Assembly: GCA_945865535.1 (NCBI GenBank)
Contig: CAMBDW010000009.1
Location: 1 to 64,000, forward strand
Length of the DNA: 64,000 nucleotides
From: Chryseobacterium gleum
Lineage (GTDB): Bacteria; Bacteroidota; Bacteroidia; Flavobacteriales; BACL11
Direction of reading: 5' to 3'
The position numbers and the translations under genes are program-made. The notes beneath the pieces were generated by a model. It was not told the origin of the DNA and searched no databases. It worked only from the letters and a program-made list of their open reading frames with translations. This document shows, piece after piece, positions 1-64,000 of this stretch; the stretch's first letter is position 1; every line of letters begins with the position of its first letter.

Positions 1-1845
1 AAGCTCAAAAAGAGCATGAAAGAAACAAAATCTAAAAGTTTTTGGAGGTTTTGGAAAGTCTCAAAATTTATAGACGCTAATTATGAAGAGGATAAAAAAA
101 ATGTTATTGCAAAATACAATGAAGTAGGTTATAGAGATGCTCGAATTCAGCTCGATACAGCATACATGAATAGTGATAAAACTATGACTATTGAAATAAC
201 CATAAATGAGGGAGATCCTTATAGATTTGGTGCGATTACTTTTGTTGGAAATACCGTTTATTCATCTGAAGAATTAACTCGGCAATTAGGAATTAAATCT
301 AATGATGTTTTTGATCAGTCTGTTTTAGATGCTAGATTATTAGGATCAGCAGAAGGAACAGATATCAGTTCCTTATATCTTGATGATGGGTATTTATTTT
401 TTAATGCAACTCCTGTTGAAATTGCAGTAACAGAAAGAAAAATTGATCTGGAAATAAGAATTTATGAAGGGAAACAAGCTCGAATAAATAAAGTGATGGT
501 AAAAGGAAATGAAAAAACAAACGATCATGTCATTATGCGTGAGTTAAGAACTCGCCCTGGTGATTTATTTAAGCGCTCTGATATTATGCGATCTCAAAGA
601 GAGCTTGCTCAAATGCAATACTTTAACCCTGAAAAATTTGATGTAAAAGTGGATCCTGATCCTGCAAGAAATGAAGTTGACATCACTTATGTTGTTGAAG
701 AAAAATCATCAGACCAAATTCAATTACAAGGCGGTTGGGGCGCTGGGAGGATTGTTGGTTCTTTAAGTTTAAATTTTTCTAATTTTTCTACAAGAAATAT
801 TTTCAAAAAAGACAAATGGACTCCACTGCCTTCAGGTGATGGCCAAATACTTTCTTTATCGGCTTCATCAAACGGTATTTACTATCAAAATTATAATATT
901 TCATTTACCGAGCCTTGGCTAGGAGGGAAAAAGCCAAATTCTTTAACGGTATCATTATACAAATCCGTATCTTCAAACGGGCAAGATGGTGATGACAGAC
1001 AGGCTATTGAAATTACTGGAGTTAGTCTTGGAATAGGCAAAAAGTTGCAATTCCCAGATGATTATTTTTCTCTATATAATGGAATTAGTTTTCAGCAATA
1101 TAAATTAATTAATAACGAATCCTTCTTTTCTTTTAGCAATGGTTATTCAAACAATGTAAATTATACTATTAAACTAGGCCGAAATTCTGTGGATCAATTA
1201 ATTTATCCAAGGAGGGGGTCTAATTTCTCTTTAAGTTTAAAAGTAACCCCTCCCTACTCTATGTTTGATGGAGTTGATGATTATTCTACAATTTCTGATC
1301 AAGAAAAATACTCTTGGATAGAGTATTATAAGTGGAAGTTTAACTCCTCTTGGTTCTCTGCATTTACTGATAAATTAGTGCTAAATACTAGAATAGAGAT
1401 GGGACTACTTGGAGCATACGATAATGGTTTGGGCGTTGCACCATTTGAAAGGTTTTATGTGGGGGGTGATGGTATGAGTGGAATGGGCTATCAATTTGAC
1501 GGAAGAGAATTAATTTCATTAAGAGGTTATAGCAACAACTCTATTTCGCCAACAACAGGAGCAACCATTTATAACAAATATACCACAGAGTTAAGATATG
1601 CCATTAGCTTAAACCCGAGCTCAACGGTATATGCCTTAAGTTTCTTAGAAGCGGGAAATGCATGGGATAATTTTGATAATTTCAATCCTTTTGGAGTTAA
1701 ACGATCCGCAGGTTTTGGAGTAAGAATTATGCTACCTATGATAGGAATGATGGGACTTGATTATGGCTGGGGACTTGATGACATTGCTGGAAAACCAGAT
1801 GCAAATGGCGGTCAGTTTCATTTTTCTATAGGTCAACAATTTTAA
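1..1845 (+). CDS. bamA: BamA outer-membrane assembly protein, 3' part (5' end outside window)
   Basis: Central component of the BAM complex, which folds beta-barrel proteins into the outer membrane. The frame is open to base 1, so the ATG at 16 is probably internal and the real start lies outside the window. Counting from that ATG, residues 68-151 and 152-230 look like the last two POTRA domains (FGAITFVGN and INKVMVKGN strands), followed by a Bac_surface_Ag barrel from about 235. The loop-6 signature appears as LRGY, and the protein ends in phenylalanine (SIGQQF), as expected for a BAM substrate. Two skp-like genes follow, the usual Bacteroidota order. Family assignment is firm. Confidence 0.95.
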   Translation, partial: KLKKSMKETKSKSFWRFWKVSKFIDANYEEDKKNVIAKYNEVGYRDARIQLDTAYMNSDKTMTIEITINEGDPYRFGAITFVGNTVYSSEELTRQLGIKSNDVFDQSVLDARLLGSAEGTDISSLYLDDGYLFFNATPVEIAVTERKIDLEIRIYEGKQARINKVMVKGNEKTNDHVIMRELRTRPGDLFKRSDIMRSQRELAQMQYFNPEKFDVKVDPDPARNEVDITYVVEEKSSDQIQLQGGWGAGRIVGSLSLNFSNFSTRNIFKKDKWTPLPSGDGQILSLSASSNGIYYQNYNISFTEPWLGGKKPNSLTVSLYKSVSSNGQDGDDRQAIEITGVSLGIGKKLQFPDDYFSLYNGISFQQYKLINNESFFSFSNGYSNNVNYTIKLGRNSVDQLIYPRRGSNFSLSLKVTPPYSMFDGVDDYSTISDQEKYSWIEYYKWKFNSSWFSAFTDKLVLNTRIEMGLLGAYDNGLGVAPFERFYVGGDGMSGMGYQFDGRELISLRGYSNNSISPTTGATIYNKYTTELRYAISLNPSSTVYALSFLEAGNAWDNFDNFNPFGVKRSAGFGVRIMLPMIGMMGLDYGWGLDDIAGKPDANGGQFHFSIGQQF

Positions 1846-1876
1846 CTAAATTTGTAAACTTTTAAAAAAATAAATT

Positions 1877-2386
1877 ATGAAAAAGATTATATTCATTTTA
1901 GCAGTTAGTTTCTTAGTGGGTACAACTACACAAGCTCAGAAATTTGCATATGTAGATACTGATTATATTTTGAACAAAATACCAGAATTCAAACAAGCTC
2001 AGGATAAATTAGATGATTTCTCAGCTGATTGGCAAAAAGAAATTGAAGGTAAATATGCAGATGTAGAGCAAATGTACAGAGCCTACCAACAAGAACAAGT
2101 TTTACTAACTGATGAAATGAAAACTAAAAGGGAAGAAGCTATTATTGCCAAAGAAAATGCTGCAAAAAACTTACAGCAAAAATATTTTGGTCCTACAGGA
2201 GATCTTTATACCAAAAGACAAGAATTAATAAAGCCTATACAAGATAAAATTCAAAATGCTATTCAGCAATTAGCAGCAAATAATAAATATCAAATTATTT
2301 TTGATAGCTCTAGCGATTTAATACTACTTTATAAAGATAATAACCTTGATCAATCGGACAAAGTTTTGGAATTGATGGGCTATTAA
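1877..2386 (+). CDS. OmpH/Skp family periplasmic chaperone (copy 1)
   Basis: Predicted periplasmic holdase that escorts unfolded outer-membrane proteins to BamA. The 169-residue product starts with a Sec signal peptide (MKKIIFILAVSFLVGTTTQAQ) and continues with the OmpH opening FAYVDTDYILNKIPEF. A long charged helical middle (about 45-125) would form the coiled-coil tentacle, and a short C-terminal strand region ends in LMGY. It sits 31 bases after bamA and 38 bases before a second skp-like gene, so the three are probably co-transcribed. The family is clear; the division of labour between the two copies is unknown. Confidence 0.9.
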   Translation: MKKIIFILAVSFLVGTTTQAQKFAYVDTDYILNKIPEFKQAQDKLDDFSADWQKEIEGKYADVEQMYRAYQQEQVLLTDEMKTKREEAIIAKENAAKNLQQKYFGPTGDLYTKRQELIKPIQDKIQNAIQQLAANNKYQIIFDSSSDLILLYKDNNLDQSDKVLELMGY

Positions 2387-2424
2387 TAACAACTGAAATT
2401 AACACTACTAACAAATACAACACA

Positions 2425-2922
2425 ATGAAAAAAATTACATTTTTAACCCTATTAAGTTTTTTAACTTTAACTTCATTTGCTCAAAATAAATTCGGATACA
2501 TTGATTCGCAAGAATTATTAGAACTAATGCCCGAAAGAAAAGCAGCAGAAACTGAACTTCAAAATTTTGGGAAAAGCTTAGAAACCCAATTAGGATCAAT
2601 GACTGCTGAGTATCAACAGAGAGTACAAGAATATCAATCAAAGGAAGCTACTTATAACGATTTAGTAAAACAAGATAAAGTTGCGGAAATTACAGGACTA
2701 GAAGAAAGAATTCAAAAATTTCAACAAAATGCTCAACAATCATTACAAAAAAAAGAACAGGAATTGTTGGAGCCTATTTTATCAAAAGCTAGAAAAGCAA
2801 TTGAAGATGTGGCAACAGAAGGAGGATTTACTTATATCTTTGATAAAAGTCAAGGATCAATTTTATATGCAAAAGAAAGCGAAAATGTTTTGGACCTTGT
2901 AAAAAAGAAATTAAAACTATAA
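2425..2922 (+). CDS. OmpH/Skp family periplasmic chaperone (copy 2)
   Basis: Second Skp/OmpH paralogue, 165 residues, with its own signal peptide (MKKITFLTLLSFLTLTSFAQ). It has the FGYIDSQELLELMPER opening and a glutamine-rich helical arm of roughly 90 residues that reads as a coiled coil. It differs strongly from copy 1 outside the family motifs, so the duplication is old; tandem skp genes after bamA are normal in this phylum. A hairpin with a T-tract lies directly downstream and probably ends the bamA-skp-skp transcript. Confidence 0.9.
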   Translation: MKKITFLTLLSFLTLTSFAQNKFGYIDSQELLELMPERKAAETELQNFGKSLETQLGSMTAEYQQRVQEYQSKEATYNDLVKQDKVAEITGLEERIQKFQQNAQQSLQKKEQELLEPILSKARKAIEDVATEGGFTYIFDKSQGSILYAKESENVLDLVKKKLKL

Positions 2923-2941
2923 TCCAAAATTTCATCATTTT

Positions 2942-2969
2942 AAAAAGCATCCTTAGTGGTGCTTTTTTT
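2942..2969 (+). terminator. Rho-independent terminator after the bamA-skp-skp operon
   Basis: AAAAAGCA (2942-2949) pairs with TGCTTTTT (2960-2967) across a short loop and runs into a T-tract. It lies 20 bases after the second skp stop codon and just before murI. Confidence 0.7.
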
Positions 2970-2982
2970 ATATCTTTATATT

Positions 2983-3783
2983 ATGAAAAATTCTCCTATT
3001 GGCATATTTGATTCAGGTATTGGGGGCCTTACAGTAGCTAATGCCATAAAAAATGTATTGCCAAATGAAAATATCATTTATTTTGGAGATACCGAGCACT
3101 TACCTTATGGAGAAAAATCAAAAGAAGCCATACAAAGTTTTAGCAAGAAAATCATCACTTTCTTAGTAGAAAAAAAATGTAAAATTATTGTTATTGCATG
3201 TAATTCTGCCTCATCAGTTGCTGATAAAAGTGTTACCAACATTGCAGGGAAGACCTCTGTTTTTAATGTAATTGATCCCGTTGTTATTGAAGTAGCAAAA
3301 ATTTGCTCAGAAAATAATATTGGTGTTATTGGCACAAAAGCAACAATTAGCTCGGGCATTTATGAACGAAAAATAAAAGAAATACGCAGTAGTGCAAAGA
3401 TTAATTCATTAGCCACTCCACTTTTAGTGCCTATGATTGAAGAAGGATTCATTAATGAAACGATCAGTAATACCATTATTGCGAATTATTTATCTAATAA
3501 GAAGCTAGCAAATATTGACCATTTGATATTGGCTTGCACCCACTATCCTTTAATTCAGCAGGAAATAAAAGATTATTATAAAGGAAATGTGAATGTGATT
3601 GATTCTGCCAATATTGTTGCAAAGTATATTGCCAAACAACTTAAAGAGGCTGATTTGCTAAATAATGGAAAGTCAACTAAACATCATTTTTACGTTTCAA
3701 ACTATACCGAATCTTTTGAAAAAAGCGCAAAATTCTTTTTTAAAGAAATGATTACATTAGAAGAAGTAAATCTGTTTGTTTAA
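2983..3783 (+). CDS. murI: Glutamate racemase
   Basis: Converts L-glutamate to D-glutamate for peptidoglycan; cofactor-independent. The ATG at 2983 is preferred over an upstream GTG at 2956, because the GTG lies inside the terminator hairpin and adds residues foreign to the family. The 266-residue product has the N-terminal IGIFDSGIGGLTV motif with the catalytic-site Asp, the first catalytic Cys in ACNSAS, and the second in LACTHYPL. Its stop codon overlaps that of the convergent carbonic-anhydrase-like gene. All key residues are intact. Confidence 0.95.
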   Translation: MKNSPIGIFDSGIGGLTVANAIKNVLPNENIIYFGDTEHLPYGEKSKEAIQSFSKKIITFLVEKKCKIIVIACNSASSVADKSVTNIAGKTSVFNVIDPVVIEVAKICSENNIGVIGTKATISSGIYERKIKEIRSSAKINSLATPLLVPMIEEGFINETISNTIIANYLSNKKLANIDHLILACTHYPLIQQEIKDYYKGNVNVIDSANIVAKYIAKQLKEADLLNNGKSTKHHFYVSNYTESFEKSAKFFFKEMITLEEVNLFV

Positions 3784-4295
3784 TCATTAAACCAAGACGA
3801 ATACAGTACATAATTATCAGCTACTGCTTCAATTAATTGAGCCGTTTGCTGCTTATTTAAATCCTTTACTTTTTTAGCTGGTACGCCTGCATAAATTGTT
3901 CCAGATGGAATATGAGTTCCTTCTAAAACTACTGCTCCAGCAGCTATAATGGAATTACTCTCAACAACTGCTCCGTCCATTACAATGGCCCCCATACCAA
4001 TAAGCACATTATCTTTAATGGTGCAGCCATGAACTATAGCATTATGCCCAACAGTTATATTATTTCCAAGTACAGTAGCTGCTTTTTGATAGGTGCAATG
4101 AATTACTGCTCCATCTTGTATGTTTACTTTATTTCCTATCTTAATAGAGTTTACATCTGCTCTTACTACAGCTGAAAACCAGACACTGCAATTATCCCCC
4201 ATATACACCTCTCCAACAACTGTGGCATTCTCTGCCAAATACACATTTTTACCAAAAACGGGATTTTTGCCTTTTACACTTTTTATCAATGCCAT
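3780..4295 (-). CDS. Gamma-carbonic-anhydrase family protein (hexapeptide repeat, YrdA-like)
   Basis: The 171-residue product is almost entirely left-handed beta-helix hexapeptide repeats (for example GDNCSVWFSAVVRAD and GNKVNIQDGAVIH) with a short C-terminal helix. The three histidines expected to bind metal are visible in AVIHCTY and VGHNAIVHG. The family covers active gamma-carbonic anhydrases and proteins of unproven activity, so the substrate is unassigned. Tail-to-tail with murI (stop codons overlap) and divergent from nfu. It is not part of the complex I operon 5 kb away. Confidence 0.85.
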   Translation of the reverse strand: MALIKSVKGKNPVFGKNVYLAENATVVGEVYMGDNCSVWFSAVVRADVNSIKIGNKVNIQDGAVIHCTYQKAATVLGNNITVGHNAIVHGCTIKDNVLIGMGAIVMDGAVVESNSIIAAGAVVLEGTHIPSGTIYAGVPAKKVKDLNKQQTAQLIEAVADNYVLYSSWFND

Positions 4296-4310
4296 GCTAT
4301 AGTTTGTTTG

Positions 4311-4318
4311 TATTTTTG
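4311..4318 (+). promoter_or_regulatory. Candidate -7 promoter element of nfu
   Basis: TATTTTTG matches the Bacteroidota consensus TAnnTTTG and lies 16 bases before the nfu ATG, in the gap shared with the divergent carbonic-anhydrase-like gene. No convincing -33 TTTG box at standard spacing. Confidence 0.5.
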
Positions 4319-4334
4319 CACAAAAGTAAACATT

Positions 4335-4928
4335 ATGAATTATAGTATTTATGCTGAAAGCACTCCAAACCCTGAAGTGATGAAATTTGTGGCAAATAGA
4401 ATGCTTGCCGATAAAAGTATTGAAATTACTACATTAGCAGAAGCTAAAGGAATTTCCATAGCTGAAGAATTGTTAAAATTTCCTTTTGTAAAAAGCATTT
4501 ATTTAAGCTCTAACTTTATATCGGTTTCAAAAACTGGAACAATAGCATGGGAAAATATTGCCATGCAATTAAGAATCTTTATTGCAGATCATTTAAATAG
4601 TAATGATATAAAAAATTATACTGAGAATCTTTCTTCAGAAAAAGTAGCTGTCGTAAATAATACTGATGATGACAAAATCACCATCAAAGAATTTACTGCT
4701 ACTGAAAAAGAAATTGAAGCTATTTTAAATGAATATATAGCTCCAGCAGTTGAAGCTGATGGAGGTGCAATAACACTAAACTATTACAAAGACAATGTCG
4801 TTTGTGTTGATTTAAAAGGGGCGTGTAGTGGCTGCCCTTCTTCAACAAGCACTCTTAAAGGAGGAATAGAAGCTTTGCTAAAACAAAAAATAAATCCAGA
4901 TATTGAGGTTATTGCTAATGAGAAATAA
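4335..4928 (+). CDS. nfu: NifU-like Fe-S cluster carrier
   Basis: Predicted Fe-S cluster carrier that hands [4Fe-4S] clusters to apo-proteins. Residues 1-90 form an Nfu N-terminal domain (IYAESTPNPEVMKFV); about 125-197 is the NifU C-terminal domain with the cluster-binding CxxC in ACSGCPSS. ATG 4335 is chosen because the alternative start at 4308 precedes the promoter element and adds unrelated residues. The gene overlaps the next coding region by 11 bases. Fe-S-rich enzymes (ferredoxin, KorB, NuoB, NuoI) lie a few kilobases away, but the clients are not known. Confidence 0.9.
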   Translation: MNYSIYAESTPNPEVMKFVANRMLADKSIEITTLAEAKGISIAEELLKFPFVKSIYLSSNFISVSKTGTIAWENIAMQLRIFIADHLNSNDIKNYTENLSSEKVAVVNNTDDDKITIKEFTATEKEIEAILNEYIAPAVEADGGAITLNYYKDNVVCVDLKGACSGCPSSTSTLKGGIEALLKQKINPDIEVIANEK

Positions 4929-5628
4929 GCTTTTAATTCTTGTTCTAGCAATTGGTTTTTTTAATTTAAAAGGTCAAAATACTAGAACAACTTTTGGCTT
5001 GCAATACAAACCCATAATTCCCTCTGAATATTTTAATTCTTCTTATATTAATGAAAGTTCAGGAGATTATAATTTTAACTTAAGTCCAAAATACAGTAAC
5101 TCATTTGGGATGGTATTAAGGCATAAAATAAACAACACTTTTTCCATAGAATCTGGATTGAACTACACCCAAAGAAATTACAAACTAAGCATAAGCAACA
5201 ACGATCAAAATATTAATGACTTTACTACTTTTGGGATGAGGTCATACGAACTGCCTGTACAACTTTTAACTTATGTCCGTGCTTCTGAATTTTGGTATCT
5301 TAATGTTGCTTTTGGAATATCCCATAATGTACTGGCTTCTGATATTCTTTCCTCTGGAGAAAAAACAGAAGATTACTTTCAAAATACTTATAGAAAAAGT
5401 GGAGGATATAGAGCACTACTTGCAAATGTTGGAATGGAATATCAAAAGGAAGGAAAGGGACACTACTATATTGGTGCAAGCCTTCACCGTCCATGGACAG
5501 AGATAAGTAGGATTTACCCACAATATAAACAAGTAGATAATAATACTTTTAATGATGATGACAAATTTTTTTTAGAAATGCTAGGTAATTTTATCACTAT
5601 CGATTTCAGGTACTTTTTTGCTGAATAA
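4918..5628 (+). CDS. Predicted outer-membrane beta-barrel protein (PorT-like size)
   Basis: The 236-residue protein has a signal peptide ending in FFNLKGQ, then alternating polar/aromatic strands (FGLQYKP, IESGLNYTQRNYKLSI, YYIGASLHRPW) and a final strand FITIDFRYFF, as in small outer-membrane barrels. ATG 4918 lies inside the end of nfu, suggesting translational coupling; an upstream TTG at 4903 is less likely because it would break the signal peptide. Function is not recognisable. Membership of the porin/PorT-like family is a guess from length and strand pattern. Confidence 0.6.
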   Translation: MRNKLLILVLAIGFFNLKGQNTRTTFGLQYKPIIPSEYFNSSYINESSGDYNFNLSPKYSNSFGMVLRHKINNTFSIESGLNYTQRNYKLSISNNDQNINDFTTFGMRSYELPVQLLTYVRASEFWYLNVAFGISHNVLASDILSSGEKTEDYFQNTYRKSGGYRALLANVGMEYQKEGKGHYYIGASLHRPWTEISRIYPQYKQVDNNTFNDDDKFFLEMLGNFITIDFRYFFAE

Positions 5629-5655
5629 AAAAAGGGAAGCAATGCTCCCCTTTTT
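5629..5655. terminator. Bidirectional terminator between convergent genes
   Basis: AAAAAGGGAAGC (5629-5640) pairs with GCTCCCCTTTTT (5644-5655) with one mismatch and a 3-nt loop. A- and T-tracts flank both arms, so it can end the nfu transcript and the ferredoxin transcript. Confidence 0.75.
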
Positions 5656-5674
5656 AAATATCTATTACCATCTA

Positions 5675-5992
5675 TTAAGCGTGTAGTTTTTCTTTTTTAG
5701 CCATCAATTCTTCTTTTGACTCTACACTATCATCATCTTGTATACAACAGTCAACAGGACAAACAGCAGCACATTGAGGCTCTTCATGGAAACCTATACA
5801 TTCAGTACATTTATCAGTTGCTATATAAAAAAATTCATCCGAAAAACCTCCATTTACTCTTTCTTTATCATCTTGCATGGTAGTTCCATCAGAAAATTTC
5901 CAAGCTTCTTCTGGTGCGTAAATTGCATTATTAGGACATTCCGGTTCGCAGGCCTCACAATTAATACAGTCATCTGTTATTCTAATTGCCAT
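5675..5992 (-). CDS. 8Fe ferredoxin (2x[4Fe-4S], long-loop type)
   Basis: Low-potential electron carrier of 105 residues. The first cluster motif is CINCEACEPECP (residues 9-20). The second is the long-loop form, CTECIGFHEEPQCAAVCP, typical of the Chromatium/Azotobacter-type bacterial 2[4Fe-4S] ferredoxins. An acidic linker sits between them, and the C-terminus is charged. It is divergent from korA across a 207-base gap with a promoter element on each side. This makes it the natural candidate partner for the 2-oxoglutarate:ferredoxin oxidoreductase and for the complex I that follows, which is inference from position. Confidence 0.9.
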   Translation of the reverse strand: MAIRITDDCINCEACEPECPNNAIYAPEEAWKFSDGTTMQDDKERVNGGFSDEFFYIATDKCTECIGFHEEPQCAAVCPVDCCIQDDDSVESKEELMAKKEKLHA

Positions 5993-6021
5993 TATTTTAG
6001 ATTTTTAATTATTAATTGCTG

Positions 6022-6029
6022 CAAAAATA
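6022..6029 (-). promoter_or_regulatory. Candidate -7 promoter element of the ferredoxin gene
   Basis: Minus strand reads TATTTTTG, a full TAnnTTTG match, 29 bases before the ferredoxin start codon. Confidence 0.5.
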
Positions 6030-6166
6030 GGAATTTTTTCAATTGTTTTTACATGTAGAATGAAATTTATAACTAGTCTAAATAAGAGAAACTAAAAATT
6101 ATTAAAACAATGTTATACAACGGTAAAAAAACCATTTAAAAAGTATGTTAAATCCTCTAGCATATG

Positions 6167-6174
6167 TATTTTTG
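6167..6174 (+). promoter_or_regulatory. Candidate -7 promoter element of the kor-nuo operon
   Basis: TATTTTTG matches TAnnTTTG and lies 25 bases before the korA ATG. No other exact match to this element is obvious upstream of nuoA, so this may drive the whole kor-nuo block. Confidence 0.5.
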
Positions 6175-6199
6175 TGAACTTAAAAATTAGACTAATCGA

Positions 6200-8038
6200 A
6201 TGAGTACAACAACCAATACTGTAGAACTTGACAAAGTAGTTATTAAGTTCGCAGGAGATTCCGGAGACGGAATGCAATTAACTGGGACCCAATTTACCGA
6301 TACATCTGCCTTGTTTGGCAATGATTTAGCCACTTTTCCTGATTTTCCTGCCGAAATTAGAGCCCCACAAGGCACTATTGCTGGGGTTTCAGGATTTCAA
6401 GTTCACATTGGGAATTCAGAAATTACCACTCCTGGAGATGTTGCTGATGTTTTGGTCGCTATGAATCCAGCTGCTTTAAAAGCAAATAAGAATTGGGTAA
6501 AAAATGGAGGAACAATCATTGTAAATATTGATAGTTTTGATACAAGAGAAATTGAAAAAGCTGGCTATAAAAATAATCCTCTTGAAGACGGATCTTTTGA
6601 AGGTTATAATATAATTCAAGCACCTATTAGTTCTTTAACTAGAGATGCCCTAGCAGATTCTGGGCTAGATGGTAAAAGCATAGGGCGATCAAAAAATATG
6701 TTTGCTTTAGGTATTGTTTATTGGTTGTTTTCAAGACCAATGGAACAAACAGAGAATTTTTTAAGAAAGAAATTTGCCAAAAAACCAGAACTTATTGATG
6801 CTAATATTAAAGTGATGCATACAGGCTACAATTTTGCTGAAACAATTGAAGCCCTACCAACATCTTATACTGTCCTCAAAGCCAATATAGAAAAAGGGAC
6901 TTACAGAAACATAATGGGGAACCAAGCAACTGCATGGGGATTTATAGCAGCAGCTGAAAAATCAAAAAAAGAATTGTTTTTAGGATCTTATCCTATTACC
7001 CCTGCATCTGATATTTTACACGAGCTAGCAAAATATAAAAACTTAGGAGTAAAAACCTTTCAAGCTGAAGATGAAATTGCTGGAATTTGCTCTGCTATTG
7101 GTGCTAGTTTTTCAGGTGCTCTTGCTATTACTACTACTTCTGGACCAGGTTTTGCTCTTAAAGCAGAGGCTTTAGGCCTTGCTATGATTACAGAACTCCC
7201 TCTGGTTGTTGTTGATGTGCAAAGAGGCGGGCCTTCAACAGGACTTCCCACTAAAACCGAACAATCTGATTTATTTCAAGCCCTTTATGGTAGAAATGGA
7301 GAAAGTCCTGTAATAGTAGTTGCGGCAAGTACTCCTGGAAATTGTTTTGATTGGGCGTATGAAGCCTCTAAATTAGCATTAGAACACAACACTCCTGTTG
7401 TACTATTAACTGATGGTTATTTAGGTAATGGAGCTGAGCCTTGGAAAATAAAATTGGTTAAAGATATGCCAAATATTACTCCACTTGTTGCGATAGAAGG
7501 AGAAGAATATCATCCTTATGCCAGAAGCACTTCAACTCTGGCAAGACAGCATGCAATTCCAGGAACTCCAGGATTAGAACATAGATTAGGTGGATTGGAA
7601 AAAGACTTTATCACTGGCAATGTTTCTTACGATCCGGAGAACCATCAAAAAATGTCTATAATAAGACAAGAGAAAGTAGAAAGAGTTGCTGAATTTATTC
7701 CAAATCAAGAGGTTATTGGTGATGAAAAAGGAGATCTGCTAGTTGTTGGTTGGGGAGGTACTTATGGACACCTTTATTCATCTGTAAAACAACTAAGAAA
7801 AGAGGGGAAAAGTATTTCCCTTGCACAGTTCAATTACATCAATCCTTTGCCAAAAAATACAGCAGATATTTTGAAAAATTTCAAGAAAATTGTTGTTTGC
7901 GAAATCAATAATGGACAATTTGTGAATTATTTAAGAATGAAACATCCTGATTTTAAATACCAACAATTTAATCGTATTCAAGGGCTTCCATTCCAAACAT
8001 CAGAATTAATAGAACACTTTAACAATTTATTATCTTAA
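6200..8038 (+). CDS. korA: 2-oxoglutarate:ferredoxin oxidoreductase, gamma-alpha fusion subunit
   Basis: With KorB it converts 2-oxoglutarate and CoA to succinyl-CoA and CO2 while reducing ferredoxin. The 612-residue protein has the two-domain form common in Bacteroidota: a gamma domain at about 10-190 (VVIKFAGDSGDGMQLTG), then an alpha domain from about 225 (GNQATAWGFIAAAEKSK, SYPITPASDILHEL, TTTSGPGFALKAEALGLAM). The next gene, 3 bases downstream, is its beta subunit. Assignment to 2-oxoglutarate rather than another 2-oxoacid rests on the fused gamma-alpha layout and family resemblance. Confidence 0.92.
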   Translation: MSTTTNTVELDKVVIKFAGDSGDGMQLTGTQFTDTSALFGNDLATFPDFPAEIRAPQGTIAGVSGFQVHIGNSEITTPGDVADVLVAMNPAALKANKNWVKNGGTIIVNIDSFDTREIEKAGYKNNPLEDGSFEGYNIIQAPISSLTRDALADSGLDGKSIGRSKNMFALGIVYWLFSRPMEQTENFLRKKFAKKPELIDANIKVMHTGYNFAETIEALPTSYTVLKANIEKGTYRNIMGNQATAWGFIAAAEKSKKELFLGSYPITPASDILHELAKYKNLGVKTFQAEDEIAGICSAIGASFSGALAITTTSGPGFALKAEALGLAMITELPLVVVDVQRGGPSTGLPTKTEQSDLFQALYGRNGESPVIVVAASTPGNCFDWAYEASKLALEHNTPVVLLTDGYLGNGAEPWKIKLVKDMPNITPLVAIEGEEYHPYARSTSTLARQHAIPGTPGLEHRLGGLEKDFITGNVSYDPENHQKMSIIRQEKVERVAEFIPNQEVIGDEKGDLLVVGWGGTYGHLYSSVKQLRKEGKSISLAQFNYINPLPKNTADILKNFKKIVVCEINNGQFVNYLRMKHPDFKYQQFNRIQGLPFQTSELIEHFNNLLS

Positions 8039-8041
8039 ATT

Positions 8042-9064
8042 ATGACAGAAGTAGCAGTTCAACCATTAACAAATAAAGATTTTACAAGTGACCAAGATGT
8101 AAGATGGTGCCCTGGTTGTGGGGATTATGCCATCTTGAGGGCTATGCAAAAAGCGCTTCCTCAATTAGAAGAAAAAAAGGAAAACTATGTATTTATTGCA
8201 GGAATAGGATGTTCATCTAGATTTCCTTATTATATGAATACTTACGGATTCCACACCATTCATGGTAGAGCCCCAGCAATTGCAACTGGAGTAAAATTAG
8301 CAAATCCTAAGTTAAAAGTTTGGCAAATAACAGGTGATGGTGATGCCTTAGCAATTGGAGGAAATCATTTTATTCATGCAATTAGAAGAAATATCGATAT
8401 TAATATTATACTTTTTAATAATGAAATTTATGGGCTAACTAAAGGCCAATTTTCTCCGACATCTCAGACGGGGATTAAAACAAAATCCAACCCTCATGGG
8501 ACCGTAGATAAGCCTTTTATGCCAACAAAATTAGCGCTTGGAGCAGGAGCGACATTTATAGCTCGAATTCCTGATACAAATCCTAAAGAGATGCAAGAAG
8601 TTTTTTTGGCGGCTGAAAATCATAGAGGGACTTCCCTTGTTGAAATTCTTCAAAACTGTGTTATTTTTAATGACAAAACCTTTGCAGAGGTAACGGGAAA
8701 AGATGTGAAGCTAGATATGCAACTTTATCTAGAACATGGAAAACCAATGATTTTTGGAGCAGACAACAATAAAGGAATTATTCTAAATGGCTTAAAACTT
8801 GAAGTAGTAACTCTAGGGGAAAATGGTATTAGTGAATCAGATGTGTTAGTTCATGATGCACACGAGCAAGATATAAGTTTACACATGATGATTGCAACAA
8901 TGAGAGCTCCTAATTTCCCAGTTGCCATGGGAGTAATAAGAGCCGTAACTGAATTAACTTTTGACCAAGGAATGAATGCCCAATTGGAAGAAAATATAAA
9001 ATCGGCAAAATTCAAAACTGCAGATGATCTTTTTACTAGTGGCGATACTTGGGTGGTGAGCTAA
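8042..9064 (+). CDS. korB: 2-oxoglutarate:ferredoxin oxidoreductase, beta subunit (TPP-binding)
   Basis: Catalytic thiamine-pyrophosphate subunit, 340 residues. Conserved cysteines for the [4Fe-4S] cluster are visible in WCPGCGDY and GIGCSSR. The TPP site is GDGDALAIGGNH followed by the NNEIYG segment. It follows korA by 3 bases and is 22 bases from nuoA with no terminator between, so it is probably co-transcribed with complex I. No fourth small delta/ferredoxin subunit is fused to it; the divergent 8Fe ferredoxin may fill that role. Confidence 0.93.
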   Translation: MTEVAVQPLTNKDFTSDQDVRWCPGCGDYAILRAMQKALPQLEEKKENYVFIAGIGCSSRFPYYMNTYGFHTIHGRAPAIATGVKLANPKLKVWQITGDGDALAIGGNHFIHAIRRNIDINIILFNNEIYGLTKGQFSPTSQTGIKTKSNPHGTVDKPFMPTKLALGAGATFIARIPDTNPKEMQEVFLAAENHRGTSLVEILQNCVIFNDKTFAEVTGKDVKLDMQLYLEHGKPMIFGADNNKGIILNGLKLEVVTLGENGISESDVLVHDAHEQDISLHMMIATMRAPNFPVAMGVIRAVTELTFDQGMNAQLEENIKSAKFKTADDLFTSGDTWVVS

Positions 9065-9086
9065 TTTAATTTAAAAAACCTAACTA

Positions 9087-9437
9087 ATGAACTCAGAGGG
9101 TTTAGTATTGTTCTTTTTAGCAGGAATTATCCTGGTGGGAATGGGTATGCTTCTATCCTCATTACTTGCACCTAAAAAACAAAATGACGTCAAAGAAGAA
9201 GCTTATGAGTGTGGTATTCCAACTCAGGGACCAGCTTGGCTGCAATTTAAAGTTGGGTATTATTTATTTGCAATCATTTTCTTAATTTTTGACGTAGAAA
9301 CTGTTTTTATTTTTCCTTGGGCCACTGTAATGAAAGAAATGGGAATGATCGCTTTTATTGAAATATTAATTTTCTTCATTATTCTTGGCTTAGGATTAAT
9401 TTACGCTTGGAAAAAAGATGCTTTAAAATGGGAATAA
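9087..9437 (+). CDS. nuoA: NADH-quinone oxidoreductase-type complex I subunit A
   Basis: Small membrane subunit (116 residues, three transmembrane helices) at the junction of the membrane arm and the quinone site. The family motifs [12 protein letters not shown] and [26 protein letters not shown] are present. First gene of an uninterrupted nuoABCDHIJKLMN series and only 22 bases after korB. Its last 10 bases overlap nuoB. Confidence 0.95.
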
Positions 9438-10000
9438 ATAATACAAACTCGGATCCTTTTGAGAAATCAAATTTAGCTTCTGACTTCCCTGGAGAAGTAC
9501 TAGCGGCAGGCAATGGAGCAAATATAGTTATTACCTCAATTGATGGAGTAATTAATTGGTCAAGAGCAAATTCACTTTGGCCTCTTGTTTTTGGAACTTC
9601 TTGTTGCGCTATTGAAATGATGGCGACCGGCAGTTCCAAACATGATTGGGCAAGATTTGGGGTGGAGGTTGCAAGGGCAACTCCTAGGCAAGCTGATTTA
9701 ATAGTAATTGCTGGAACTATAGTAAATAAAATGGCTCCTGTACTAAAAAGATTATACGACCAAATGGCAGAGCCAAAGTACGTAATTGCAATGGGGGCTT
9801 GTGCCATTTCTGGAGGCCCATTTTTCTATAACTCTTATTCGGTAGTAAAAGGTGCTGATCATGTTATTCCAGTTGATGTTTATGTCCCTGGTTGTCCTCC
9901 AAGGCCAGAATCTTTACTGCATGGTATTATGGAGCTTCAAAAGAAGATTAAGACAGAATCCATCTTAAAGCCAAGAGACCCAATGAAAGATTTCATATAA
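9428..10000 (+). CDS. nuoB: Complex I subunit B (carries the terminal N2 cluster)
   Basis: Carries the [4Fe-4S] cluster that reduces quinone. The 190-residue product has the tandem cysteines in [11 protein letters not shown], a third in MGACAISGG and the fourth in VPGCPPRPE, all conserved. ATG 9428 is chosen over an upstream start because it gives the family-like N-terminus and a 10-base coupling overlap with nuoA. It overlaps nuoC by one base. Confidence 0.96.
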
Positions 10001-10464
10001 TGACAAGAGATGAATTACAGCATAAAATCAATTCATTTGGAATAGAAATTTCTTTTCCTGAAACAGAAACTCCTACTCAATTCTTAACTGTTGAAGTAGC
10101 ATCTAAAAATACTCATCAACTTATTTCAAAGTTAAAGAACTCTGATACTCATTTTGATTATATGTTTTGTCAAACCGGAATTGATTTTCCTTTACACATG
10201 GAGGTGCTTTATCATTTACGTTCTACTACACTCAATCATGAAGTTGTTGTAAAAGCAAAAATTGAAACTAGAGAAACCCCTAGTATTGATTCGGTTTATG
10301 ATTTATACAAAACAGCCGAATATCACGAAAGAGAAATTTTTGATTTGTTTGGGGTTCAGTTTATCAATCATCCAGACTTAAGACGAATACTTTTGGATGA
10401 TGATTGGGAAGGATATCCTCTAAGAAAAGACTACAAAGATGAAGTCAATATTGTAGAACTATAA
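10000..10464 (+). CDS. nuoC: Complex I subunit C (30-kDa type)
   Basis: Peripheral-arm connecting subunit, 154 residues, separate from nuoD rather than fused as in Escherichia coli. The diagnostic C-terminal signature is present: EREIFDLFG, then HPDLRRILLDDDWEGYPLRKDY. Start and stop codons overlap those of nuoB and nuoD (ATGA-type junctions), indicating translational coupling. Confidence 0.95.
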   Translation: MTRDELQHKINSFGIEISFPETETPTQFLTVEVASKNTHQLISKLKNSDTHFDYMFCQTGIDFPLHMEVLYHLRSTTLNHEVVVKAKIETRETPSIDSVYDLYKTAEYHEREIFDLFGVQFINHPDLRRILLDDDWEGYPLRKDYKDEVNIVEL

Positions 10465-11585
10465 TGAGTCTCCAGCAATTATCTAAAGCAGCCGAATCAC
10501 AAGAATATTTTGTGAACATGGGCCCCCAACACCCTTCAACTCATGGGGTTTTGCGTTTATTACTTACTTTAGATGGCGAAACAATAACTAATGTTGAGCC
10601 CCATTTAGGATACATTCACAGATCTATTGAAAAGATGTGTGAGAAAGATTCATATCAGCAAATTGTTCACCTAACAGACAGAATGGATTATCTTTCCTGT
10701 CATATAAATAATGAGGCAGTCTGCTTAGCGGTTGAGAAAGGACTTGAACTAGAAGTTTCTGATAGAGTAAAAGTAATTAGAACTATAATGTCTGAACTTA
10801 CGCGCCTTTCTTCACACCAACTTTGGTGGGGAGTTATGGGTATGGATTTAGGTGCAATTACATCATTTCTTTATGGGTTTCGTGATAGAGAAATGATTAC
10901 TGATATTTTTGAGGAAACTTGTGGAGCTCGCTTAACCATGAATTACAACATTCCAGGGGGATTGATGTTCGATATTCATCCAAACTTTCAAACTAAAGTG
11001 AAGGAATTTATCGTCCATTTTAGAAAAAAATTACCTGAGTACGATCAATTAATGACAGATAATGTAATTTTTAGAAACAGAACAGAGGGAATTGGAATTC
11101 TTACAAAAGAAGATGCCATTTCTTATGGGGTAACTGGGCCAACTGGCAGGGCTTCTGGCTGGAGTAATGATATTAGAAAGAAAAACCCATATTCTGCATA
11201 CGACAGGGTTAACTTTACAGAAATTATTTACGCTGAGGGAGATTCCTTTGCAAGATACAAAGCAAGAATACAGGAGATGTGGGAAAGTATGCATATCATA
11301 GAACAACTAATTGATAATATTCCCCAGGGTGAATATAAAGAACCCACAAAAGCGGTTATTAAATTACCCCAAACCGAAATTTATCAATCCGTTGAAACGG
11401 CAAGAGGTGAACTGGGAGTTTATATTAATAGTGATGGCAAAAAAAACCCTTATAGAGTAAAGTTCCGTTCGCCAGGATTTTCCAACTTAAACGCCCTTAA
11501 CACAATGGCAAAAGGAGGTAAAATTGCCGATTTAGTAACAATAATGTCAACTATAGATTTAGTAATTCCAGATATAGACAGATAA
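10464..11585 (+). CDS. nuoD: Complex I subunit D (49-kDa, quinone-site)
   Basis: Forms the quinone cavity with NuoB. The 373-residue product shows [16 protein letters not shown], with the histidines of the quinone-site loop, and [16 protein letters not shown]; it ends in the usual DIDR. The stop overlaps the nuoH start by one base. In NADH-linked operons nuoE, nuoF and nuoG follow nuoD; here there is no space or remnant for them. Confidence 0.96.
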
Positions 11586-12673
11586 TGAAATTTGATATTT
11601 ACGATTTTACTGTATTGACATCATCCATTCACAAATCATTAAGTTCGGTAATGGGAGAAACGGCTGTTATGATTACTGAAATGATAATTGTTGGAATTGT
11701 TTTCCTTACTCTTTTTGCTTTATTAGGATTAGTTCTTGTATATGCGGAAAGAAAAGTATGTGCTTTCTTCCAGCAAAGATTAGGTCCTATGAGAGTTGGG
11801 TTTTGGGGGACAGCACAAACACTTGCTGATGCCATAAAACTATTATTAAAAGAGCCTTTAATGACAAAATCAGCAGATAAATTTTTATTTAACTTAGCTC
11901 CTTTTATCATTATTACCTCATCCTTTATGGGATTGGCTGCAATTCCGTTTGCACTAGGATTACATGCATTGGATTTAAATATTGGAGTCTTTTATGTAAC
12001 TGCTATTTCCTCTATTGGAGTTGCAGGAATTTTACTTGCCGGTTGGGCATCAAATAATAAATACTCTCTTATTGGAGCAATGAGAAGTGGAGCTCAAATT
12101 GTAAGTTACGAACTTTCCGTTGGTCTTTCTCTTTTAACTATTGTAGTACTAACAGGGTCTTTACAATTTTCTGAAATCATTGAAAGCCAAAGAGAGGGCT
12201 GGTGGATTTTTAGAGGCCATATTCCTGCATGTATTGCTTTTATAATTTATTTAATTGCAGGAACAGCAGAAACAAACAGAGGGCCTTTTGATTTAGCAGA
12301 AGCAGAATCGGAGCTTACTGCGGGCTTTCATACTGAATATTCGGGGATGAAATTTGCTTTTTTCTTTTTAGCAGAATTTGTAAATATGTTCATCATTGCC
12401 GCAATAGGAGCAACTGTATTTTTAGGAGGCTGGATGCCTTTACATTTTGGGGAGCTTACAGCATTTAACCAGATAATGGACTTTATCCCTCCTATTTTTT
12501 GGTTCTTAGGAAAAGTTGCATTTATTATCTTTATAATGATGTGGTTTAAATGGACTTTCCCAAGGTTAAGAATTGACCAATTACTTACATTGGAATGGAA
12601 ATATTTACTCCCAATAAATCTAGTTAATATTTTAATAATGGCATTTATTGTCCTAATGGGCTGGCACTTTTAA
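11585..12673 (+). CDS. nuoH: Complex I subunit H (membrane anchor of the peripheral arm)
   Basis: Multi-spanning subunit of 362 residues (about eight helices) that forms the entrance to the quinone channel. Conserved loops are visible: [19 protein letters not shown] near the N-terminus and [27 protein letters not shown] around the middle, with the acidic residues implicated in energy coupling. Overlaps nuoD and nuoI by one base each. Confidence 0.96.
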
Positions 12674-13164
12674 TGATGAAAGCGATTATTGATTATATAA
12701 AAGAAGTTGTTAGCGGAGTAAAAACCCTAATAAATGGGATGAAAGTTACAGGTTACTATATTTCGCATCCTAAAGAAATTATTACCCAACAGTATCCTGA
12801 AAATAAAGACACTCTAAAAATGATGGATCGTTTTAGAGGAGAGGTGATTATGCCTCATGATGAAAATAATGAGCATGCATGTACCGGATGTCAGGCCTGT
12901 GAAATTGCTTGTCCCAATGGATCTATTGAAATTATTCACGATAGAGTTTTAGATGAAGAAAGTGGTAAAAAGAAGAAAACTATTATAAAGCATATTTATC
13001 ATTTAAGCATGTGTACTATGTGTAATCTCTGTATCCCAGCTTGCCCCACTAACGCAATTATTATGGGACAAAACTTTGAGCATGCTGTTTTTGATAGATC
13101 TAAGCTAACAAAAGTGTTGAATAGGCCTGGATCAAAATTGAGAGCTGGAGTAGAAGAAGAATAA
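12673..13164 (+). CDS. nuoI: Complex I subunit I (2x[4Fe-4S])
   Basis: Ferredoxin-like subunit carrying clusters N6a and N6b that pass electrons to NuoB. The 163-residue product holds two intact CxxCxxCxxxCP motifs, CTGCQACEIACP and CTMCNLCIPACP. If the complex lacks NuoEFG, this subunit would be the most exposed electron entry point and a plausible docking site for ferredoxin (inference). Confidence 0.95.
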   Translation: MMKAIIDYIKEVVSGVKTLINGMKVTGYYISHPKEIITQQYPENKDTLKMMDRFRGEVIMPHDENNEHACTGCQACEIACPNGSIEIIHDRVLDEESGKKKKTIIKHIYHLSMCTMCNLCIPACPTNAIIMGQNFEHAVFDRSKLTKVLNRPGSKLRAGVEEE

Positions 13165-13670
13165 TGGAGACCACTATATTTTATACAATATCCTTTATCA
13201 TTTTAGTATTTTCTGTGCTTACGGTTACTACAAAAAAAATATTGAGAGCAGCAGTATATTTACTATTTACATTGGTGGCAACTGCTGCATTTTATTTTAT
13301 GATGGAGTATAATTTCTTAGCGGCAGTACAACTTACTGTTTATGCTGGAGGGATTGTAGTGCTGATTATTTTCTCCATTTTACTTACCCATCAAATTAAT
13401 TTAGATCTGAAAAAAATAAGTACGGTTAAAATAATATCCTCTGCGCTTGCCGCATTATTTGGAGTTATTTTAGTAGTTAATACAATATATAATCACCCAT
13501 TTTTGGGAATTGATTTGGAAGTTTCTGATACCTCAGTAAATGCAATTGGAAGGCAGCTTCTAAGTTATGAAAAAGGAGGTTATGTCTTGCCATTTGAAGT
13601 CATTAGTATTTTATTATTAGCGGCAATGATTGGATCAATTATAATTGTTAAAAAGAGGCAAAATGATTAA
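13164..13670 (+). CDS. nuoJ: Complex I subunit J
   Basis: Membrane subunit of 168 residues with five predicted helices; the helix-3 region reads YNFLAAVQLTVYAGGIVVLIIF, the typical NuoJ signature. Overlaps nuoI by one base and nuoK by eight bases. Confidence 0.94.
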   Translation: METTIFYTISFIILVFSVLTVTTKKILRAAVYLLFTLVATAAFYFMMEYNFLAAVQLTVYAGGIVVLIIFSILLTHQINLDLKKISTVKIISSALAALFGVILVVNTIYNHPFLGIDLEVSDTSVNAIGRQLLSYEKGGYVLPFEVISILLLAAMIGSIIIVKKRQND

Positions 13671-13980
13671 GGGAATTAGCATATATGATATAATCACAGT
13701 AAGTACATTAATGTTCTTTATTGGTGCTTACGGATTTATCAGTCGTAAAAATTTAATTACTATGTTGATGGCAATTGAGCTGATGCTAAATGCAGTAAAT
13801 ATCAATTTTGTTGCTTTTAACAAATACTTACATCCGCAAAATATGGAAGGACATTTTTACGCCTTATTTATTATAGCAATAGCAGCAGCAGAAGCAGCAG
13901 TGGCTATTGCAATTATTATTAACCTATACAGAAATCTCAACTCTATTGATGTGGAGGATGTAAATAATATGAAACACTAA
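13663..13980 (+). CDS. nuoK: Complex I subunit K
   Basis: Small three-helix membrane subunit (105 residues). Two membrane glutamates of the proton path are visible in LLMAIELMLNAVN and AAAEAAVAIAI. ATG 13663 lies within the end of nuoJ and is preferred over an earlier in-frame start at 13645, which would add a charged extension. Confidence 0.94.
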   Translation: MIKGISIYDIITVSTLMFFIGAYGFISRKNLITMLMAIELMLNAVNINFVAFNKYLHPQNMEGHFYALFIIAIAAAEAAVAIAIIINLYRNLNSIDVEDVNNMKH

Positions 13981-13982
13981 TT

Positions 13983-15890
13983 ATGGATTTCTCTTATACT
14001 CTATATATTGTTTTAATTCCATTATTTACATTTCTTATAACTGGATTATTGGGTCATAAAATAAAAGATGCTGTTAGTGGATTAATCGGAACATTTGGCT
14101 TAGGAGCTTCTGCAGTTATATCCTATTTAACTGCTTATAATTACTTTTTCAAAGTAGGCAAAGTAGAGGGTGTTTACAAGGCGATAACCGCCTTCAATAC
14201 CACTTGGATTAATTTTACGGATAAACTACATATTGATTTAGGAGTCTTGATTGACCCTATTTCTGTAATGATGCTAGTAGTCATCACAACCGTTTCGTTA
14301 CTTGTACACATTTACAGTTTAGGCTATATGAAAGGAGATAAAGGGTTTTCAAAATTCTTTGCCTTTCTTTCTTTATTTACTTTCTCCATGCTAGGCTTAG
14401 TAGTCGCTACTAACATTTTTCAAATGTATATGTTTTGGGAATTAGTAGGGCTTTCTTCTTATTTACTTATAGGATATTATTACACCAAGCCATCTGCTGT
14501 AGCTGCAGCTAAGAAAGCCTTTATCGTTACACGTTTTGCTGATTTAGGTTTCTTAATTGGGATTCTATTTTTATCGTACACAACCGGAACATTTGATTTT
14601 ATTAGCTTAAATGAAAATGCATCTGTATTTGCACAAGCTGCTCCAATAGGGTTTATGGGATTGTCTGTATTGACTTGGGCTTTAATCTTAATTTTTATCG
14701 GAGGGGCAGGAAAATCCGCAATGTTTCCCTTGCACATTTGGCTTCCTGATGCCATGGAAGGCCCAACTCCAGTATCAGCACTTATTCATGCGGCTACTAT
14801 GGTTGTTGCTGGGGTGTTTCTTGTCGCCAGATTATTCCCATTATTTAATGCAGTTGATGCAATAGCACTAGAAATTGTTGCAATTATAGGAGGGCTATCC
14901 TCTTTATTTGCCGCCATTATTGCTTGTACCCAAGTAGACATTAAAAGAGTTTTAGCTTTTTCTACTATGTCACAAATTGGCTATATGATGTTGGCTCTTG
15001 GGGTGTCTGGAATGGGAGAAGAAGGAACCGGATTTATGGCCTCTATGTTTCATTTATTTACTCATGCAATGTTTAAAGCATTGCTTTTCTTAGGGGCTGG
15101 ATCTATTATACATGCGGTACATTCCAACAATATAACTGAAATGGGCAACTTAAGAAAGTACCTGCCAATAACCCATATCACTTTTCTTATTGCATGTTTA
15201 GCAATTGCTGGTATCCCTCCTTTTTCTGGGTTCTTCAGTAAGGATGAAATCTTAGTAGCAGCAATGAATCATCATCCTATTTATTTTTGGATCGAATGGG
15301 CTGTAGCTGGTCTTACCGCATTTTATATGTTCCGTTTATATTTTGGAATATTTTGGGCAAATGACAAAAAATACGAACATGCACATGAATCTCCATTTAG
15401 CATGACCCTCCCATTAATCCTATTAGCAATTGCTACCATTTTTGTAGGATTTATTCCTTTTAATGAGTTGGTTACTTCAGATGGAGGATTGCTTCATATA
15501 CATATGCATTGGGACATTGCCTTGGCATCAATTGCAATTGGTTTAGTGGGTATTATTATTGCATTTATTTTCTATAAAAAAGAAAATGATTGGTCAAATA
15601 AAATGGAAAAATCCTTTGGGAGTCTCTATACTTATGCCCTCAATAAATTCTATTTTGATGAGCTATATATTTTTGTTACAAAAAAGATAATCTTCAAAAG
15701 AATTGCTACTCCAATGGCTTGGCTTGATAGAAATGTAATTAATGCCTCAGTAGATGGAATTGCAACGGCAACAAATTATTGTTCTGATAAAATTAAAGGG
15801 ATGCAATCTGGACAGGTGCAAGATTATTTAACTGCAATGTTGGTCTCCATTATTGTTTTGGTATTTATTGTAATTTATTTTATAATCTGA
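13983..15890 (+). CDS. nuoL: Complex I subunit L (antiporter-like, with lateral helix)
   Basis: Distal proton-pumping subunit, 635 residues with 14-16 membrane helices. It has the Mrp/antiporter core: MFWELVGLSSYLLIGYY with the key Glu, then HIWLPDAMEGPTPVSALIHAATMVVAG and ATFSTMSQIGYMM-type lysine/histidine helices. The extended C-terminus of about 130 residues should form the lateral helix. Two bases separate it from nuoK and one base from nuoM. Confidence 0.95.
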   Translation: MDFSYTLYIVLIPLFTFLITGLLGHKIKDAVSGLIGTFGLGASAVISYLTAYNYFFKVGKVEGVYKAITAFNTTWINFTDKLHIDLGVLIDPISVMMLVVITTVSLLVHIYSLGYMKGDKGFSKFFAFLSLFTFSMLGLVVATNIFQMYMFWELVGLSSYLLIGYYYTKPSAVAAAKKAFIVTRFADLGFLIGILFLSYTTGTFDFISLNENASVFAQAAPIGFMGLSVLTWALILIFIGGAGKSAMFPLHIWLPDAMEGPTPVSALIHAATMVVAGVFLVARLFPLFNAVDAIALEIVAIIGGLSSLFAAIIACTQVDIKRVLAFSTMSQIGYMMLALGVSGMGEEGTGFMASMFHLFTHAMFKALLFLGAGSIIHAVHSNNITEMGNLRKYLPITHITFLIACLAIAGIPPFSGFFSKDEILVAAMNHHPIYFWIEWAVAGLTAFYMFRLYFGIFWANDKKYEHAHESPFSMTLPLILLAIATIFVGFIPFNELVTSDGGLLHIHMHWDIALASIAIGLVGIIIAFIFYKKENDWSNKMEKSFGSLYTYALNKFYFDELYIFVTKKIIFKRIATPMAWLDRNVINASVDGIATATNYCSDKIKGMQSGQVQDYLTAMLVSIIVLVFIVIYFII

Positions 15891-15891
15891 T

Positions 15892-17394
15892 ATGGATATT
15901 TTAAACTCATTAATAATAATCCCTATCATAACAGTAATTGCATTACTTCTAGTGAAAGATTTAAAGCAAATCCGATTAATAGCAGCTATTGGTATGTTTA
16001 TTGAGCTGATACAATCTATCCGATTATTATTTATGTATAGGGCCGAAAGAGCAGGCGGCAACACCTCTGAAATGATTTTTCAAAAATCTTATCAGTGGTT
16101 TGAGAGCATGAACATTCAGTATAATGTTGGAGTAGATGGGATTTCTGTTGTAATGATTTTACTTACTGCAATTATTATTTTCTCGGCAATATTTGCCTCT
16201 TGGAAAGTCACTTATTTAGCCAAAGAATTCTTTATCTTACTCATTATTTTATCCGTTGGAGCATTTGGATTCTTTATCTCTTTGGATTTATTTGCTCTAT
16301 TCTTCTTCTTAGAGTTAGCAATAATTCCTAAATTTTTATTGATAGCAATTTGGGGTAGTGGGAAAAAAGAATACAGTGCCATGAAATTAGCATTGATGTT
16401 GATGGGCGGTTCGGCTTTGATATTAATTGGCTTGTTAATGACTTATTTCAATACTGGTATTGGTGATGAGGATCATACTTGGAATTTACTTGAAATTGCC
16501 AAAATGCAAATTCCTTTAGCCGCTCAATTATTTATTTTCCCTTTTTTGTTTATTGGTTTTGGGATCTTCACTGCATTGTTTCCATTTCATACTTGGGTTC
16601 CTGACGGGCATTCGTCAGCACCAACTGCAGCTTCTATGTTTTTAGCAGGCATTTCTATGAAATTAGGCGGATACGGATGTTTGCGTGTTGCTACTTATTT
16701 AATGCCAGAAGCAGCAAATGAAATGGCATGGATATTTATCATCCTAACAAGTATCTCTGTAATCTATGGTGCCCTGGGGACACTTGCCCAAACTGACCTG
16801 AAATATATCAACGCCTATTCATCACTTAGCCATTGTGGCTTAATACTTTTTGCAATATTAATGATGAATAAAACTTCCTTTAATGGGGCTATATTGCAAA
16901 TGATTTCTCACGGATTAATGACTGCAATGTTCTTTGCACTTATAGGCATGATTTATGAAAGAGTAGGCACAAGGGATATTAAACAATTAGGAGGGCTGAT
17001 GAAAGTAATGCCCTTTTTAGCGGTGCTGTATGTTATAGCAGGATTGGCTTCATTAGGACTACCAGGATTAAGTGGTTTTGTTGCTGAAATGACCATTTTT
17101 GTAGGAGCTTTCCAACATGAAGATATTTTTCACAGAATTGCAACAATAATAGCGATTTCATCAATTGTTGTAACAGCAGTATATATTTTAAGAGTAGTAG
17201 GAAAAGTACTTTTTGGTCCTTTTGTAAATGAAGCCCATGCAAAATTAACAGATGCTCTGTGGCATGAGAAATTACCACTAATTGTACTTTTAATCGCAAT
17301 TGTTGGTATTGGTGTGGCGCCACTTTGGTTATCTGATTTAATTATGGATAGCCTACAGCCAATAATAGCAAAATTAGCACTAGCAACACATTAA
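15892..17394 (+). CDS. nuoM: Complex I subunit M (antiporter-like)
   Basis: Proton-pumping subunit, 500 residues, about 14 helices. Conserved segments include LFFFLELAIIPKFLLIAIWG with the pumping Glu, FHTWVPDGHSSAPTAASMFLAG, and AYSSLSHCGL followed by MISHGLMTAMFF. It lies one base after nuoL and two bases before nuoN in one continuous operon. Confidence 0.95.
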   Translation: MDILNSLIIIPIITVIALLLVKDLKQIRLIAAIGMFIELIQSIRLLFMYRAERAGGNTSEMIFQKSYQWFESMNIQYNVGVDGISVVMILLTAIIIFSAIFASWKVTYLAKEFFILLIILSVGAFGFFISLDLFALFFFLELAIIPKFLLIAIWGSGKKEYSAMKLALMLMGGSALILIGLLMTYFNTGIGDEDHTWNLLEIAKMQIPLAAQLFIFPFLFIGFGIFTALFPFHTWVPDGHSSAPTAASMFLAGISMKLGGYGCLRVATYLMPEAANEMAWIFIILTSISVIYGALGTLAQTDLKYINAYSSLSHCGLILFAILMMNKTSFNGAILQMISHGLMTAMFFALIGMIYERVGTRDIKQLGGLMKVMPFLAVLYVIAGLASLGLPGLSGFVAEMTIFVGAFQHEDIFHRIATIIAISSIVVTAVYILRVVGKVLFGPFVNEAHAKLTDALWHEKLPLIVLLIAIVGIGVAPLWLSDLIMDSLQPIIAKLALATH

Positions 17395-17396
17395 AA

Positions 17397-18812
17397 ATGG
17401 AAATGTCAAACTTCATCATTATGAAACATGAGTTGCTTTTAACTTTAGCAACTTTAATACTGTTGATTGCCGAAATTACAATTGATGATAAGAAAAAAAT
17501 TATCTCTTTTGCAATTACACTTTTTGGACTGCATACCCTTTACGGATTTTTTGGAAATAGCACAGGGGAGATATTTGGTGGCATGTACCAGAATTCTCCT
17601 TTAATTGTGCTGATGAAAAACATCTTGAATATTGGAGTGTTTATCATTTTATTACAAGCTAGCACTTGGCTGCTAAAAGAAGAAAACAAAGCACGAATAT
17701 CAGAGTTTTTTATTTTACTTTTTAGTACTTTAATTGGCATGAACTTTATGATTTCCTCTGGAGATTTCTTAATGTTTTATATAGGATTGGAACTGGCAAC
17801 AATACCAATGGCGGTACTTGTGGCTTATAATACTTCTGATTCTAAATCATCTGAAGCAGGATTAAAATTAATTATGTCTGCTGCATTTTCTTCTGCTGTA
17901 ATGCTGTTTGGGATTTCACTATTATACGGTCAATTTGGATCTCTTTATTTTGCGGAACTAATTTCAGAAAATATGAATGCTCCACTTACTATACTTGCTT
18001 TTATTATGTTTATTTCAGCTTTAGCATTCAAAATATCATTAGTTCCATTTCATTTTTGGACAGCTGATGTTTATGAAGGAGCTCCAACAAATGTTTCTTC
18101 ATATCTTTCTGTAGTATCAAAAGGGGCGGCTGTTTTCATTTTTAGCATATTACTTTTTACAGTGTTCAAATCCATAGTTTCAATATGGTCAGAAATCTTG
18201 TGTATTTTGGCGGTTCTTACAATGACAATAGGAAATCTATTTGCTTTAAGACAAACAAATATAAAGCGATTTTTAGCATTTTCATCAGTAGCCCAAGCAG
18301 GATTTATTTTATTAGGATTACTGGGTACAAATGAACTTGGAATGGCTACTGTTATCTACTTTGTACTCATTTATGCATTTACTAACCTTGCTGCTTTTGG
18401 AGTTGTATCAGCAATTGAGAATGCTACAAACAAAGTGGATATATCAGATTATGATGGACTTTATCATACCAACCCGAATATGAGTTTGTTAATGATGCTG
18501 GCTTTATTTTCCTTGGCTGGAATTCCTCCATTGGCTGGTTTCTTTGGTAAATTTTTCTTATTTACAGCAGCAGCGCAAAATGGATATTTCTGGCTGGTAC
18601 TTATTGCTGCTTTAAATGCCACCCTCTCACTGTATTATTATTTAGTGTTAGTAAAAACTCTATTTATCAATAAAAATGATACTCCTATTGCTCGTATTGA
18701 GAATAACATTTATACTAAAATTTCCTTTGTAATTTGTTTGATAGGTATTTTTGTATTAGGGTTTTATAGTGATATTTTTGAGTTTATTAATACTGTTTCA
18801 ATAGGGCTATGA
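17397..18812 (+). CDS. nuoN: Complex I subunit N (antiporter-like)
   Basis: Third antiporter-like pumping subunit, 471 residues, about 14 helices. Motifs: FYIGLELATIPMAVLVAYN, FKISLVPFHFWTADVYEGAPTNVSSYLS, and FSSVAQAGFILLGL. Last recognised nuo gene; its final bases overlap the start of a small conserved ORF (ATGA), so transcription and translation continue beyond it. Confidence 0.95.
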   Translation: MEMSNFIIMKHELLLTLATLILLIAEITIDDKKKIISFAITLFGLHTLYGFFGNSTGEIFGGMYQNSPLIVLMKNILNIGVFIILLQASTWLLKEENKARISEFFILLFSTLIGMNFMISSGDFLMFYIGLELATIPMAVLVAYNTSDSKSSEAGLKLIMSAAFSSAVMLFGISLLYGQFGSLYFAELISENMNAPLTILAFIMFISALAFKISLVPFHFWTADVYEGAPTNVSSYLSVVSKGAAVFIFSILLFTVFKSIVSIWSEILCILAVLTMTIGNLFALRQTNIKRFLAFSSVAQAGFILLGLLGTNELGMATVIYFVLIYAFTNLAAFGVVSAIENATNKVDISDYDGLYHTNPNMSLLMMLALFSLAGIPPLAGFFGKFFLFTAAAQNGYFWLVLIAALNATLSLYYYLVLVKTLFINKNDTPIARIENNIYTKISFVICLIGIFVLGFYSDIFEFINTVSIGL

Positions 18813-19144
18813 GTTTATTAAACGGAAAACATACAATTAAAGAAATTGATGGCGTTAGGTGCACTGTCGTGGAACAAGGAGCTAGTGCTGAAAGAGTAAG
18901 TTTCTTAACCAATTTGCTTAGCCTAAATGGTTTGGAAGTGAAGACTGCGGAAGAAAGCAAAAAGGAGGAAGGGGATCCTCAAACTTATCTTTTAGGGGTA
19001 ACCGATTTGGTTTTTCATTCAATTATTTGGATCTACGAGAGAAAACTAAAAACTCCTGAAGGTAAAAAAGTTACTCCAGATTATTGGAACCAAAAAACAA
19101 ACAATTTAGAACCAAATTACTGGGATAAGAAGTTAAAAGAGTAA
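18809..19144 (+). CDS. Small conserved hypothetical protein coupled to nuoN
   Basis: Soluble 111-residue protein with no signal peptide, membrane helix or cysteine pair. It starts MSLLNGKHTIKEIDGVRCTVVEQ, has an acidic middle (EESKKEEGDPQTYLLGVTD) and ends with a Tyr/Trp/Lys-rich tail containing two related YW segments (PDYWNQK and PNYWDKK). I do not recognise a characterised family; similar short proteins seem to occur in Bacteroidota (memory, not checked). A four-base overlap with nuoN implies translational coupling, so a role in complex I assembly or regulation is possible but unproven. Confidence 0.75.
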   Translation: MSLLNGKHTIKEIDGVRCTVVEQGASAERVSFLTNLLSLNGLEVKTAEESKKEEGDPQTYLLGVTDLVFHSIIWIYERKLKTPEGKKVTPDYWNQKTNNLEPNYWDKKLKE

Positions 19145-19159
19145 TATTTACTAAAATAA

Positions 19160-20125
19160 TTAGGAAATCCTTTCCATTAATTTATTAGAAAATAAAATTA
19201 AAGGTTGCTTATTTTCAGAATTAATAGCATCCAAATGCTTCATGGCTTTTGTATAATGAGCCTTCATCATATCAATAGTATGCTTTTGGATATTTAAATT
19301 TTTAAAAATATCTTTTACTGCATTCACTTTTAATTCAGAATCGTCATTACTGGTATAATAAACTTGCAATTTCTCTTTAGTTAAATCATCCCCTAATTGC
19401 AAGGCTTTTAAATATAAAAAGGTTTTCTTATTAGCCAAAATATCTCCTCCTACTTGTTTCCCAAAAGCTTCAGGGCTACCAAATACATCTAACAAATCAT
19501 CTTTTAATTGAAATGCAATACCCATATTAATCCCAAACTCATACAGGTGATCTTGCTCCTCTTTATTAGCCCCAGCAGTAATTGCTCCAATCTGTAAAGA
19601 AGCCGCCAAAAGAATAGCCGTTTTATATTCTATCATTTTCATGTACTCAGCAAGATTTACCTTATCCTGAGTCTCAAAATTCATATCCCACTGCTGGCCT
19701 TCACAAACCTCAACAGCAGCTTTACTAAAAACATCAAGAACCTCTCTTAAACTATTTGAATCTACTTTTGCAAGCAACTGATAGGCCTGAATCATCATCA
19801 CATCTCCAGATAATATAGCTACATTGTTATTCCATTTTTCATGTACTGTTGGGTTGCCTCTCCTAAGGGGAGCCTTATCCATAATATCATCATGTAGTAG
19901 TGTGAAATTATGAAAAAGTTCAATGGCTATTGCTGGAGAAAGTGCTTTTTCGACATGCTTATCAAATAGCTGATGAGCCATTAAAACTAGTAGTGGGCGC
20001 ATTCTTTTAGCTTGCAATCCCATAATGTATTTAATGGGATCATAAAGTAACTCTGGAGATTTTGGAAAAGTTAAATTCCCTAACTCTTTTTCAATAATTT
20101 CTCCAAGCTCTGTTAAATCTTTCAC
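19160..20125 (-). CDS. Polyprenyl diphosphate synthase family protein
   Basis: Trans-isoprenyl diphosphate synthase, 321 residues, extending allylic diphosphates with isopentenyl diphosphate. First aspartate motif DDIMDKAPLRRG and second LKDDLLDVFG are both intact. A phenylalanine five residues before the first motif would favour a shorter product (C15-C20) by known chain-length rules, but product length cannot be fixed from sequence alone. It overlaps rmlA by one base, at the end of the pyrH-frr-rmlA series. Convergent with the nuo operon. Confidence 0.88.
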   Translation of the reverse strand: MKDLTELGEIIEKELGNLTFPKSPELLYDPIKYIMGLQAKRMRPLLVLMAHQLFDKHVEKALSPAIAIELFHNFTLLHDDIMDKAPLRRGNPTVHEKWNNNVAILSGDVMMIQAYQLLAKVDSNSLREVLDVFSKAAVEVCEGQQWDMNFETQDKVNLAEYMKMIEYKTAILLAASLQIGAITAGANKEEQDHLYEFGINMGIAFQLKDDLLDVFGSPEAFGKQVGGDILANKKTFLYLKALQLGDDLTKEKLQVYYTSNDDSELKVNAVKDIFKNLNIQKHTIDMMKAHYTKAMKHLDAINSENKQPLILFSNKLMERIS

Positions 20126-20982
20126 TATTTTTTTACAAGATTAACTAAATATTCGCCATAGCCACTTTTGCGTAATGGCTCTGCAATTTCGAGTAATTTT
20201 GCATCATCAATATAACCCATTCTGTAAGCCGCTTCCTCAATACAACCAGTTTTTCGCCCTTGCCTTTGTTCAATTGCTTGTATAAATTGATTTGCTTGTA
20301 ATAAAGATTGAAAAGTGCCTGTATCTAGCCAAGTAGTTTCACTGCCTAGAACCTGTACATCCAGCATTCCTCTTTTTAAATACTCTATATTTACATCTGT
20401 AATTTCGTATTCTCCCCTAGCAGATGGCTGTATCCTTTTAGCAATTTCCACTACAGAATTATCGTAGTAATACAGTCCAGGGACCACATAATTTGACTTA
20501 GGATATGTTGGTTTTTCTTCTAAAGAAACGGCCTTAAAATGTGAATCAAATTCTACTACTCCATATCTTTCAGGGTCGTGAACATGATAGCCAAAAATTA
20601 TCCCTCCATCTACATTTTTACATTCTTGCAAAGTCTTAATTGGCATTTGGAAAATATTATCCCCAAGTATTAAGCAAACTTTATCATTTCCAATAAATTC
20701 CTCTCCAAGAACAAATGCTTGAGCCAATCCGTTTGGCACTTCTTGTACTTTATAAGCTAACTTGCATCCTATTCTACTTCCATCACCTAACAACTTTTTA
20801 AATAAGGGCAAATCATGAGGAGTAGAAATAATCAAAATCTCATTGATACCCGAATATATCAAAGTAGATAGTGGATAATAAATCATGGGTTTATCATAAA
20901 TTGGCATCATTTGCTTACTCATCGCCAATGTAAGTGGATGCAATCTTGTTCCAGATCCTCCTGCTAAAATTATTCCTTTCAT
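20125..20982 (-). CDS. rmlA: Glucose-1-phosphate thymidylyltransferase
   Basis: Makes dTDP-glucose from glucose-1-phosphate and dTTP, first step toward dTDP-rhamnose and other deoxysugars. The 285-residue product begins [18 protein letters not shown], the nucleotide-binding motif, and contains [26 protein letters not shown] and the [10 protein letters not shown] signature. The other rml genes are not adjacent. It lies 16 bases after frr on the same strand and is probably co-transcribed with it. Confidence 0.93.
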
Positions 20983-20998
20983 TGTATTCTACTCTTTA

Positions 20999-21562
20999 TT
21001 AAACAGTCATAATATCTGACTCTTTTTTAAGGTAAATAGCATCAATTCTAGAAGAGTAAGTGCTTGTTAAATCTTGGACTGAATCTTCTGCATCCCTAAC
21101 AAGATCTTCTGAAAGACCATCTTTCCCAAGTTTTCTCATTTCATCATTAGTCTTTTGTCTAATATTTCTTACGCTAACTTTAGAATTTTCAATTTCAGCT
21201 TTAGCTTGTTTTACTAAATCTCTTCTTCTTTCTTCTGTTAGTGGAGGAACATTTATAATTATTTTTTCTCCATTATTTGCTGGATTAAACCCAAGATTTG
21301 CCTCAACAATTGCTTGCTCTATATCGGTAATTAAGCTTTTATCAAATGGCTGAATAGAAATAGTCTGGGCATCAGCAGTAGATATATTTGCGGCTTGTGC
21401 TAATGGAGTTTGGACACCATAATAATTAATCTTTATCGCACTCAACATTTGCGGATTTGCTTTTCCAGCTCTAATCTTAGCTAAAGCGCTTTCAAGGCGT
21501 GTAATTACTTCTTGCATTGCTTCTTTTGCAACATCAAGGTTAAAATTTACTTCTTCTGTCAT
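20999..21562 (-). CDS. frr: Ribosome recycling factor
   Basis: Splits post-termination ribosomes together with EF-G. 187 residues, normal length. The three-helix bundle signature ALAKIRAGKANPQML and the domain-2 segment PPLTEERRRDLVKQAK are present, ending in a DAIYLKKESDIMTV-type tail. It follows pyrH by three bases, the widespread pyrH-frr pairing. Confidence 0.95.
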   Translation of the reverse strand: MTEEVNFNLDVAKEAMQEVITRLESALAKIRAGKANPQMLSAIKINYYGVQTPLAQAANISTADAQTISIQPFDKSLITDIEQAIVEANLGFNPANNGEKIIINVPPLTEERRRDLVKQAKAEIENSKVSVRNIRQKTNDEMRKLGKDGLSEDLVRDAEDSVQDLTSTYSSRIDAIYLKKESDIMTV

Positions 21563-21565
21563 AAT

Positions 21566-22282
21566 TTATTCTATTGAAGATTCTACAAGAGTGCCTACAT
21601 TTTTTCCCTCACATACTTTAGTAAGATTCCCTTCTACATTCATATTAAATACTTTTATTGGTAAATTATTTTCTTGACAAAGCGTAAATGCCGTCAAGTC
21701 CATAACACTTAATTTCATTTGCAATACCTGATCAAAACTAATTGATTCGTATTTTTTTGCAGAAGGATTTTTTTCAGGATCATCTGAATAAATTCCATCA
21801 ACCCTTGTTCCTTTAAGTATCACATCTGCCTCAATTTCAATGGCACGCAAAACAGCAGCTGTATCTGTTGTAAAATACGGATTTCCAGTACCTCCACCAA
21901 AAATAACTACCCTTCCTTTTTGAAGATGACTCATAGCTCTTCTTCTTATGTACGGCTCGGCAACTTGCTCCATTCTTATAGCTGTAAGTAGTCTAGTTTT
22001 TATACTTATTGATTCCAAAGCAGATTGCAAAGCCATCCCGTTTATAATAGTAGCTAACATACCCATATAATCTCCTTGAACCCTATCAAAACCTGCTCCT
22101 TCTGATTGGATTCCTCTGTAAATATTTCCGCCACCAATTACGACAGCAACTTCAACACCTTTCTTAATAATAGCATTAATATCATTTGCATATTTACTCA
22201 GCATTTTTGGATCAATACCATATTCTCCATTGCCCATTAATGATTCTCCACTAAGTTTTAAAAGGATTCTTTTATATTTCAT
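21566..22282 (-). CDS. pyrH: Uridylate kinase
   Basis: Phosphorylates UMP to UDP. 238 residues with the amino-acid-kinase fold: [13 protein letters not shown] at the start, [11 protein letters not shown], the [15 protein letters not shown] segment, and [20 protein letters not shown] near the nucleotide site. It has its own promoter element in the gap after tsf and leads frr-rmlA-polyprenyl synthase. Confidence 0.95.
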
Positions 22283-22298
22283 AGCTTAAAAAGTTTTT

Positions 22299-22306
22299 CA
22301 AAGATA
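22299..22306 (-). promoter_or_regulatory. Candidate -7 promoter element of pyrH
   Basis: Minus strand reads TATCTTTG (TAnnTTTG), 16 bases before the pyrH start, downstream of the tsf terminator. Confidence 0.5.
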
Positions 22307-22342
22307 ACTAATTGATTTAAAGTAAAAATTAATTTTTAAACA

Positions 22343-22369
22343 TAAAAAAACCACCCTAAATAGAGTGGT
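22343..22369 (-). terminator. Terminator of the ribosomal-protein/tsf operon
   Basis: Minus strand: ACCACTCT (22369-22362) pairs with AGGGTGGT (22357-22350) with one G-U pair and a 4-nt loop, followed by seven T residues. It lies about 20 bases after the tsf stop. Confidence 0.85.
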
Positions 22370-22390
22370 CTTAAATACTATTTATAAAAA

Positions 22391-23356
22391 TTATCCTAAT
22401 GATACTTTTTTAAATACTGAAACAGCCACATCTCCATAAGTTGCAATATATTGAGCGACATTTTTATTTTCATCTTTAATAAACTTCTGATCTAATAAAC
22501 ACATCTCTTGATCTAAAGTGGTGTTGTCAGAAATAAATCTATCCATTTTTCCGGGAACAATTTTATCCCAAATATGCTCTGGCTTACCTTCTGAAGCTAA
22601 CTCTGCTTCAATAACCGATTTTGCTTCAGACATAATCTTATCAGTTAATTGTGCCATTGAAATATACTCAGGAACATTTTTTAAGGTTTTTCCTAATCTC
22701 CCAAGCTCAATATTCTCTTTCTCAATAACTGCAATTCTAGCTTCAGTTTCGGATGCAATAAAAGCAGAATCAAAATCTTTGTAAGACAAAGTAGTTGCTC
22801 CCATTGAAGCTATCTGCATTGCTAAATCTTTTGATAATTCCTCAGCATTGCTAACTGAATTATTAAGCCCAACTAAAACAGCAATCTTACTGCCATGAGT
22901 ATAAGACCCAACAAAATTGGCATCAACTCTTTCAAATCCTGAAATTTCTATCTTCTCTCCTATAACACCAGTTTGTTCAATTAACTTATCAGCAACGCTC
23001 ATCCCTCCAAAATCAGCTGCAAGAAAAGCATCTTTGCTACTATAATTTAAAGCAATATCGGTAAAATCGTTTGCTAAAGCTATATAGGAATCATTTTTAG
23101 CAACAAAATCAGTTTCGCAAGCCAACACTATTGCAACACCAGAAGTGTTATCCGGATTAATTTTTGTGATTGCAATACCCTCACTAGCATTTCTATCAGC
23201 ACGATTAGCTGCTACTTTTTGTCCTTTCTTTCTTAATACAATAATTGCTGCCTCAAAATCACCATTTGCCTCAATCAATGCCGTTTTACAGTCCATCATT
23301 CCTGCCCCTGTTTGCTGTCTTAATTTGGCTACATCAGCCGCTTTAATATCTGCCAT
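22391..23356 (-). CDS. tsf: Elongation factor Ts
   Basis: Nucleotide-exchange factor for EF-Tu. 321 residues, longer than the roughly 280 of enterobacteria. The UBA-like N-terminus KLRQQTGAGMMDCKTALIEANGDFE and the core contact VLACETDFVAKN are conserved, and the C-terminal segment CLLDQKFIKDENKNVAQY is present. It follows rpsB by 26 bases and ends before a strong terminator. Confidence 0.95.
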   Translation of the reverse strand: MADIKAADVAKLRQQTGAGMMDCKTALIEANGDFEAAIIVLRKKGQKVAANRADRNASEGIAITKINPDNTSGVAIVLACETDFVAKNDSYIALANDFTDIALNYSSKDAFLAADFGGMSVADKLIEQTGVIGEKIEISGFERVDANFVGSYTHGSKIAVLVGLNNSVSNAEELSKDLAMQIASMGATTLSYKDFDSAFIASETEARIAVIEKENIELGRLGKTLKNVPEYISMAQLTDKIMSEAKSVIEAELASEGKPEHIWDKIVPGKMDRFISDNTTLDQEMCLLDQKFIKDENKNVAQYIATYGDVAVSVFKKVSLG

Positions 23357-23382
23357 TTTATCTTCTTAATATCTTTTATTTA

Positions 23383-24135
23383 CTATTTTTCTTCAGAAAT
23401 CTGCTTTGCTTTTTCTTTTTTCTCTTCATCTTTTACTTCTTGCTCAGCTCCTCTTTCTTCTAACCCTTCAGTAATAGCTTTTTTAACAATTGCTACTATG
23501 CATTCAATAGATTTTGAAGCGTCATCATTGGCTGGAATAGGGAAATCAATAACTCTAGGATTAGTATTGGTATCGGTCATAGCAAATGTACGAATGCCTA
23601 AATGATTAGCCTCAGCTATAGCAATACTTTCTTTATTAGTATCAATAACAAAAATTGCTTCTGGCATTCTTGTCATTTTTACAATACTTCCTAAATTTAA
23701 TTCTAATTTGGCTCTTTGCCTATCAATTTGCAATCTTTCTCTTTTTGATAAAGAATCAAACGTCCCATCTTCTTTCATCTTATCAATTGTTTGCATTTTT
23801 TTAATTGACTTACGGATAGTAGCAAAATTGGTTAATAAACCCCCTGGCCATCTTTCAGTAATATAAGGCATGTTAAGCGCTTCAGCTGTTTGAGCAATAA
23901 CGTCTTTAGCTTGTTTTTTTGTAGCAACAAATAAAATCTTTTTACCAGATTTTGCTATTTGCTTCATTGCACTAGCAGCATCCTCAATCATTGCAACTGT
24001 TTTGTTAAGATCAATGATATGAAGTCCATTACGCTCCATAAATATATAAGGAGCCATTGCTGGATTGTACTTTTTCTTTAGGTGACCAAAATGTACACCT
24101 GCTTCTAATAATTCTTTGAAATTTGTTCTTGCCAT
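23383..24135 (-). CDS. rpsB: 30S ribosomal protein S2 (uS2)
   Basis: Small-subunit protein of 250 residues with the uS2 signatures HFGHLKKKYNPAMAPYIF and ERWPGGLLTNFATIRKSI and a Lys/Glu-rich C-terminal tail of about 25 residues. A 97-base gap separates it from rpsI upstream, and that gap can fold into stem-loops (see the separate entry), so S2 may be controlled independently of L13-S9. Confidence 0.96.
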   Translation of the reverse strand: MARTNFKELLEAGVHFGHLKKKYNPAMAPYIFMERNGLHIIDLNKTVAMIEDAASAMKQIAKSGKKILFVATKKQAKDVIAQTAEALNMPYITERWPGGLLTNFATIRKSIKKMQTIDKMKEDGTFDSLSKRERLQIDRQRAKLELNLGSIVKMTRMPEAIFVIDTNKESIAIAEANHLGIRTFAMTDTNTNPRVIDFPIPANDDASKSIECIVAIVKKAITEGLEERGAEQEVKDEEKKEKAKQISEEK

Positions 24136-24160
24136 GTTTACTTTCTTTTTTCGTTAAGCA

Positions 24161-24209
24161 ACTGCCCGGTAGAAGTAATTTACTTGTCCTTGCAGTTTAG
24201 ATGCTAAAC
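24161..24209 (-). promoter_or_regulatory. Structured leader candidate upstream of rpsB
   Basis: On the minus strand, GTTTAG/CTAAAC form a perfect 6-bp hairpin with a 3-nt loop (24209-24195). Next, ACTGC...GCAGT complementary arms (24196-24192 and 24165-24161) enclose an AAGTA/TACTT hairpin (24185-24173). The two structures share two bases, so they could be alternatives. The position is right for an S2 autoregulatory leader, but no known motif was matched. Confidence 0.4.
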
Positions 24210-24232
24210 ATTTATTAATTAATTGATTGTCT

Positions 24233-24619
24233 CTATCTTTTAACCCACTGGAATTGCTTCCTTGCTTTTTTCTGTCCAGGTTTTTTACGCTCAACTACTC
24301 TTGCGTCTCTTGTTAATAAACCTTGTGACTTTAAAGCTGGTCTGTTTTCAGGATTAAATTCGCATAAAGCTCTTGAAATTGCTAAACGGATAGCCTCAGC
24401 TTGACCAGTAGTACCTCCTCCATCAACATTTACTTTTACATCAAACTTGCCTGATAAATCAGCTGTTTTAAATGGTTGTTCTAATTTGTACTGCATAGTA
24501 TCAACAGGAAAATACTCTTTAAAATCTTTACCATTTACAGTAATATTTCCTTTACCTTGTGACAAGTAGATTCTTGCAACAGCCTCTTTTCTTCTTCCAA
24601 TTGTGTGAATGATATCCAT
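24233..24619 (-). CDS. rpsI: 30S ribosomal protein S9 (uS9)
   Basis: 128 residues. Starts IHTIGRRKEAVARIYL and ends in the conserved basic tail KKARKQFQWVKR, which reaches the P-site tRNA. The GGGTTGQAEAIRLAISRAL segment is also typical. It follows rplM by three bases, the universal L13-S9 pair. Confidence 0.97.
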   Translation of the reverse strand: MDIIHTIGRRKEAVARIYLSQGKGNITVNGKDFKEYFPVDTMQYKLEQPFKTADLSGKFDVKVNVDGGGTTGQAEAIRLAISRALCEFNPENRPALKSQGLLTRDARVVERKKPGQKKARKQFQWVKR

Positions 24620-24622
24620 AAT

Positions 24623-25078
24623 TTATTTCAAGTCGTTTAAGTTGAGTGTTTTTGGTTTTTGAGCTTCTTGATCGTGCTCAGCCCCTGGATAAATATAACA
24701 ATTTCTTAAGATTGCTGAGGCCAATTTATTTTTAGGCAACATCCCTCTTATTGCATGTCTTACTACAGAAGTTTCGTCTTTAGCTAACATTTCGGAAGGA
24801 GAAACTCTTTTTTGTCCACCAGGATATCCTGTATGAGAAAATAATTCTCTGTCTGTCATTTTCTTTCCAGTCATAACAATTTTACCTGCATTAAGGATGA
24901 TTACATAATCACCACAATCAGCATGAGGAGTGAAATTAGTTTTGAATTTTCCTCTTAAAACTTTGGCAATTTTTGATGCCATTCTTCCTAGAATTTGTCC
25001 TTCAGCATCAACAACAAACCACTGTTTTCCTGCTGTTTCCTTATTTCCTGATATTGTTTTGTAACTTAATGTATCCAC
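24623..25078 (-). CDS. rplM: 50S ribosomal protein L13 (uL13)
   Basis: 151 residues with the L13 core: WFVVDAEGQILGRMASKIA, GDYVIILNAGKI and RELFSHTGYPGG. The start codon is GTG (25076-25078), giving MDTLSYKTISGNK, which resembles other Bacteroidota L13 N-termini; there is no in-frame ATG nearby. First gene of the rplM-rpsI-(rpsB-tsf) block, with a promoter element and a short hairpin in its leader. Confidence 0.96.
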   Translation of the reverse strand: MDTLSYKTISGNKETAGKQWFVVDAEGQILGRMASKIAKVLRGKFKTNFTPHADCGDYVIILNAGKIVMTGKKMTDRELFSHTGYPGGQKRVSPSEMLAKDETSVVRHAIRGMLPKNKLASAILRNCYIYPGAEHDQEAQKPKTLNLNDLK

Positions 25079-25096
25079 TGTATAATATGTTTTAGT

Positions 25097-25121
25097 CCTT
25101 TATAAAAGGGGTGCAAATTTA
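25097..25121 (-). promoter_or_regulatory. rplM promoter element and leader hairpin
   Basis: Minus strand: -7 element TAAATTTG (25121-25114), immediately followed by CACCCCTTT. A perfect hairpin CCTTT/AAAGG (25109-25097, 3-nt loop) lies in the predicted leader, 18 bases before the GTG start. The TTTGCACCCCTTT stretch recurs at the DUF177-rpmF promoter. Confidence 0.5.
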
Positions 25122-25149
25122 CACTTTTTTCTATTTCAGCAAAATATTA

Positions 25150-26349
25150 TTAACTATTATTGTTGATGATGCTTAACTCCTTTCCAATCTTAGTAAAAGC
25201 CGCAATTGCTTTATCCAACTGTGCACGGTTATGCCCAGCAGATATTTGAACTCTAATTCTTGCTTGCCCTTTAGCTACAACTGGAAAGAAAAATCCAATT
25301 ACATAAATTCCTTCTTCTAGTAACTTATCTGCCATAATTTGTGAAAGCTTTGCATCATATAACATTACGGGGACAATGGGATGGACTCCTTTTTTGATAT
25401 CAAAGCCCGCCTCAGTCATTTTAGTTCTGAAGTATTTTGTGTTTTCTTCTAGTTTATCTCTCAAATTTGAACTTTCGCTTAACAAGTCAATCACCTTAGT
25501 TGCAGCCCCTACAATTGCCGGAGCTAATGAATTAGAAAACAAATATGGTCGAGATCTTTGGCGTAACATATCAATAATTTCTTTTTTTCCTGAAGTAAAT
25601 CCTCCCATTGCCCCTCCCAATGCCTTTCCTAAAGTAGAGATAATAATATCCACTCTTCCCATAACTGCGCAATGCTCGTGTGTTCCCCTACCTGTTTTGC
25701 CAACAAAACCTGTAGAGTGGGAATCATCTACCATCACTATAGCATCATATTTTTCAGCTAAATCACAGATTTTATCTAATTGAGCTATAGTTCCATCCAT
25801 AGAAAAAACGCCATCCGTAACTATAACTCTATTTCTGTGCTCTTGTGCTTTTATTAGCTGAAGCTCTAAATCTTCCATATTATTATTTGCATAAGGATAA
25901 CGAGCTGCCTTACACAAACGAACTCCATCAATAATAGAAGCATGATTTAAAGAATCCGAAATAATGGCGTCTTCTTGACCAAATAGAGGCTCAAATACAC
26001 CACCATTAGCATCAAAAGCTGCTGCATATAATATGGTGTCCTCCATATCTAAAAAGTTGGAAATCTTTGCTTCTAAATTCTTATGAATATCTTGAGTGCC
26101 ACATATAAAACGCACAGATGACATCCCGTAACCATGCGTATCTAAAGCATCTTTTGCTGATTGAATCACATCAGGGTGGGAAGACAATCCTAAATAATTA
26201 TTAGCGCAAAAATTCAACACCTCAGCTCCAGTACTTACTCGAATGCTTGCTCCTTGAGCAGTGGTAATTACTCTTTCTTTTTTAAAAAGACCAGCTTCTT
26301 TAATGGTTGCTAATTCATCCTGTATTTGTTGTTGAAATTTTCCTAGCAT
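25150..26349 (-). CDS. kbl: 2-amino-3-ketobutyrate CoA ligase (glycine C-acetyltransferase)
   Basis: PLP enzyme of the alpha-oxoamine synthase family. It cleaves 2-amino-3-ketobutyrate with CoA to glycine and acetyl-CoA in threonine breakdown. The start at 26349 ([20 protein letters not shown]) fits the family; an upstream start at 26382 overlaps the promoter. The 399-residue product has the PLP lysine in [13 protein letters not shown], and [17 protein letters not shown]. The related serine palmitoyltransferases and 8-amino-7-oxononanoate synthases cannot be fully excluded, but GLFKKERVI near the start is Kbl-like. No threonine dehydrogenase is adjacent. Confidence 0.85.
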
Positions 26350-26369
26350 AAAATCATTTTTTGGAAGAG

Positions 26370-26377
26370 CAAAAATA
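26370..26377 (-). promoter_or_regulatory. Candidate -7 promoter element of kbl
   Basis: Minus strand TATTTTTG, 20 bases upstream of the chosen kbl ATG. Confidence 0.5.
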
Positions 26378-26385
26378 CACAAATA

Positions 26386-26412
26386 AAAAAAGGAGGTGTT
26401 TGCCTCCTTTTT
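26386..26412 (-). terminator. Terminator of gdhA
   Basis: AAAAAGGAGG / CCTCCTTTTT perfect 10-bp stem with a 6-nt loop (26397-26402). On the minus strand it is followed by further T residues and lies 22 bases after the gdhA stop codon. Confidence 0.85.
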
Positions 26413-26433
26413 AAATGTACTATATACTATAAA

Positions 26434-27774
<1,341 letters not shown>

Positions 27775-27832
27775 TTATTTTTATTAATATTTTAGTTGAA
27801 AATTTTGGCAAATGTATATTATTTTTTTAATT

Positions 27833-28936
27833 TCAAAATATGCACTTCTTATATATTTTACCTGGCAATGAAATTATAAGACCATTAAATTCGGCTTGCA
27901 AAAGTTCATTTGCCACTTTTGAAAATCCCCATTGCAAATGCTCAGCAATGGCGTCAATATGCATTTCTTTTTCTGATAATAACTCCATTATGGCTTGTTC
28001 ATTTTTAGTTAAATCCGTAAATAATTGTTGCTGTATTTCTTTTGATTCTAAATCCCAATTCATAGCTTTTACTATATCTTCAGCGCTTTCAAGTAATATG
28101 GCTTGTTGGGTTTTTATTAAATAATTACATCCTTTTGAGCCAACTTGTGATGGAAAGCCCGGAACTGCAAAAACTTCTCTATCGTAAGAATTTGCAATAT
28201 CGGCAGTAATTAAAGATCCTCCTTTTGTAGGGCTTTCTATCACAATAGTTAGCTGCGAAAGACCAGCAACAATCCTGTTTCTCTTAACAAAATTTTGCTG
28301 GATTGAAGTTGTTCCGCTTAAAAACTCGGTAAGTAAACAGCCATTAGCTGTTATCTGATTTGCATATTTAGTGTGTGTATCAGGATAAACTCTATCTAAT
28401 CCATGAGCAAAAACTGCAATAGTTTTAAGTCCATATTTTAAAGCCGCTTTATGAGCTTCAATATCAATACCATAGGCTAATCCACTTACAATTACAGGAT
28501 TATATGGAGCTAATCCTTTTATCAAAACATCCGTAAATTGTTTGGCGAAATTTGAAGCTTTTCTGGTGCCAACAATGCTTATAAATTTATCATTTCCCCA
28601 ATCAATATCTCCTTTATAAAACAGATTTAAAGGGGAATCAATACATTGTTTTAGTCTAAAAGGATAATTTTTATCTCCATAGAAAAAATGCTGAATATTC
28701 CCTTTACTAATAAATTGTAACTCGAATTCAGCTCTTTTTAGAACATCAGCATTTAGTATAGCGTCAATCAACACTTTTCCAATACCATCAATTTTTTCTA
28801 GAGAGTTTTTATTGGCCTTAAATATTGCTTTTGCGCTGCCAAAATGAGCAAATAATTTCTTTCCTACAATATCTCCAACCCCATTAATTAATGAGAGTCC
28901 GATTTGATATTTCTTTTCGTCTTCCTGTGGTGTCAT
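27833..28936 (-). CDS. dprA: DNA processing protein DprA (Smf)
   Basis: Binds incoming single-stranded DNA and loads RecA in natural transformation. 367 residues: an N-terminal helix-hairpin-helix region (about 10-65, LINGVGDIVGKKLF and IDGIGKVL), the Rossmann-fold core (about 75-285) with SIVGTRKASNFAKQ, VSGLAYGIDIEAHKAAL and ESPTKGGSLITA, and a C-terminal winged-helix DML1-like domain (about 305-367). Presence suggests, but does not prove, competence. Confidence 0.93.
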   Translation of the reverse strand: MTPQEDEKKYQIGLSLINGVGDIVGKKLFAHFGSAKAIFKANKNSLEKIDGIGKVLIDAILNADVLKRAEFELQFISKGNIQHFFYGDKNYPFRLKQCIDSPLNLFYKGDIDWGNDKFISIVGTRKASNFAKQFTDVLIKGLAPYNPVIVSGLAYGIDIEAHKAALKYGLKTIAVFAHGLDRVYPDTHTKYANQITANGCLLTEFLSGTTSIQQNFVKRNRIVAGLSQLTIVIESPTKGGSLITADIANSYDREVFAVPGFPSQVGSKGCNYLIKTQQAILLESAEDIVKAMNWDLESKEIQQQLFTDLTKNEQAIMELLSEKEMHIDAIAEHLQWGFSKVANELLQAEFNGLIISLPGKIYKKCIF

Positions 28937-28945
28937 TCAAATTTT

Positions 28946-28953
28946 TATCTTTG
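28946..28953 (+). promoter_or_regulatory. Candidate -7 promoter element of the TonB receptor
   Basis: TATCTTTG (TAnnTTTG), 21 bases before the receptor ATG, in the 38-base gap divergent from dprA. Confidence 0.45.
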
Positions 28954-28974
28954 TGAAAATAATTCAGTAAATAT

Positions 28975-31404
28975 ATGAGAAAGATTTGCACATTATTGAT
29001 GATTGGCATGCTATTTTTTGAAGCTGCAAAGGCACAAAAAATAAGCGGTACAATAACGGATGCTACCACCAAAGAAGCATTAATTGGAGTAAATATAGTT
29101 TTAACTAATGGAGGAGGAACTTCTACTGACATTGATGGGAAATACTTATTGCAAATTGCAGAAGGAGAGCAAAAAATAAGCTTTAAATATATTGGATATG
29201 AAAATATTGTAAAAACAATAACTGTGCAAAAAAATGAAAGCAAAACTCTTAATATTGCGCTATCCCCATCAACCAAACAGTTAGGTACTGTTGTAGTATC
29301 GGCAGGTAGGTTTGAGCAAAAAATTGAGGAAATTACCGTATCCATGGAAGTAATCAAACCATCATTAATTGAAAATAAAAATACTACTGACATCCAAACA
29401 GTTATGGATCAAATTCCAGGAGTAAATATTACTGACGGACAAGCTAATATTAGAGGGGGTAGCGGCTGGAGTTATGGTGCAGGCACAAGAGTACTGGTTA
29501 TGGTTGATGATATGCCACTTATTTCTGGAGATGCAGGCCAAGTACAGTGGAAACTGATTGCTACTGAAAACATCAATCAAGTGGAAGTAATTAAGGGGGC
29601 TGCTTCAGCTCTTTATGGCTCCTCTGCATTAAATGGGATTATAAATATCCGTACTGCTTTCCCAAGTCAAAAAGATATTGATAAAAATGAACTTCCTGGA
29701 TTTACAAAAGTAAATATGCATTTTGGACTAATTGATAAGCCGCAAAGAGAGGTTTTAAATTGGAATGGAGACAAAAGAAGAGCTTTTAAAGGCATTGAAT
29801 TTTTACAATCCATGAAGCTAAATAATCTAGACTTATCATTAGGAGGGAATATCTTTAAAGATGATGGTTTTAGAAAGGGTGAAATAACAGATCGAAAAAG
29901 ATTTAATATAAATTCTACTTATAAAAGTAAAAAAATTGAAGGCTTATCCTATGGGGTAAATGGAAATTTCTTATTTCAAACAACAGGATCTGCAATAGTT
30001 TGGGATGGGTACGATAGGGCTTACATTCCCCTTAATAATGAGATAACAAATACTAATGGCGATACTTATAATGTTGATCCATTTGTCACTTATTTAACTG
30101 GAAACAATAGGCATTCATTAAGAACAAGATATTTAAAAGTTGTAAATGATAACAGCACTAAAGGTCAAGATGATGGGCAGGATAACGAATCTGAAACCTA
30201 TTATACTGACTACCAATGGCAGAAAAATATTGAGGCCTATAATTTACGAATTACAACAGGAACAACTAACGAGATGGTGTATGCTCGTTCAGATATATTT
30301 CAGGGAAATAACACCCGAGAAAACCATTCACTATATACTCAAGTGGATAAAAAAATGGGACGAGTAAATTTATCTTTTGGAGCAAGATATGAAAACTTTA
30401 AAATTAGTTCAGAGAAAAAATATCTGATTGATGGAGACTCTTTAAAAAGTTTTTCGGCAGGGAAACCTGTTTTTAGAACTGGAATAAATTACCAAGCTGC
30501 AGAAGCTACATATTTAAGGGCTTCTTGGGGGCAAGGTTATAGATTTCCATCAATGGCTGAGCTATTTATCTCTACCAATCAAGCAGGAATTGAAATATAT
30601 CCAAACCCTGAACTAAAACCTGAAAGTGGTTGGAGTTCAGAACTTGGCATTAAACAAGGAGTAAAAGTTGGAAACTGGATGGGGTACTTAGATCTTGCGG
30701 GATTCTTAATGCAATATGATGATATGATGGAATTTTCGTTTGGTAAATTTGCTGCAAATCAGCCCGATCCTTCAGACCCTTCTGGTTTTGGTTCTTTAAA
30801 TTTTTATGGTCTAGGCTTTAAGTCTATAAATGTAGGAAAAACACAAATTTCTGGAATTGAAGTAACTATAACGGGTCAAGGTAAAATTAACAATGCATTA
30901 GCAATAAATCTACTTGCAGGATACACCTACATGCAGCCAATTTCATTGAGCCCTGATGAAGTTTATGAAGTGCTTGATGAGCCAATGTATCTTAATGGTG
31001 GTGCTACTATTATTGATAGCTTAACTTATAGTAATAGTAGTTCAGACCCTTCTATACTTAAATATCGCTATACTCATATTGCTAAAACAGATGTTGAAAT
31101 AATTTACAAAAAAACATCTATTGGAGGGAGTTTGCGATATAATGATTTTATGAAAAATATTGACAAAGTATTTACAGAAGAACTTATTGGTGGTGACAAT
31201 GGCCTAATTCCTGGAATAAACAAATCAAGAGAACAATATAAAAATGGAGATTTTATTATTGATGCAAGATTGGGCTATCAATTCAATGATATGCTACGAC
31301 TTGGTTTTGTTGTAAATAATCTGCTGAATAGGGAATACACGACACGACCAGCTACAATGATGGCACCAAGAACTTTTGCTTTTCAATTAGCGCTTAAAAT
31401 ATAG
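28975..31404 (+). CDS. TonB-dependent receptor with carboxypeptidase-regulatory-like domain
   Basis: Outer-membrane importer of 809 residues. Order: signal peptide (ends AAKAQ), CarboxypepD_reg-like Ig domain at about 22-105 (ISGTITDATTKEALIGVNIVL), plug at about 115-220 (DIQTVMDQIPGVNITDGQANIRGGSGWSYG split over the plug core; VEVIKGAASALYGSSALNGIINI) and a 22-strand barrel ending FAFQLALKI. No SusD partner is adjacent, so a small-ligand role (siderophore, cobalamin or metal) is more likely than polysaccharide uptake, but the substrate is unknown. Confidence 0.92.
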   Translation: MRKICTLLMIGMLFFEAAKAQKISGTITDATTKEALIGVNIVLTNGGGTSTDIDGKYLLQIAEGEQKISFKYIGYENIVKTITVQKNESKTLNIALSPSTKQLGTVVVSAGRFEQKIEEITVSMEVIKPSLIENKNTTDIQTVMDQIPGVNITDGQANIRGGSGWSYGAGTRVLVMVDDMPLISGDAGQVQWKLIATENINQVEVIKGAASALYGSSALNGIINIRTAFPSQKDIDKNELPGFTKVNMHFGLIDKPQREVLNWNGDKRRAFKGIEFLQSMKLNNLDLSLGGNIFKDDGFRKGEITDRKRFNINSTYKSKKIEGLSYGVNGNFLFQTTGSAIVWDGYDRAYIPLNNEITNTNGDTYNVDPFVTYLTGNNRHSLRTRYLKVVNDNSTKGQDDGQDNESETYYTDYQWQKNIEAYNLRITTGTTNEMVYARSDIFQGNNTRENHSLYTQVDKKMGRVNLSFGARYENFKISSEKKYLIDGDSLKSFSAGKPVFRTGINYQAAEATYLRASWGQGYRFPSMAELFISTNQAGIEIYPNPELKPESGWSSELGIKQGVKVGNWMGYLDLAGFLMQYDDMMEFSFGKFAANQPDPSDPSGFGSLNFYGLGFKSINVGKTQISGIEVTITGQGKINNALAINLLAGYTYMQPISLSPDEVYEVLDEPMYLNGGATIIDSLTYSNSSSDPSILKYRYTHIAKTDVEIIYKKTSIGGSLRYNDFMKNIDKVFTEELIGGDNGLIPGINKSREQYKNGDFIIDARLGYQFNDMLRLGFVVNNLLNREYTTRPATMMAPRTFAFQLALKI

Positions 31405-31405
31405 C

Positions 31406-32119
31406 ATGAAAGTAATTGGGATTATCCCTAGTAGATACAGCTCAACAAGATTTCCAGGCAAACCATTAGTAGATATTCTTGGCAAAAGCATGATTCAAAG
31501 AGTATATGAACAATCCAAAAAATGTGCTTCACTTACAGATGTAATAGTCGCTACTGATGACAGCAGAATTTACAATCATGTTTTAGGCTTTGGAGGGAAA
31601 GCTGAAATGACATCCAAAAGACATAAAACAGGAACAGAAAGGTGCAATGAAGTGGCTCAAAATTTACATACTCCATTTGATGTTATTGTAAATATTCAAG
31701 GTGATGAACCACTGATAAATCCTTTACAAATAAATGAAATAATTCAACTTTTTGATGATCCAAAAACACAAATAGGAACACTGGCAAAAAAGATTGATGA
31801 TACAGCAACTCTTGAGGATGAAAACACTCCAAAAGCCATTTTTGATACACAAGGAAATGCTCTAAATTTTTCCAGAAAAATTTCAAATATAGCCACTGAA
31901 TTCACATATTATAAACATATCGGAATTTATGCTTATAAAAAAGATGTCTTAGAGAAAATATGCCAATTACAAGAAAGTACTAATGAAAAAAAAGAACGCT
32001 TAGAACAGTTAAGATGGCTTGATAATAACTATACCATTAAGGTAGGGATTACCAATTTTCAGACACTTTCGGTTGACACCCCTGAAGATATTGAAAAAAT
32101 TAAAGTTCAAATGAGATAA
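31406..32119 (+). CDS. kdsB: 3-deoxy-manno-octulosonate cytidylyltransferase
   Basis: Activates Kdo as CMP-Kdo for the lipopolysaccharide inner core. 237 residues: the N-terminal VIGIIPSRYSSTRFPGKPL motif, VIVATDD, KRHKTGTERCNE and VNIQGDEPLI are the expected substrate- and metal-binding segments. One base after the TonB receptor stop. It confirms Kdo-containing LPS, relevant to the glycosyltransferase genes 2 kb away. Confidence 0.95.
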   Translation: MKVIGIIPSRYSSTRFPGKPLVDILGKSMIQRVYEQSKKCASLTDVIVATDDSRIYNHVLGFGGKAEMTSKRHKTGTERCNEVAQNLHTPFDVIVNIQGDEPLINPLQINEIIQLFDDPKTQIGTLAKKIDDTATLEDENTPKAIFDTQGNALNFSRKISNIATEFTYYKHIGIYAYKKDVLEKICQLQESTNEKKERLEQLRWLDNNYTIKVGITNFQTLSVDTPEDIEKIKVQMR

Positions 32120-32137
32120 AATGTTTAATTTCGCACT

Positions 32138-33118
32138 ATGAATAAATCCGTTGCACATTATATTTCTGAATTACTTTTTTTACACGATTGCGTAATTGTA
32201 CCAGAATTTGGTGGTTTTGTAGGAAACAAAAAATCAGCTCAATTAAATAAAACTACTGGAACATTAACGCCTCCATCAAAACAAATTTTATTCAATACAA
32301 ATCTTAAAATAAATGATGGTTTATTGATTACACATATTGCAAATAAAGAAGGGATTCCACAAAAAATTGCAAAACAAAATGTGGAGCTATTTTCAAATGA
32401 GAACAATACCAAACTATCTGCTTCAAAAGTATTAAGACTAGAAAATATTGGTTTATTCACAGCAGGAAAAGAAGGGAACATTATCTTTTTACAAGATAGT
32501 TCAACAAATTACAGTTTAGACGCTTTTGGCATGAAGCCAACTTACAACAAAACCATTGTAAGAAAAACTGAAACTGAGAAACAAGTAGAGGCAACAGTAC
32601 AAACAATAAGAACTACAAGCAGAAATCCTAAGGCATTATTTCGGGCTGCAGCAGTCATTATTCCATTAGTTGCACTTTCGTATTTAAGCATCTCTCAACA
32701 AGACAGAATCAATAGTATTTATAGCCAAATGGCAACACTGAATCCATTTGCCTCAACTGAAATAGTTGAAGAAGTTATAAAATCTGATGCTGAAAAAACA
32801 GTAGAAATTGAAGTAATGAATACTCCAATAACTAACATTATTGAAGAACTATTAGTCATTAAAATACCTGAAGCAGAAGTATTTTCAGTCATTACGCCTG
32901 AGAAAACGCATTTCTTAATTGTCGGAGCTTTTGCAGATCAAAAGAATGCAAATAATATGCTTAACACGCTTTACAATAGTAACAATAGTCCTGAAATTTT
33001 AGAAGGTGAGGGTCTTATAAAAGTGAGTTACGATTCTTTTTACAATAAAGAAGATGCTGAATTTGCTTTAAAGGAAATCAAGCAAGAAATTCCTGAAGCT
33101 TGGTTACTTACTAAATAA
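32138..33118 (+). CDS. CCDC81-type HU domain protein with C-terminal SPOR domain
   Basis: Bacteroidota-type protein of 326 residues. Residues 1-60 (VAHYISELLFLHDCVIVPEFGGFVGN) and about 65-130 match the paired HU-CCDC81 domains; a single transmembrane helix lies near 165-185 (AAAVIIPLVALSYLSI); the last 75 residues (HFLIVGAFADQKNANNML ... VSYDSFYNKEDAEFAL) form a SPOR domain expected to bind denuded peptidoglycan in the periplasm. The HU part would therefore be cytoplasmic. Function is unknown; a link between the envelope or division site and nucleic acid is only suggested by the domain pairing. Confidence 0.85.
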   Translation: MNKSVAHYISELLFLHDCVIVPEFGGFVGNKKSAQLNKTTGTLTPPSKQILFNTNLKINDGLLITHIANKEGIPQKIAKQNVELFSNENNTKLSASKVLRLENIGLFTAGKEGNIIFLQDSSTNYSLDAFGMKPTYNKTIVRKTETEKQVEATVQTIRTTSRNPKALFRAAAVIIPLVALSYLSISQQDRINSIYSQMATLNPFASTEIVEEVIKSDAEKTVEIEVMNTPITNIIEELLVIKIPEAEVFSVITPEKTHFLIVGAFADQKNANNMLNTLYNSNNSPEILEGEGLIKVSYDSFYNKEDAEFALKEIKQEIPEAWLLTK

Positions 33119-33121
33119 AAT

Positions 33122-33631
33122 ATGATCGCAAAAACGCCAAGCCAATCAAGAGCAATTTTAACAGAAATTGTTTTGCCAAATGATACCAATAACTTAAACA
33201 ATTTGATGGGGGGACGCTTATTACATTGGATGGATATTGCGGCTGCTATCACGGCTCACAGGCATTGCAATCGAACTTGTGTAACGGCTTCTGTCAACAA
33301 TGTTTCTTTCGAGCATCCCATCCCAAAAGGAAGTATTGTAACCCTTGAAGCAAATATTTCTAGAGCTTTTTCTTCATCTATGGAAATATTTATTGACGTA
33401 TGGACTGAAGATACCTTGTCGGGCAATAAAACAAAATGCAATGAAGCGATTTATACTTTTGTAGCTGTTGATGCTATGGGAAAACCAGCAAAAGTTTCGG
33501 AGGTAAAACCAGAAACAGAATTAGAAAAGAAACGCTTTGATGGGGCGCTTAGAAGAAGACAACTTTCTCTTATATTAGCAGGTAAACTAAAAGCCAGTGA
33601 AGCTTCAGAGTTAAAAGCTTTATTCGTTTAA
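33122..33631 (+). CDS. Acyl-CoA thioesterase (hotdog fold)
   Basis: 169-residue hotdog-fold enzyme of the YciA/ACOT type, hydrolysing acyl-CoA to free acid and CoA. The diagnostic helix reads NNLMGGRLLHWMDIAAAITAHRHC, and CVTASVNNVSFEHPIPKG forms the following strand. It starts 3 bases after the HU/SPOR stop, so the two are likely co-transcribed. Chain-length preference unknown. Its 3' end marks the edge of the anomalous glycosyltransferase island. Confidence 0.88.
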   Translation: MIAKTPSQSRAILTEIVLPNDTNNLNNLMGGRLLHWMDIAAAITAHRHCNRTCVTASVNNVSFEHPIPKGSIVTLEANISRAFSSSMEIFIDVWTEDTLSGNKTKCNEAIYTFVAVDAMGKPAKVSEVKPETELEKKRFDGALRRRQLSLILAGKLKASEASELKALFV

Positions 33632-33827
33632 AAATAAATTTTCACACGTCCAGAGAAATTGAGCATTACCAGAATGACGTTCCTAACCGCATGATGAATA
33701 AGAAAGCTTAATTAGTCGAGCTTCCATCCTCTAAGCTGAGACTGAAAGTATTTTTTCATAATTATGTTTACCACTAAAAAAATGCAGAGGCCATATATCA
33801 GCAATTTATTATGGGACATAATAAAGA
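33632..33827. other. Non-coding edge of the anomalous GC-richer segment
   Basis: 196 bases without a convincing gene. Hand count of 33661-33720 gives 24 G/C in 60, above typical local intergenic DNA. It contains a 9-bp inverted repeat TTTATTATG/CATAATAAA (33805-33813 and 33817-33825, 3-nt loop), just after the glycosyltransferase stop; it lacks a T-tract, so it is a poor terminator. Confidence 0.4.
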
Positions 33828-34838
33828 CTATTCGCGAAGCAGGCGACGAATCTCTTTTGCGACCAGTTCAGCAGTAACCCCGACCATGCATAACTGGTAG
33901 ACACTCTGTGAACATGCCCCTCTTCCATCTTTAGTACAAGGTCTACAAGCAAGATCCATTTCTATCGTTACAATCTGCTCACTTGTGGTAAACCCAAACG
34001 CAGTAGGGCCCATTAATGAGATGGCCTTAACTCCCAACACATCAGCAACATGCAATAATCCTGTATCTGCAGATACCACAAGAGAAGACTGCTCTATTAA
34101 TGCACAACTCTCAACAAGAGAGAGCTTGCCTGCAAGGTTTTGCACCTTTGTAGGACTAATCGCTTTTAATTCCTCACAGAAAGTATCTTCTTTACCTCCA
34201 AGAATTATGAAGGATCTCTCCGGCATTAAAGTGATGAGCTTTTTCCAATGATCCAAAGGCCATCTTTTCATCTCCCATGCCGCAGAAGGAACTAGAACAA
34301 TAAGGTTCGTATTTTTCAAGAAAGGAAGCACTTTTTGACGGTTTTCTTTAGTAAAATTCCAGGATACCATTTTTTGTCTTGTGCTAGGAAGTATCTCCCA
34401 CTTCTTCAAAGGACGGAAGAAAGATTCAATACCTCTAAATGGCCAAGGAAAAGTATTAATCCGGAATGAAAAAAGCAGAATTCTTTTCAAACGATCTTTT
34501 GGTCTTTTCAACCAGTGTGGCCTCTTCGCAAGAGTCATTCTTAAGTAAATAGAGAGCAGATTTGAACGCAAATTATTGTGAGCATCATAAACATGATCAT
34601 ATTTTTCAAAACGCAGATTCTTGGCCAGCTTCAAAAGCCCGACCAATCCTTCTTTTTTATTAAAAGACCATACATGATTGACATGTGAGTTAAGTTTAAC
34701 AAGGTAATCAAACTCACTTCTAGTAACCCAGTCAATCTGGGCATCTGGGTATTTCTGACGGATTAATTCAACCACTGCCGAACACTGGACAATGTCACCA
34801 AAACTGGAAAAGCGAATAATTAAAACTTTATTTATCAT
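33828..34838 (-). CDS. Glycosyltransferase family 9 (heptosyltransferase-like), compositionally foreign
   Basis: Complete GT-B glycosyltransferase of about 336 residues: N-terminal VLIIRFSSFGDIVQCSAVVELI, DHVYDAHNNLRSNLL, VLVPSAAWEMKRWPLDHW, and the donor-site SADTGLLHVADVLGVKAISLMGPT. The C-terminus has CRPCTKDGRGACSQ. Such enzymes add heptose or similar sugars to the LPS core. Hand counts of six 60-base lines (33841, 33901, 34081, 34141, 34201, 34741) give 23-31 G/C, against 13-16 in the neighbouring native lines at 34921 and 34981; one further line inside the gene (34441) gives 20. This suggests acquisition. The start (ATG 34838, or 34841) overlaps the end of a truncated native paralogue by 11 bases. 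Confidence 0.85.
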   Translation of the reverse strand: MINKVLIIRFSSFGDIVQCSAVVELIRQKYPDAQIDWVTRSEFDYLVKLNSHVNHVWSFNKKEGLVGLLKLAKNLRFEKYDHVYDAHNNLRSNLLSIYLRMTLAKRPHWLKRPKDRLKRILLFSFRINTFPWPFRGIESFFRPLKKWEILPSTRQKMVSWNFTKENRQKVLPFLKNTNLIVLVPSAAWEMKRWPLDHWKKLITLMPERSFIILGGKEDTFCEELKAISPTKVQNLAGKLSLVESCALIEQSSLVVSADTGLLHVADVLGVKAISLMGPTAFGFTTSEQIVTIEMDLACRPCTKDGRGACSQSVYQLCMVGVTAELVAKEIRRLLRE

Positions 34839-35310
34839 CATTATCATTTGATAAGAGACCAAATCCCTCTATAATGGAATCCTTCACAATGGCATTTATA
34901 TTAAAAAATTTCACAGTATCTAGATACCTATCCACTATGTGAACATCCGGTAAAATATTTTTTTTAAAACTTGTTAAAAGAAATTTCTCCCAATTCAATT
35001 TATTAAAACTTTTAGCAGCAAATCCTAATCTAATTTTTAAAATTTGAGTTCGTAAATTATTATGCAAATCAATTACATAATCATAATTTTCTTTTTTTAA
35101 ATCAGAAATTACCTCTTTAATAGAATTATTAATTTGAAAGACAGCATCCACATTTGGATTGTTTTTAAAAAGAGTAACGAAAGGTGCTTTTGTAAGGAAA
35201 TGAACCTGAGCATTCAACTGTTTTTTTAGCATTCTTACAACAGGAGTTGTAAGCACAATATCTCCAATTGAGGAGAATCTTACTACTAATATTTTAAGTG
35301 TTTCTTGCAC
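34828..35310 (-). pseudogene. Truncated native glycosyltransferase family 9 gene (N-terminal half)
   Basis: 160 residues, about half of the normal 340. It opens like a heptosyltransferase (LKILVVRFSSIGDIVLTTPVVRMLKKQL) and keeps YDYVIDLHNNLRTQILKIRLGF, but breaks off after EGFGL, leaving only LLSNDNDDK before the stop. The C-terminal donor-binding domain with the nucleotide-sugar site is missing. The start is GTG. AT content matches the rest of the chromosome. The second family-9 gene begins inside its last codons, so it probably still serves as the transcribed leader for that gene. It could be translated, but is unlikely to be active alone. Confidence 0.8.
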
Positions 35311-35334
35311 AGGGTAAAACTAAGAAATTTATCC

Positions 35335-35342
35335 TAGTTTTG
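35335..35342 (+). promoter_or_regulatory. Candidate -7 promoter element of tatD, very close to the start codon
   Basis: TAGTTTTG, full TAnnTTTG match, only 5 bases before the tatD ATG. A normal start-site distance would put transcription initiation at or within the start codon, so the mRNA may be leaderless. Confidence 0.5.
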
Positions 35343-35347
35343 CACTC

Positions 35348-36121
35348 ATGCAATTTATTGATAGCCACAGCCATTTATATAGCGAACAGTTTGATAAAGA
35401 CAGATCAAAAGTTGTTTCGGACGCGATAGCACTAGGAGTTACTACTTTTTTATTGCCAAATATATCAAGTAATTACACTGAAAGAATGCTTACTCTCTGC
35501 AGTGAATTTCCAAATAATTGTTTTCCAATGATAGGTTTACATCCTTGTGATGTAAGGGAAGAAAATTATGATCAAGAAATTGCTCATGTAGTAGAACAAT
35601 TAGCTGCAGGAAATTACATTGGAGTGGGAGAAATTGGGCTAGATTTATATTGGGATAAAACTAATCTAGAAATTCAGAAAAAAGCATTTATTTTTCAAGT
35701 AGAATTAGCAAAAAAGCACCAATTACCTATTGCAATTCATGTCCGAGATTCTTTTAATGAAGCCATTGAGATAATTGAGGGGTTAAATGATGAAACTCTA
35801 AGAGGTGTGTTTCATTGCTTTTCTGGAGAGATGAAAGATGCCAAAAAAATAATCGATTTAGGAGGATTTTATCTGGGAATTGGAGGGGTATTAACATTTA
35901 AAAATTCAGGGCTTGATAAAACAATAGCTGAAATAGATTTAAAACACTTAATTTTAGAAACAGATGCTCCTTACCTTGCTCCTGCTCCTTTTAGAGGAGA
36001 AAGAAATCAAAGCAAGTATCTTATAAATATTGCTGAAAAACTAGCAGAAGTACATAACATTAGCATTGAAAGGGTGGCAGAGATTACTACTAAAAATGCA
36101 AAACATCTTTTTGGAATATGA
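35348..36121 (+). CDS. tatD: TatD family metal-dependent hydrolase (DNase)
   Basis: TIM-barrel metallohydrolase, 257 residues, members of which act as 3'-5' exonucleases/DNases in DNA repair. Metal ligands are visible in IDSHSHLY (HxH), GEIGLDLY, IHVRDSF, VFHCFSG and ETDAPYLAP. The stop overlaps the asparaginase start by four bases. Family is certain; the physiological substrate is not. Confidence 0.92.
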   Translation: MQFIDSHSHLYSEQFDKDRSKVVSDAIALGVTTFLLPNISSNYTERMLTLCSEFPNNCFPMIGLHPCDVREENYDQEIAHVVEQLAAGNYIGVGEIGLDLYWDKTNLEIQKKAFIFQVELAKKHQLPIAIHVRDSFNEAIEIIEGLNDETLRGVFHCFSGEMKDAKKIIDLGGFYLGIGGVLTFKNSGLDKTIAEIDLKHLILETDAPYLAPAPFRGERNQSKYLINIAEKLAEVHNISIERVAEITTKNAKHLFGI

Positions 36122-37113
36122 AGAAAAAAATATTAATGATTTATAGCGGAGGAACCATTGGAATGATAAAAGATCCAATGAAAAATACCCTTGTTCCCTT
36201 TAATTTTGATAAACTTCTTGAGGCAATTCCTGAGCTCAGAAGTGAACAAATAAATTTATCCACTATCAGCACAAAAAAACCAATTGACTCTAGTAATATG
36301 AGCCCTAGTAATTGGGTAGAAATTGCAAAACTGATAAGCGATAATTATGCTACATATGATAGCTTTGTAGTTCTGCATGGTACAGATACTATGGCCTATA
36401 CGGCATCAGCCCTTAGTTTTATGTTAGAAAATTTGAATAAAGCGGTAATACTTACAGGCTCTCAAATTCCAATTGGGGAAAGAAGGACAGATGCAAAAGA
36501 AAACTTAATTACTTCAGTTGAAATTGCTGGATCAGGAAAAATAAATGAAGTTTGTATTTATTTTGAAGATCAACTTTACAGAGGGAATAGAACGGTAAAA
36601 GTAAATGCAGAACACTTTGAAGCATTTCGTTCTCCTAATTTTCCTGTTTTGGTAGAGGCTGGAGTAAATATCAAATACGAAAATTTCTTAAATAAGGTAA
36701 GTGGGGTATTTAAAACACATATAAATATTTCAGATGATGTAGCAATTTTAAAATTATTTCCTGGTATTACTAGTGCGACTATACAAGCTGTTTTTGATAG
36801 TGCCAAAGGAATAGTAATTGAGAGTTTTGGGACGGGCAACGCACCTACCTCATCAGCATTTTCTCAATTACTTAATAACGCAACTAAAAGTGGAAAGATC
36901 TTAGTAAATATTACCCAATGTTTACACGGAAGTGCTGTTTTAGGACACTATGAAACAAGCGAACCTTTTGGAAAATCAGGAGTTATTTGTGGAAAGGATA
37001 TGACTACAGAAGCTGCAATTACCAAATTAATGTTTCTTTTAGGAAAAGGATTAACGGATGAGCAAATTAAAACTGAATTACAAACCAATTTAAGAGGAGA
37101 GATAAGCAACTAA
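36118..37113 (+). CDS. ansA: L-asparaginase, type I
   Basis: Hydrolyses asparagine to aspartate and ammonia. 331 residues, no signal peptide, so cytoplasmic. Both catalytic threonine segments are present, YSGGTIGMI at the start and VLHGTDTMAYTASAL near 83-97, with the nearby lysine region RRTDAKENL. ATGA overlap with tatD indicates coupling. A tRNA gene follows. Confidence 0.92.
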   Translation: MKKKILMIYSGGTIGMIKDPMKNTLVPFNFDKLLEAIPELRSEQINLSTISTKKPIDSSNMSPSNWVEIAKLISDNYATYDSFVVLHGTDTMAYTASALSFMLENLNKAVILTGSQIPIGERRTDAKENLITSVEIAGSGKINEVCIYFEDQLYRGNRTVKVNAEHFEAFRSPNFPVLVEAGVNIKYENFLNKVSGVFKTHINISDDVAILKLFPGITSATIQAVFDSAKGIVIESFGTGNAPTSSAFSQLLNNATKSGKILVNITQCLHGSAVLGHYETSEPFGKSGVICGKDMTTEAAITKLMFLLGKGLTDEQIKTELQTNLRGEISN

Positions 37114-37117
37114 TTTT

Positions 37118-37125
37118 TAGATTTG
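37118..37125 (+). promoter_or_regulatory. Candidate -7 promoter element of tRNA-Ser
   Basis: TAGATTTG (TAnnTTTG) ending 11 bases before the mature tRNA 5' end. Confidence 0.45.
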
Positions 37126-37136
37126 CAAACTTTATT

Positions 37137-37221
37137 GGTGAGGTGTCAGAGTGGCCGAACGTGCAAGCTTGGAAAGTTTGTGTACAGCAATGTACCGCGG
37201 GTTCGAATCCCGCCCTCACCG
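37137..37221 (+). tRNA. tRNA-Ser (anticodon GGA)
   Basis: Acceptor stem GGTGAGG (37137-37143) pairs with CCTCACC (37214-37220), followed by discriminator G. The anticodon loop TTGGAAA places GGA at 37171-37173, with stem CAAGC/GTTTG. The long variable arm (around TGTACAGCAATGTACC) is the serine-type extra arm, and the T-loop GGTTCGAATCC is standard. The CCA end is not encoded. Reads UCC and UCU codons. Confidence 0.97.
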
Positions 37222-37234
37222 CATAATAAACTAA

Positions 37235-37272
37235 AAAACACTTGTATATCAATAATTTACAAGGTTTTTATT
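37235..37272. terminator. Terminator shared by tRNA-Ser and the TPR gene
   Basis: CTTGTA (37241-37246) pairs with TACAAG (37258-37263); an outer AAAAC/GTTTT stem extends it after one bulge, with A- and T-tracts on opposite sides. It overlaps the TPR gene stop codon (37268-37270). Confidence 0.55.
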
Positions 37273-38863
37273 TTTTAGAGTTGGAAATTTCAATTGCTTT
37301 ATGCAGTAATGCAATCTTTTTATATTTAGTTTCATCAATTTTAAAGTAATCATACATTCTTCTGAGTGAAGATCCAACACCATCTATACTTAAAAAAACT
37401 TTTTCGGCAATTTCTTGATTGATAGAAACTGGATTCTCCAATAATGCTAAAAGTATACTCCAATCTGATTCATTCAGAACTCTATTTAAATAACTATCAA
37501 TTTTATCTTTGGACAATTCAAATGTATTGGAATTTAATATGCTTGTAATATTGTTATTCTTAAGTAGCTTGATTTGATCTAGTAACAAGTCCCTTCTTTT
37601 TCTATTTTTTTTATTACTAGATATAATGTAGAAAAGTAAAACTAGAGCCAAAATTACTGAAAAAATAATTATTGTAGCGCTCTTTTTGAATTGAGACAAT
37701 CGCTCTCTTTTATTGGCAAGTTGAGTTTCAAATAATTTAGCTTCATACTCATTCTTGACCGTTTCTCTTAAAACTTTAAAACCATCTCTTCTATTTTGAA
37801 TACTATCACTGTAAGTTGAAAAAAGCTCATGCATTGTTAAAGATAAATCCCATTTCTTTTGGTATTTATAGCCATTGTAAAGAAATTCATAAATTTCTTC
37901 TCTTGTTTCAAATTCTGAATTTTTAGGAAGTTGAGTAAGAATACTTTCCATTTCACTAATCGCCTTATTTTTATCTTTTAAATAATTGATTTTTGCTATA
38001 AGAACTTGTGTGTTAATAATTCCACTTTTTATATCTAACTCTTGATTAAGTTCCAAACTTTTATTTGCAAAAATAGAGGCAGCTTCTATTTCATTTAACT
38101 CTAATTTTATTACCCCCAAGCTTAAATAACAATCTTTAATGAAGAATTTATCATTTTTTATTTGAAGTAATTTTAATGCATTGTTAAATGATTTTTCTGC
38201 AACATTATACAACTTATTATTAATATGAATAAGACCAATATTCATTGAAATTATAGCCATACTCAATTCAGGTGCATTAATTTTCTTGTTAAGAGTAAGC
38301 GCTTCATTGTAATGAATGAGTGCAATATCATCATTTCCGATGGCAGCATTAATAGCTCCAATAGATAACAGCATTCGCGCTTCACCCTCTAAATCAGCTT
38401 CTGCAATGAAAATAGATTTCGCTTTATTATAGTATTGTATTGCTTCTAAATACTTGCTTTGTTGATAACTAACATTCCCTAGGTTGCCTATTATAATGGC
38501 CTCTAAACGAGAATCATTCATCTTTTTGGCAATTACTTGGGCTGCTTTGTAATTCTTTATCGACTCTTCACATTTATCTTGAAGTCTATAAATATTTCCC
38601 TTGCCAAGAAGTGCACGATATATCTGTCTATTTGCTTTCTTTCTTACCGCCAAATCATAATAATAATCGAGTGCAATAAGAACAGAATCAGGCATAACAT
38701 TCTCGTAGATTGACTGATACTCATGTAATGCATTAAATCTTGTAGTATCTAATAGCTTTTCATTCTGCCAAATTTTGCTTAAAGAATCTACTTGGATATT
38801 AGAGTAAACGGATTTACTAACAATACAAAGAAATAGTACTAATGTAAAGTGTACTTTTTTCAA
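37268..38863 (-). CDS. TPR sensor/regulator with one membrane helix and LuxR-like C-terminus
   Basis: 531 residues: signal-like N-terminus (ending VYS), a periplasmic array of tetratricopeptide repeats at about 45-390 (for example LEAIIIGNLGNVSYQQSKYLEAIQYYNKA), one transmembrane helix near 395-416, then a basic linker and a helix-turn-helix region at about 465-531 (SILLALLENPVSINQEIAEKVFLSI, then SLRRMYDYFKI) that resembles LuxR-type DNA-binding domains. This is a known Bacteroidota regulator layout. The start codon is TTG, directly after the TAA of the upstream T9SS cargo gene, implying translational coupling. Targets unknown; the neighbouring cargo genes are the obvious candidates. Confidence 0.75.
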   Translation of the reverse strand: MKKVHFTLVLFLCIVSKSVYSNIQVDSLSKIWQNEKLLDTTRFNALHEYQSIYENVMPDSVLIALDYYYDLAVRKKANRQIYRALLGKGNIYRLQDKCEESIKNYKAAQVIAKKMNDSRLEAIIIGNLGNVSYQQSKYLEAIQYYNKAKSIFIAEADLEGEARMLLSIGAINAAIGNDDIALIHYNEALTLNKKINAPELSMAIISMNIGLIHINNKLYNVAEKSFNNALKLLQIKNDKFFIKDCYLSLGVIKLELNEIEAASIFANKSLELNQELDIKSGIINTQVLIAKINYLKDKNKAISEMESILTQLPKNSEFETREEIYEFLYNGYKYQKKWDLSLTMHELFSTYSDSIQNRRDGFKVLRETVKNEYEAKLFETQLANKRERLSQFKKSATIIIFSVILALVLLFYIISSNKKNRKRRDLLLDQIKLLKNNNITSILNSNTFELSKDKIDSYLNRVLNESDWSILLALLENPVSINQEIAEKVFLSIDGVGSSLRRMYDYFKIDETKYKKIALLHKAIEISNSKK

Positions 38864-39463
38864 TTATATAGAAATATATTTTTTCTCAACTGTTCCGTCC
38901 TTATAAATGTAAAACAATAGTGTATTGGGTTTAAATTCTGTTGCTTTGCCTAATATATCAATTATTTTAATCAGCTGTTTATTGTCTAAAACAATATCAT
39001 CAATACCTAAAATAATATTTTGGTCTACACCAAAATTATTATGAATAAATTCCCAACGTGCAAGATTCAAACCACTATTAAATACTTCCCAATGTAATTG
39101 GTCCTCAATTAAACAATTAACTGGATAGCCATTGTGAATTGCAGAATCATTCCATAGATGTGCAGTAACATTAATAGTATCTGTAAGAGGGATGTTATGG
39201 GAAAACGAAAAATCTGAGTTATTAATTAAAGTGTCTTGTGCAATAATATTGCCTTGCATATTTGTAATAGTCCAGGCAATGTGATTTTCATTTTGTGGCC
39301 AAGTTAAATAATGACCAGGATGATATAATTTTACAAAATCAGTATCACTTACATTAACTATTAAACTCAGTGTATTACAATCAACTGTTGTAATTACTTG
39401 TGCTTGTGTTGTTTTTGTTAGCCCCAAAGCAATAGCTAATGTTAGTAAAATTTTCTTTTTCAT
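38864..39463 (-). CDS. Small secreted protein with T9SS-like C-terminal segment (cargo 1)
   Basis: 199 residues. Signal peptide MKKKILLTLAIALGLTKTTQAQ; a middle of about 120 residues with no recognised domain (YHPGHYLTWPQNENHIAWTI; DTLINNSDFSFSHNIPL); and a C-terminal block IIDILGKATEFKPNTLLFYIY.DGTVEKK that matches the short sorting-domain ending of marine Flavobacteriales secreted proteins. Expected to be exported by the Sec system, then type IX secretion. Its 5' coding end and upstream DNA are near-copies of those of the gene at 39706-40548. The stop codon abuts the TPR regulator start. Confidence 0.7.
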   Translation of the reverse strand: MKKKILLTLAIALGLTKTTQAQVITTVDCNTLSLIVNVSDTDFVKLYHPGHYLTWPQNENHIAWTITNMQGNIIAQDTLINNSDFSFSHNIPLTDTINVTAHLWNDSAIHNGYPVNCLIEDQLHWEVFNSGLNLARWEFIHNNFGVDQNIILGIDDIVLDNKQLIKIIDILGKATEFKPNTLLFYIYKDGTVEKKYISI

Positions 39464-39465
39464 AA
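39398..39465. repeat. Signal-peptide coding repeat, copy A
   Basis: 68 bases covering the first 22 codons of cargo 1 are identical to 40483-40550 except for two substitutions. The encoded signal peptides differ at two residues (T/I and A/P). Confidence 0.9.
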
Positions 39466-39507
39466 ACTTTATATTTTAATTAATACGCAAATGTCAAAAA
39501 AATAACT

Positions 39508-39595
39508 AAAGTTTACTTCACGCCTAAGGGTGAATCTTCAAATAATTGAATACTCTGCAATATTACTAATTAAATAATTATAAAAGTTCGAACTA
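39508..39595. repeat. Upstream-region repeat, copy A (88 bp)
   Basis: 88 bases upstream of cargo 1, matching 40595-40682 with one substitution. They contain a near-palindrome TTCACGCCTAAGGGTGAA, ending in the perfect 10-bp palindrome AGTTCGAACT (39585-39594). Divergent DNA of about 40 bases separates this block from the signal-peptide repeat. Confidence 0.92.
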
Positions 39596-39617
39596 TGGAG
39601 CGACAGGTTCGCTTAAT

Positions 39618-39644
39618 AAAAAACCCACTTTTGAGTGGGTTTTT
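39618..39644 (-). terminator. Terminator of cargo 2
   Basis: ACCCACT (39623-39629) pairs with AGTGGGT (39634-39640), 4-nt loop, T-tract on the minus strand. Nearly identical to the terminator at 40704-40730. Confidence 0.8.
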
Positions 39645-39705
39645 AGTTATTTAATAAAGTACTTCTTTTGAGCTTTTCTGTCAAATGAAGTTAATAGTAA
39701 TTTAT

Positions 39706-40548
39706 TTATTTCTTAGTTATATATAATTTTTGGTTTCTAATATACATAGAACCTACTGGAACCTCTGTTAATTCTCTACCTAGTAAATCGTATATTTTAT
39801 TGTTGTTTATAGTTTCTGGTGTAAATTCATTTATTGAGGTTATACTACCTGAGTTAAGTATTTCCCATGTTAGTGTGGTTTGATTGAAAATTAAGGAATC
39901 ACAATGATTACAGACCTCATTTAAAGTTGCATCTGCAAAGTACAAATAAACATCATAACATAATTTAACAGTATCTGTTGTTAGTATATTTGGAAAGATT
40001 ACATATGAACCATATCCAGGATAACACACTGTTGAATTGCATGCCTGCCAATTCCATTGCATAGAATCTACATAGTGTATTACTGGCATTCCATTTACTA
40101 ACACAAAAAAATTGGGTGATTGATAAGGTGTGTAGTATAACAAATCACACATTACCATATTACAATTATTTAGATTAGTATTTAATTTAATCCATCTATT
40201 TGGTCCTTGGCTAGAAAAACTAACGATATTTCCGCCACATTGAAATTCTACCGGTTGTACGGCAATGTTTCCAAAATGTAAATCAGTAGTTAGTGTGTCG
40301 TTTGCAAACGTATAAGGATTAGTTCCTGGCATTGCATTTGAATCTCCTGCTTGGAAAGTATTGTAAAGAGAATCACAATTACCACTTGTACAGTAGTAGG
40401 TATATTTTACACCATTGTCTAGAATGTACATGGTGTTTGGGTAATTTTCGTTAACCCATTTCCCTTCAATAGGATATGTGTTTTGTGCTTGTGTTGTTTT
40501 TGTTAGCCCCAAAGGAATAGCTAATATTAGTAAAATTTTCTTTTTCAT
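39706..40548 (-). CDS. Secreted protein with T9SS-like C-terminal segment (cargo 2)
   Basis: 280 residues. Signal peptide MKKKILLILAIPLGLTKTTQAQ, then a cysteine-containing body (TYYCTSGNCDSLYN; LNNCNMVMCDLLYY; NSTVCYPGYGSYV; EVCNHCDSL) of unknown fold, suggesting disulfides outside the cell. The C-terminus IYDLLGRELTEVPVGSMYI followed by LYITKK is a short T9SS sorting-type ending. No catalytic motif recognised. It shares its upstream block and signal-peptide DNA with cargo 1; the mature regions are unrelated, so only the expression/export module was copied. Confidence 0.7.
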   Translation of the reverse strand: MKKKILLILAIPLGLTKTTQAQNTYPIEGKWVNENYPNTMYILDNGVKYTYYCTSGNCDSLYNTFQAGDSNAMPGTNPYTFANDTLTTDLHFGNIAVQPVEFQCGGNIVSFSSQGPNRWIKLNTNLNNCNMVMCDLLYYTPYQSPNFFVLVNGMPVIHYVDSMQWNWQACNSTVCYPGYGSYVIFPNILTTDTVKLCYDVYLYFADATLNEVCNHCDSLIFNQTTLTWEILNSGSITSINEFTPETINNNKIYDLLGRELTEVPVGSMYIRNQKLYITKK

Positions 40549-40550
40549 AA
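40483..40550. repeat. Signal-peptide coding repeat, copy B
   Basis: Partner of 39398-39465: 68 bases with two substitutions, encoding the signal peptide of cargo 2. Confidence 0.9.
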
Positions 40551-40594
40551 TATCTAGTTTTTAATTAATAATGTGCAATATCCAACAAATAATT

Positions 40595-40682
40595 AAAGTT
40601 TACTTCACGCCTAAAGGTGAATCTTCAAATAATTGAATACTCTGCAATATTACTAATTAAATAATTATAAAAGTTCGAACTA
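40595..40682. repeat. Upstream-region repeat, copy B (88 bp)
   Basis: Partner of 39508-39595 with one substitution, inside the near-palindrome (TTCACGCCTAAAGGTGAA here). The perfect palindrome AGTTCGAACT is at 40672-40681. Confidence 0.92.
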
Positions 40683-40703
40683 GCAATCGAAAGGTTCACT
40701 AAA

Positions 40704-40730
40704 TAAAAAACCCACTTTTAAGTGGGTTTT
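40704..40730 (-). terminator. Terminator of cargo 3
   Basis: ACCCACT/AGTGGGT stem (40710-40716 and 40721-40727), 4-nt loop, flanking A- and T-tracts; 3 bases from the stop codon of cargo 3. Confidence 0.8.
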
Positions 40731-40733
40731 AAA

Positions 40734-41675
40734 TTACTCTATAACTACTTTTTTCTCTACTGTTCCATCATTATAGATGTAAAAGAGAAGTTGGTTAGTG
40801 GCTTTTGTTTCTCTACCTAAGATATCTCTAATCTTAACTAAGTCTTTTTCAATATTAGAAATAGTTGATATGCCAGTAATAATTGTCATACAATCAAGCG
40901 GATCGCTACAAGTAACTAAAGGATCGTATTCTAAATAAAGTGGATCGCCACAGCCATTTGGAAGGTCGCATGAGCCATTATCAACACTAGCGAGTGGGTC
41001 ATAATTACAAGCGGTCAAATTAGTGCATCCAAAAATAGCAGAGGAATCACTTACACTAAAATCATCAAACCAAAATTTATCACTTCTAGTAATGGTATAT
41101 TTACAGAAAACTCCAAAATAATCAGAAGATGTTATGCTATTATCAAAAGTAGTTCCTTGAGAAAAAAACACACCATTAGTATCTAAGAAAAGTTCCCAAT
41201 TACCTAGTCCGTCTCTTGTTACTTTAACTCTAAGATCCACATTATTACTTGCTAAACTATCAACACCATCAATAATTTTAATCTGATTTGTGCCATTTTG
41301 ACTATACAAACTAATATCATCTTCATTTCCACTTTGTCCTCCAATTTTTACCAAATAGCCATTCAAATTTCCATTTAAATCTTGCTGATCAGAAGTTAAA
41401 TACACTCTAGCATAATTATTAGTTGAAGGAGGAAAATCTAATTTTATACGAAATGTCCATTCGCTATTTACCAGACATTGACTTTGTGTAACTAAAGAAG
41501 CAGAACTAGCAATACTATCATTTAAATGCAAACTAAAATCTGCATCTACCTCAAAAACACCAATATCTCCCAACCAGCTGGGATTAGATGTAAAATCTCC
41601 ATCCGAAAAGGAATCGGTAAACTGGCCAAAACCAATAAAAGGAAAAGCAAGAAATACAAGTAGTAGTTTTTTCAT
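40734..41675 (-). CDS. Secreted protein with LamG-like region and T9SS C-terminal segment (cargo 3)
   Basis: 313 residues. Signal peptide (MKKLLLVFLAFPFIGFGQ); a beta-rich region at about 20-205 starting DSFSDGDFTSNPSWLGD and resembling concanavalin/LamG-type modules of Bacteroidota; then the aquatic-Bacteroidota repeat GCTNLTACNYDPLASVDNGSC; finally IRDILGRETKATNQLLFYIY.DGTVEKK, a T9SS sorting ending nearly the same as in cargo 1. Probably binds or coats something at the cell surface, but no ligand can be named. It has its own promoter element, unlike the duplicated module of cargos 1 and 2. Confidence 0.75.
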   Translation of the reverse strand: MKKLLLVFLAFPFIGFGQFTDSFSDGDFTSNPSWLGDIGVFEVDADFSLHLNDSIASSASLVTQSQCLVNSEWTFRIKLDFPPSTNNYARVYLTSDQQDLNGNLNGYLVKIGGQSGNEDDISLYSQNGTNQIKIIDGVDSLASNNVDLRVKVTRDGLGNWELFLDTNGVFFSQGTTFDNSITSSDYFGVFCKYTITRSDKFWFDDFSVSDSSAIFGCTNLTACNYDPLASVDNGSCDLPNGCGDPLYLEYDPLVTCSDPLDCMTIITGISTISNIEKDLVKIRDILGRETKATNQLLFYIYNDGTVEKKVVIE

Positions 41676-41699
41676 AATTAATCTATTTTAAAAAGTTCT

Positions 41700-41707
41700 C
41701 AAAATTA
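41700..41707 (-). promoter_or_regulatory. Candidate -7 promoter element of cargo 3
   Basis: Minus strand TAATTTTG (TAnnTTTG), 24 bases before the start codon. Confidence 0.45.
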
Positions 41708-41723
41708 AGCATTATTTTTTGCA

Positions 41724-42419
41724 TCACATGTCTAAATAAAAATCCTGGGATAAATTAATGTAATCTTTGGTGTATTGGTGTCTTGATTTTTCAATAATTA
41801 GGTGTTCTTCTTTAGTTTTAGACTTAGAGAATGAGAATTCCATCATAACTCTTTTAACCTCTGCTGCTTCATTGCCTTTTATATAGCAAACTCTTGTGCA
41901 ATATAAGTTGTAAGCTTTGGCTGTTTCACAAAAATAGGATTCAGAATTTTTAGGAATTATTACCGCTAAAATTCCTTTTTTTGAAAGTAGATTTACAGCA
42001 TTTTGAATCAGTTCTTCAAATGAAAGACTATTGCTATGTCTTGCAATATCTCTACTTTTATCCGACTTATTAGATGGGAAAAAAGGAGGATTACTCACAA
42101 TTAAATCAAATTTTAGTTTGGTTTTAAAATTTTGTAATGAGGTATTTTTAATACAAATTCTTTCCTTCCAAAGAGCATTACTCCTATTTAATTGAGCTTC
42201 TTTGCTGGCTATTTCATCTATTTCAATTCCAGTAATATTGCTTTTTAGAGTTCTTTGCCCAAGCATTAAGCTTATTAAACCTGTGCCACAGCCAACATCT
42301 AAAATGTCTTTTGATTTTTTGCAAGATACCCAGCTTCCTAATAATACCCCATCAGTACCAACCTTCATTGCTGATTTCTCTTGTATAATAGCAAACTTTT
42401 TAAATTTGAAAACAGACAT
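41724..42419 (-). CDS. trmN6: tRNA1(Val) (adenine37-N6)-methyltransferase
   Basis: SAM-dependent methyltransferase (YfiC/TrmN6 type) modifying A37 of tRNA-Val. 231 residues: FKFKKFAIIQEKSAMKVGTDGVLLGSW at the start, the SAM motif ILDVGCGTGLISLML, acidic GIEIDEIA, and the adenine-target motif SNPPFF. Close relatives (HemK/RlmF-like) share NPPF, but the N-terminal QEKSAMKVGTDGVLLG favours TrmN6. Confidence 0.85.
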   Translation of the reverse strand: MSVFKFKKFAIIQEKSAMKVGTDGVLLGSWVSCKKSKDILDVGCGTGLISLMLGQRTLKSNITGIEIDEIASKEAQLNRSNALWKERICIKNTSLQNFKTKLKFDLIVSNPPFFPSNKSDKSRDIARHSNSLSFEELIQNAVNLLSKKGILAVIIPKNSESYFCETAKAYNLYCTRVCYIKGNEAAEVKRVMMEFSFSKSKTKEEHLIIEKSRHQYTKDYINLSQDFYLDM

Positions 42420-42458
42420 CTTATCTAACTGTCTATTGAATTGATTTTATAGCTTTTT

Positions 42459-42785
42459 CTATTTTTTAAGCTTACTTTCTAAGCTTGACCAACCTCCACC
42501 ATTTACTACATTTGTATAACCCTTAGCCGAAAGTATTTTTGCCGCTCCAGCACTTCTCATTCCTGAAGCGCAGCAAGTAATAATCGGCTGATCTTTATCT
42601 TTAAATTGACCCAATTTTGAAGCTAATTCACCTAAGGGAATATTCAAAGACTTTTCAATATGTCCTGAATAAAACTCCCCCTCTGATCGAACATCAATAA
42701 TTATTCCGCCATCAGCAAGCATGGCTTTATAATCGGTGTTATCAAAAAATCTCTTCTTTATAAAAAAGAAAACTACTACACACAA
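42459..42785 (-). CDS. Membrane-anchored rhodanese-like protein
   Basis: Single rhodanese domain, about 108 residues, with the active-site loop ITCCASGMRSAG (catalytic Cys) and DVRSEGEFYSGHI. A hydrophobic N-terminal stretch (CVVVFFFIKK) suggests membrane anchoring. No ATG is available: the frame upstream reads KNKIKHLPLILL back to a stop, so translation must begin at TTG 42785 or another non-standard codon (ATA or ATC). The longer form gives a better membrane helix, so the true start is uncertain. It lies 25 bases after the OmpA-family gene. Confidence 0.8.
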   Translation of the reverse strand: MCVVVFFFIKKRFFDNTDYKAMLADGGIIIDVRSEGEFYSGHIEKSLNIPLGELASKLGQFKDKDQPIITCCASGMRSAGAAKILSAKGYTNVVNGGGWSSLESKLKK

Positions 42786-42810
42786 TAATATGAGAGGTAA
42801 ATGTTTGATT

Positions 42811-43767
42811 TTATTCTTCTAGTAGTTTGAATAAATCATCCAAATTAGGAGAAAGTATCATCTCTATTCTTCTGTTAGAGCTTCTGCCTTGTGCTGTTTC
42901 ATTACTAGCAATTGGAACAAATTCTGCTCTTCCAGCAGCCGTTAATTGTAGGGGATTCAGACTTGGATTTTTAGTGAGTACTTTTACCACATTAGTAGCA
43001 CGCATTACGCTCAAATCCCAATTATCTGTTACCACTCCTTTACCAGCTAATGGAATATTATCAGTATGGCCTTCTACTAAAATTTTCAAATCTTTTTGAG
43101 CGGCTAAAGCAGTGGCTAATTTATTAAGAGCTGCAACACCTCCACTACTAACCTCATACTTTCCTGAAGCAAAAAGTAAGGCTTCTTCTAAGGAAATGTA
43201 CACTTTACCATCTCTTTGTTCTATAGTTAATCCATCTCCCTCAAGTCCTGTAAGTGCTTTTGAGATAGACTGTTTTAAAGCAGTAACTATACTGTCTTTT
43301 TTATTTATAATGGATTCTAACTCAGCAACTCTACTCGATCGAGCATCTAATGATGCTGATAGCTTGTTCAATTCATCTTCTTTTGCAAAAAGTGCTGATT
43401 GTGCCTGTTCCAACTGTTCTAAAAGCTGCTTTGTTTCTTTAGCTTTATCTGACATTTCTCTACTATTTTTTGAAGTAAGAAAATCATAAGATTCACTTAA
43501 AGCATCATATTTGTTTTGCAAAACTGTTAAAGCGTCTCCATTTTGCACAGAATCATTTACTAATTTAGTAATCTTTACTTGTAAGGAGCTAACTTTTGCT
43601 TGTAATTCTTCTACTTCTGATTGTAGTTTAAGAACTTTTTGCTCCTGAATATTTAAAGCAGATTTAGTGGCTTCATGTTCAGCAATTAAAGCGTTGTGAA
43701 CTTTAGAAGTCACACACGAACTAAATATTACTATAAATGATGCTAGGTATAAAATTGATTTTTGCAT
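42811..43767 (-). CDS. OmpA-family lipoprotein with coiled coil
   Basis: 318 residues: lipoprotein signal peptide with Cys in VIFSSCVTSK, a long coiled coil at about 25-165 (KSEVEELQAKVSSLQVKI-like heptads), then an OmpA C-terminal peptidoglycan-binding domain at about 185-310 with LVEGHTDNIPLAGKG, NWDLSVMRATNVV and GRSSNRRIEMIL. Likely outer-membrane-anchored and gripping the cell wall across the periplasm. Has its own promoter element and leads the rhodanese gene. Confidence 0.9.
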   Translation of the reverse strand: MQKSILYLASFIVIFSSCVTSKVHNALIAEHEATKSALNIQEQKVLKLQSEVEELQAKVSSLQVKITKLVNDSVQNGDALTVLQNKYDALSESYDFLTSKNSREMSDKAKETKQLLEQLEQAQSALFAKEDELNKLSASLDARSSRVAELESIINKKDSIVTALKQSISKALTGLEGDGLTIEQRDGKVYISLEEALLFASGKYEVSSGGVAALNKLATALAAQKDLKILVEGHTDNIPLAGKGVVTDNWDLSVMRATNVVKVLTKNPSLNPLQLTAAGRAEFVPIASNETAQGRSSNRRIEMILSPNLDDLFKLLEE

Positions 43768-43789
43768 AATAAGTATTTTTTATCTCTTC

Positions 43790-43797
43790 CAAAATTA
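43790..43797 (-). promoter_or_regulatory. Candidate -7 promoter element of the OmpA-family gene
   Basis: Minus strand TAATTTTG, 22 bases upstream of the start codon. Confidence 0.45.
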
Positions 43798-43865
43798 CAC
43801 AAAAAGAGACTTAGTATTCTACTAAAATAAATACTTTTCAACAGCAAAAGATTAACTATCTAAAG

Positions 43866-43896
43866 CAAAAAAGCACATCATTTGATGTGCTTTTAA
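43866..43896 (-). terminator. Terminator of the WxxGxW-repeat gene
   Basis: AAAAGCACATCA (43869-43880) pairs with TGATGTGCTTTT (43883-43894); T-tract on the minus strand; 17 bases after the stop codon. Confidence 0.85.
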
Positions 43897-43912
43897 AAAA
43901 TATAAATCATCT

Positions 43913-44335
43913 TTAGTATTCTAATTCCCAATATCCCTCAACCCAAAAGAATCCTCCTTCACTAATTTCCCAAAACCCAGGAACCCAATAATGATTTCTC
44001 TTAATCTTTATCCATCTTGCTGGCTGCCAAGTATATTGACCATAAAAATCATTCCACTCCCAATACCCATCAACCCAAACATGCCCAGGTCTATTATAAT
44101 TAGGACGGTTTACAATCACATTTGGTCTATTTGGTTGAGTTACCACCACTCTATTTCTGTTTGTTTTTACTCTTACGCCACCTCTATCATTATGATGATT
44201 TGAGTTATTTGTTTTGACAACAACATTCTTATTATTGTTATTTGTATTTGTTTTAACTCTTACTTGGGCGTTTACAGATATGCCTACAAATAATAAGCAT
44301 ATAGCTAGTGTTTTACTAAAAAATGAATTTTTCAT
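43913..44335 (-). CDS. WxxGxW/YXWGXW repeat-containing secreted protein
   Basis: 140 residues: signal peptide (ends ISVNAQ), a low-complexity Asn/Lys/Arg/Val region (TNTNNNNKNVVVKTN; RVKTNRNRVVVTQ) with two VRVKTN blocks, and a C-terminal region with aromatic repeats HVWVDGYWEWND, YTWQPARW, HYWVPGFWEI and FFWVEGYWELEY. This fits the YXWGXW repeat family, whose function is unknown. Monocistronic, with a clear terminator. The basic, asparagine-rich half plus Trp repeats suggests a surface or periplasmic binding role, which is conjecture. Confidence 0.8.
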   Translation of the reverse strand: MKNSFFSKTLAICLLFVGISVNAQVRVKTNTNNNNKNVVVKTNNSNHHNDRGGVRVKTNRNRVVVTQPNRPNVIVNRPNYNRPGHVWVDGYWEWNDFYGQYTWQPARWIKIKRNHYWVPGFWEISEGGFFWVEGYWELEY

Positions 44336-44394
44336 GGCGATTGTTTTTAAGATTAGTATTTTTATGGCTTCAAAATCATTAACGGGCTAAAGGT

Positions 44395-44964
44395 ATGAAA
44401 AAAATTATAAATTACTTTTTACAAGGACTTTTATACATTGTTCCTATAACGGTGACAGGGGCTGTTGTATTGTGGGTTTTTAAAAAAATTGATGGAATTC
44501 TACCTTTTGATTTTCCTGGATTAGGCTTAATTGTAATTTTTGTATTCATAACAATGGCAGGATTTTTAGGATCAGCAATAATTGCTAATCCAATAAATTC
44601 ATTTTTCCGAAACTTATTAAAAAAAGCCCCTCTTTTAGAAACAATTTACTCCTCTGTAAAAGATTTAATGAATACTTTTGTAGGCAAAAAAAAAGGATTT
44701 AACCAACCCGTTCTCATAAAAATTTATGAAAATTCAACTATTGAACGAATTGGTTTTATTACAAATGAAGATTTAAATACATTGGGAATTAAAAAAGAAA
44801 AAGTATTGGTTTATCTGCCTCATTCTTACGCATTTTCAGGACAACTTTTTGTAGTTGATCGCTCTTATATTACCCCAATTGATTCATCATCATCTGAAAT
44901 AATGAAACTCATTGTTTCTGGTGGAGTAACTGAAATTACTGATTCATCTAAAAATAAATTATAA
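44395..44964 (+). CDS. DUF502 family membrane protein
   Basis: 189 residues with two N-terminal transmembrane helices (LLYIVPITVTGAVVLWVF and LIVIFVFITMAGFLGSAII), then a soluble domain containing FFRNLLKKAPLLETIYSSVKDL and YLPHSYAFSGQLFVVDRSYI. Matches the DUF502 family, which has no established function in bacteria. One base before the next gene, so probably co-transcribed with it and ispG. Confidence 0.85.
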   Translation: MKKIINYFLQGLLYIVPITVTGAVVLWVFKKIDGILPFDFPGLGLIVIFVFITMAGFLGSAIIANPINSFFRNLLKKAPLLETIYSSVKDLMNTFVGKKKGFNQPVLIKIYENSTIERIGFITNEDLNTLGIKKEKVLVYLPHSYAFSGQLFVVDRSYITPIDSSSSEIMKLIVSGGVTEITDSSKNKL

Positions 44965-44965
44965 C

Positions 44966-47215
44966 ATGAAAAAACTATTTTACTTTTTAACAGCAATGTT
45001 TTTAATTATGGGAGCTATGGCTCAAAACCCTGGAGATACTATTGTTGTGCAAACTTTTGATTACAGCATGACATATGGCCAAGCATGGGGGCCTCCAAGA
45101 GATACAATTGCTCATTTTCCTAACAATCCTAATCTAACCTTTGAAAAGATCATTATGTCCTATAGCATGAGATGTAAAAATGGTCTAGTAAATACTAGCG
45201 GGGGGAATAATATTGCTTGCGGTGAATGGGATTATAATTGTCATACATATATACATGACTCTACAAGAATTGATTCTATAATGCACAAAACTCCAAGTCA
45301 TACAATAACTGGTCTTGCTACAAGCCTATACTACAGTTCAGTTCCTGTATACAATTACTTTTATACTCTCAATTCTTTAGGATCAATAGTGCTTGATTCT
45401 ATTGTAACAGATGCTGATACTATTGTTGAATTTGGGATTTCTGCATTCCCAGGAACTCTAAATCATGATGTAATTGATACGCTATCAACCAGTTTTTACT
45501 GGCAGCCATATAGCTATACTTACGATACAAGCGGAAATATTATAGCTATCGATACTGTTACAATTAGCGGGATGATAACTATTACTGATTTGGTCTATTA
45601 CAAGAGATATCCTATGGCATTTCAAATAATGTCTTTTGTAACTCCTTATGGTATTGGTCTTGATCTAGGTACTAATGGAAAAACCTGGTATTTTGATGTC
45701 ACAGATTATGCTCCTGTATTTAAAGGTCCTAAGCGGATAACTGTAAGTGGAGGTGGAGAATGGCAAGAAGATATGGATATTAAATTTTTATTTATTGTAG
45801 GAACTCCTACTAGAAATGTACTGGAAATGCAACAAGTATGGAGGCCACAAGAACATGGATACAATACCATTATGACTAATAATGCTTTTGAGCCAAGAAA
45901 TGTGTTAATCCATCCAAATGCATCAGCATATAAGTTAAGAACTACAATTACAGGCCATGGCCAGGAGGGCGAATTTATTCCCCGGAATCATTATTTAAAT
46001 ATAGATGGTGGAGCTCAAGAATATATTTGGCCGGTTTGGACAGAGTGTGCAGAAAATCCTATTTACCCTCAAGGTGGAACATGGATTTATGATAGAGCTG
46101 GTTGGTGTCCAGGTCAAGCCTCTGATGTAAGAGAGGATGATATTACCCAATTGGTAACTCCAGGACAAATTCATAATATAGATTATGGGGTAAGTAGCGC
46201 TGCAGGAAACTCAAATTATTGGGTAAGTAGTCAATTGGTTAGTTACGGGGATCCTAATCACTCTTTAGATGCTTCTATTATTGATATTTTATCTCCTACC
46301 AATCAAATACTACACGTGCGAACTAACCCCCTATGTTCAAAGCCTAAAATTACAATACAAAATACTGGGAATACACCATTAACTTCACTACAAATTGAAT
46401 ATTGGGTTAACGGAGCTACATCACATGAAATGTATCAATGGAATGGAAATCTTAATTTTCTTGAAAAAGAAGAGGTTGAATTGCCTGACCCTGCTTCTTT
46501 ATGGAGTAATATAGCTGCTAGTAATAATTTGTTTCATGCTAAAATTGCATTACCTAATAATGCAAGTGATCAGTATTATTTAAATAATGTTGTGAGCTCT
46601 AGTTTTGAATCTGCGCCTACATATCCAAATACCTTTGCATTATGGTTTCAAACAAATAGTGGTGTAGTAAATTCATTGACTCAAGTCTCCGAATCTTCAT
46701 GGGAATTCTTTGACAGTAATGGGAATTCAATATATTCTAGTGGTGACTTAATCTCAAATACACAATTTAGAGATACGCTAACATTTAATAACGGTTGCTA
46801 TATTTTTAAAGTCACTGATACAGATGATGATGGATTCGATTTTTGGGCAAATAATGATGGCGGTGGAATGGCTAGATTTCGTGAGATTGGAGCAAGTTGG
46901 CTAAAATCTTTTGATGGTGATTTTGGGAGATTTATTCATCATGAATTTAGAGTAGAAGATGCCTTATCCAATTCTGAAATTAATACTTTAGATTTTACAA
47001 TATTTCCCAACCCAGCAACTAATGAAATTATCATAACTGGCGATTTTACAAATTTATCAAAACTTATTTTAAAAGATAATCTTGGTAGAATTGTAAGTGC
47101 TATTAATATAGATAAAAATAATACTACTCATAAAATTGATATTAGAAATTTGGCAAAAGGAATTTATTTTATATCCATTGATAACAAAGTAATCGAAAAA
47201 GTAGTAAAACAATAA
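44966..47215 (+). CDS. PNGase F-related secreted protein with T9SS sorting domain
   Basis: 749 residues. Signal peptide (MKKLFYFLTAMFLIMGAMAQ); about 25-400 resembles peptide-N-glycosidase F-type paired jelly-roll domains (CGEWDYNCHTYIHDSTRIDSI; RNVLIHPNASAYKLRTTITGHGQ; WDYDRAGWCPGQASDV-like segment WIYDRAGWCPGQASDV). An Ig-like region follows, then a T9SS type A domain from about 675 (FTIFPNPATNEIII ... YFISIDNKVIEKVVK). True PNGase F removes N-glycans from glycoproteins; whether catalytic residues are kept here was not established, so 'related' is all that can be said. Confidence 0.78.
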   Translation: MKKLFYFLTAMFLIMGAMAQNPGDTIVVQTFDYSMTYGQAWGPPRDTIAHFPNNPNLTFEKIIMSYSMRCKNGLVNTSGGNNIACGEWDYNCHTYIHDSTRIDSIMHKTPSHTITGLATSLYYSSVPVYNYFYTLNSLGSIVLDSIVTDADTIVEFGISAFPGTLNHDVIDTLSTSFYWQPYSYTYDTSGNIIAIDTVTISGMITITDLVYYKRYPMAFQIMSFVTPYGIGLDLGTNGKTWYFDVTDYAPVFKGPKRITVSGGGEWQEDMDIKFLFIVGTPTRNVLEMQQVWRPQEHGYNTIMTNNAFEPRNVLIHPNASAYKLRTTITGHGQEGEFIPRNHYLNIDGGAQEYIWPVWTECAENPIYPQGGTWIYDRAGWCPGQASDVREDDITQLVTPGQIHNIDYGVSSAAGNSNYWVSSQLVSYGDPNHSLDASIIDILSPTNQILHVRTNPLCSKPKITIQNTGNTPLTSLQIEYWVNGATSHEMYQWNGNLNFLEKEEVELPDPASLWSNIAASNNLFHAKIALPNNASDQYYLNNVVSSSFESAPTYPNTFALWFQTNSGVVNSLTQVSESSWEFFDSNGNSIYSSGDLISNTQFRDTLTFNNGCYIFKVTDTDDDGFDFWANNDGGGMARFREIGASWLKSFDGDFGRFIHHEFRVEDALSNSEINTLDFTIFPNPATNEIIITGDFTNLSKLILKDNLGRIVSAINIDKNNTTHKIDIRNLAKGIYFISIDNKVIEKVVKQ

Positions 47216-49129
47216 ATGAAATATTGCAACTCATTAACCGAGTATTCTCGGTTTAAAACAAGAGAGGTAAAAGTCGGTAATATTGGTATTGGCGGGAACA
47301 ATCCTATTCGCATTCAATCCATGACCACCACAAGCACTATGGATACTGAAGCAACTATAGCAGAATCTATTAGAATGATAGAAGCAGGTTGCGAGCTTGT
47401 TCGGATTACGGCACCCAGCAAAAAGGAAGCTGAAAATCTAAAAAATATAAAAGATGGGCTGGCAAAAAGAGGGTATTATAATCCAATAATTGCAGATATA
47501 CATTACACTCCAAATGCAGCTGAAATTGCGGCTAAAATAATTGATAAAGTAAGAGTAAACCCCGGTAATTATGTCGATAAAAAGAAGTTTGAAATCATTG
47601 AATATACGGATGTCACTTACAATGCAGAAATTGATAGGATAAGAGAAAAATTTACTCCGCTTGTGAAGATTTGCAAACAGCACGGAACCGCTATGCGAAT
47701 TGGCACAAATCACGGATCTTTATCCGATAGAATTTTAAGCAGATATGGAGATACTCCAAAAGGAATGGTGGAATCCGCAATGGAATTTTTGCGTATTTGC
47801 CGTGATCAAGATTACCATCAAATTGTCCTTTCTATGAAAGCCTCTAACACTAGAGTTATGGTCCAAGCCTATAGATTATTAGTTGCTGAAATGATAAAAG
47901 AAGGCATGGATTATCCGCTTCATTTAGGTGTAACAGAAGCTGGAGAGGGAGAAGATGGCAGAATTAAATCAGCAGTGGGAATTGGAACACTTTTATCAGA
48001 TGGAATTGGAGATACAATAAGAGTTTCATTAACGGAAGCTCCAGAATTTGAAATACCCGTTGCTCAAAAATTACTTGCTCATTTTAATGGTATTGAAAAT
48101 CACGAAAAGATTGATCAGATTACAGAAAATCCTCTCCACTCTTTTGATTATCAAAGAAGAGAAACTAATGAGGTTCTAAATATTGGAGGTGGAAATGTGC
48201 CAATTGTATTGGCTGATTTTTGCTTTAAAGAAAAAATTACAGCAGCATCTTTTTTTGGTATAGGCTCTAACTATTCAGTTCCTTTAGATAAATGGCACAT
48301 TAGTGATATGGCAGCAGATTATGTATTTGTTGGAAATCATGATTTAGATTTTGAGGTTCCTGGAACTTTAGGAGTTATTTACAATTACCAAAAGTGGAAA
48401 GAACACAAAAAAGGATTCCCGTTTTTAACCGTGAATAATTATTTAGATGAAAATGACTTATCAAAAAAACTAAATATAGTTTATGTCTGCTTAGAAGATT
48501 TAACTGAGGAACTCTTTACAAAACTAAAAAAAGATAAAACGGCTGTTTTAATTACAGATACCTATAACCCAAATGGGGTTGCTGAACAAAGAAAACTTTT
48601 CACCGAACTTATGAATAAGGGAATTAAAACTCCTGTTATTATTGGAAGGGCTTATGAAAACTTGGCAGAAGATCAATTACAACTTTCTGCAAGTTGTGAT
48701 TTTGGAGCCCTCCTTTTAGATGGATTAGGAGATGGAATATTTATTGCGACTGAAAATTGCGGATCCAGCCAATCTGTAAATTCCTTAGGATTTGGCATAT
48801 TGCAAGCAAGCAGAACAAGAATTTCGAAAACTGAATATATCTCCTGTCCTTCTTGCGGGAGAACACTATTTGATTTACAAGAAACTACAGCAAAAATCCG
48901 TAAAGAAACAGATCATTTAAAAGGAATAAAAATTGGGATTATGGGCTGTATCGTAAACGGACCTGGAGAAATGGCAGATGCTGATTATGGTTATGTAGGA
49001 ACAGGCCCCGGCAAGATAACCCTCTACAAAGAACAAACTATTGTAGAAAAAAATATTCCAGAATCAAAAGCTGTAACAGCCCTAATAGAGCTTATTAAAA
49101 AGCATGGAGATTGGGTGGAGAAAAACTAA
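47216..49129 (+). CDS. ispG: 4-hydroxy-3-methylbut-2-en-1-yl diphosphate synthase, long form
   Basis: MEP-pathway [4Fe-4S] enzyme converting methylerythritol cyclodiphosphate to HMBPP. 637 residues, the long form also found in plants and chlamydiae, with an extra domain of about 250 residues between the TIM barrel ([28 protein letters not shown]) and the Fe-S domain. Cluster cysteines lie in [11 protein letters not shown] and [11 protein letters not shown]. It begins right after the stop of the preceding T9SS gene with no gap. Supplies isoprenoid precursors for polyprenyl synthase and menaquinone. Stop codons overlap with purT. Confidence 0.95.
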
Positions 49130-50286
49130 TCTACTTTTATTTTAGAAGCTACCTTTTTTGCTTTTTTAACTAACTCAGTAGTACTTTGAGAGCCATAAGC
49201 AAGAGCTACGGCCATTCTTCTATAGGGTCTTGTAGTGGGCTTTCCGAAAACTTTAATGTCTGTATTTTTAAAATTAGACGCTTCTACCAAGCCAGTAATA
49301 ATTGGAAAATTACTATTTTGTTTATCCGCCAATACCACAGCAGAAGCTCCATTTCTTACAAGCGAAATTTCCAAAACAGGAATTCCTAAAATGGCACGAG
49401 CATGCAATTCAAATTCTGAAAAATTTTGTGTTCCTGCAAGAGTAACCATGCCTGTATCGTGGGGTCTAGGTGATAGTTCGGAAAAATAAACCCCACTTTT
49501 TCCAATAAAAAATTCTACCCCCCAAATTCCACTACCCCCAAGTGCTTTAGTTACTTTATCTGCTATTTCTTGTGCAGCTTTTAAATGAATAGCGTCCATT
49601 TGCATAGGCTGCCAACTTTCTTGGTAATCTCCCCTTTCTTGCCTGTGCCCAATTGCAGGACAGAAAAGGGTTTTTCCATTATTTTGTGTGAGGGTTAAAA
49701 GTGTAATTTCATAATCAAAATCAATAAATGATTCTACTATTACTTCCTTTAAATCTCCTCTTGATCCCAACATGGCATAATCCCATGCTTTTTCAATATC
49801 GGCCTCTGTTTTAATTACAGATTGCCCTTTTCCAGAGCTTGACATTAGTGGTTTCACCACACAGGGCATTCCAGTAAATGCTACCCCTTTTTTTAATTCC
49901 TCATAAGAAGTGGCGTATTTATATTTTGCCGTTTTAACACCTAAATCAATAGCTGCTAAATCTCGAATCGCTTTACGGTTCATAGTAAAGTTAGCTGCCT
50001 TAGCAGAAGGAATGACCTTAAAACCTTGTTTTTCATAAGCATAAAATCTTTCGGTTCTGATGCTTTCTACTTCAGGAACTATAAAATCTGGCTGATGTTT
50101 TGCTACAATTCTGTCTAATGCTTCCCCATCTAACATATTGATGACCTCAAATTCATGAGCTACTTGCATTGCAGGAGCGTTTTCATAATTGTCTACTGCA
50201 ATTACATATTGGCCTAATCTTTGCAGAGCAATAACCACCTCTTTTCCTAGCTCTCCAGATCCTAATAACAGTATTTTCTTTCTCAT
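49126..50286 (-). CDS. purT: Formate-dependent GAR transformylase
   Basis: ATP-grasp enzyme (386 residues) that formylates glycinamide ribonucleotide with formate in purine synthesis. The start at 50286 ([21 protein letters not shown]) is chosen because an earlier in-frame start adds a hydrophobic stretch lying in the neighbouring gene. Visible segments: [22 protein letters not shown], and [22 protein letters not shown]. Last gene of the mqnC-ribE-nucleotidyltransferase-purT series, one base after its neighbour. Confidence 0.93.
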
Positions 50287-50287
50287 G

Positions 50288-51187
50288 CTAAATCCAAAGA
50301 TTTTTTGGATAAATCCTATCAGCAATACACTGATTAATTGCAGCAACAGCCATAGGCTTGTCTTCTTTATAAGTTACTCCAAACCAATTATCATTAGTTG
50401 GAATTACACGTACAGCCATTTTTCCACTTGCAATCATATCCGTAATAATATTAGGAATATAATACTCAGCAGTTGGATTATCAGTATTTGCTCTCATAAA
50501 ATCATGTAATCCTTTCTCAATCTCGGAAAATATACAAGGATGAAAGCCCCAATAATTCATAGAAACGCTTGCGTTTTTATCCACAGTGCCTAATGGCTCA
50601 TCAGTGCCAACATTATAATTTACAACTCCATTTTGTACTGCAATTTTTGTTCTTTCAATAACCTCAACTAAGTTATTGTCAGCATCTACTTCACATACCC
50701 CTCTATTAACTGTCCCGTGCTCAGAAAGAGTATTGTGCAAAGTATATCCTACCATGGCCATTAAAAATGGAGAGCAATCCTGAGTTAAAAAATCAGCAAT
50801 GAGCTTAAACGAACCTGCTCCATAATAATCATCAGCATTAATTACGGCAAATGGCTCACTAATTACATCTTTAGCAACTAGAACAGCATGTGAAGTTCCC
50901 CAAGGTTTTGTGCGCTCCACAGTAGCAATACCTGGCACTTTTACATTTACCTCTTGATACGCATACTCTATTTGAATTTTATCGGCAAACTTATCAAAGC
51001 GAGAACGGAATGCCTCATCAAATTCTTTTCTAATAACAAATACAATTTTCCCAAAACCTGATTTGATAGCATCATATATTGAGTATTCAATTATTGGCTC
51101 CTGATTTGGGCCAATTCCATCTATTTGCTTTAATCCGCCATAACGACTTCCCATTCCAGCTGCTAAAATCAATAGAGTTGGTTTCAT
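50288..51187 (-). CDS. Sugar-phosphate nucleotidyltransferase
   Basis: 299 residues. The N-terminal [19 protein letters not shown] is a variant of the nucleotidyltransferase GxGTR motif. Also [20 protein letters not shown] (metal/nucleotide site) and NVGTDEPLG. It resembles a Bacteroidota family of putative sugar nucleotidyltransferases; the sugar and nucleotide are unknown. Three bases after ribE and one base before purT, all on one strand. Confidence 0.75.
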
Positions 51188-51190
51188 AGT

Positions 51191-51778
51191 CTATAAATTT
51201 TTTATGAACATTTTTGATATATACTTTCCTAATATATCATATTCTACATTCACCAAGGCGCCCACTTGAATGGTGTGCAAATTAGTATGCTTAAAAGTAT
51301 AAGGGATAATAGCAACTGAAAATGAGGTGTCTTTAGAATTTACAACAGTAAGACTTACCCCATTTATGCAAACAGATCCTTTTTCAACCGTAATATTATC
51401 TGAGTCTTTATGCTCAAAAGTTAAAATATGAGAGCCGTTATCTTCTTTTACTTGCTTGCAAATTGCCGTTTGATCTACATGCCCCTGTACCATGTGTCCA
51501 TCAAGTCTTGCTCCCATTTGAATGCTTCTTTCTAAATTTACTTTACTGCCTACTTCCAAAAGCCCAAGATTAGTTTTTTGTAAAGTCTCATTTATTGCCG
51601 TAACCGTATATACATCAGCATCAATAGCAACCACTGTTAAACATACCCCATTATGAGCTATTGATTGATCAATTTTCAATTCATGAGTCATTAGGGATTT
51701 TAATGAAAAATGAATATTGCTTGCTTGCTTTTTAAGAGCAACAACTTCAGCTACTTCCTCTATTATTCCTGTAAACAT
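51191..51778 (-). CDS. ribE: Riboflavin synthase, alpha chain
   Basis: Dismutates two lumazine molecules into riboflavin. 195 residues of two repeated lumazine-binding domains: MFTGIIEEVAEVVAL with AHNGVCLTV in the first, and GHMVQGHVDQTA with KGSVCINGVSLTVV in the second. Supplies flavin for many enzymes. Three bases after mqnC. Confidence 0.95.
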   Translation of the reverse strand: MFTGIIEEVAEVVALKKQASNIHFSLKSLMTHELKIDQSIAHNGVCLTVVAIDADVYTVTAINETLQKTNLGLLEVGSKVNLERSIQMGARLDGHMVQGHVDQTAICKQVKEDNGSHILTFEHKDSDNITVEKGSVCINGVSLTVVNSKDTSFSVAIIPYTFKHTNLHTIQVGALVNVEYDILGKYISKMFIKNL

Positions 51779-51781
51779 CTA

Positions 51782-52903
51782 TCAATAATTTATAACCTGT
51801 TCAACCATTTTTGGCATTTCTCTTTTCTCATATAACTGATTTCTTAGCTGAGGAGCAAATCCAGCTTCTTTAATGCACTTTTGCATACTATTTGCGGTAA
51901 ATCTATGAGGGGCTCCTGCTGCTGAAACTACATTTTCTTCAATCATAATAGAACCCATATCATTTGCTCCTCCATGCAATGTAAGTTGGGCAGTATCTGC
52001 TCCAACAGTAAGCCATGAAGTTTGTATATTTTTAATATTAGGAAGCATAATTCTGCAAATGGCAACCATTCTTAAATACTCATCAGAAGTTACATTATTA
52101 TTAATGCCTTTTACTCTTTGTAAGAGAGTCCCGTCATCCATAAATGGCCATGCAATAAATGCTAAAAAACCATTTTCTTTTTCTGGTTTTTGAGATTGCA
52201 CTTCTCTTATTCTAACTAAATGATCGAAACGCTCCTCAATAGTTTCAATATGACCAAACATCATAGTGGCGGATGTAGTTAAGCCAATTTGATGAGCCAC
52301 TTTCATAATATCCAACCACTCCTGTCCTGAACATTTCCCTTTGGAAATCAATCGCCTTACTCGATCGCTTAAAATCTCTGCCCCAGCTCCTGGCATACTA
52401 TCCATTCCTGCTTTTTTAAGAGCAGTAAGTGCTTCTAGGTGTGAATAACCTCCAATTTTACAAATATGAGCCACCTCAGGAGGGCCAAGAGTATGAAGCT
52501 TTATATTGGGATAAAGTGCTTTTAGATCTCTAAAAAGTTGTGTATAATAATCCAGTCCCAAGCCAGGATGATGACCTCCTTGTAATAACAATTGATCCCC
52601 ACCATATTCTATAGTTTCTTCAATTTTTACTTTGTAGGTTTCTAAATCCGTAATATATACTTCTTCATGCTTAGGATGACGAAAAAAATTACAGAATTTG
52701 CAATTAGCCGTACAGGCATTAGTGGTGTTAACATTACGATCAATCTGCCAAGTAACCACATTTCCGGGAACCTGAAGTTGTCTTAATTCATTTGCTACAA
52801 ACATCAACTCGGCAGTTGGAGTATTTTCAAATAAAAATTGCCCTTCCTCTGCTGATAAAAATTCTTTTTTTAATGCCCTATTAAGCAATTGCTTACTATC
52901 CAT
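51782..52903 (-). CDS. mqnC: Dehypoxanthine futalosine cyclase (radical SAM, menaquinone pathway)
   Basis: Radical-SAM enzyme of the futalosine route to menaquinone. The start at 52903 (MDSKQLLNRALKKEFLS) follows the promoter element; an earlier start at 52939 would overlap it. The 373-residue product has the cluster motif CTANCKFCNF, LLLQGGHHPGLGLDYY, and the MqnC-typical GGANDMGSIMIEENVVSAAG. The related MqnE is less likely given that last segment. Menaquinone is the probable acceptor for the complex I encoded at 9-19 kb. Confidence 0.9.
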   Translation of the reverse strand: MDSKQLLNRALKKEFLSAEEGQFLFENTPTAELMFVANELRQLQVPGNVVTWQIDRNVNTTNACTANCKFCNFFRHPKHEEVYITDLETYKVKIEETIEYGGDQLLLQGGHHPGLGLDYYTQLFRDLKALYPNIKLHTLGPPEVAHICKIGGYSHLEALTALKKAGMDSMPGAGAEILSDRVRRLISKGKCSGQEWLDIMKVAHQIGLTTSATMMFGHIETIEERFDHLVRIREVQSQKPEKENGFLAFIAWPFMDDGTLLQRVKGINNNVTSDEYLRMVAICRIMLPNIKNIQTSWLTVGADTAQLTLHGGANDMGSIMIEENVVSAAGAPHRFTANSMQKCIKEAGFAPQLRNQLYEKREMPKMVEQVINY

Positions 52904-52912
52904 AAATTTACT

Positions 52913-52920
52913 TAGTTTTG
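52913..52920 (+). promoter_or_regulatory. Candidate -7 promoter element of pepA
   Basis: TAGTTTTG, 24 bases before the pepA ATG. It lies within the short divergent gap next to the opposing mqnC element. Confidence 0.5.
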
Positions 52921-52926
52921 TGTCTT

Positions 52927-52934
52927 CAAAATTA
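52927..52934 (-). promoter_or_regulatory. Candidate -7 promoter element of the mqnC operon
   Basis: Minus strand TAATTTTG, 23 bases upstream of the mqnC ATG. The pepA element on the other strand is only 6 bases away, so the two transcription units have overlapping divergent promoters. Confidence 0.5.
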
Positions 52935-52944
52935 CACATTTTAT

Positions 52945-54366
52945 ATGAAGACGCTCATCAAAAAGAAAACAACAATTTCTGATCAAGATAATTTAATCCT
53001 TTTATGCGATTTAAAAAGTAAATTATCTGACTTCCCACTATCTAAACAAGAATTAGATTATATTAAAAAAGAACAAAAAGACAAAAAAGAAATTGTAGCA
53101 ATAAATCAATACAGAAGACACATTTTTGTAATACTTCCTAAGCAAGAAAAAGACGCAAACAAAAATGCTGAAAACTGCAGAATGCTGGGAGATAGTCTTG
53201 CTGGAACCTTAAAAGATGAGAGTGCCGCTTTAATTATTGATCTTAAAGAAAATCAAACTGAAGCTATGCAAATTGCTGAAGGAATAGCCCTTTCAAATTA
53301 TACTTTCACAAAACACAAAACAGACCCAAAACCAAATAAATTAGAAACCATCTATTTGTGCAAAAACTCTAATCAAAAAGATATTGCTGAATTACAAAAT
53401 ATTATTGATGCCGTTTACTTTACAAGAGACTTAATTAACGAGCCTTTTTCGCATCTTAGCGCAAAAGATTTAGCAAATGCAGCGGTAAAATCAGCCAAAA
53501 AATATGGAATCAAAACTACAGTATTAAATAAAAAAAAGATTGAAGCCTTAAAAATGGGAGGGCTTTTAGCGGTAAATAAAGGCTCTATTGACGAACCTAC
53601 ATTTACAATTATGGAGTGGAAACCAAAAAACGCCAAAAATAAAAAACCTATTGTTTTAATAGGAAAAGGTATAGTGTTTGATACTGGTGGATTAAGTTTA
53701 AAGCCAACTCACAATTCTATGGATTTAATGAAAATAGATATGGGAGGTGCTGGCACTGTAATTGGAGCTATGCAAGCAATTGCAGCAAATAAATTGCCAA
53801 TATATGTAATTGCTTTAACTCCAGCAACTGACAATAGACCATCAGGAAATGCTTACGCTCCTGGAGATGTAATCACTATGCATGATGGCACAACAGTTGA
53901 GGTATTAAATACGGATGCGGAGGGGAGATTAATTCTTGGTGATGCCCTTAGTTTTGCAAAAAAATACAACCCTGAATTAGTAATTGATCTAGCCACTTTA
54001 ACAGGAGCTGCAGTAGCTGCAATTGGACATTACGGAATTGTGAGTATGCATGAGGGCGCAGAAAAAGAACATACAAGACTAAAAGAGACGGGAGATTATA
54101 TGCATGAGCGTTTAGCTGAAATGCCTTTTTGGTCAGATTATGATGAACTTATCAAATCCGATATTGCTGATATTAAAAACTTAGGCGGGCCTCATGCTGG
54201 GGCAATTACAGCCGGAAAATTTCTAGCTCATTTTGCCGATTATCCTTGGATCCACTTAGATATTGCAGGACCAACTTATACCCAAACAAAATACGGCTAC
54301 AGAGGTAAAGGTGCGACAGGAATGGGGGTAAGATTGTTGTATCAATTCATTAAAAACAGAGCATAA
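52945..54366 (+). CDS. pepA: Leucyl aminopeptidase (M17)
   Basis: Zinc/manganese aminopeptidase, 473 residues: an N-terminal domain to about 170, then the catalytic domain with IGKGIVFDTGGLSLKP, MKIDMGGAGTVIGAM and the signature NTDAEGRLILGDAL. ATG 52945 is chosen over 52918, which lies inside the promoter element. Overlaps pdxA by one base. PepA proteins in some bacteria also bind DNA; nothing here indicates that. Confidence 0.92.
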   Translation: MKTLIKKKTTISDQDNLILLCDLKSKLSDFPLSKQELDYIKKEQKDKKEIVAINQYRRHIFVILPKQEKDANKNAENCRMLGDSLAGTLKDESAALIIDLKENQTEAMQIAEGIALSNYTFTKHKTDPKPNKLETIYLCKNSNQKDIAELQNIIDAVYFTRDLINEPFSHLSAKDLANAAVKSAKKYGIKTTVLNKKKIEALKMGGLLAVNKGSIDEPTFTIMEWKPKNAKNKKPIVLIGKGIVFDTGGLSLKPTHNSMDLMKIDMGGAGTVIGAMQAIAANKLPIYVIALTPATDNRPSGNAYAPGDVITMHDGTTVEVLNTDAEGRLILGDALSFAKKYNPELVIDLATLTGAAVAAIGHYGIVSMHEGAEKEHTRLKETGDYMHERLAEMPFWSDYDELIKSDIADIKNLGGPHAGAITAGKFLAHFADYPWIHLDIAGPTYTQTKYGYRGKGATGMGVRLLYQFIKNRA

Positions 54367-55397
54367 TGAACAAAATTAAAGTAGGTATTTCAATAGGAGA
54401 TTTAAACGGAATTGGCTTAGAAACAATCATAAAAACTTTTAAAGATAGTCGAATGATGGATTTTTGCACTCCAATAGTATTTGGTTCTACAAAAGTTGCT
54501 TCTATCCACAGAAAGGCAATTGAAATGCAAGACTTTAATTTTAATATCATCAATACTATTAAAGATGCCAATCCTAAAAAAGCAAATTTATTAAATCTCT
54601 GGAATGATGATATCGAAATTAATTTTGGAACGGCAACTACTAAATCTGGAGAGCTTTCATTCGATTCTTTAAAAAGAGCATCAGAGGCATTAAAAAATAA
54701 TGATATTGATGTGCTAGTTACTGCCCCTATTAACAAAGCTTCAATTCAGGAGAAAGTAACTAATTTTATTGGCCATACTGAATTTTTACAAGGGAATTTT
54801 GAGGGAGAATCTTTAATGATAATGGTAAGTGAAAGAATGAAAGTAGCGTTTGTAACCGGTCACGTTCCCTTAACGGAAGTAAAAAAATCAATTACTATTG
54901 AAAATATCATTTTAAAAACTAAAAAATTAAATATTTCTTTAATTCAAGATTTTGGTATTAGACTACCAAAAATTGCTGTATTAGGACTTAATCCTCATGC
55001 CGGGGAAAATGGATTGCTTGGAGGGGAGGAAAATGAATCCATTATTCCTGCGGTTAAAAAACTAAAAGAAGAAGGCATTATGGCTTTTGGGCCTTACCCT
55101 GCCGATAGTTTCTTTACAAGCAAAAATTTAGAAAATTTTGATGGAATACTCTCAATGTATCACGATCAAGGATTAACTGCTTTTAAAACCTTATCTTTTT
55201 CGGATGGGGTAAACTTTACCGCTGGTTTAAATATCATAAGAACATCACCCGTACATGGTACGGCATATGAGATTGCGGGGCAAGGAATTGCAGATGAAAG
55301 ATCATTTAGAGAGGCTGTATTTATGGCTTGTGATATTTACAAAAAAAGAACAGAGTTCAAACTATTAAATGAGAATCCTTTAGTTTTTAGTAGCTAA
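54366..55397 (+). CDS. pdxA: 4-hydroxythreonine-4-phosphate dehydrogenase
   Basis: Vitamin B6 (DXP-dependent) pathway enzyme, 343 residues. Typical segments: VGISIGDLNGIGLETIIKT, VTAPINKASI, FIGHTEFLQ (metal His), LGLNPHAGENGLLGGEE, and SMYHDQGLTAFKTLSF with GLNIIRTSPVHGTAYEIAGQG. Coupled to pepA by a one-base overlap. PLP made here serves enzymes such as Kbl. Confidence 0.95.
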   Translation: MNKIKVGISIGDLNGIGLETIIKTFKDSRMMDFCTPIVFGSTKVASIHRKAIEMQDFNFNIINTIKDANPKKANLLNLWNDDIEINFGTATTKSGELSFDSLKRASEALKNNDIDVLVTAPINKASIQEKVTNFIGHTEFLQGNFEGESLMIMVSERMKVAFVTGHVPLTEVKKSITIENIILKTKKLNISLIQDFGIRLPKIAVLGLNPHAGENGLLGGEENESIIPAVKKLKEEGIMAFGPYPADSFFTSKNLENFDGILSMYHDQGLTAFKTLSFSDGVNFTAGLNIIRTSPVHGTAYEIAGQGIADERSFREAVFMACDIYKKRTEFKLLNENPLVFSS

Positions 55398-55432
55398 ATA
55401 TAAACTTAATACTGTAAATAGTAATAAATTTA

Positions 55433-55449
55433 TATATTTGCACCCCTTT
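55433..55449 (+). promoter_or_regulatory. Promoter element of the DUF177-rpmF-fatty-acid operon
   Basis: TATATTTG (TAnnTTTG) at 55433-55440 followed at once by CACCCCTTT, 16 of 17 bases identical to the rplM promoter region on the other strand at 25105-25121. The first ATG is 14 bases after this block. Confidence 0.55.
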
Positions 55450-55462
55450 AAAATTCAGCAGA

Positions 55463-55975
55463 ATGAATGATTTTACAGTGAAATTAAAAGCAATAACTAC
55501 TGGTAAAAATTCTTTTTCTTTTGAAATTAAAGATTCGTTCTTTGAAGCATTTCCTTTTTCAGATGTAGAGCATGCAGATATCTGTGCTATCGCAACACTA
55601 GATAAAGATGGTGATAATATTTCGCTAAATTTAACTCTTGATGGACAAATTAATGAATTAGCGTGTGATATTTGTACCGATCAAGTGTCGGTAAAAATAG
55701 CAGCAGAAACAAAACTCATTATAAAAAGAACTGATGACGATTTAGTGTCAACTGAGGAGATATTTTACATTAAAAAAAGCGAAAACAAAGTAGATTTGAA
55801 ACATTTAATTTTCGAATTAATAATTTTAAGTGTTCCAAACAAACGACAACATGCTTTGGATAAACAGGGAAATAGTACCTGCAATAAAGAAATGGTGGAT
55901 TTAGTAAATAAATATACTCAAATAAAAGAAAAGCCATCCGACCCTAGGTGGGATGCATTAAAAAGTTTAAACTAA
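55463..55975 (+). CDS. DUF177 family protein (YceD-like)
   Basis: 170 residues, mostly acidic, with the CDICTDQV motif and a second cysteine late in the protein (GNSTCNKEM), fitting a metal-binding or structural pair. DUF177/YceD genes sit next to rpmF in many bacteria and have been linked to 23S rRNA metabolism, though the mechanism is unsettled. Here it is 17 bases before rpmF, keeping that pairing. Confidence 0.85.
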   Translation: MNDFTVKLKAITTGKNSFSFEIKDSFFEAFPFSDVEHADICAIATLDKDGDNISLNLTLDGQINELACDICTDQVSVKIAAETKLIIKRTDDDLVSTEEIFYIKKSENKVDLKHLIFELIILSVPNKRQHALDKQGNSTCNKEMVDLVNKYTQIKEKPSDPRWDALKSLN

Positions 55976-55992
55976 AATAGTAAAAGAAAAAA

Positions 55993-56184
55993 ATGGCACA
56001 TCCTAAAAGAAGAATTTCTAAAACTAGAAGAGATAAAAGAAGAACACATTACAAAGCTTCTGCCCAGCAGATAGCAACATGCCCAGAAACTGGTGAAAAT
56101 CATCTTTACCACAGAGCTTATTGGTCTGAAGGGAAACTTTACTACAGAGGCAAGATAGTAATAAATAGCCCGGCAGCTGTATAG
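55993..56184 (+). CDS. rpmF: 50S ribosomal protein L32 (bL32)
   Basis: 63 residues: [20 protein letters not shown] opening, followed by the L32 core [15 protein letters not shown] with one Cys only, so this is the zinc-free version (zinc-binding L32 has four Cys). Located in the near-universal yceD-rpmF-plsX-fabH order. Confidence 0.95.
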
Positions 56185-56227
56185 TTTTATAATAGATTTT
56201 TGTAGTTTTATCACTTTTAAAACTACA
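56182..56227. promoter_or_regulatory. Candidate operator between rpmF and plsX
   Basis: A perfect 10-bp inverted repeat TGTAGTTTTA/TAAAACTACA (56201-56210 and 56218-56227, 7-nt loop). Another copy of TAGTTTTAT at 56182-56190 is repeated at 56203-56211, exactly 21 bases (about two helical turns) apart. No T-tract follows, so it is not an ordinary terminator. Confidence 0.45.
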
Positions 56228-56235
56228 GTCTATTT

Positions 56236-57174
56236 ATGAAAATAGGAATAGATATAATGGGGGGCGATTATGCCCCAAAAAAAACAGTTCATGGAGCAAT
56301 TCTTGCTCTTAATGAACTTCCAAAAAATATAACAGTAGTTTTATTTGGCAAGAAAAATGAAATTCTTTCTGAACTAAAACAACATGACTTTAGTGCCGAT
56401 AAGTTTGAAATTGTTGATTGTTCTGAAGTTATTAGTATGGAAGAGCATGCCACAAAAGCTTACAGATCAAAACCAGATTCAAGCATTTCAAAAGGCTTTG
56501 AATATTTAGCAAAAGGAGAAATTGATGGATTTGCTTCTGCTGGAAATACTGGAGCCATGTTCGTAGGTGGTTTTTATGCCATAAAAGCAATTCCTGGAAT
56601 TATAAGGCCCCCTCTTACCGTGCTAATTCCTAGAGAAGATGGTGGAGTCACAGTCTTACTTGATGTTGGGGCAAATACCGATTGTAAACCAGATGTCCTA
56701 TATCAATTTGGGACTTTAGGATCTCTATTTTCTCAATACGTTTGCGGTACTAAAAATCCAAAAGTAAGTTTGTTAAATTTAGGAGAAGAAAAAACAAAAG
56801 GAAATCTACTTACTCAGGCCGCCTATACATTAATGGAAGACAACCCCGACTACACATTTATTGGAAATTGTGAAGGAAGGGATATTTTTAATTCAAAAAG
56901 TGATGTTATTGTTTGTGATGGATTTACAGGCAATATAGCTTTAAAAGAAATAGAAGGGATATATAATATTATGAAAAAAAGAGGACTTCTTGATGATTTC
57001 TTTAAGCGTTTCAACTATGAAAATTATGGAGGAACTCCTATCTTGGGATTGAATAAAACTGTAATCATAGGGCACGGAATTTCGAATGAAATTGCCATTA
57101 AAAATATGATTGTGCTTACTAAAAATATTGTAGAAGCGGATTTAGTTAATAAAATAAAAGACAATATCCGCTAA
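56236..57174 (+). CDS. plsX: Phosphate acyltransferase PlsX
   Basis: Makes acyl-phosphate from acyl-ACP for phospholipid synthesis. 312 residues: [13 protein letters not shown] opening, [31 protein letters not shown], and [13 protein letters not shown] are family signatures. Overlaps fabH by one base. Start is 8 bases after the inverted repeat. Confidence 0.95.
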
Positions 57175-58175
57175 TGGGAAAGATTACAGCTGCAATAACA
57201 GGAATTCAGGGGTATGTTCCAGATTATATTCTGACAAATAAGGAATTGGAGACAATGGTGGACACCAATGATGAATGGATTACAAGTAGAACTGGAATTA
57301 AGCAAAGGAGAATTCTGAAAGGGGAAGGAAAAGGATCTTCAGATATGGGAGCAGAGGCAATAAAAGGATTATTACAAAAAACAAATACTGGTGCAGAAGA
57401 AATTGATTTAATTATTTGTGCAACCGCTACTCCGGATATGATATTCCCTTCTACTGCATGCATCATTGCAGATAAAGTCGGGGCAACAAATTGTTTTGCA
57501 TACGATTTAATGGCAGCTTGCTCCGGTTTTTTGTATGCACTTTCAACGGCATCAAAATTTATAGAAACAGGGACTTATAAAAAAGTTGTTGTTGTGGGAG
57601 CCGACAAAATGTCTTCTATTGTAGATTATACGGAAAGAGCCACCTGTATTCTTTTTGGTGATGGTGCTGGAGCGGTTCTTTTAGAGCCTTCTGAGGATGG
57701 GCTAGGGATACAAGATTCAATTTTAAAATCAGATGGTTCGGGAAGAGCTTTTTTACATTTGAAAGCGGGTGGTTCTGTAAAACCAGCCTCTTATAAAACA
57801 ATAGACAATAAAGAGCATTTTATTTTCCAAGATGGCCAGCCTGTTTTTAAAGCTGCAGTAAAAGGTATGGCAGATGTTTCTGAAGAAATAATGAAAAAAA
57901 ATAACCTGACTGCAGATGATATAGCTTGGTTAGTTCCCCACCAGGCAAATAAACGAATAATTGATGCCACTGCTAGAAGAATGGGAGTGGGAAGCGAAAA
58001 GGTAATGCTAAATATTGAAAAATATGGTAATACCACAAATGGAACAATTCCTTTATGTTTATGGGAATGGGAAAGCCAACTAAAGAAAGGAGATAATCTG
58101 ATTCTTGCTGCATTTGGTGGAGGGTTTACTTGGGGCTCAATCTATCTAAAATGGGCTTACGATTCAAATAAATAG
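57174..58175 (+). CDS. fabH: 3-oxoacyl-ACP synthase III
   Basis: Starts fatty-acid synthesis by condensing an acyl-CoA with malonyl-ACP. 333 residues with the catalytic triad: Cys in [13 protein letters not shown], His in [14 protein letters not shown], Asn in [11 protein letters not shown]. Primer choice (acetyl versus branched) cannot be read directly. Confidence 0.95.
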
Positions 58176-58202
58176 TTATTTTTGTATTTTTAAATAACTA
58201 TT
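58171..58202. promoter_or_regulatory. Inverted repeat and promoter element before accB
   Basis: AATAGTTATTT (58171-58181) and AAATAACTATT (58192-58202) are a perfect 11-bp inverted repeat with a 10-nt loop. A full TAnnTTTG element, TATTTTTG (58177-58184), lies inside it. The left arm overlaps the fabH stop codon; the right arm ends 3 bases before the accB ATG. A DNA-binding protein or mRNA hairpin here could block accBC expression. Confidence 0.5.
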
Positions 58203-58205
58203 ACA

Positions 58206-58703
58206 ATGAAGAAAATGGATTTAAAAGATATTCAAGAATTAATAAAATTTGTTGCAAAATCTGGGGCTACAGAAGTGGCTTTAGAAATAGACAACATTAA
58301 AATTTCCATCAAATCACCAGCTAAGAAAAGAAGAGGTGAAGAAGATGAAGATACTGCTATTATTCAGCAAGTTCCTGCTCCAATTGTAGCGACTCAAGTT
58401 GTAGCAGCTCCTACGCAAGTTGCAAGCCCAATTGCAGAAAATACATCTTCTGATCAGGCAAACTATATTACTATAAAATCATCTATGATTGGAACTTTTT
58501 ACCGCTCATCATCTCCTGAAACGCCACCATTTGTAAATGTGGGGGATTCTATTAAAGAAGGCGATACAATCTGCATTATTGAGGCAATGAAACTTTTTAA
58601 TGAAATTGAAGCAGAGGTATCGGGGAAAGTAGTAAAAGTTTTAGTTGATGACACTACTCCTGTTGAGTTTGATCAACCTCTTTTCTTAGTAGATCCTTCT
58701 TAA
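58206..58703 (+). CDS. accB: Acetyl-CoA carboxylase biotin carboxyl carrier protein
   Basis: Carries biotin between carboxylase and transferase. 165 residues: an N-terminal helical part (MKKMDLKDIQELIKFVAKSG), an Ala/Pro/Val linker at about 55-85, and the biotinyl domain with the modified lysine in CIIEAMKLFNEIEAEVSG. A second ATG four codons in is possible. 18 bases before accC. Confidence 0.95.
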   Translation: MKKMDLKDIQELIKFVAKSGATEVALEIDNIKISIKSPAKKRRGEEDEDTAIIQQVPAPIVATQVVAAPTQVASPIAENTSSDQANYITIKSSMIGTFYRSSSPETPPFVNVGDSIKEGDTICIIEAMKLFNEIEAEVSGKVVKVLVDDTTPVEFDQPLFLVDPS

Positions 58704-58721
58704 AAATTTACACCAAGAATT

Positions 58722-60059
58722 ATGTTTAAAAAAATTCTAATTGCCAACAGAGGTGAAATTGCATTACGAATTATCCGTACTTGTAAAGAAATGGGGATAA
58801 AAACGGTAGCCGTTTATTCAAAAGCGGATACAGCCAGTTTACACGTAAGATTTGCTGATGAAGCGGTTTGTATCGGTCCTGCTCCAAGTTCAGAGTCTTA
58901 CTTGAAAATAGCAAATATTATTTCGGCAGCTGAAATTACAAATGCTGATGCAATTCATCCAGGCTATGGATTTTTGGCTGAAAACTCAAACTTTTCCAAA
59001 ATTTGCAGTGAAAATAATATCAAATTTATTGGGGCTTCACCAGAAATGATTGATGGAATGGGCGATAAAGCTGCTGCCAAAGAAACTATGAAAAAAGCTG
59101 GAGTTCCTACAATTCCAGGTTCTGATGGACTAATAAAAGATTTTAATGAGTGTGCAAAATTAGCCGCTGATGTGGTTGGATATCCAGTAATGCTTAAAGC
59201 TACTGCTGGTGGTGGTGGAAAAGGAATGCGATTAGTTTGGAAATCAGAAGATCTAGAAGATGCTTGGAATAGTGCAAGGAAAGAAGCGAAAGCAGCCTTT
59301 GGAAATGATGGAATGTACATGGAAAAATTCATTGAAAATCCAAGGCATATTGAAATTCAGATAATTGGGGATAACTCAGGTAAAGCGGCCCATCTATCAG
59401 AAAGAGATTGTTCTATACAAAGAAGACATCAAAAATTAGTAGAAGAAACCCCATCTCCTTTTATGACTGATAAATTAAGACAAGATATGGGAATGGCTGC
59501 TATTAAAGCTGCAGAATCTGTAAATTATGAAGGGGTTGGCACAGTAGAATTTTTAGTTGATAAAAACCGAAATTTCTACTTTATGGAAATGAATACCCGT
59601 ATTCAAGTAGAACACCCTATTACTGAAGAAGTTATTGATTACGATCTGATTCGAGAACAAATTAAAGTTGCTGCAGGAATTAAAATATCAGGCAAAAATT
59701 ATACTCCTCAATTGCATGCCATTGAATGTCGAATTAATGCAGAAGATCCCAAAAATGATTTCAGGCCTTGCCCAGGTTTAATTACTAATTTTCATGCTCC
59801 AGGAGGTCATGGAATTAGAATAGACACTCATGCCTATGCAAACTATATGATTCCTCCTTACTATGACTCTATGATTGGAAAAGTGATTACTGTTGCCCAA
59901 ACAAGAGAGGAGGCAATTGCAAAAATGGAAAGAGCTTTAGATGAATTTATTATTGAGGGGATTAAAACTACCATTCCATTTCATCAAAAGTTAATGAAAA
60001 ATGAAGATTTCCGAAAAGGCAATTACACCACTAAATTTATGGAAACATTTGAAATGTAA
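58722..60059 (+). CDS. accC: Acetyl-CoA carboxylase, biotin carboxylase subunit
   Basis: ATP-grasp biotin carboxylase, 445 residues: [22 protein letters not shown] opening, ATP loop [36 protein letters not shown], and [13 protein letters not shown] with catalytic residues. The last gene of the DUF177-to-accC operon, ending in a terminator 3 bases later. Confidence 0.96.
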
Positions 60060-60062
60060 AAT

Positions 60063-60090
60063 AAAAAAGCTCTCTTATGAGGGCTTTTTT
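60063..60090 (+). terminator. Terminator of the accBC operon
   Basis: AAAAAAGCTCTC (60063-60074) pairs with GAGGGCTTTTTT (60079-60090) with one G-U pair and a 4-nt loop. Confidence 0.88.
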
Positions 60091-60228
60091 AATTGTACTA
60101 GTTCATATTTATAATGTTTAAACAATCACTAGTTTGAGCTTTAATTATTATCTCTTTCATTTTTGTTTATTACTACTTACGCTTTCGTGCCTGTTTTCGC
60201 CCAACGATACACGTTATCTGATTTAAAG

Positions 60229-61398
60229 TCATTTTCTTTGGGGTTTAACCGTTAATAAACCAATCATCATTATGAATGCAGTCAGAATAATTACCTGAAT
60301 GATTAGTGATTTATTTACAAGTGAAATGGTACTTGTTGGCTCTATAGAGAGAAAAAGTAAAATTGTAATAAGACCTCTTGGGGATATAAACAAAAGAGGG
60401 TGCAAGGGAAGTTTGGAAAGTTTTAGTTGAATTGCCCTAAAAAGAAAAATGGTAAATACAATCCCCAAAGCCCATATAAAGGTGTTTGGGTTTAATACCT
60501 CCTTTGTCTCTATTAAGTATCCGAAAAGTAAAAAGAACAATGCTCTTACTAAAAAGGATACTTCAATGGTAAGTTCTGTAAATTTCGTCACTTCTTTAAT
60601 TAAATTATCAGGCCTGAATTTTGCAATCCAATTAAAGCCTTTCAACTCTTTAATGTTGCCTATAAATAAACCAAAAATCAAAATAAAAAGCAGTCCAGGT
60701 AGATGATAGATTTTAAAAATCGCATAAATTAAAATTACAAGCAGAATGATTGGAATAAACTTTATGTGATGTTCTATTTTGTTAAGCAAAAAAGAAAGCC
60801 CAATTGTCGCAATAAAGGATAAAACTAAAATGATTATGAGTTGCAAGCCAAAGTGCGCTACTGAAAGAATATCAATTGCTGCATTTACTGCAAGAAAATT
60901 AAAAAAAAGAACTGCTAAAATATCGGATAAACTACTTTCATAAATTACAAACTCTTTATTGTTAGATGAAAGATTTCTGACACTTGGAATTGCAATAGCA
61001 CTGCTGATTACACAAAAGGGAATTGCATTTATCAAACTGGCCTTAAAATCAAAGTTGCCAAAATAGTTGAAAGCAAATGCAAAAAGAAATGCCAAAGCTA
61101 ACATAGTTATTAAAGCCCCAAAAAAAGATGTTTTGATAAGCCCTAACTTTGATTTGTTTATCTTAAGTTCTAAGGAGCCCTCAAGAACAATTAGTATTAA
61201 TCCAATTGTCCCTAATACTGGAAGAAGGAAAGAAAAGTCAGGAAGCTGAAACCCAAACCTTGTTGAAAGTTGTCTTATTGACCAACCCAAAATCAATAAA
61301 AGAATTACAGAGGGGATTTTTGTCTTTGAAGAAGTCAGATCGAACACATAAGCAATAATTAGAAGGAGACAAAATGTTGTGATTATAGTTGTCGTCAT
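60229..61398 (-). CDS. Cation/proton antiporter (CPA family)
   Basis: 389 residues of about 12 membrane helices with no large soluble tail. Features of CPA-type antiporters: KIPSVILLLILGW near the N-terminus, LILIVLEGSLELKINK, then VISSAIAIPSVRNLS and the later FISPRGLITILLFL. The acidic ND/DD pair typical of ion binding is not obvious in the sixth helix (YESSLSDILAVLFF carries a lone Asp), so the ion and activity are uncertain. Only 17 bases from the phospholipase-D-like gene upstream, so possibly co-transcribed with it. Confidence 0.8.
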   Translation of the reverse strand: MTTTIITTFCLLLIIAYVFDLTSSKTKIPSVILLLILGWSIRQLSTRFGFQLPDFSFLLPVLGTIGLILIVLEGSLELKINKSKLGLIKTSFFGALITMLALAFLFAFAFNYFGNFDFKASLINAIPFCVISSAIAIPSVRNLSSNNKEFVIYESSLSDILAVLFFNFLAVNAAIDILSVAHFGLQLIIILVLSFIATIGLSFLLNKIEHHIKFIPIILLVILIYAIFKIYHLPGLLFILIFGLFIGNIKELKGFNWIAKFRPDNLIKEVTKFTELTIEVSFLVRALFFLLFGYLIETKEVLNPNTFIWALGIVFTIFLFRAIQLKLSKLPLHPLLFISPRGLITILLFLSIEPTSTISLVNKSLIIQVIILTAFIMMIGLLTVKPQRK

Positions 61399-61415
61399 TA
61401 TTGGACATGTATAAA

Positions 61416-63542
61416 TTACTCCACTATAATTTTTTTAACCGTATTCCCTTTTTTAGTAATAACCTTTACAAAATAAATTCCCTCTGTATCAATAGCTATT
61501 GTCGTGCCATCATTAACAGACAACAACTTTCCATCAACCGCATAAAGATTTATTTGTAAAATTTCTAAATCACTTTTAACTGTTACTTTTCCAGCTGATG
61601 GATTTGGGAACACTGAGATTTCAATATCTATTAATTCATCAATAGCATTTGGAGCTCCTAACTCCCCCCATCTTTTCTCAAATTCCTGCAAGTATATATT
61701 TGCAATTGTCGCATTATGAATAATAAGGGTATTTTCATCAGATTCATTCTCTGCATTATTACTCCAATTGTGAGATCCCGTTAGAACTATAGGATCAGAG
61801 CCTGCAATATTTCCATCTGCAATTGCATACTTATGATGAAATGAATTTGAAACTCCCATATGAGATCTCATATTTACACCATTAGTCTGAAGATTTGCAA
61901 ACTCACTGCCCGTAGTATTTACATCTTCAATAATCCCTCTAATATTCACCCCAAACTGAGCATCTTTATCAATTATTGTCTGTGCTAAATCGTCTCGAGT
62001 AAAACTTAGAAGTCCGAATTCAAAAGTATAATCAACGCTTTCAATTACCTTAGTAATTTGATTGGTGGTTTGATCAGAGGGAGAAAAGTACACCTCAACA
62101 TCAGAGCCTCCTACAATAAATTTATGTGGAGTGTTATCCGATTTATTTGCTCCAAAAGTTCCTCCCCACATTTCATCAAACTCCATAGTATACGCTTTGG
62201 CTACCGCTTCATCCTGAATAAAAATAATATTATTATAGTCATTAAATAAATTACCTGGATTTGTCCAATTGGTAGAGCCTCCCATTATCCATGAATTATC
62301 AGTAGAATTTGCATCAACAATAATGAATTTATTATGCATAATTCCTGCTGGTGCAGGATCACGATAAACAATAGGAATGCCCGAATTTAATGAGGATAAC
62401 ATAGAATTCACCACATCATCATCAGCAATATAACGAACAGCAACCCCCCTATTATAAGCGGCATTTATTGCCGCTGCAATGGTAGCATCTGAAGCGTTAT
62501 ACACACAAATATCTAATGTGTTTTGAGCTAAATCCATATATGCAGCAATAGTATCGTTAATAGCAGTATTTATATCTTGAGCAGCTACTCCAGTTGAAAA
62601 TGAATTATCAACTGAATGATTAAAGTATGGACGAATAACGCCTGATGAATTTGAAGCAGTTGAATATAGTCCAATAGATGAAAATGCAGTATCACTTCCA
62701 TTAATCGAATAACATTCTACATAATAAAAAGTAGCTGGTGAAAGACCTGTTAAACTCATACTATGAGTTAAAGTATTTCCACCATTATTTAAAACTGTGC
62801 CAAATCCATTTGTTAATCCGTAATTACAATTAGTTGATGAAGAATCTGAAACGCTCCAGCTTAAATCAAAAGAAGTGGTAGTAATATTAGATTGAACTAT
62901 TGCTGAAGTAAATATCAATACTCCTGTTTGTATAATATCAGCTGAGTCTCTTGGCAAAATTTGATACCCATCATTGGCTGGAGTTGAAAAAGTATATTGT
63001 GAAGAAATTCCAGTTAGGGTAACTAATCCCATTGGAATCATAGCGTTTACTAAAGGATGTCCAGTTTTTACATAAATTTTTCCTGTTTCGCTATTTGATA
63101 CAAAATCATGTGTGCCAACTGTAAAAAGTGAGCCCCCATTATTGAAAAGTACATTTTCTATTTGTATCAACTCTCCTTCTGTGCTTTCACCAACTTGTAA
63201 GGGCGTAATCACTTGTGGAACCACTGAATTTCCAGCTGAATTTGTTGTAACCGAATTAACCGGTTGCATTTCCATTAATCCATTATAATTTACTAAAACT
63301 CCTGTTACAGTAACTTCCTCTCCTCTAACTACAGCTCCTAATACAGCAGGATCATAAAGAGCCATACCTGCGGTAGCATCCTCAATATAACGGATTGGTC
63401 CAAGTTCATCTCCATTAGTAACAATCCCAGTTATAGTGACTGTTGATCCTACTCCCATAGCTCTAGCTGCTGCAATATTTGCTTGCGAAAATGCTGTATA
63501 ACTCAATAGAGTGGACAAAATAAAAATTGTTGTTTTTTTCAT
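61416..63542 (-). CDS. Secreted phospholipase D-fold protein with T9SS sorting domain
   Basis: 708 residues: signal peptide (ends AFSQ); OB-fold-like region at about 22-200 (VTITGIVTNGDELGPIRYI); a fibronectin-III-like domain at about 215-300; two PLD half-sites with HxK motifs near 402 (GIMHNKFIIVD, then GGSTNWT) and near 570 (SFHHKYAIADG, then GSHNWSNNAENESDEN); and a T9SS type A domain from about 644 (ISVFPNPSAGKVTV). Both HxK(x)4D motifs look intact. The layout fits a cell-surface or released phosphodiesterase, plausibly nuclease or phospholipase; the substrate is not evident. Confidence 0.85.
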   Translation of the reverse strand: MKKTTIFILSTLLSYTAFSQANIAAARAMGVGSTVTITGIVTNGDELGPIRYIEDATAGMALYDPAVLGAVVRGEEVTVTGVLVNYNGLMEMQPVNSVTTNSAGNSVVPQVITPLQVGESTEGELIQIENVLFNNGGSLFTVGTHDFVSNSETGKIYVKTGHPLVNAMIPMGLVTLTGISSQYTFSTPANDGYQILPRDSADIIQTGVLIFTSAIVQSNITTTSFDLSWSVSDSSSTNCNYGLTNGFGTVLNNGGNTLTHSMSLTGLSPATFYYVECYSINGSDTAFSSIGLYSTASNSSGVIRPYFNHSVDNSFSTGVAAQDINTAINDTIAAYMDLAQNTLDICVYNASDATIAAAINAAYNRGVAVRYIADDDVVNSMLSSLNSGIPIVYRDPAPAGIMHNKFIIVDANSTDNSWIMGGSTNWTNPGNLFNDYNNIIFIQDEAVAKAYTMEFDEMWGGTFGANKSDNTPHKFIVGGSDVEVYFSPSDQTTNQITKVIESVDYTFEFGLLSFTRDDLAQTIIDKDAQFGVNIRGIIEDVNTTGSEFANLQTNGVNMRSHMGVSNSFHHKYAIADGNIAGSDPIVLTGSHNWSNNAENESDENTLIIHNATIANIYLQEFEKRWGELGAPNAIDELIDIEISVFPNPSAGKVTVKSDLEILQINLYAVDGKLLSVNDGTTIAIDTEGIYFVKVITKKGNTVKKIIVE

Positions 63543-63575
63543 TATTATATTATTTAAGTATTATTATTTATGTAA

Positions 63576-64000
63576 TTAAAAACTAAATGTAGCAGACAAA
63601 TTTAACCTTCTTCCAAGACCAAAAAATACCCCTGCTGATTTGGCATCAAAATCTTGGTAATTTGCATTATAAGGATCATTATTTTGAGCATCAGAAATAT
63701 ACATTTCATCAAATAGATTAAGGATACTAAATGTTAAAGCCATTTTAGTTTTTTCTGAAATTTTAAATTTATATCCTGCATGCAAGTCTATCAAATTATA
63801 AGACGGAATCTTCCAACTTTCTCTGCCTGAATTAGCACCATTTAACGATAGAGGATCAAAATCAGAATAGTAATTATCAAAATACGTGCCATTTAATTTT
63901 ATATACGAATTTTGAGATGGCTCATACCTAACACTTAACCCATATTGGGTTTGTGCGGCATCTCCAACATGAACCCCCTCAGCATCAAAAACTGCAATTA
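63576..64000 (-). CDS. TonB-dependent receptor, C-terminal part (5' end outside window)
   Basis: The frame stays open to the window edge, so an apparent start (TTG at 63794) is internal. The visible barrel end reads DPLSLNGANSGRESWKIPSY, then IDLHAGYKFKISEKTKMALTF and ILNLFDEMYISDAQNND, typical of the last strands of Bacteroidota TonB receptors, ending in a terminal phenylalanine (NLSATFSF). 33 bases before the phospholipase-D-like gene on the same strand. Ligand unknown. Confidence 0.85.
   Translation of the reverse strand, partial: IAVFDAEGVHVGDAAQTQYGLSVRYEPSQNSYIKLNGTYFDNYYSDFDPLSLNGANSGRESWKIPSYNLIDLHAGYKFKISEKTKMALTFSILNLFDEMYISDAQNNDPYNANYQDFDAKSAGVFFGLGRRLNLSATFSF

Follow-up and report, generated by a model that had tools for sequence, protein, structure and literature searches.

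Probable replacement of most of a native family-9 glycosyltransferase gene by a Bacteriovoracaceae DNA segment in a Flavobacteriales-like genome

Results

Organization and native state of the locus

The window analysed here is a stretch of 64,000 nt, in which the locus of interest lies between the genes for a TatD DNase and an acyl-CoA thioesterase; its features are collected in Table 1. We observed 2 ORFs related to family-9 glycosyltransferases (GT9), laid out as a sequence-only reading of this DNA had described them: a 160-aa ORF and a complete GT9 gene, hereafter gene 2, which starts within the end of the shorter ORF so that the two overlap by 20 nt. That reading had also taken the shorter ORF to be a native gene that stops after its N-terminal domain, and this was correct. 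The 160-aa ORF gave no match in Pfam, matched the N-terminal part of the NCBIfam heptosyltransferase models, and was about 33-40% identical to gene 2 over the N-terminal domain.

The 2 ORFs differ in base composition, as had been noted by hand count. GC content is 39% in the inserted segment vs 26% in the native part, and gene 2, with a GC3 of 0.363, is an outlier among ORFs of the window (0.221 +/- 0.031 for the 55 others, maximum 0.284, z = 4.6). Bacteriovoracaceae relatives of gene 2 have GC3 values of 0.23-0.42, with the three closest at 0.32-0.36. The G/C excess was said to continue into the non-coding DNA to the 3' side of gene 2; these 172 bases are 33% GC, which is about the window average, although their foreign origin was upheld by homology.

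In the relatives examined, the TatD–GT9–thioesterase locus contains a single intact GT9 gene of ~316–345 aa. Same-family relatives in which the locus was read largely share the gene order asparaginase - TatD / GT9 - thioesterase - IHF/SPOR protein, and in the closest relatives the last bases of the thioesterase gene overlap the GT9 stop. Alignment with relatives thus recovered the intact native gene that the sequence-only reading anticipated, one per locus, and a search for the same two-gene arrangement in these relatives again returned the single intact GT9.

Remnants of this native gene flank gene 2 on both sides. The 5' remnant comprises the first ~133-136 codons (83% aa identity to relative G021 and 76% to G010); it shares its GTG start with those 2 relatives, and its upstream sequence is conserved. 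The 3' remnant overlaps the thioesterase stop as it does in relatives. Because the last 8 native codons survive, both junctions lie inside the native gene. Between the remnants, ~523-526 bp of native sequence are absent, and the native C-terminal half is found nowhere else in the assembly. The proposal that the donor-sugar-binding half was removed and the native upstream region retained is therefore sustained; that gene 2 has captured the native promoter is what we infer from this arrangement.

Table 1. Features of the GT9 locus, in coordinates of the window
Feature	Position	Strand	Remarks
Thioesterase gene, native conserved flank	33122..33631	+	acyl-CoA thioesterase, PF03061; identity to the counterpart at this locus about 67-91% in most relatives
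Surviving native GT9 3' end	33620..33643	-	GAAAATTTATTTTTAAACGAATAA, encoding ENLFLNE and stop, the last 8 codons; aligned with L003, L004, L005 and L008
3' junction microhomology	33628..33644	-	TGAAAATTTATTTTTAA; native L004 TGAAAATTTATTTCTAA, donor L027 TGAAATTTAGTTTTTAA, near-identical
Decayed convergent adenosine-deaminase-like remnant	33631..33827	+	KINFHTSREIEHYQNDVPNRMMNKKA and stop at 33631-33711; contains the 3' junction
Bacteriovoracaceae-derived segment	33645..34902	-	~1,258 bp; colinear with L027-L036
Gene 2, complete acquired GT9	34847-33828	minus	339 aa; assigned by PF01075 (100 bits), tree and GC3
Divergent donor PilT-like ATPase gene start, remnant	34889..34909	+	reads MAFILKN; donors MAFTLKN/MAFTVKN
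5' junction microhomology	34903..34911	-	AAATTTTTT; native L003 AAAATTTTT, donor L029 GATTTTTTAA
Truncated native ORF	35310-34828	minus	160 aa, GTG start
Surviving native GT9 5' part	34912..35310	-	codons 1-133; the 160-aa ORF continues into donor DNA
TatD DNase gene, native conserved divergent flank	35348..36121	+	PF01026; identity to the counterpart at this locus 49-74% in most relatives
kdsB (KDO activation)	31406-32119		identified from sequence; close by

Origin of gene 2 and extent of the insert

When 84,980 species genomes were scanned with the gene 2 protein, 45 loci were returned, almost all of them in Bdellovibrionota; the best matches were in Bacteriovorax MAGs, with identities of 71 and 70%, followed by one in a Bacteriovoracaceae MAG (69%). 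In the phylogenetic tree, gene 2 branched next to four Bacteriovoracaceae sequences that form its sister clade, with support of 100/97 and a root-to-tip length similar to that of its sisters, and the native GT9s were located far away. Separate branching of the 2 family-9 proteins, which the sequence-only reading had proposed for examination, was thereby confirmed; the opposite outcome, joint branching within Flavobacteriales, was considered in the same tree, where gene 2 nests inside Bacteriovoracaceae. In the other 51 host-family genomes we found no relative of gene 2 above 32% identity, and identity between the incoming protein and the native GT9 proteins reaches only ~26-31%. Since the nearest donor is merely 71% identical, the true donor is unsampled.

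A Bdellovibrionota-like GT9, 44% identical to gene 2, is encoded on a Marinifilaceae (Bacteroidota) MAG contig (L049:5004-6029). This may reflect a second transfer into Bacteroidota, of older date, or mis-binning. In addition, GT9s from 2 MAGs titled Epsilonproteobacteria (L038) and Deltaproteobacteria (L068), with taxonomy Campylobacterota and Myxococcota, branch among those of Bdellovibrionota; the labels of these records are probably outdated.

Homology to the donor loci extends beyond gene 2. In blastn comparisons with L027-L036, the insert matched at 65-70% identity over ~1.1 kb, and a second block matched at 71-79% over 70-110 bp. The insert preserves the donor order, namely the start of a PilT-like gene (PF00437, T2SSE, in the donor), intergenic DNA, the complete GT9 gene and a convergent adenosine-deaminase-like gene (PF00962 in the donor). 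The PilT-like remnant lies partly inside the 5' junction microhomology. The deaminase remnant was 68-77% identical by tblastn to the inside of the donor protein in 12/12 donors tested, and its DNA match exceeded those of 50 shuffles in each of 4 donors; it has suffered a ~155-bp internal deletion and a stop in a gene that is conserved in the donor loci compared. As the insert bears the edges of both donor neighbour genes, it is a piece of donor chromosome of ~1,258 bp. The sequence-only reading had proposed that about 1.2 kb was transferred into a homologous gene, which agrees with this result; the flanks of the Bacteriovoracaceae locus came along as well. Its description of the transfer as single-gene is slightly inexact, as pieces of 2 donor neighbour genes accompanied the one complete gene.

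Junctions and age

The sequence identities at the junctions are about 9 bp at the 5' end and up to 17 bp at the 3' end, and both are A+T-rich. Neither end shows a long homologous anchor, the 3' end having only up to ~17 bp of near-identity. With 1,258 bp gained and 523-526 bp of native DNA lost, the event has the appearance of an insertion coupled to a deletion, with microhomology at the joins. From the join to the new start, 1/3 frames is open; it is the frame used by the native fragment, which ends in the start region of gene 2, so that translational coupling of the 2 ORFs is possible.

Changes in the native fragment, counted by codon position, were 5/2/14 on its own branch and 4/3/13 on the sister branch, and thus by this test the fragment shows no excess of non-synonymous change: either the break is recent or the native part is still constrained. 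Together with the donor-like GC3 of gene 2, the absence of such an excess suggests a fairly recent event. Against recency, erosion of the donor tail has already set in, and no donor sequence is closer than 71% identity. Values of dS between gene 2 and donors are saturated, and so do not date the transfer.

Predicted function of gene 2 and the heptose pathway

Gene 2 scored 100.2 bits against PF01075 (Glyco_transf_9; gathering score 22), the match covering profile positions 2-238/247. It fell below all three NCBIfam equivalog cut-offs for Hep I, II and III, with 113.4/185.3 bits (score/cut-off) for TIGR02193, 104.5/134.6 for TIGR02195 and 73.4/170.2 for TIGR02201. No other PF01075 gene was found in the assembly; the family relatives tested hold one or two, except for the 67%-complete genome G001. 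GmhA and both HldE domains (HldE-I and HldE-II) are intact in the host, so that ADP-D,D-heptose can probably be made. Gene 2 would most likely transfer heptose to the LPS inner core and, being the sole intact GT9 while gmhA and hldE persist, is likely to have replaced the native GT9 in function.

The host hldD, whose product would supply the L,D-heptose precursor, looks like a pseudogene, with deletions of 7 bp and 2 bp (L077, G000:C14:36018-36892, minus strand, outside the window). If so, the LPS would carry only D,D-heptose. G003, G009 and G010 have an intact hldD, and in the same-genus genome G001 both of its halves are open. Divergent from hldD, at about 8896-9009 of L077, a small zinc-finger gene that is DksA/TraR-like by sequence has eroded to a fragment; it is intact in G001, G003 and G010. 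HldD scored above the model cut-off in only 6/15 family relatives and was undetected in some nearly complete genomes, an observation that concerns G002, G005-G008 and G012-G014; several of the tested relatives with no HldD above the cut-off keep HldE and GmhA. Possibly, this heptose epimerase has been lost recurrently in the host family.

We considered whether gene 2 might use ADP-D,D-heptose and so make HldD dispensable. This idea was not supported, for HldD is encoded in 17/18 genomes with a gene 2 relative, and some HldD-less host relatives keep the native GT9, among them the nearly complete genomes G008, G012 and G013, where HldD was undetected above the model cut-off. As HldD can be missing where the native GT9 is present, and is present in donors, there is no clear link between loss of HldD and the replacement.

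Discussion

In the aggregate, we regard it as very probable that ~1.26 kb of Bacteriovoracaceae DNA replaced most of the native GT9 gene; gene 2, the only intact GT9 gene found in the assembly, likely now provides the sole GT9 activity of this genome. In the sequence of events that we envisage, a ~1.26-kb fragment from a Bacteriovoracaceae cell would have entered an ancestor of the host genome and become fused with the native GT9 gene, each join being made through a short A+T-rich microhomology within that gene, and ~525 bp specifying the C-terminal, nucleotide-sugar-binding half would have been deleted. The fragment would have brought one complete GT9 gene and the edges of 2 donor neighbours. 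Read-through from the region upstream of the native gene probably provides for transcription of gene 2. The translation of gene 2 may be coupled to that of the truncated native ORF whose stop its start overlaps, and its product, as the only GT9, would most likely transfer ADP-heptose to the LPS inner core. Against this role stand the scores below every NCBIfam heptosyltransferase equivalog cut-off and the hldD pseudogene. That a GT9 gene landed in a native GT9 gene with no guiding DNA homology suggests selection; disruption of the native gene may be tolerated only when a working substitute arrives with the insert.

The insert and its junctions are known from one MAG (30 contigs, 94% complete), and the single same-genus genome (G001, 67% complete) is without the locus. 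An assembly chimera, in which a fragment of a Bacteriovorax contig was spliced into a flavobacterial contig, must accordingly be weighed: the genome is a draft in 30 contigs, public sets commonly contain Bacteriovoracaceae MAGs, and no second genome carries the junction. Such an artefact would nevertheless require 2 breaks, separated by 1.26 kb, within one gene of a 71.8-kb contig, would leave the native C-terminal half to be found elsewhere in the assembly, where it is not, and would have to account for a deaminase remnant that is degraded by deletion and stop, unlike the conserved gene of the donor loci compared. A chimera joining twice in one gene with an already decayed donor tail is unlikely, and we give this explanation very little weight. 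We give practically none to the idea that a short-plus-long GT9 pair, arisen by duplication or gene fission, is normal for the clade. Both ORFs are indeed GT9-like and about 33-40% identical over the N-terminal domain, as such a pair would be; yet in the sampled relatives the locus has just one GT9 gene, which is intact, gene 2 falls with Bacteriovoracaceae sequences in the tree and is absent from the other 51 genomes of the family, and the insert is edged by donor neighbour genes. A native pair was rejected on these grounds.

The replacement itself could have taken more than one route. In a two-step history, a lossless insertion in or near the native gene would have been followed by deletion of the redundant native C-terminal half. 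Later deletions did happen, as the ~155 bp lost from the donor tail attest, and the native N-terminal part is under ordinary codon-position constraint (5/2/14 vs 4/3/13 for the sister). This course needs more events, however, and donor and native sequence abut directly on both sides, so that we consider it rather unlikely, if the least so of the alternatives. Entry by phage or plasmid instead of as free DNA appears improbable to us. These are common vehicles of HGT, and the sequence here keeps no record of the entry route; but IMG/VR yielded no relative of gene 2 by the patterns used, the best phage and plasmid matches were 28% and 29%, respectively, and the insert, which has no mobile gene, is flanked by genes of the donor chromosome. 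Replacement by a ~1.26-kb chromosomal fragment remains the reading we prefer.

By this replacement, a gene appears to have moved from the predatory Bacteriovoracaceae out into a likely prey, a Flavobacteriales-like lineage, in an HGT event resolved almost to the base, for the sequence reveals from which family the DNA came, which donor genes lay beside it, what native stretch it replaced and where it was joined on either side. The event hits the only detected host GT9 for the LPS core, a layer that phages and predators may meet, and offers a case for testing the one-step swap of core-sugar transferases across phyla. One might speculate that a predator LPS-core transferase confers a predator-like surface and fewer attacks by Bacteriovorax-like predators (or phages), which would select for the replacement, with the Marinifilaceae GT9 (L049) as a second independent case; we hold this to be quite improbable.

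With regard to mechanism, homology-facilitated and double illegitimate recombination (the former abbreviated HFIR) have been described in natural transformation of S. pneumoniae, A. baylyi and P. stutzeri, and experimental HFIR gives ~1-kb insertions and ~1-kb deletions with 3-10-bp microhomology at the illegitimate junction (PMC3240628). The event described here likewise combines a foreign insertion of ~1 kb, a host deletion of similar order and microhomology at the junctions. It differs in being natural and seen only as its product, and in having extensive homology at neither end. Two illegitimate joins, or an anchor since lost, would be a better description than HFIR; the donor strain being unsampled, a lost anchor at one end is possible.

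Lateral gene transfer involving Bdellovibrio and like organisms has been reported as genes entering predators (PMC3539863, PMC5760749, PMC12642874), and an assay with Bacteriovorax as donor and A. baylyi did not find transfer (PMC12642874). Gene flow between predators and other bacteria is common to those reports and to ours; here, the predator lineage is the donor. We found no report of a predator as donor in the literature searched, which is not proof of absence.

As a class, the event is of a known kind, xenologous gene displacement, with an unusual donor. As in displacement in situ, a foreign homologue has taken over the locus of the native gene that it replaced, the native homologue is kept at the locus in relatives, and gene 2 branches in a distant taxon. 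Xenologous gene displacement is usually recognised for orthologues. Unlike the usual case, the gene 2 protein is only ~26-31% identical to the native ones, and broken ends of the native gene are left on both sides. With regard to the enzyme, gene 2 resembles WaaF (heptosyltransferase II, 1PSW) and PF01075 members in aligning full length with WaaF and in having the N-terminal catalytic GD motif (in RFSSFGDIV) and the C-terminal nucleotide-sugar motif DTGLxH (in VSADTGLLHVA), and differs from Hep I, II and III in lying under their NCBIfam equivalog cut-offs.
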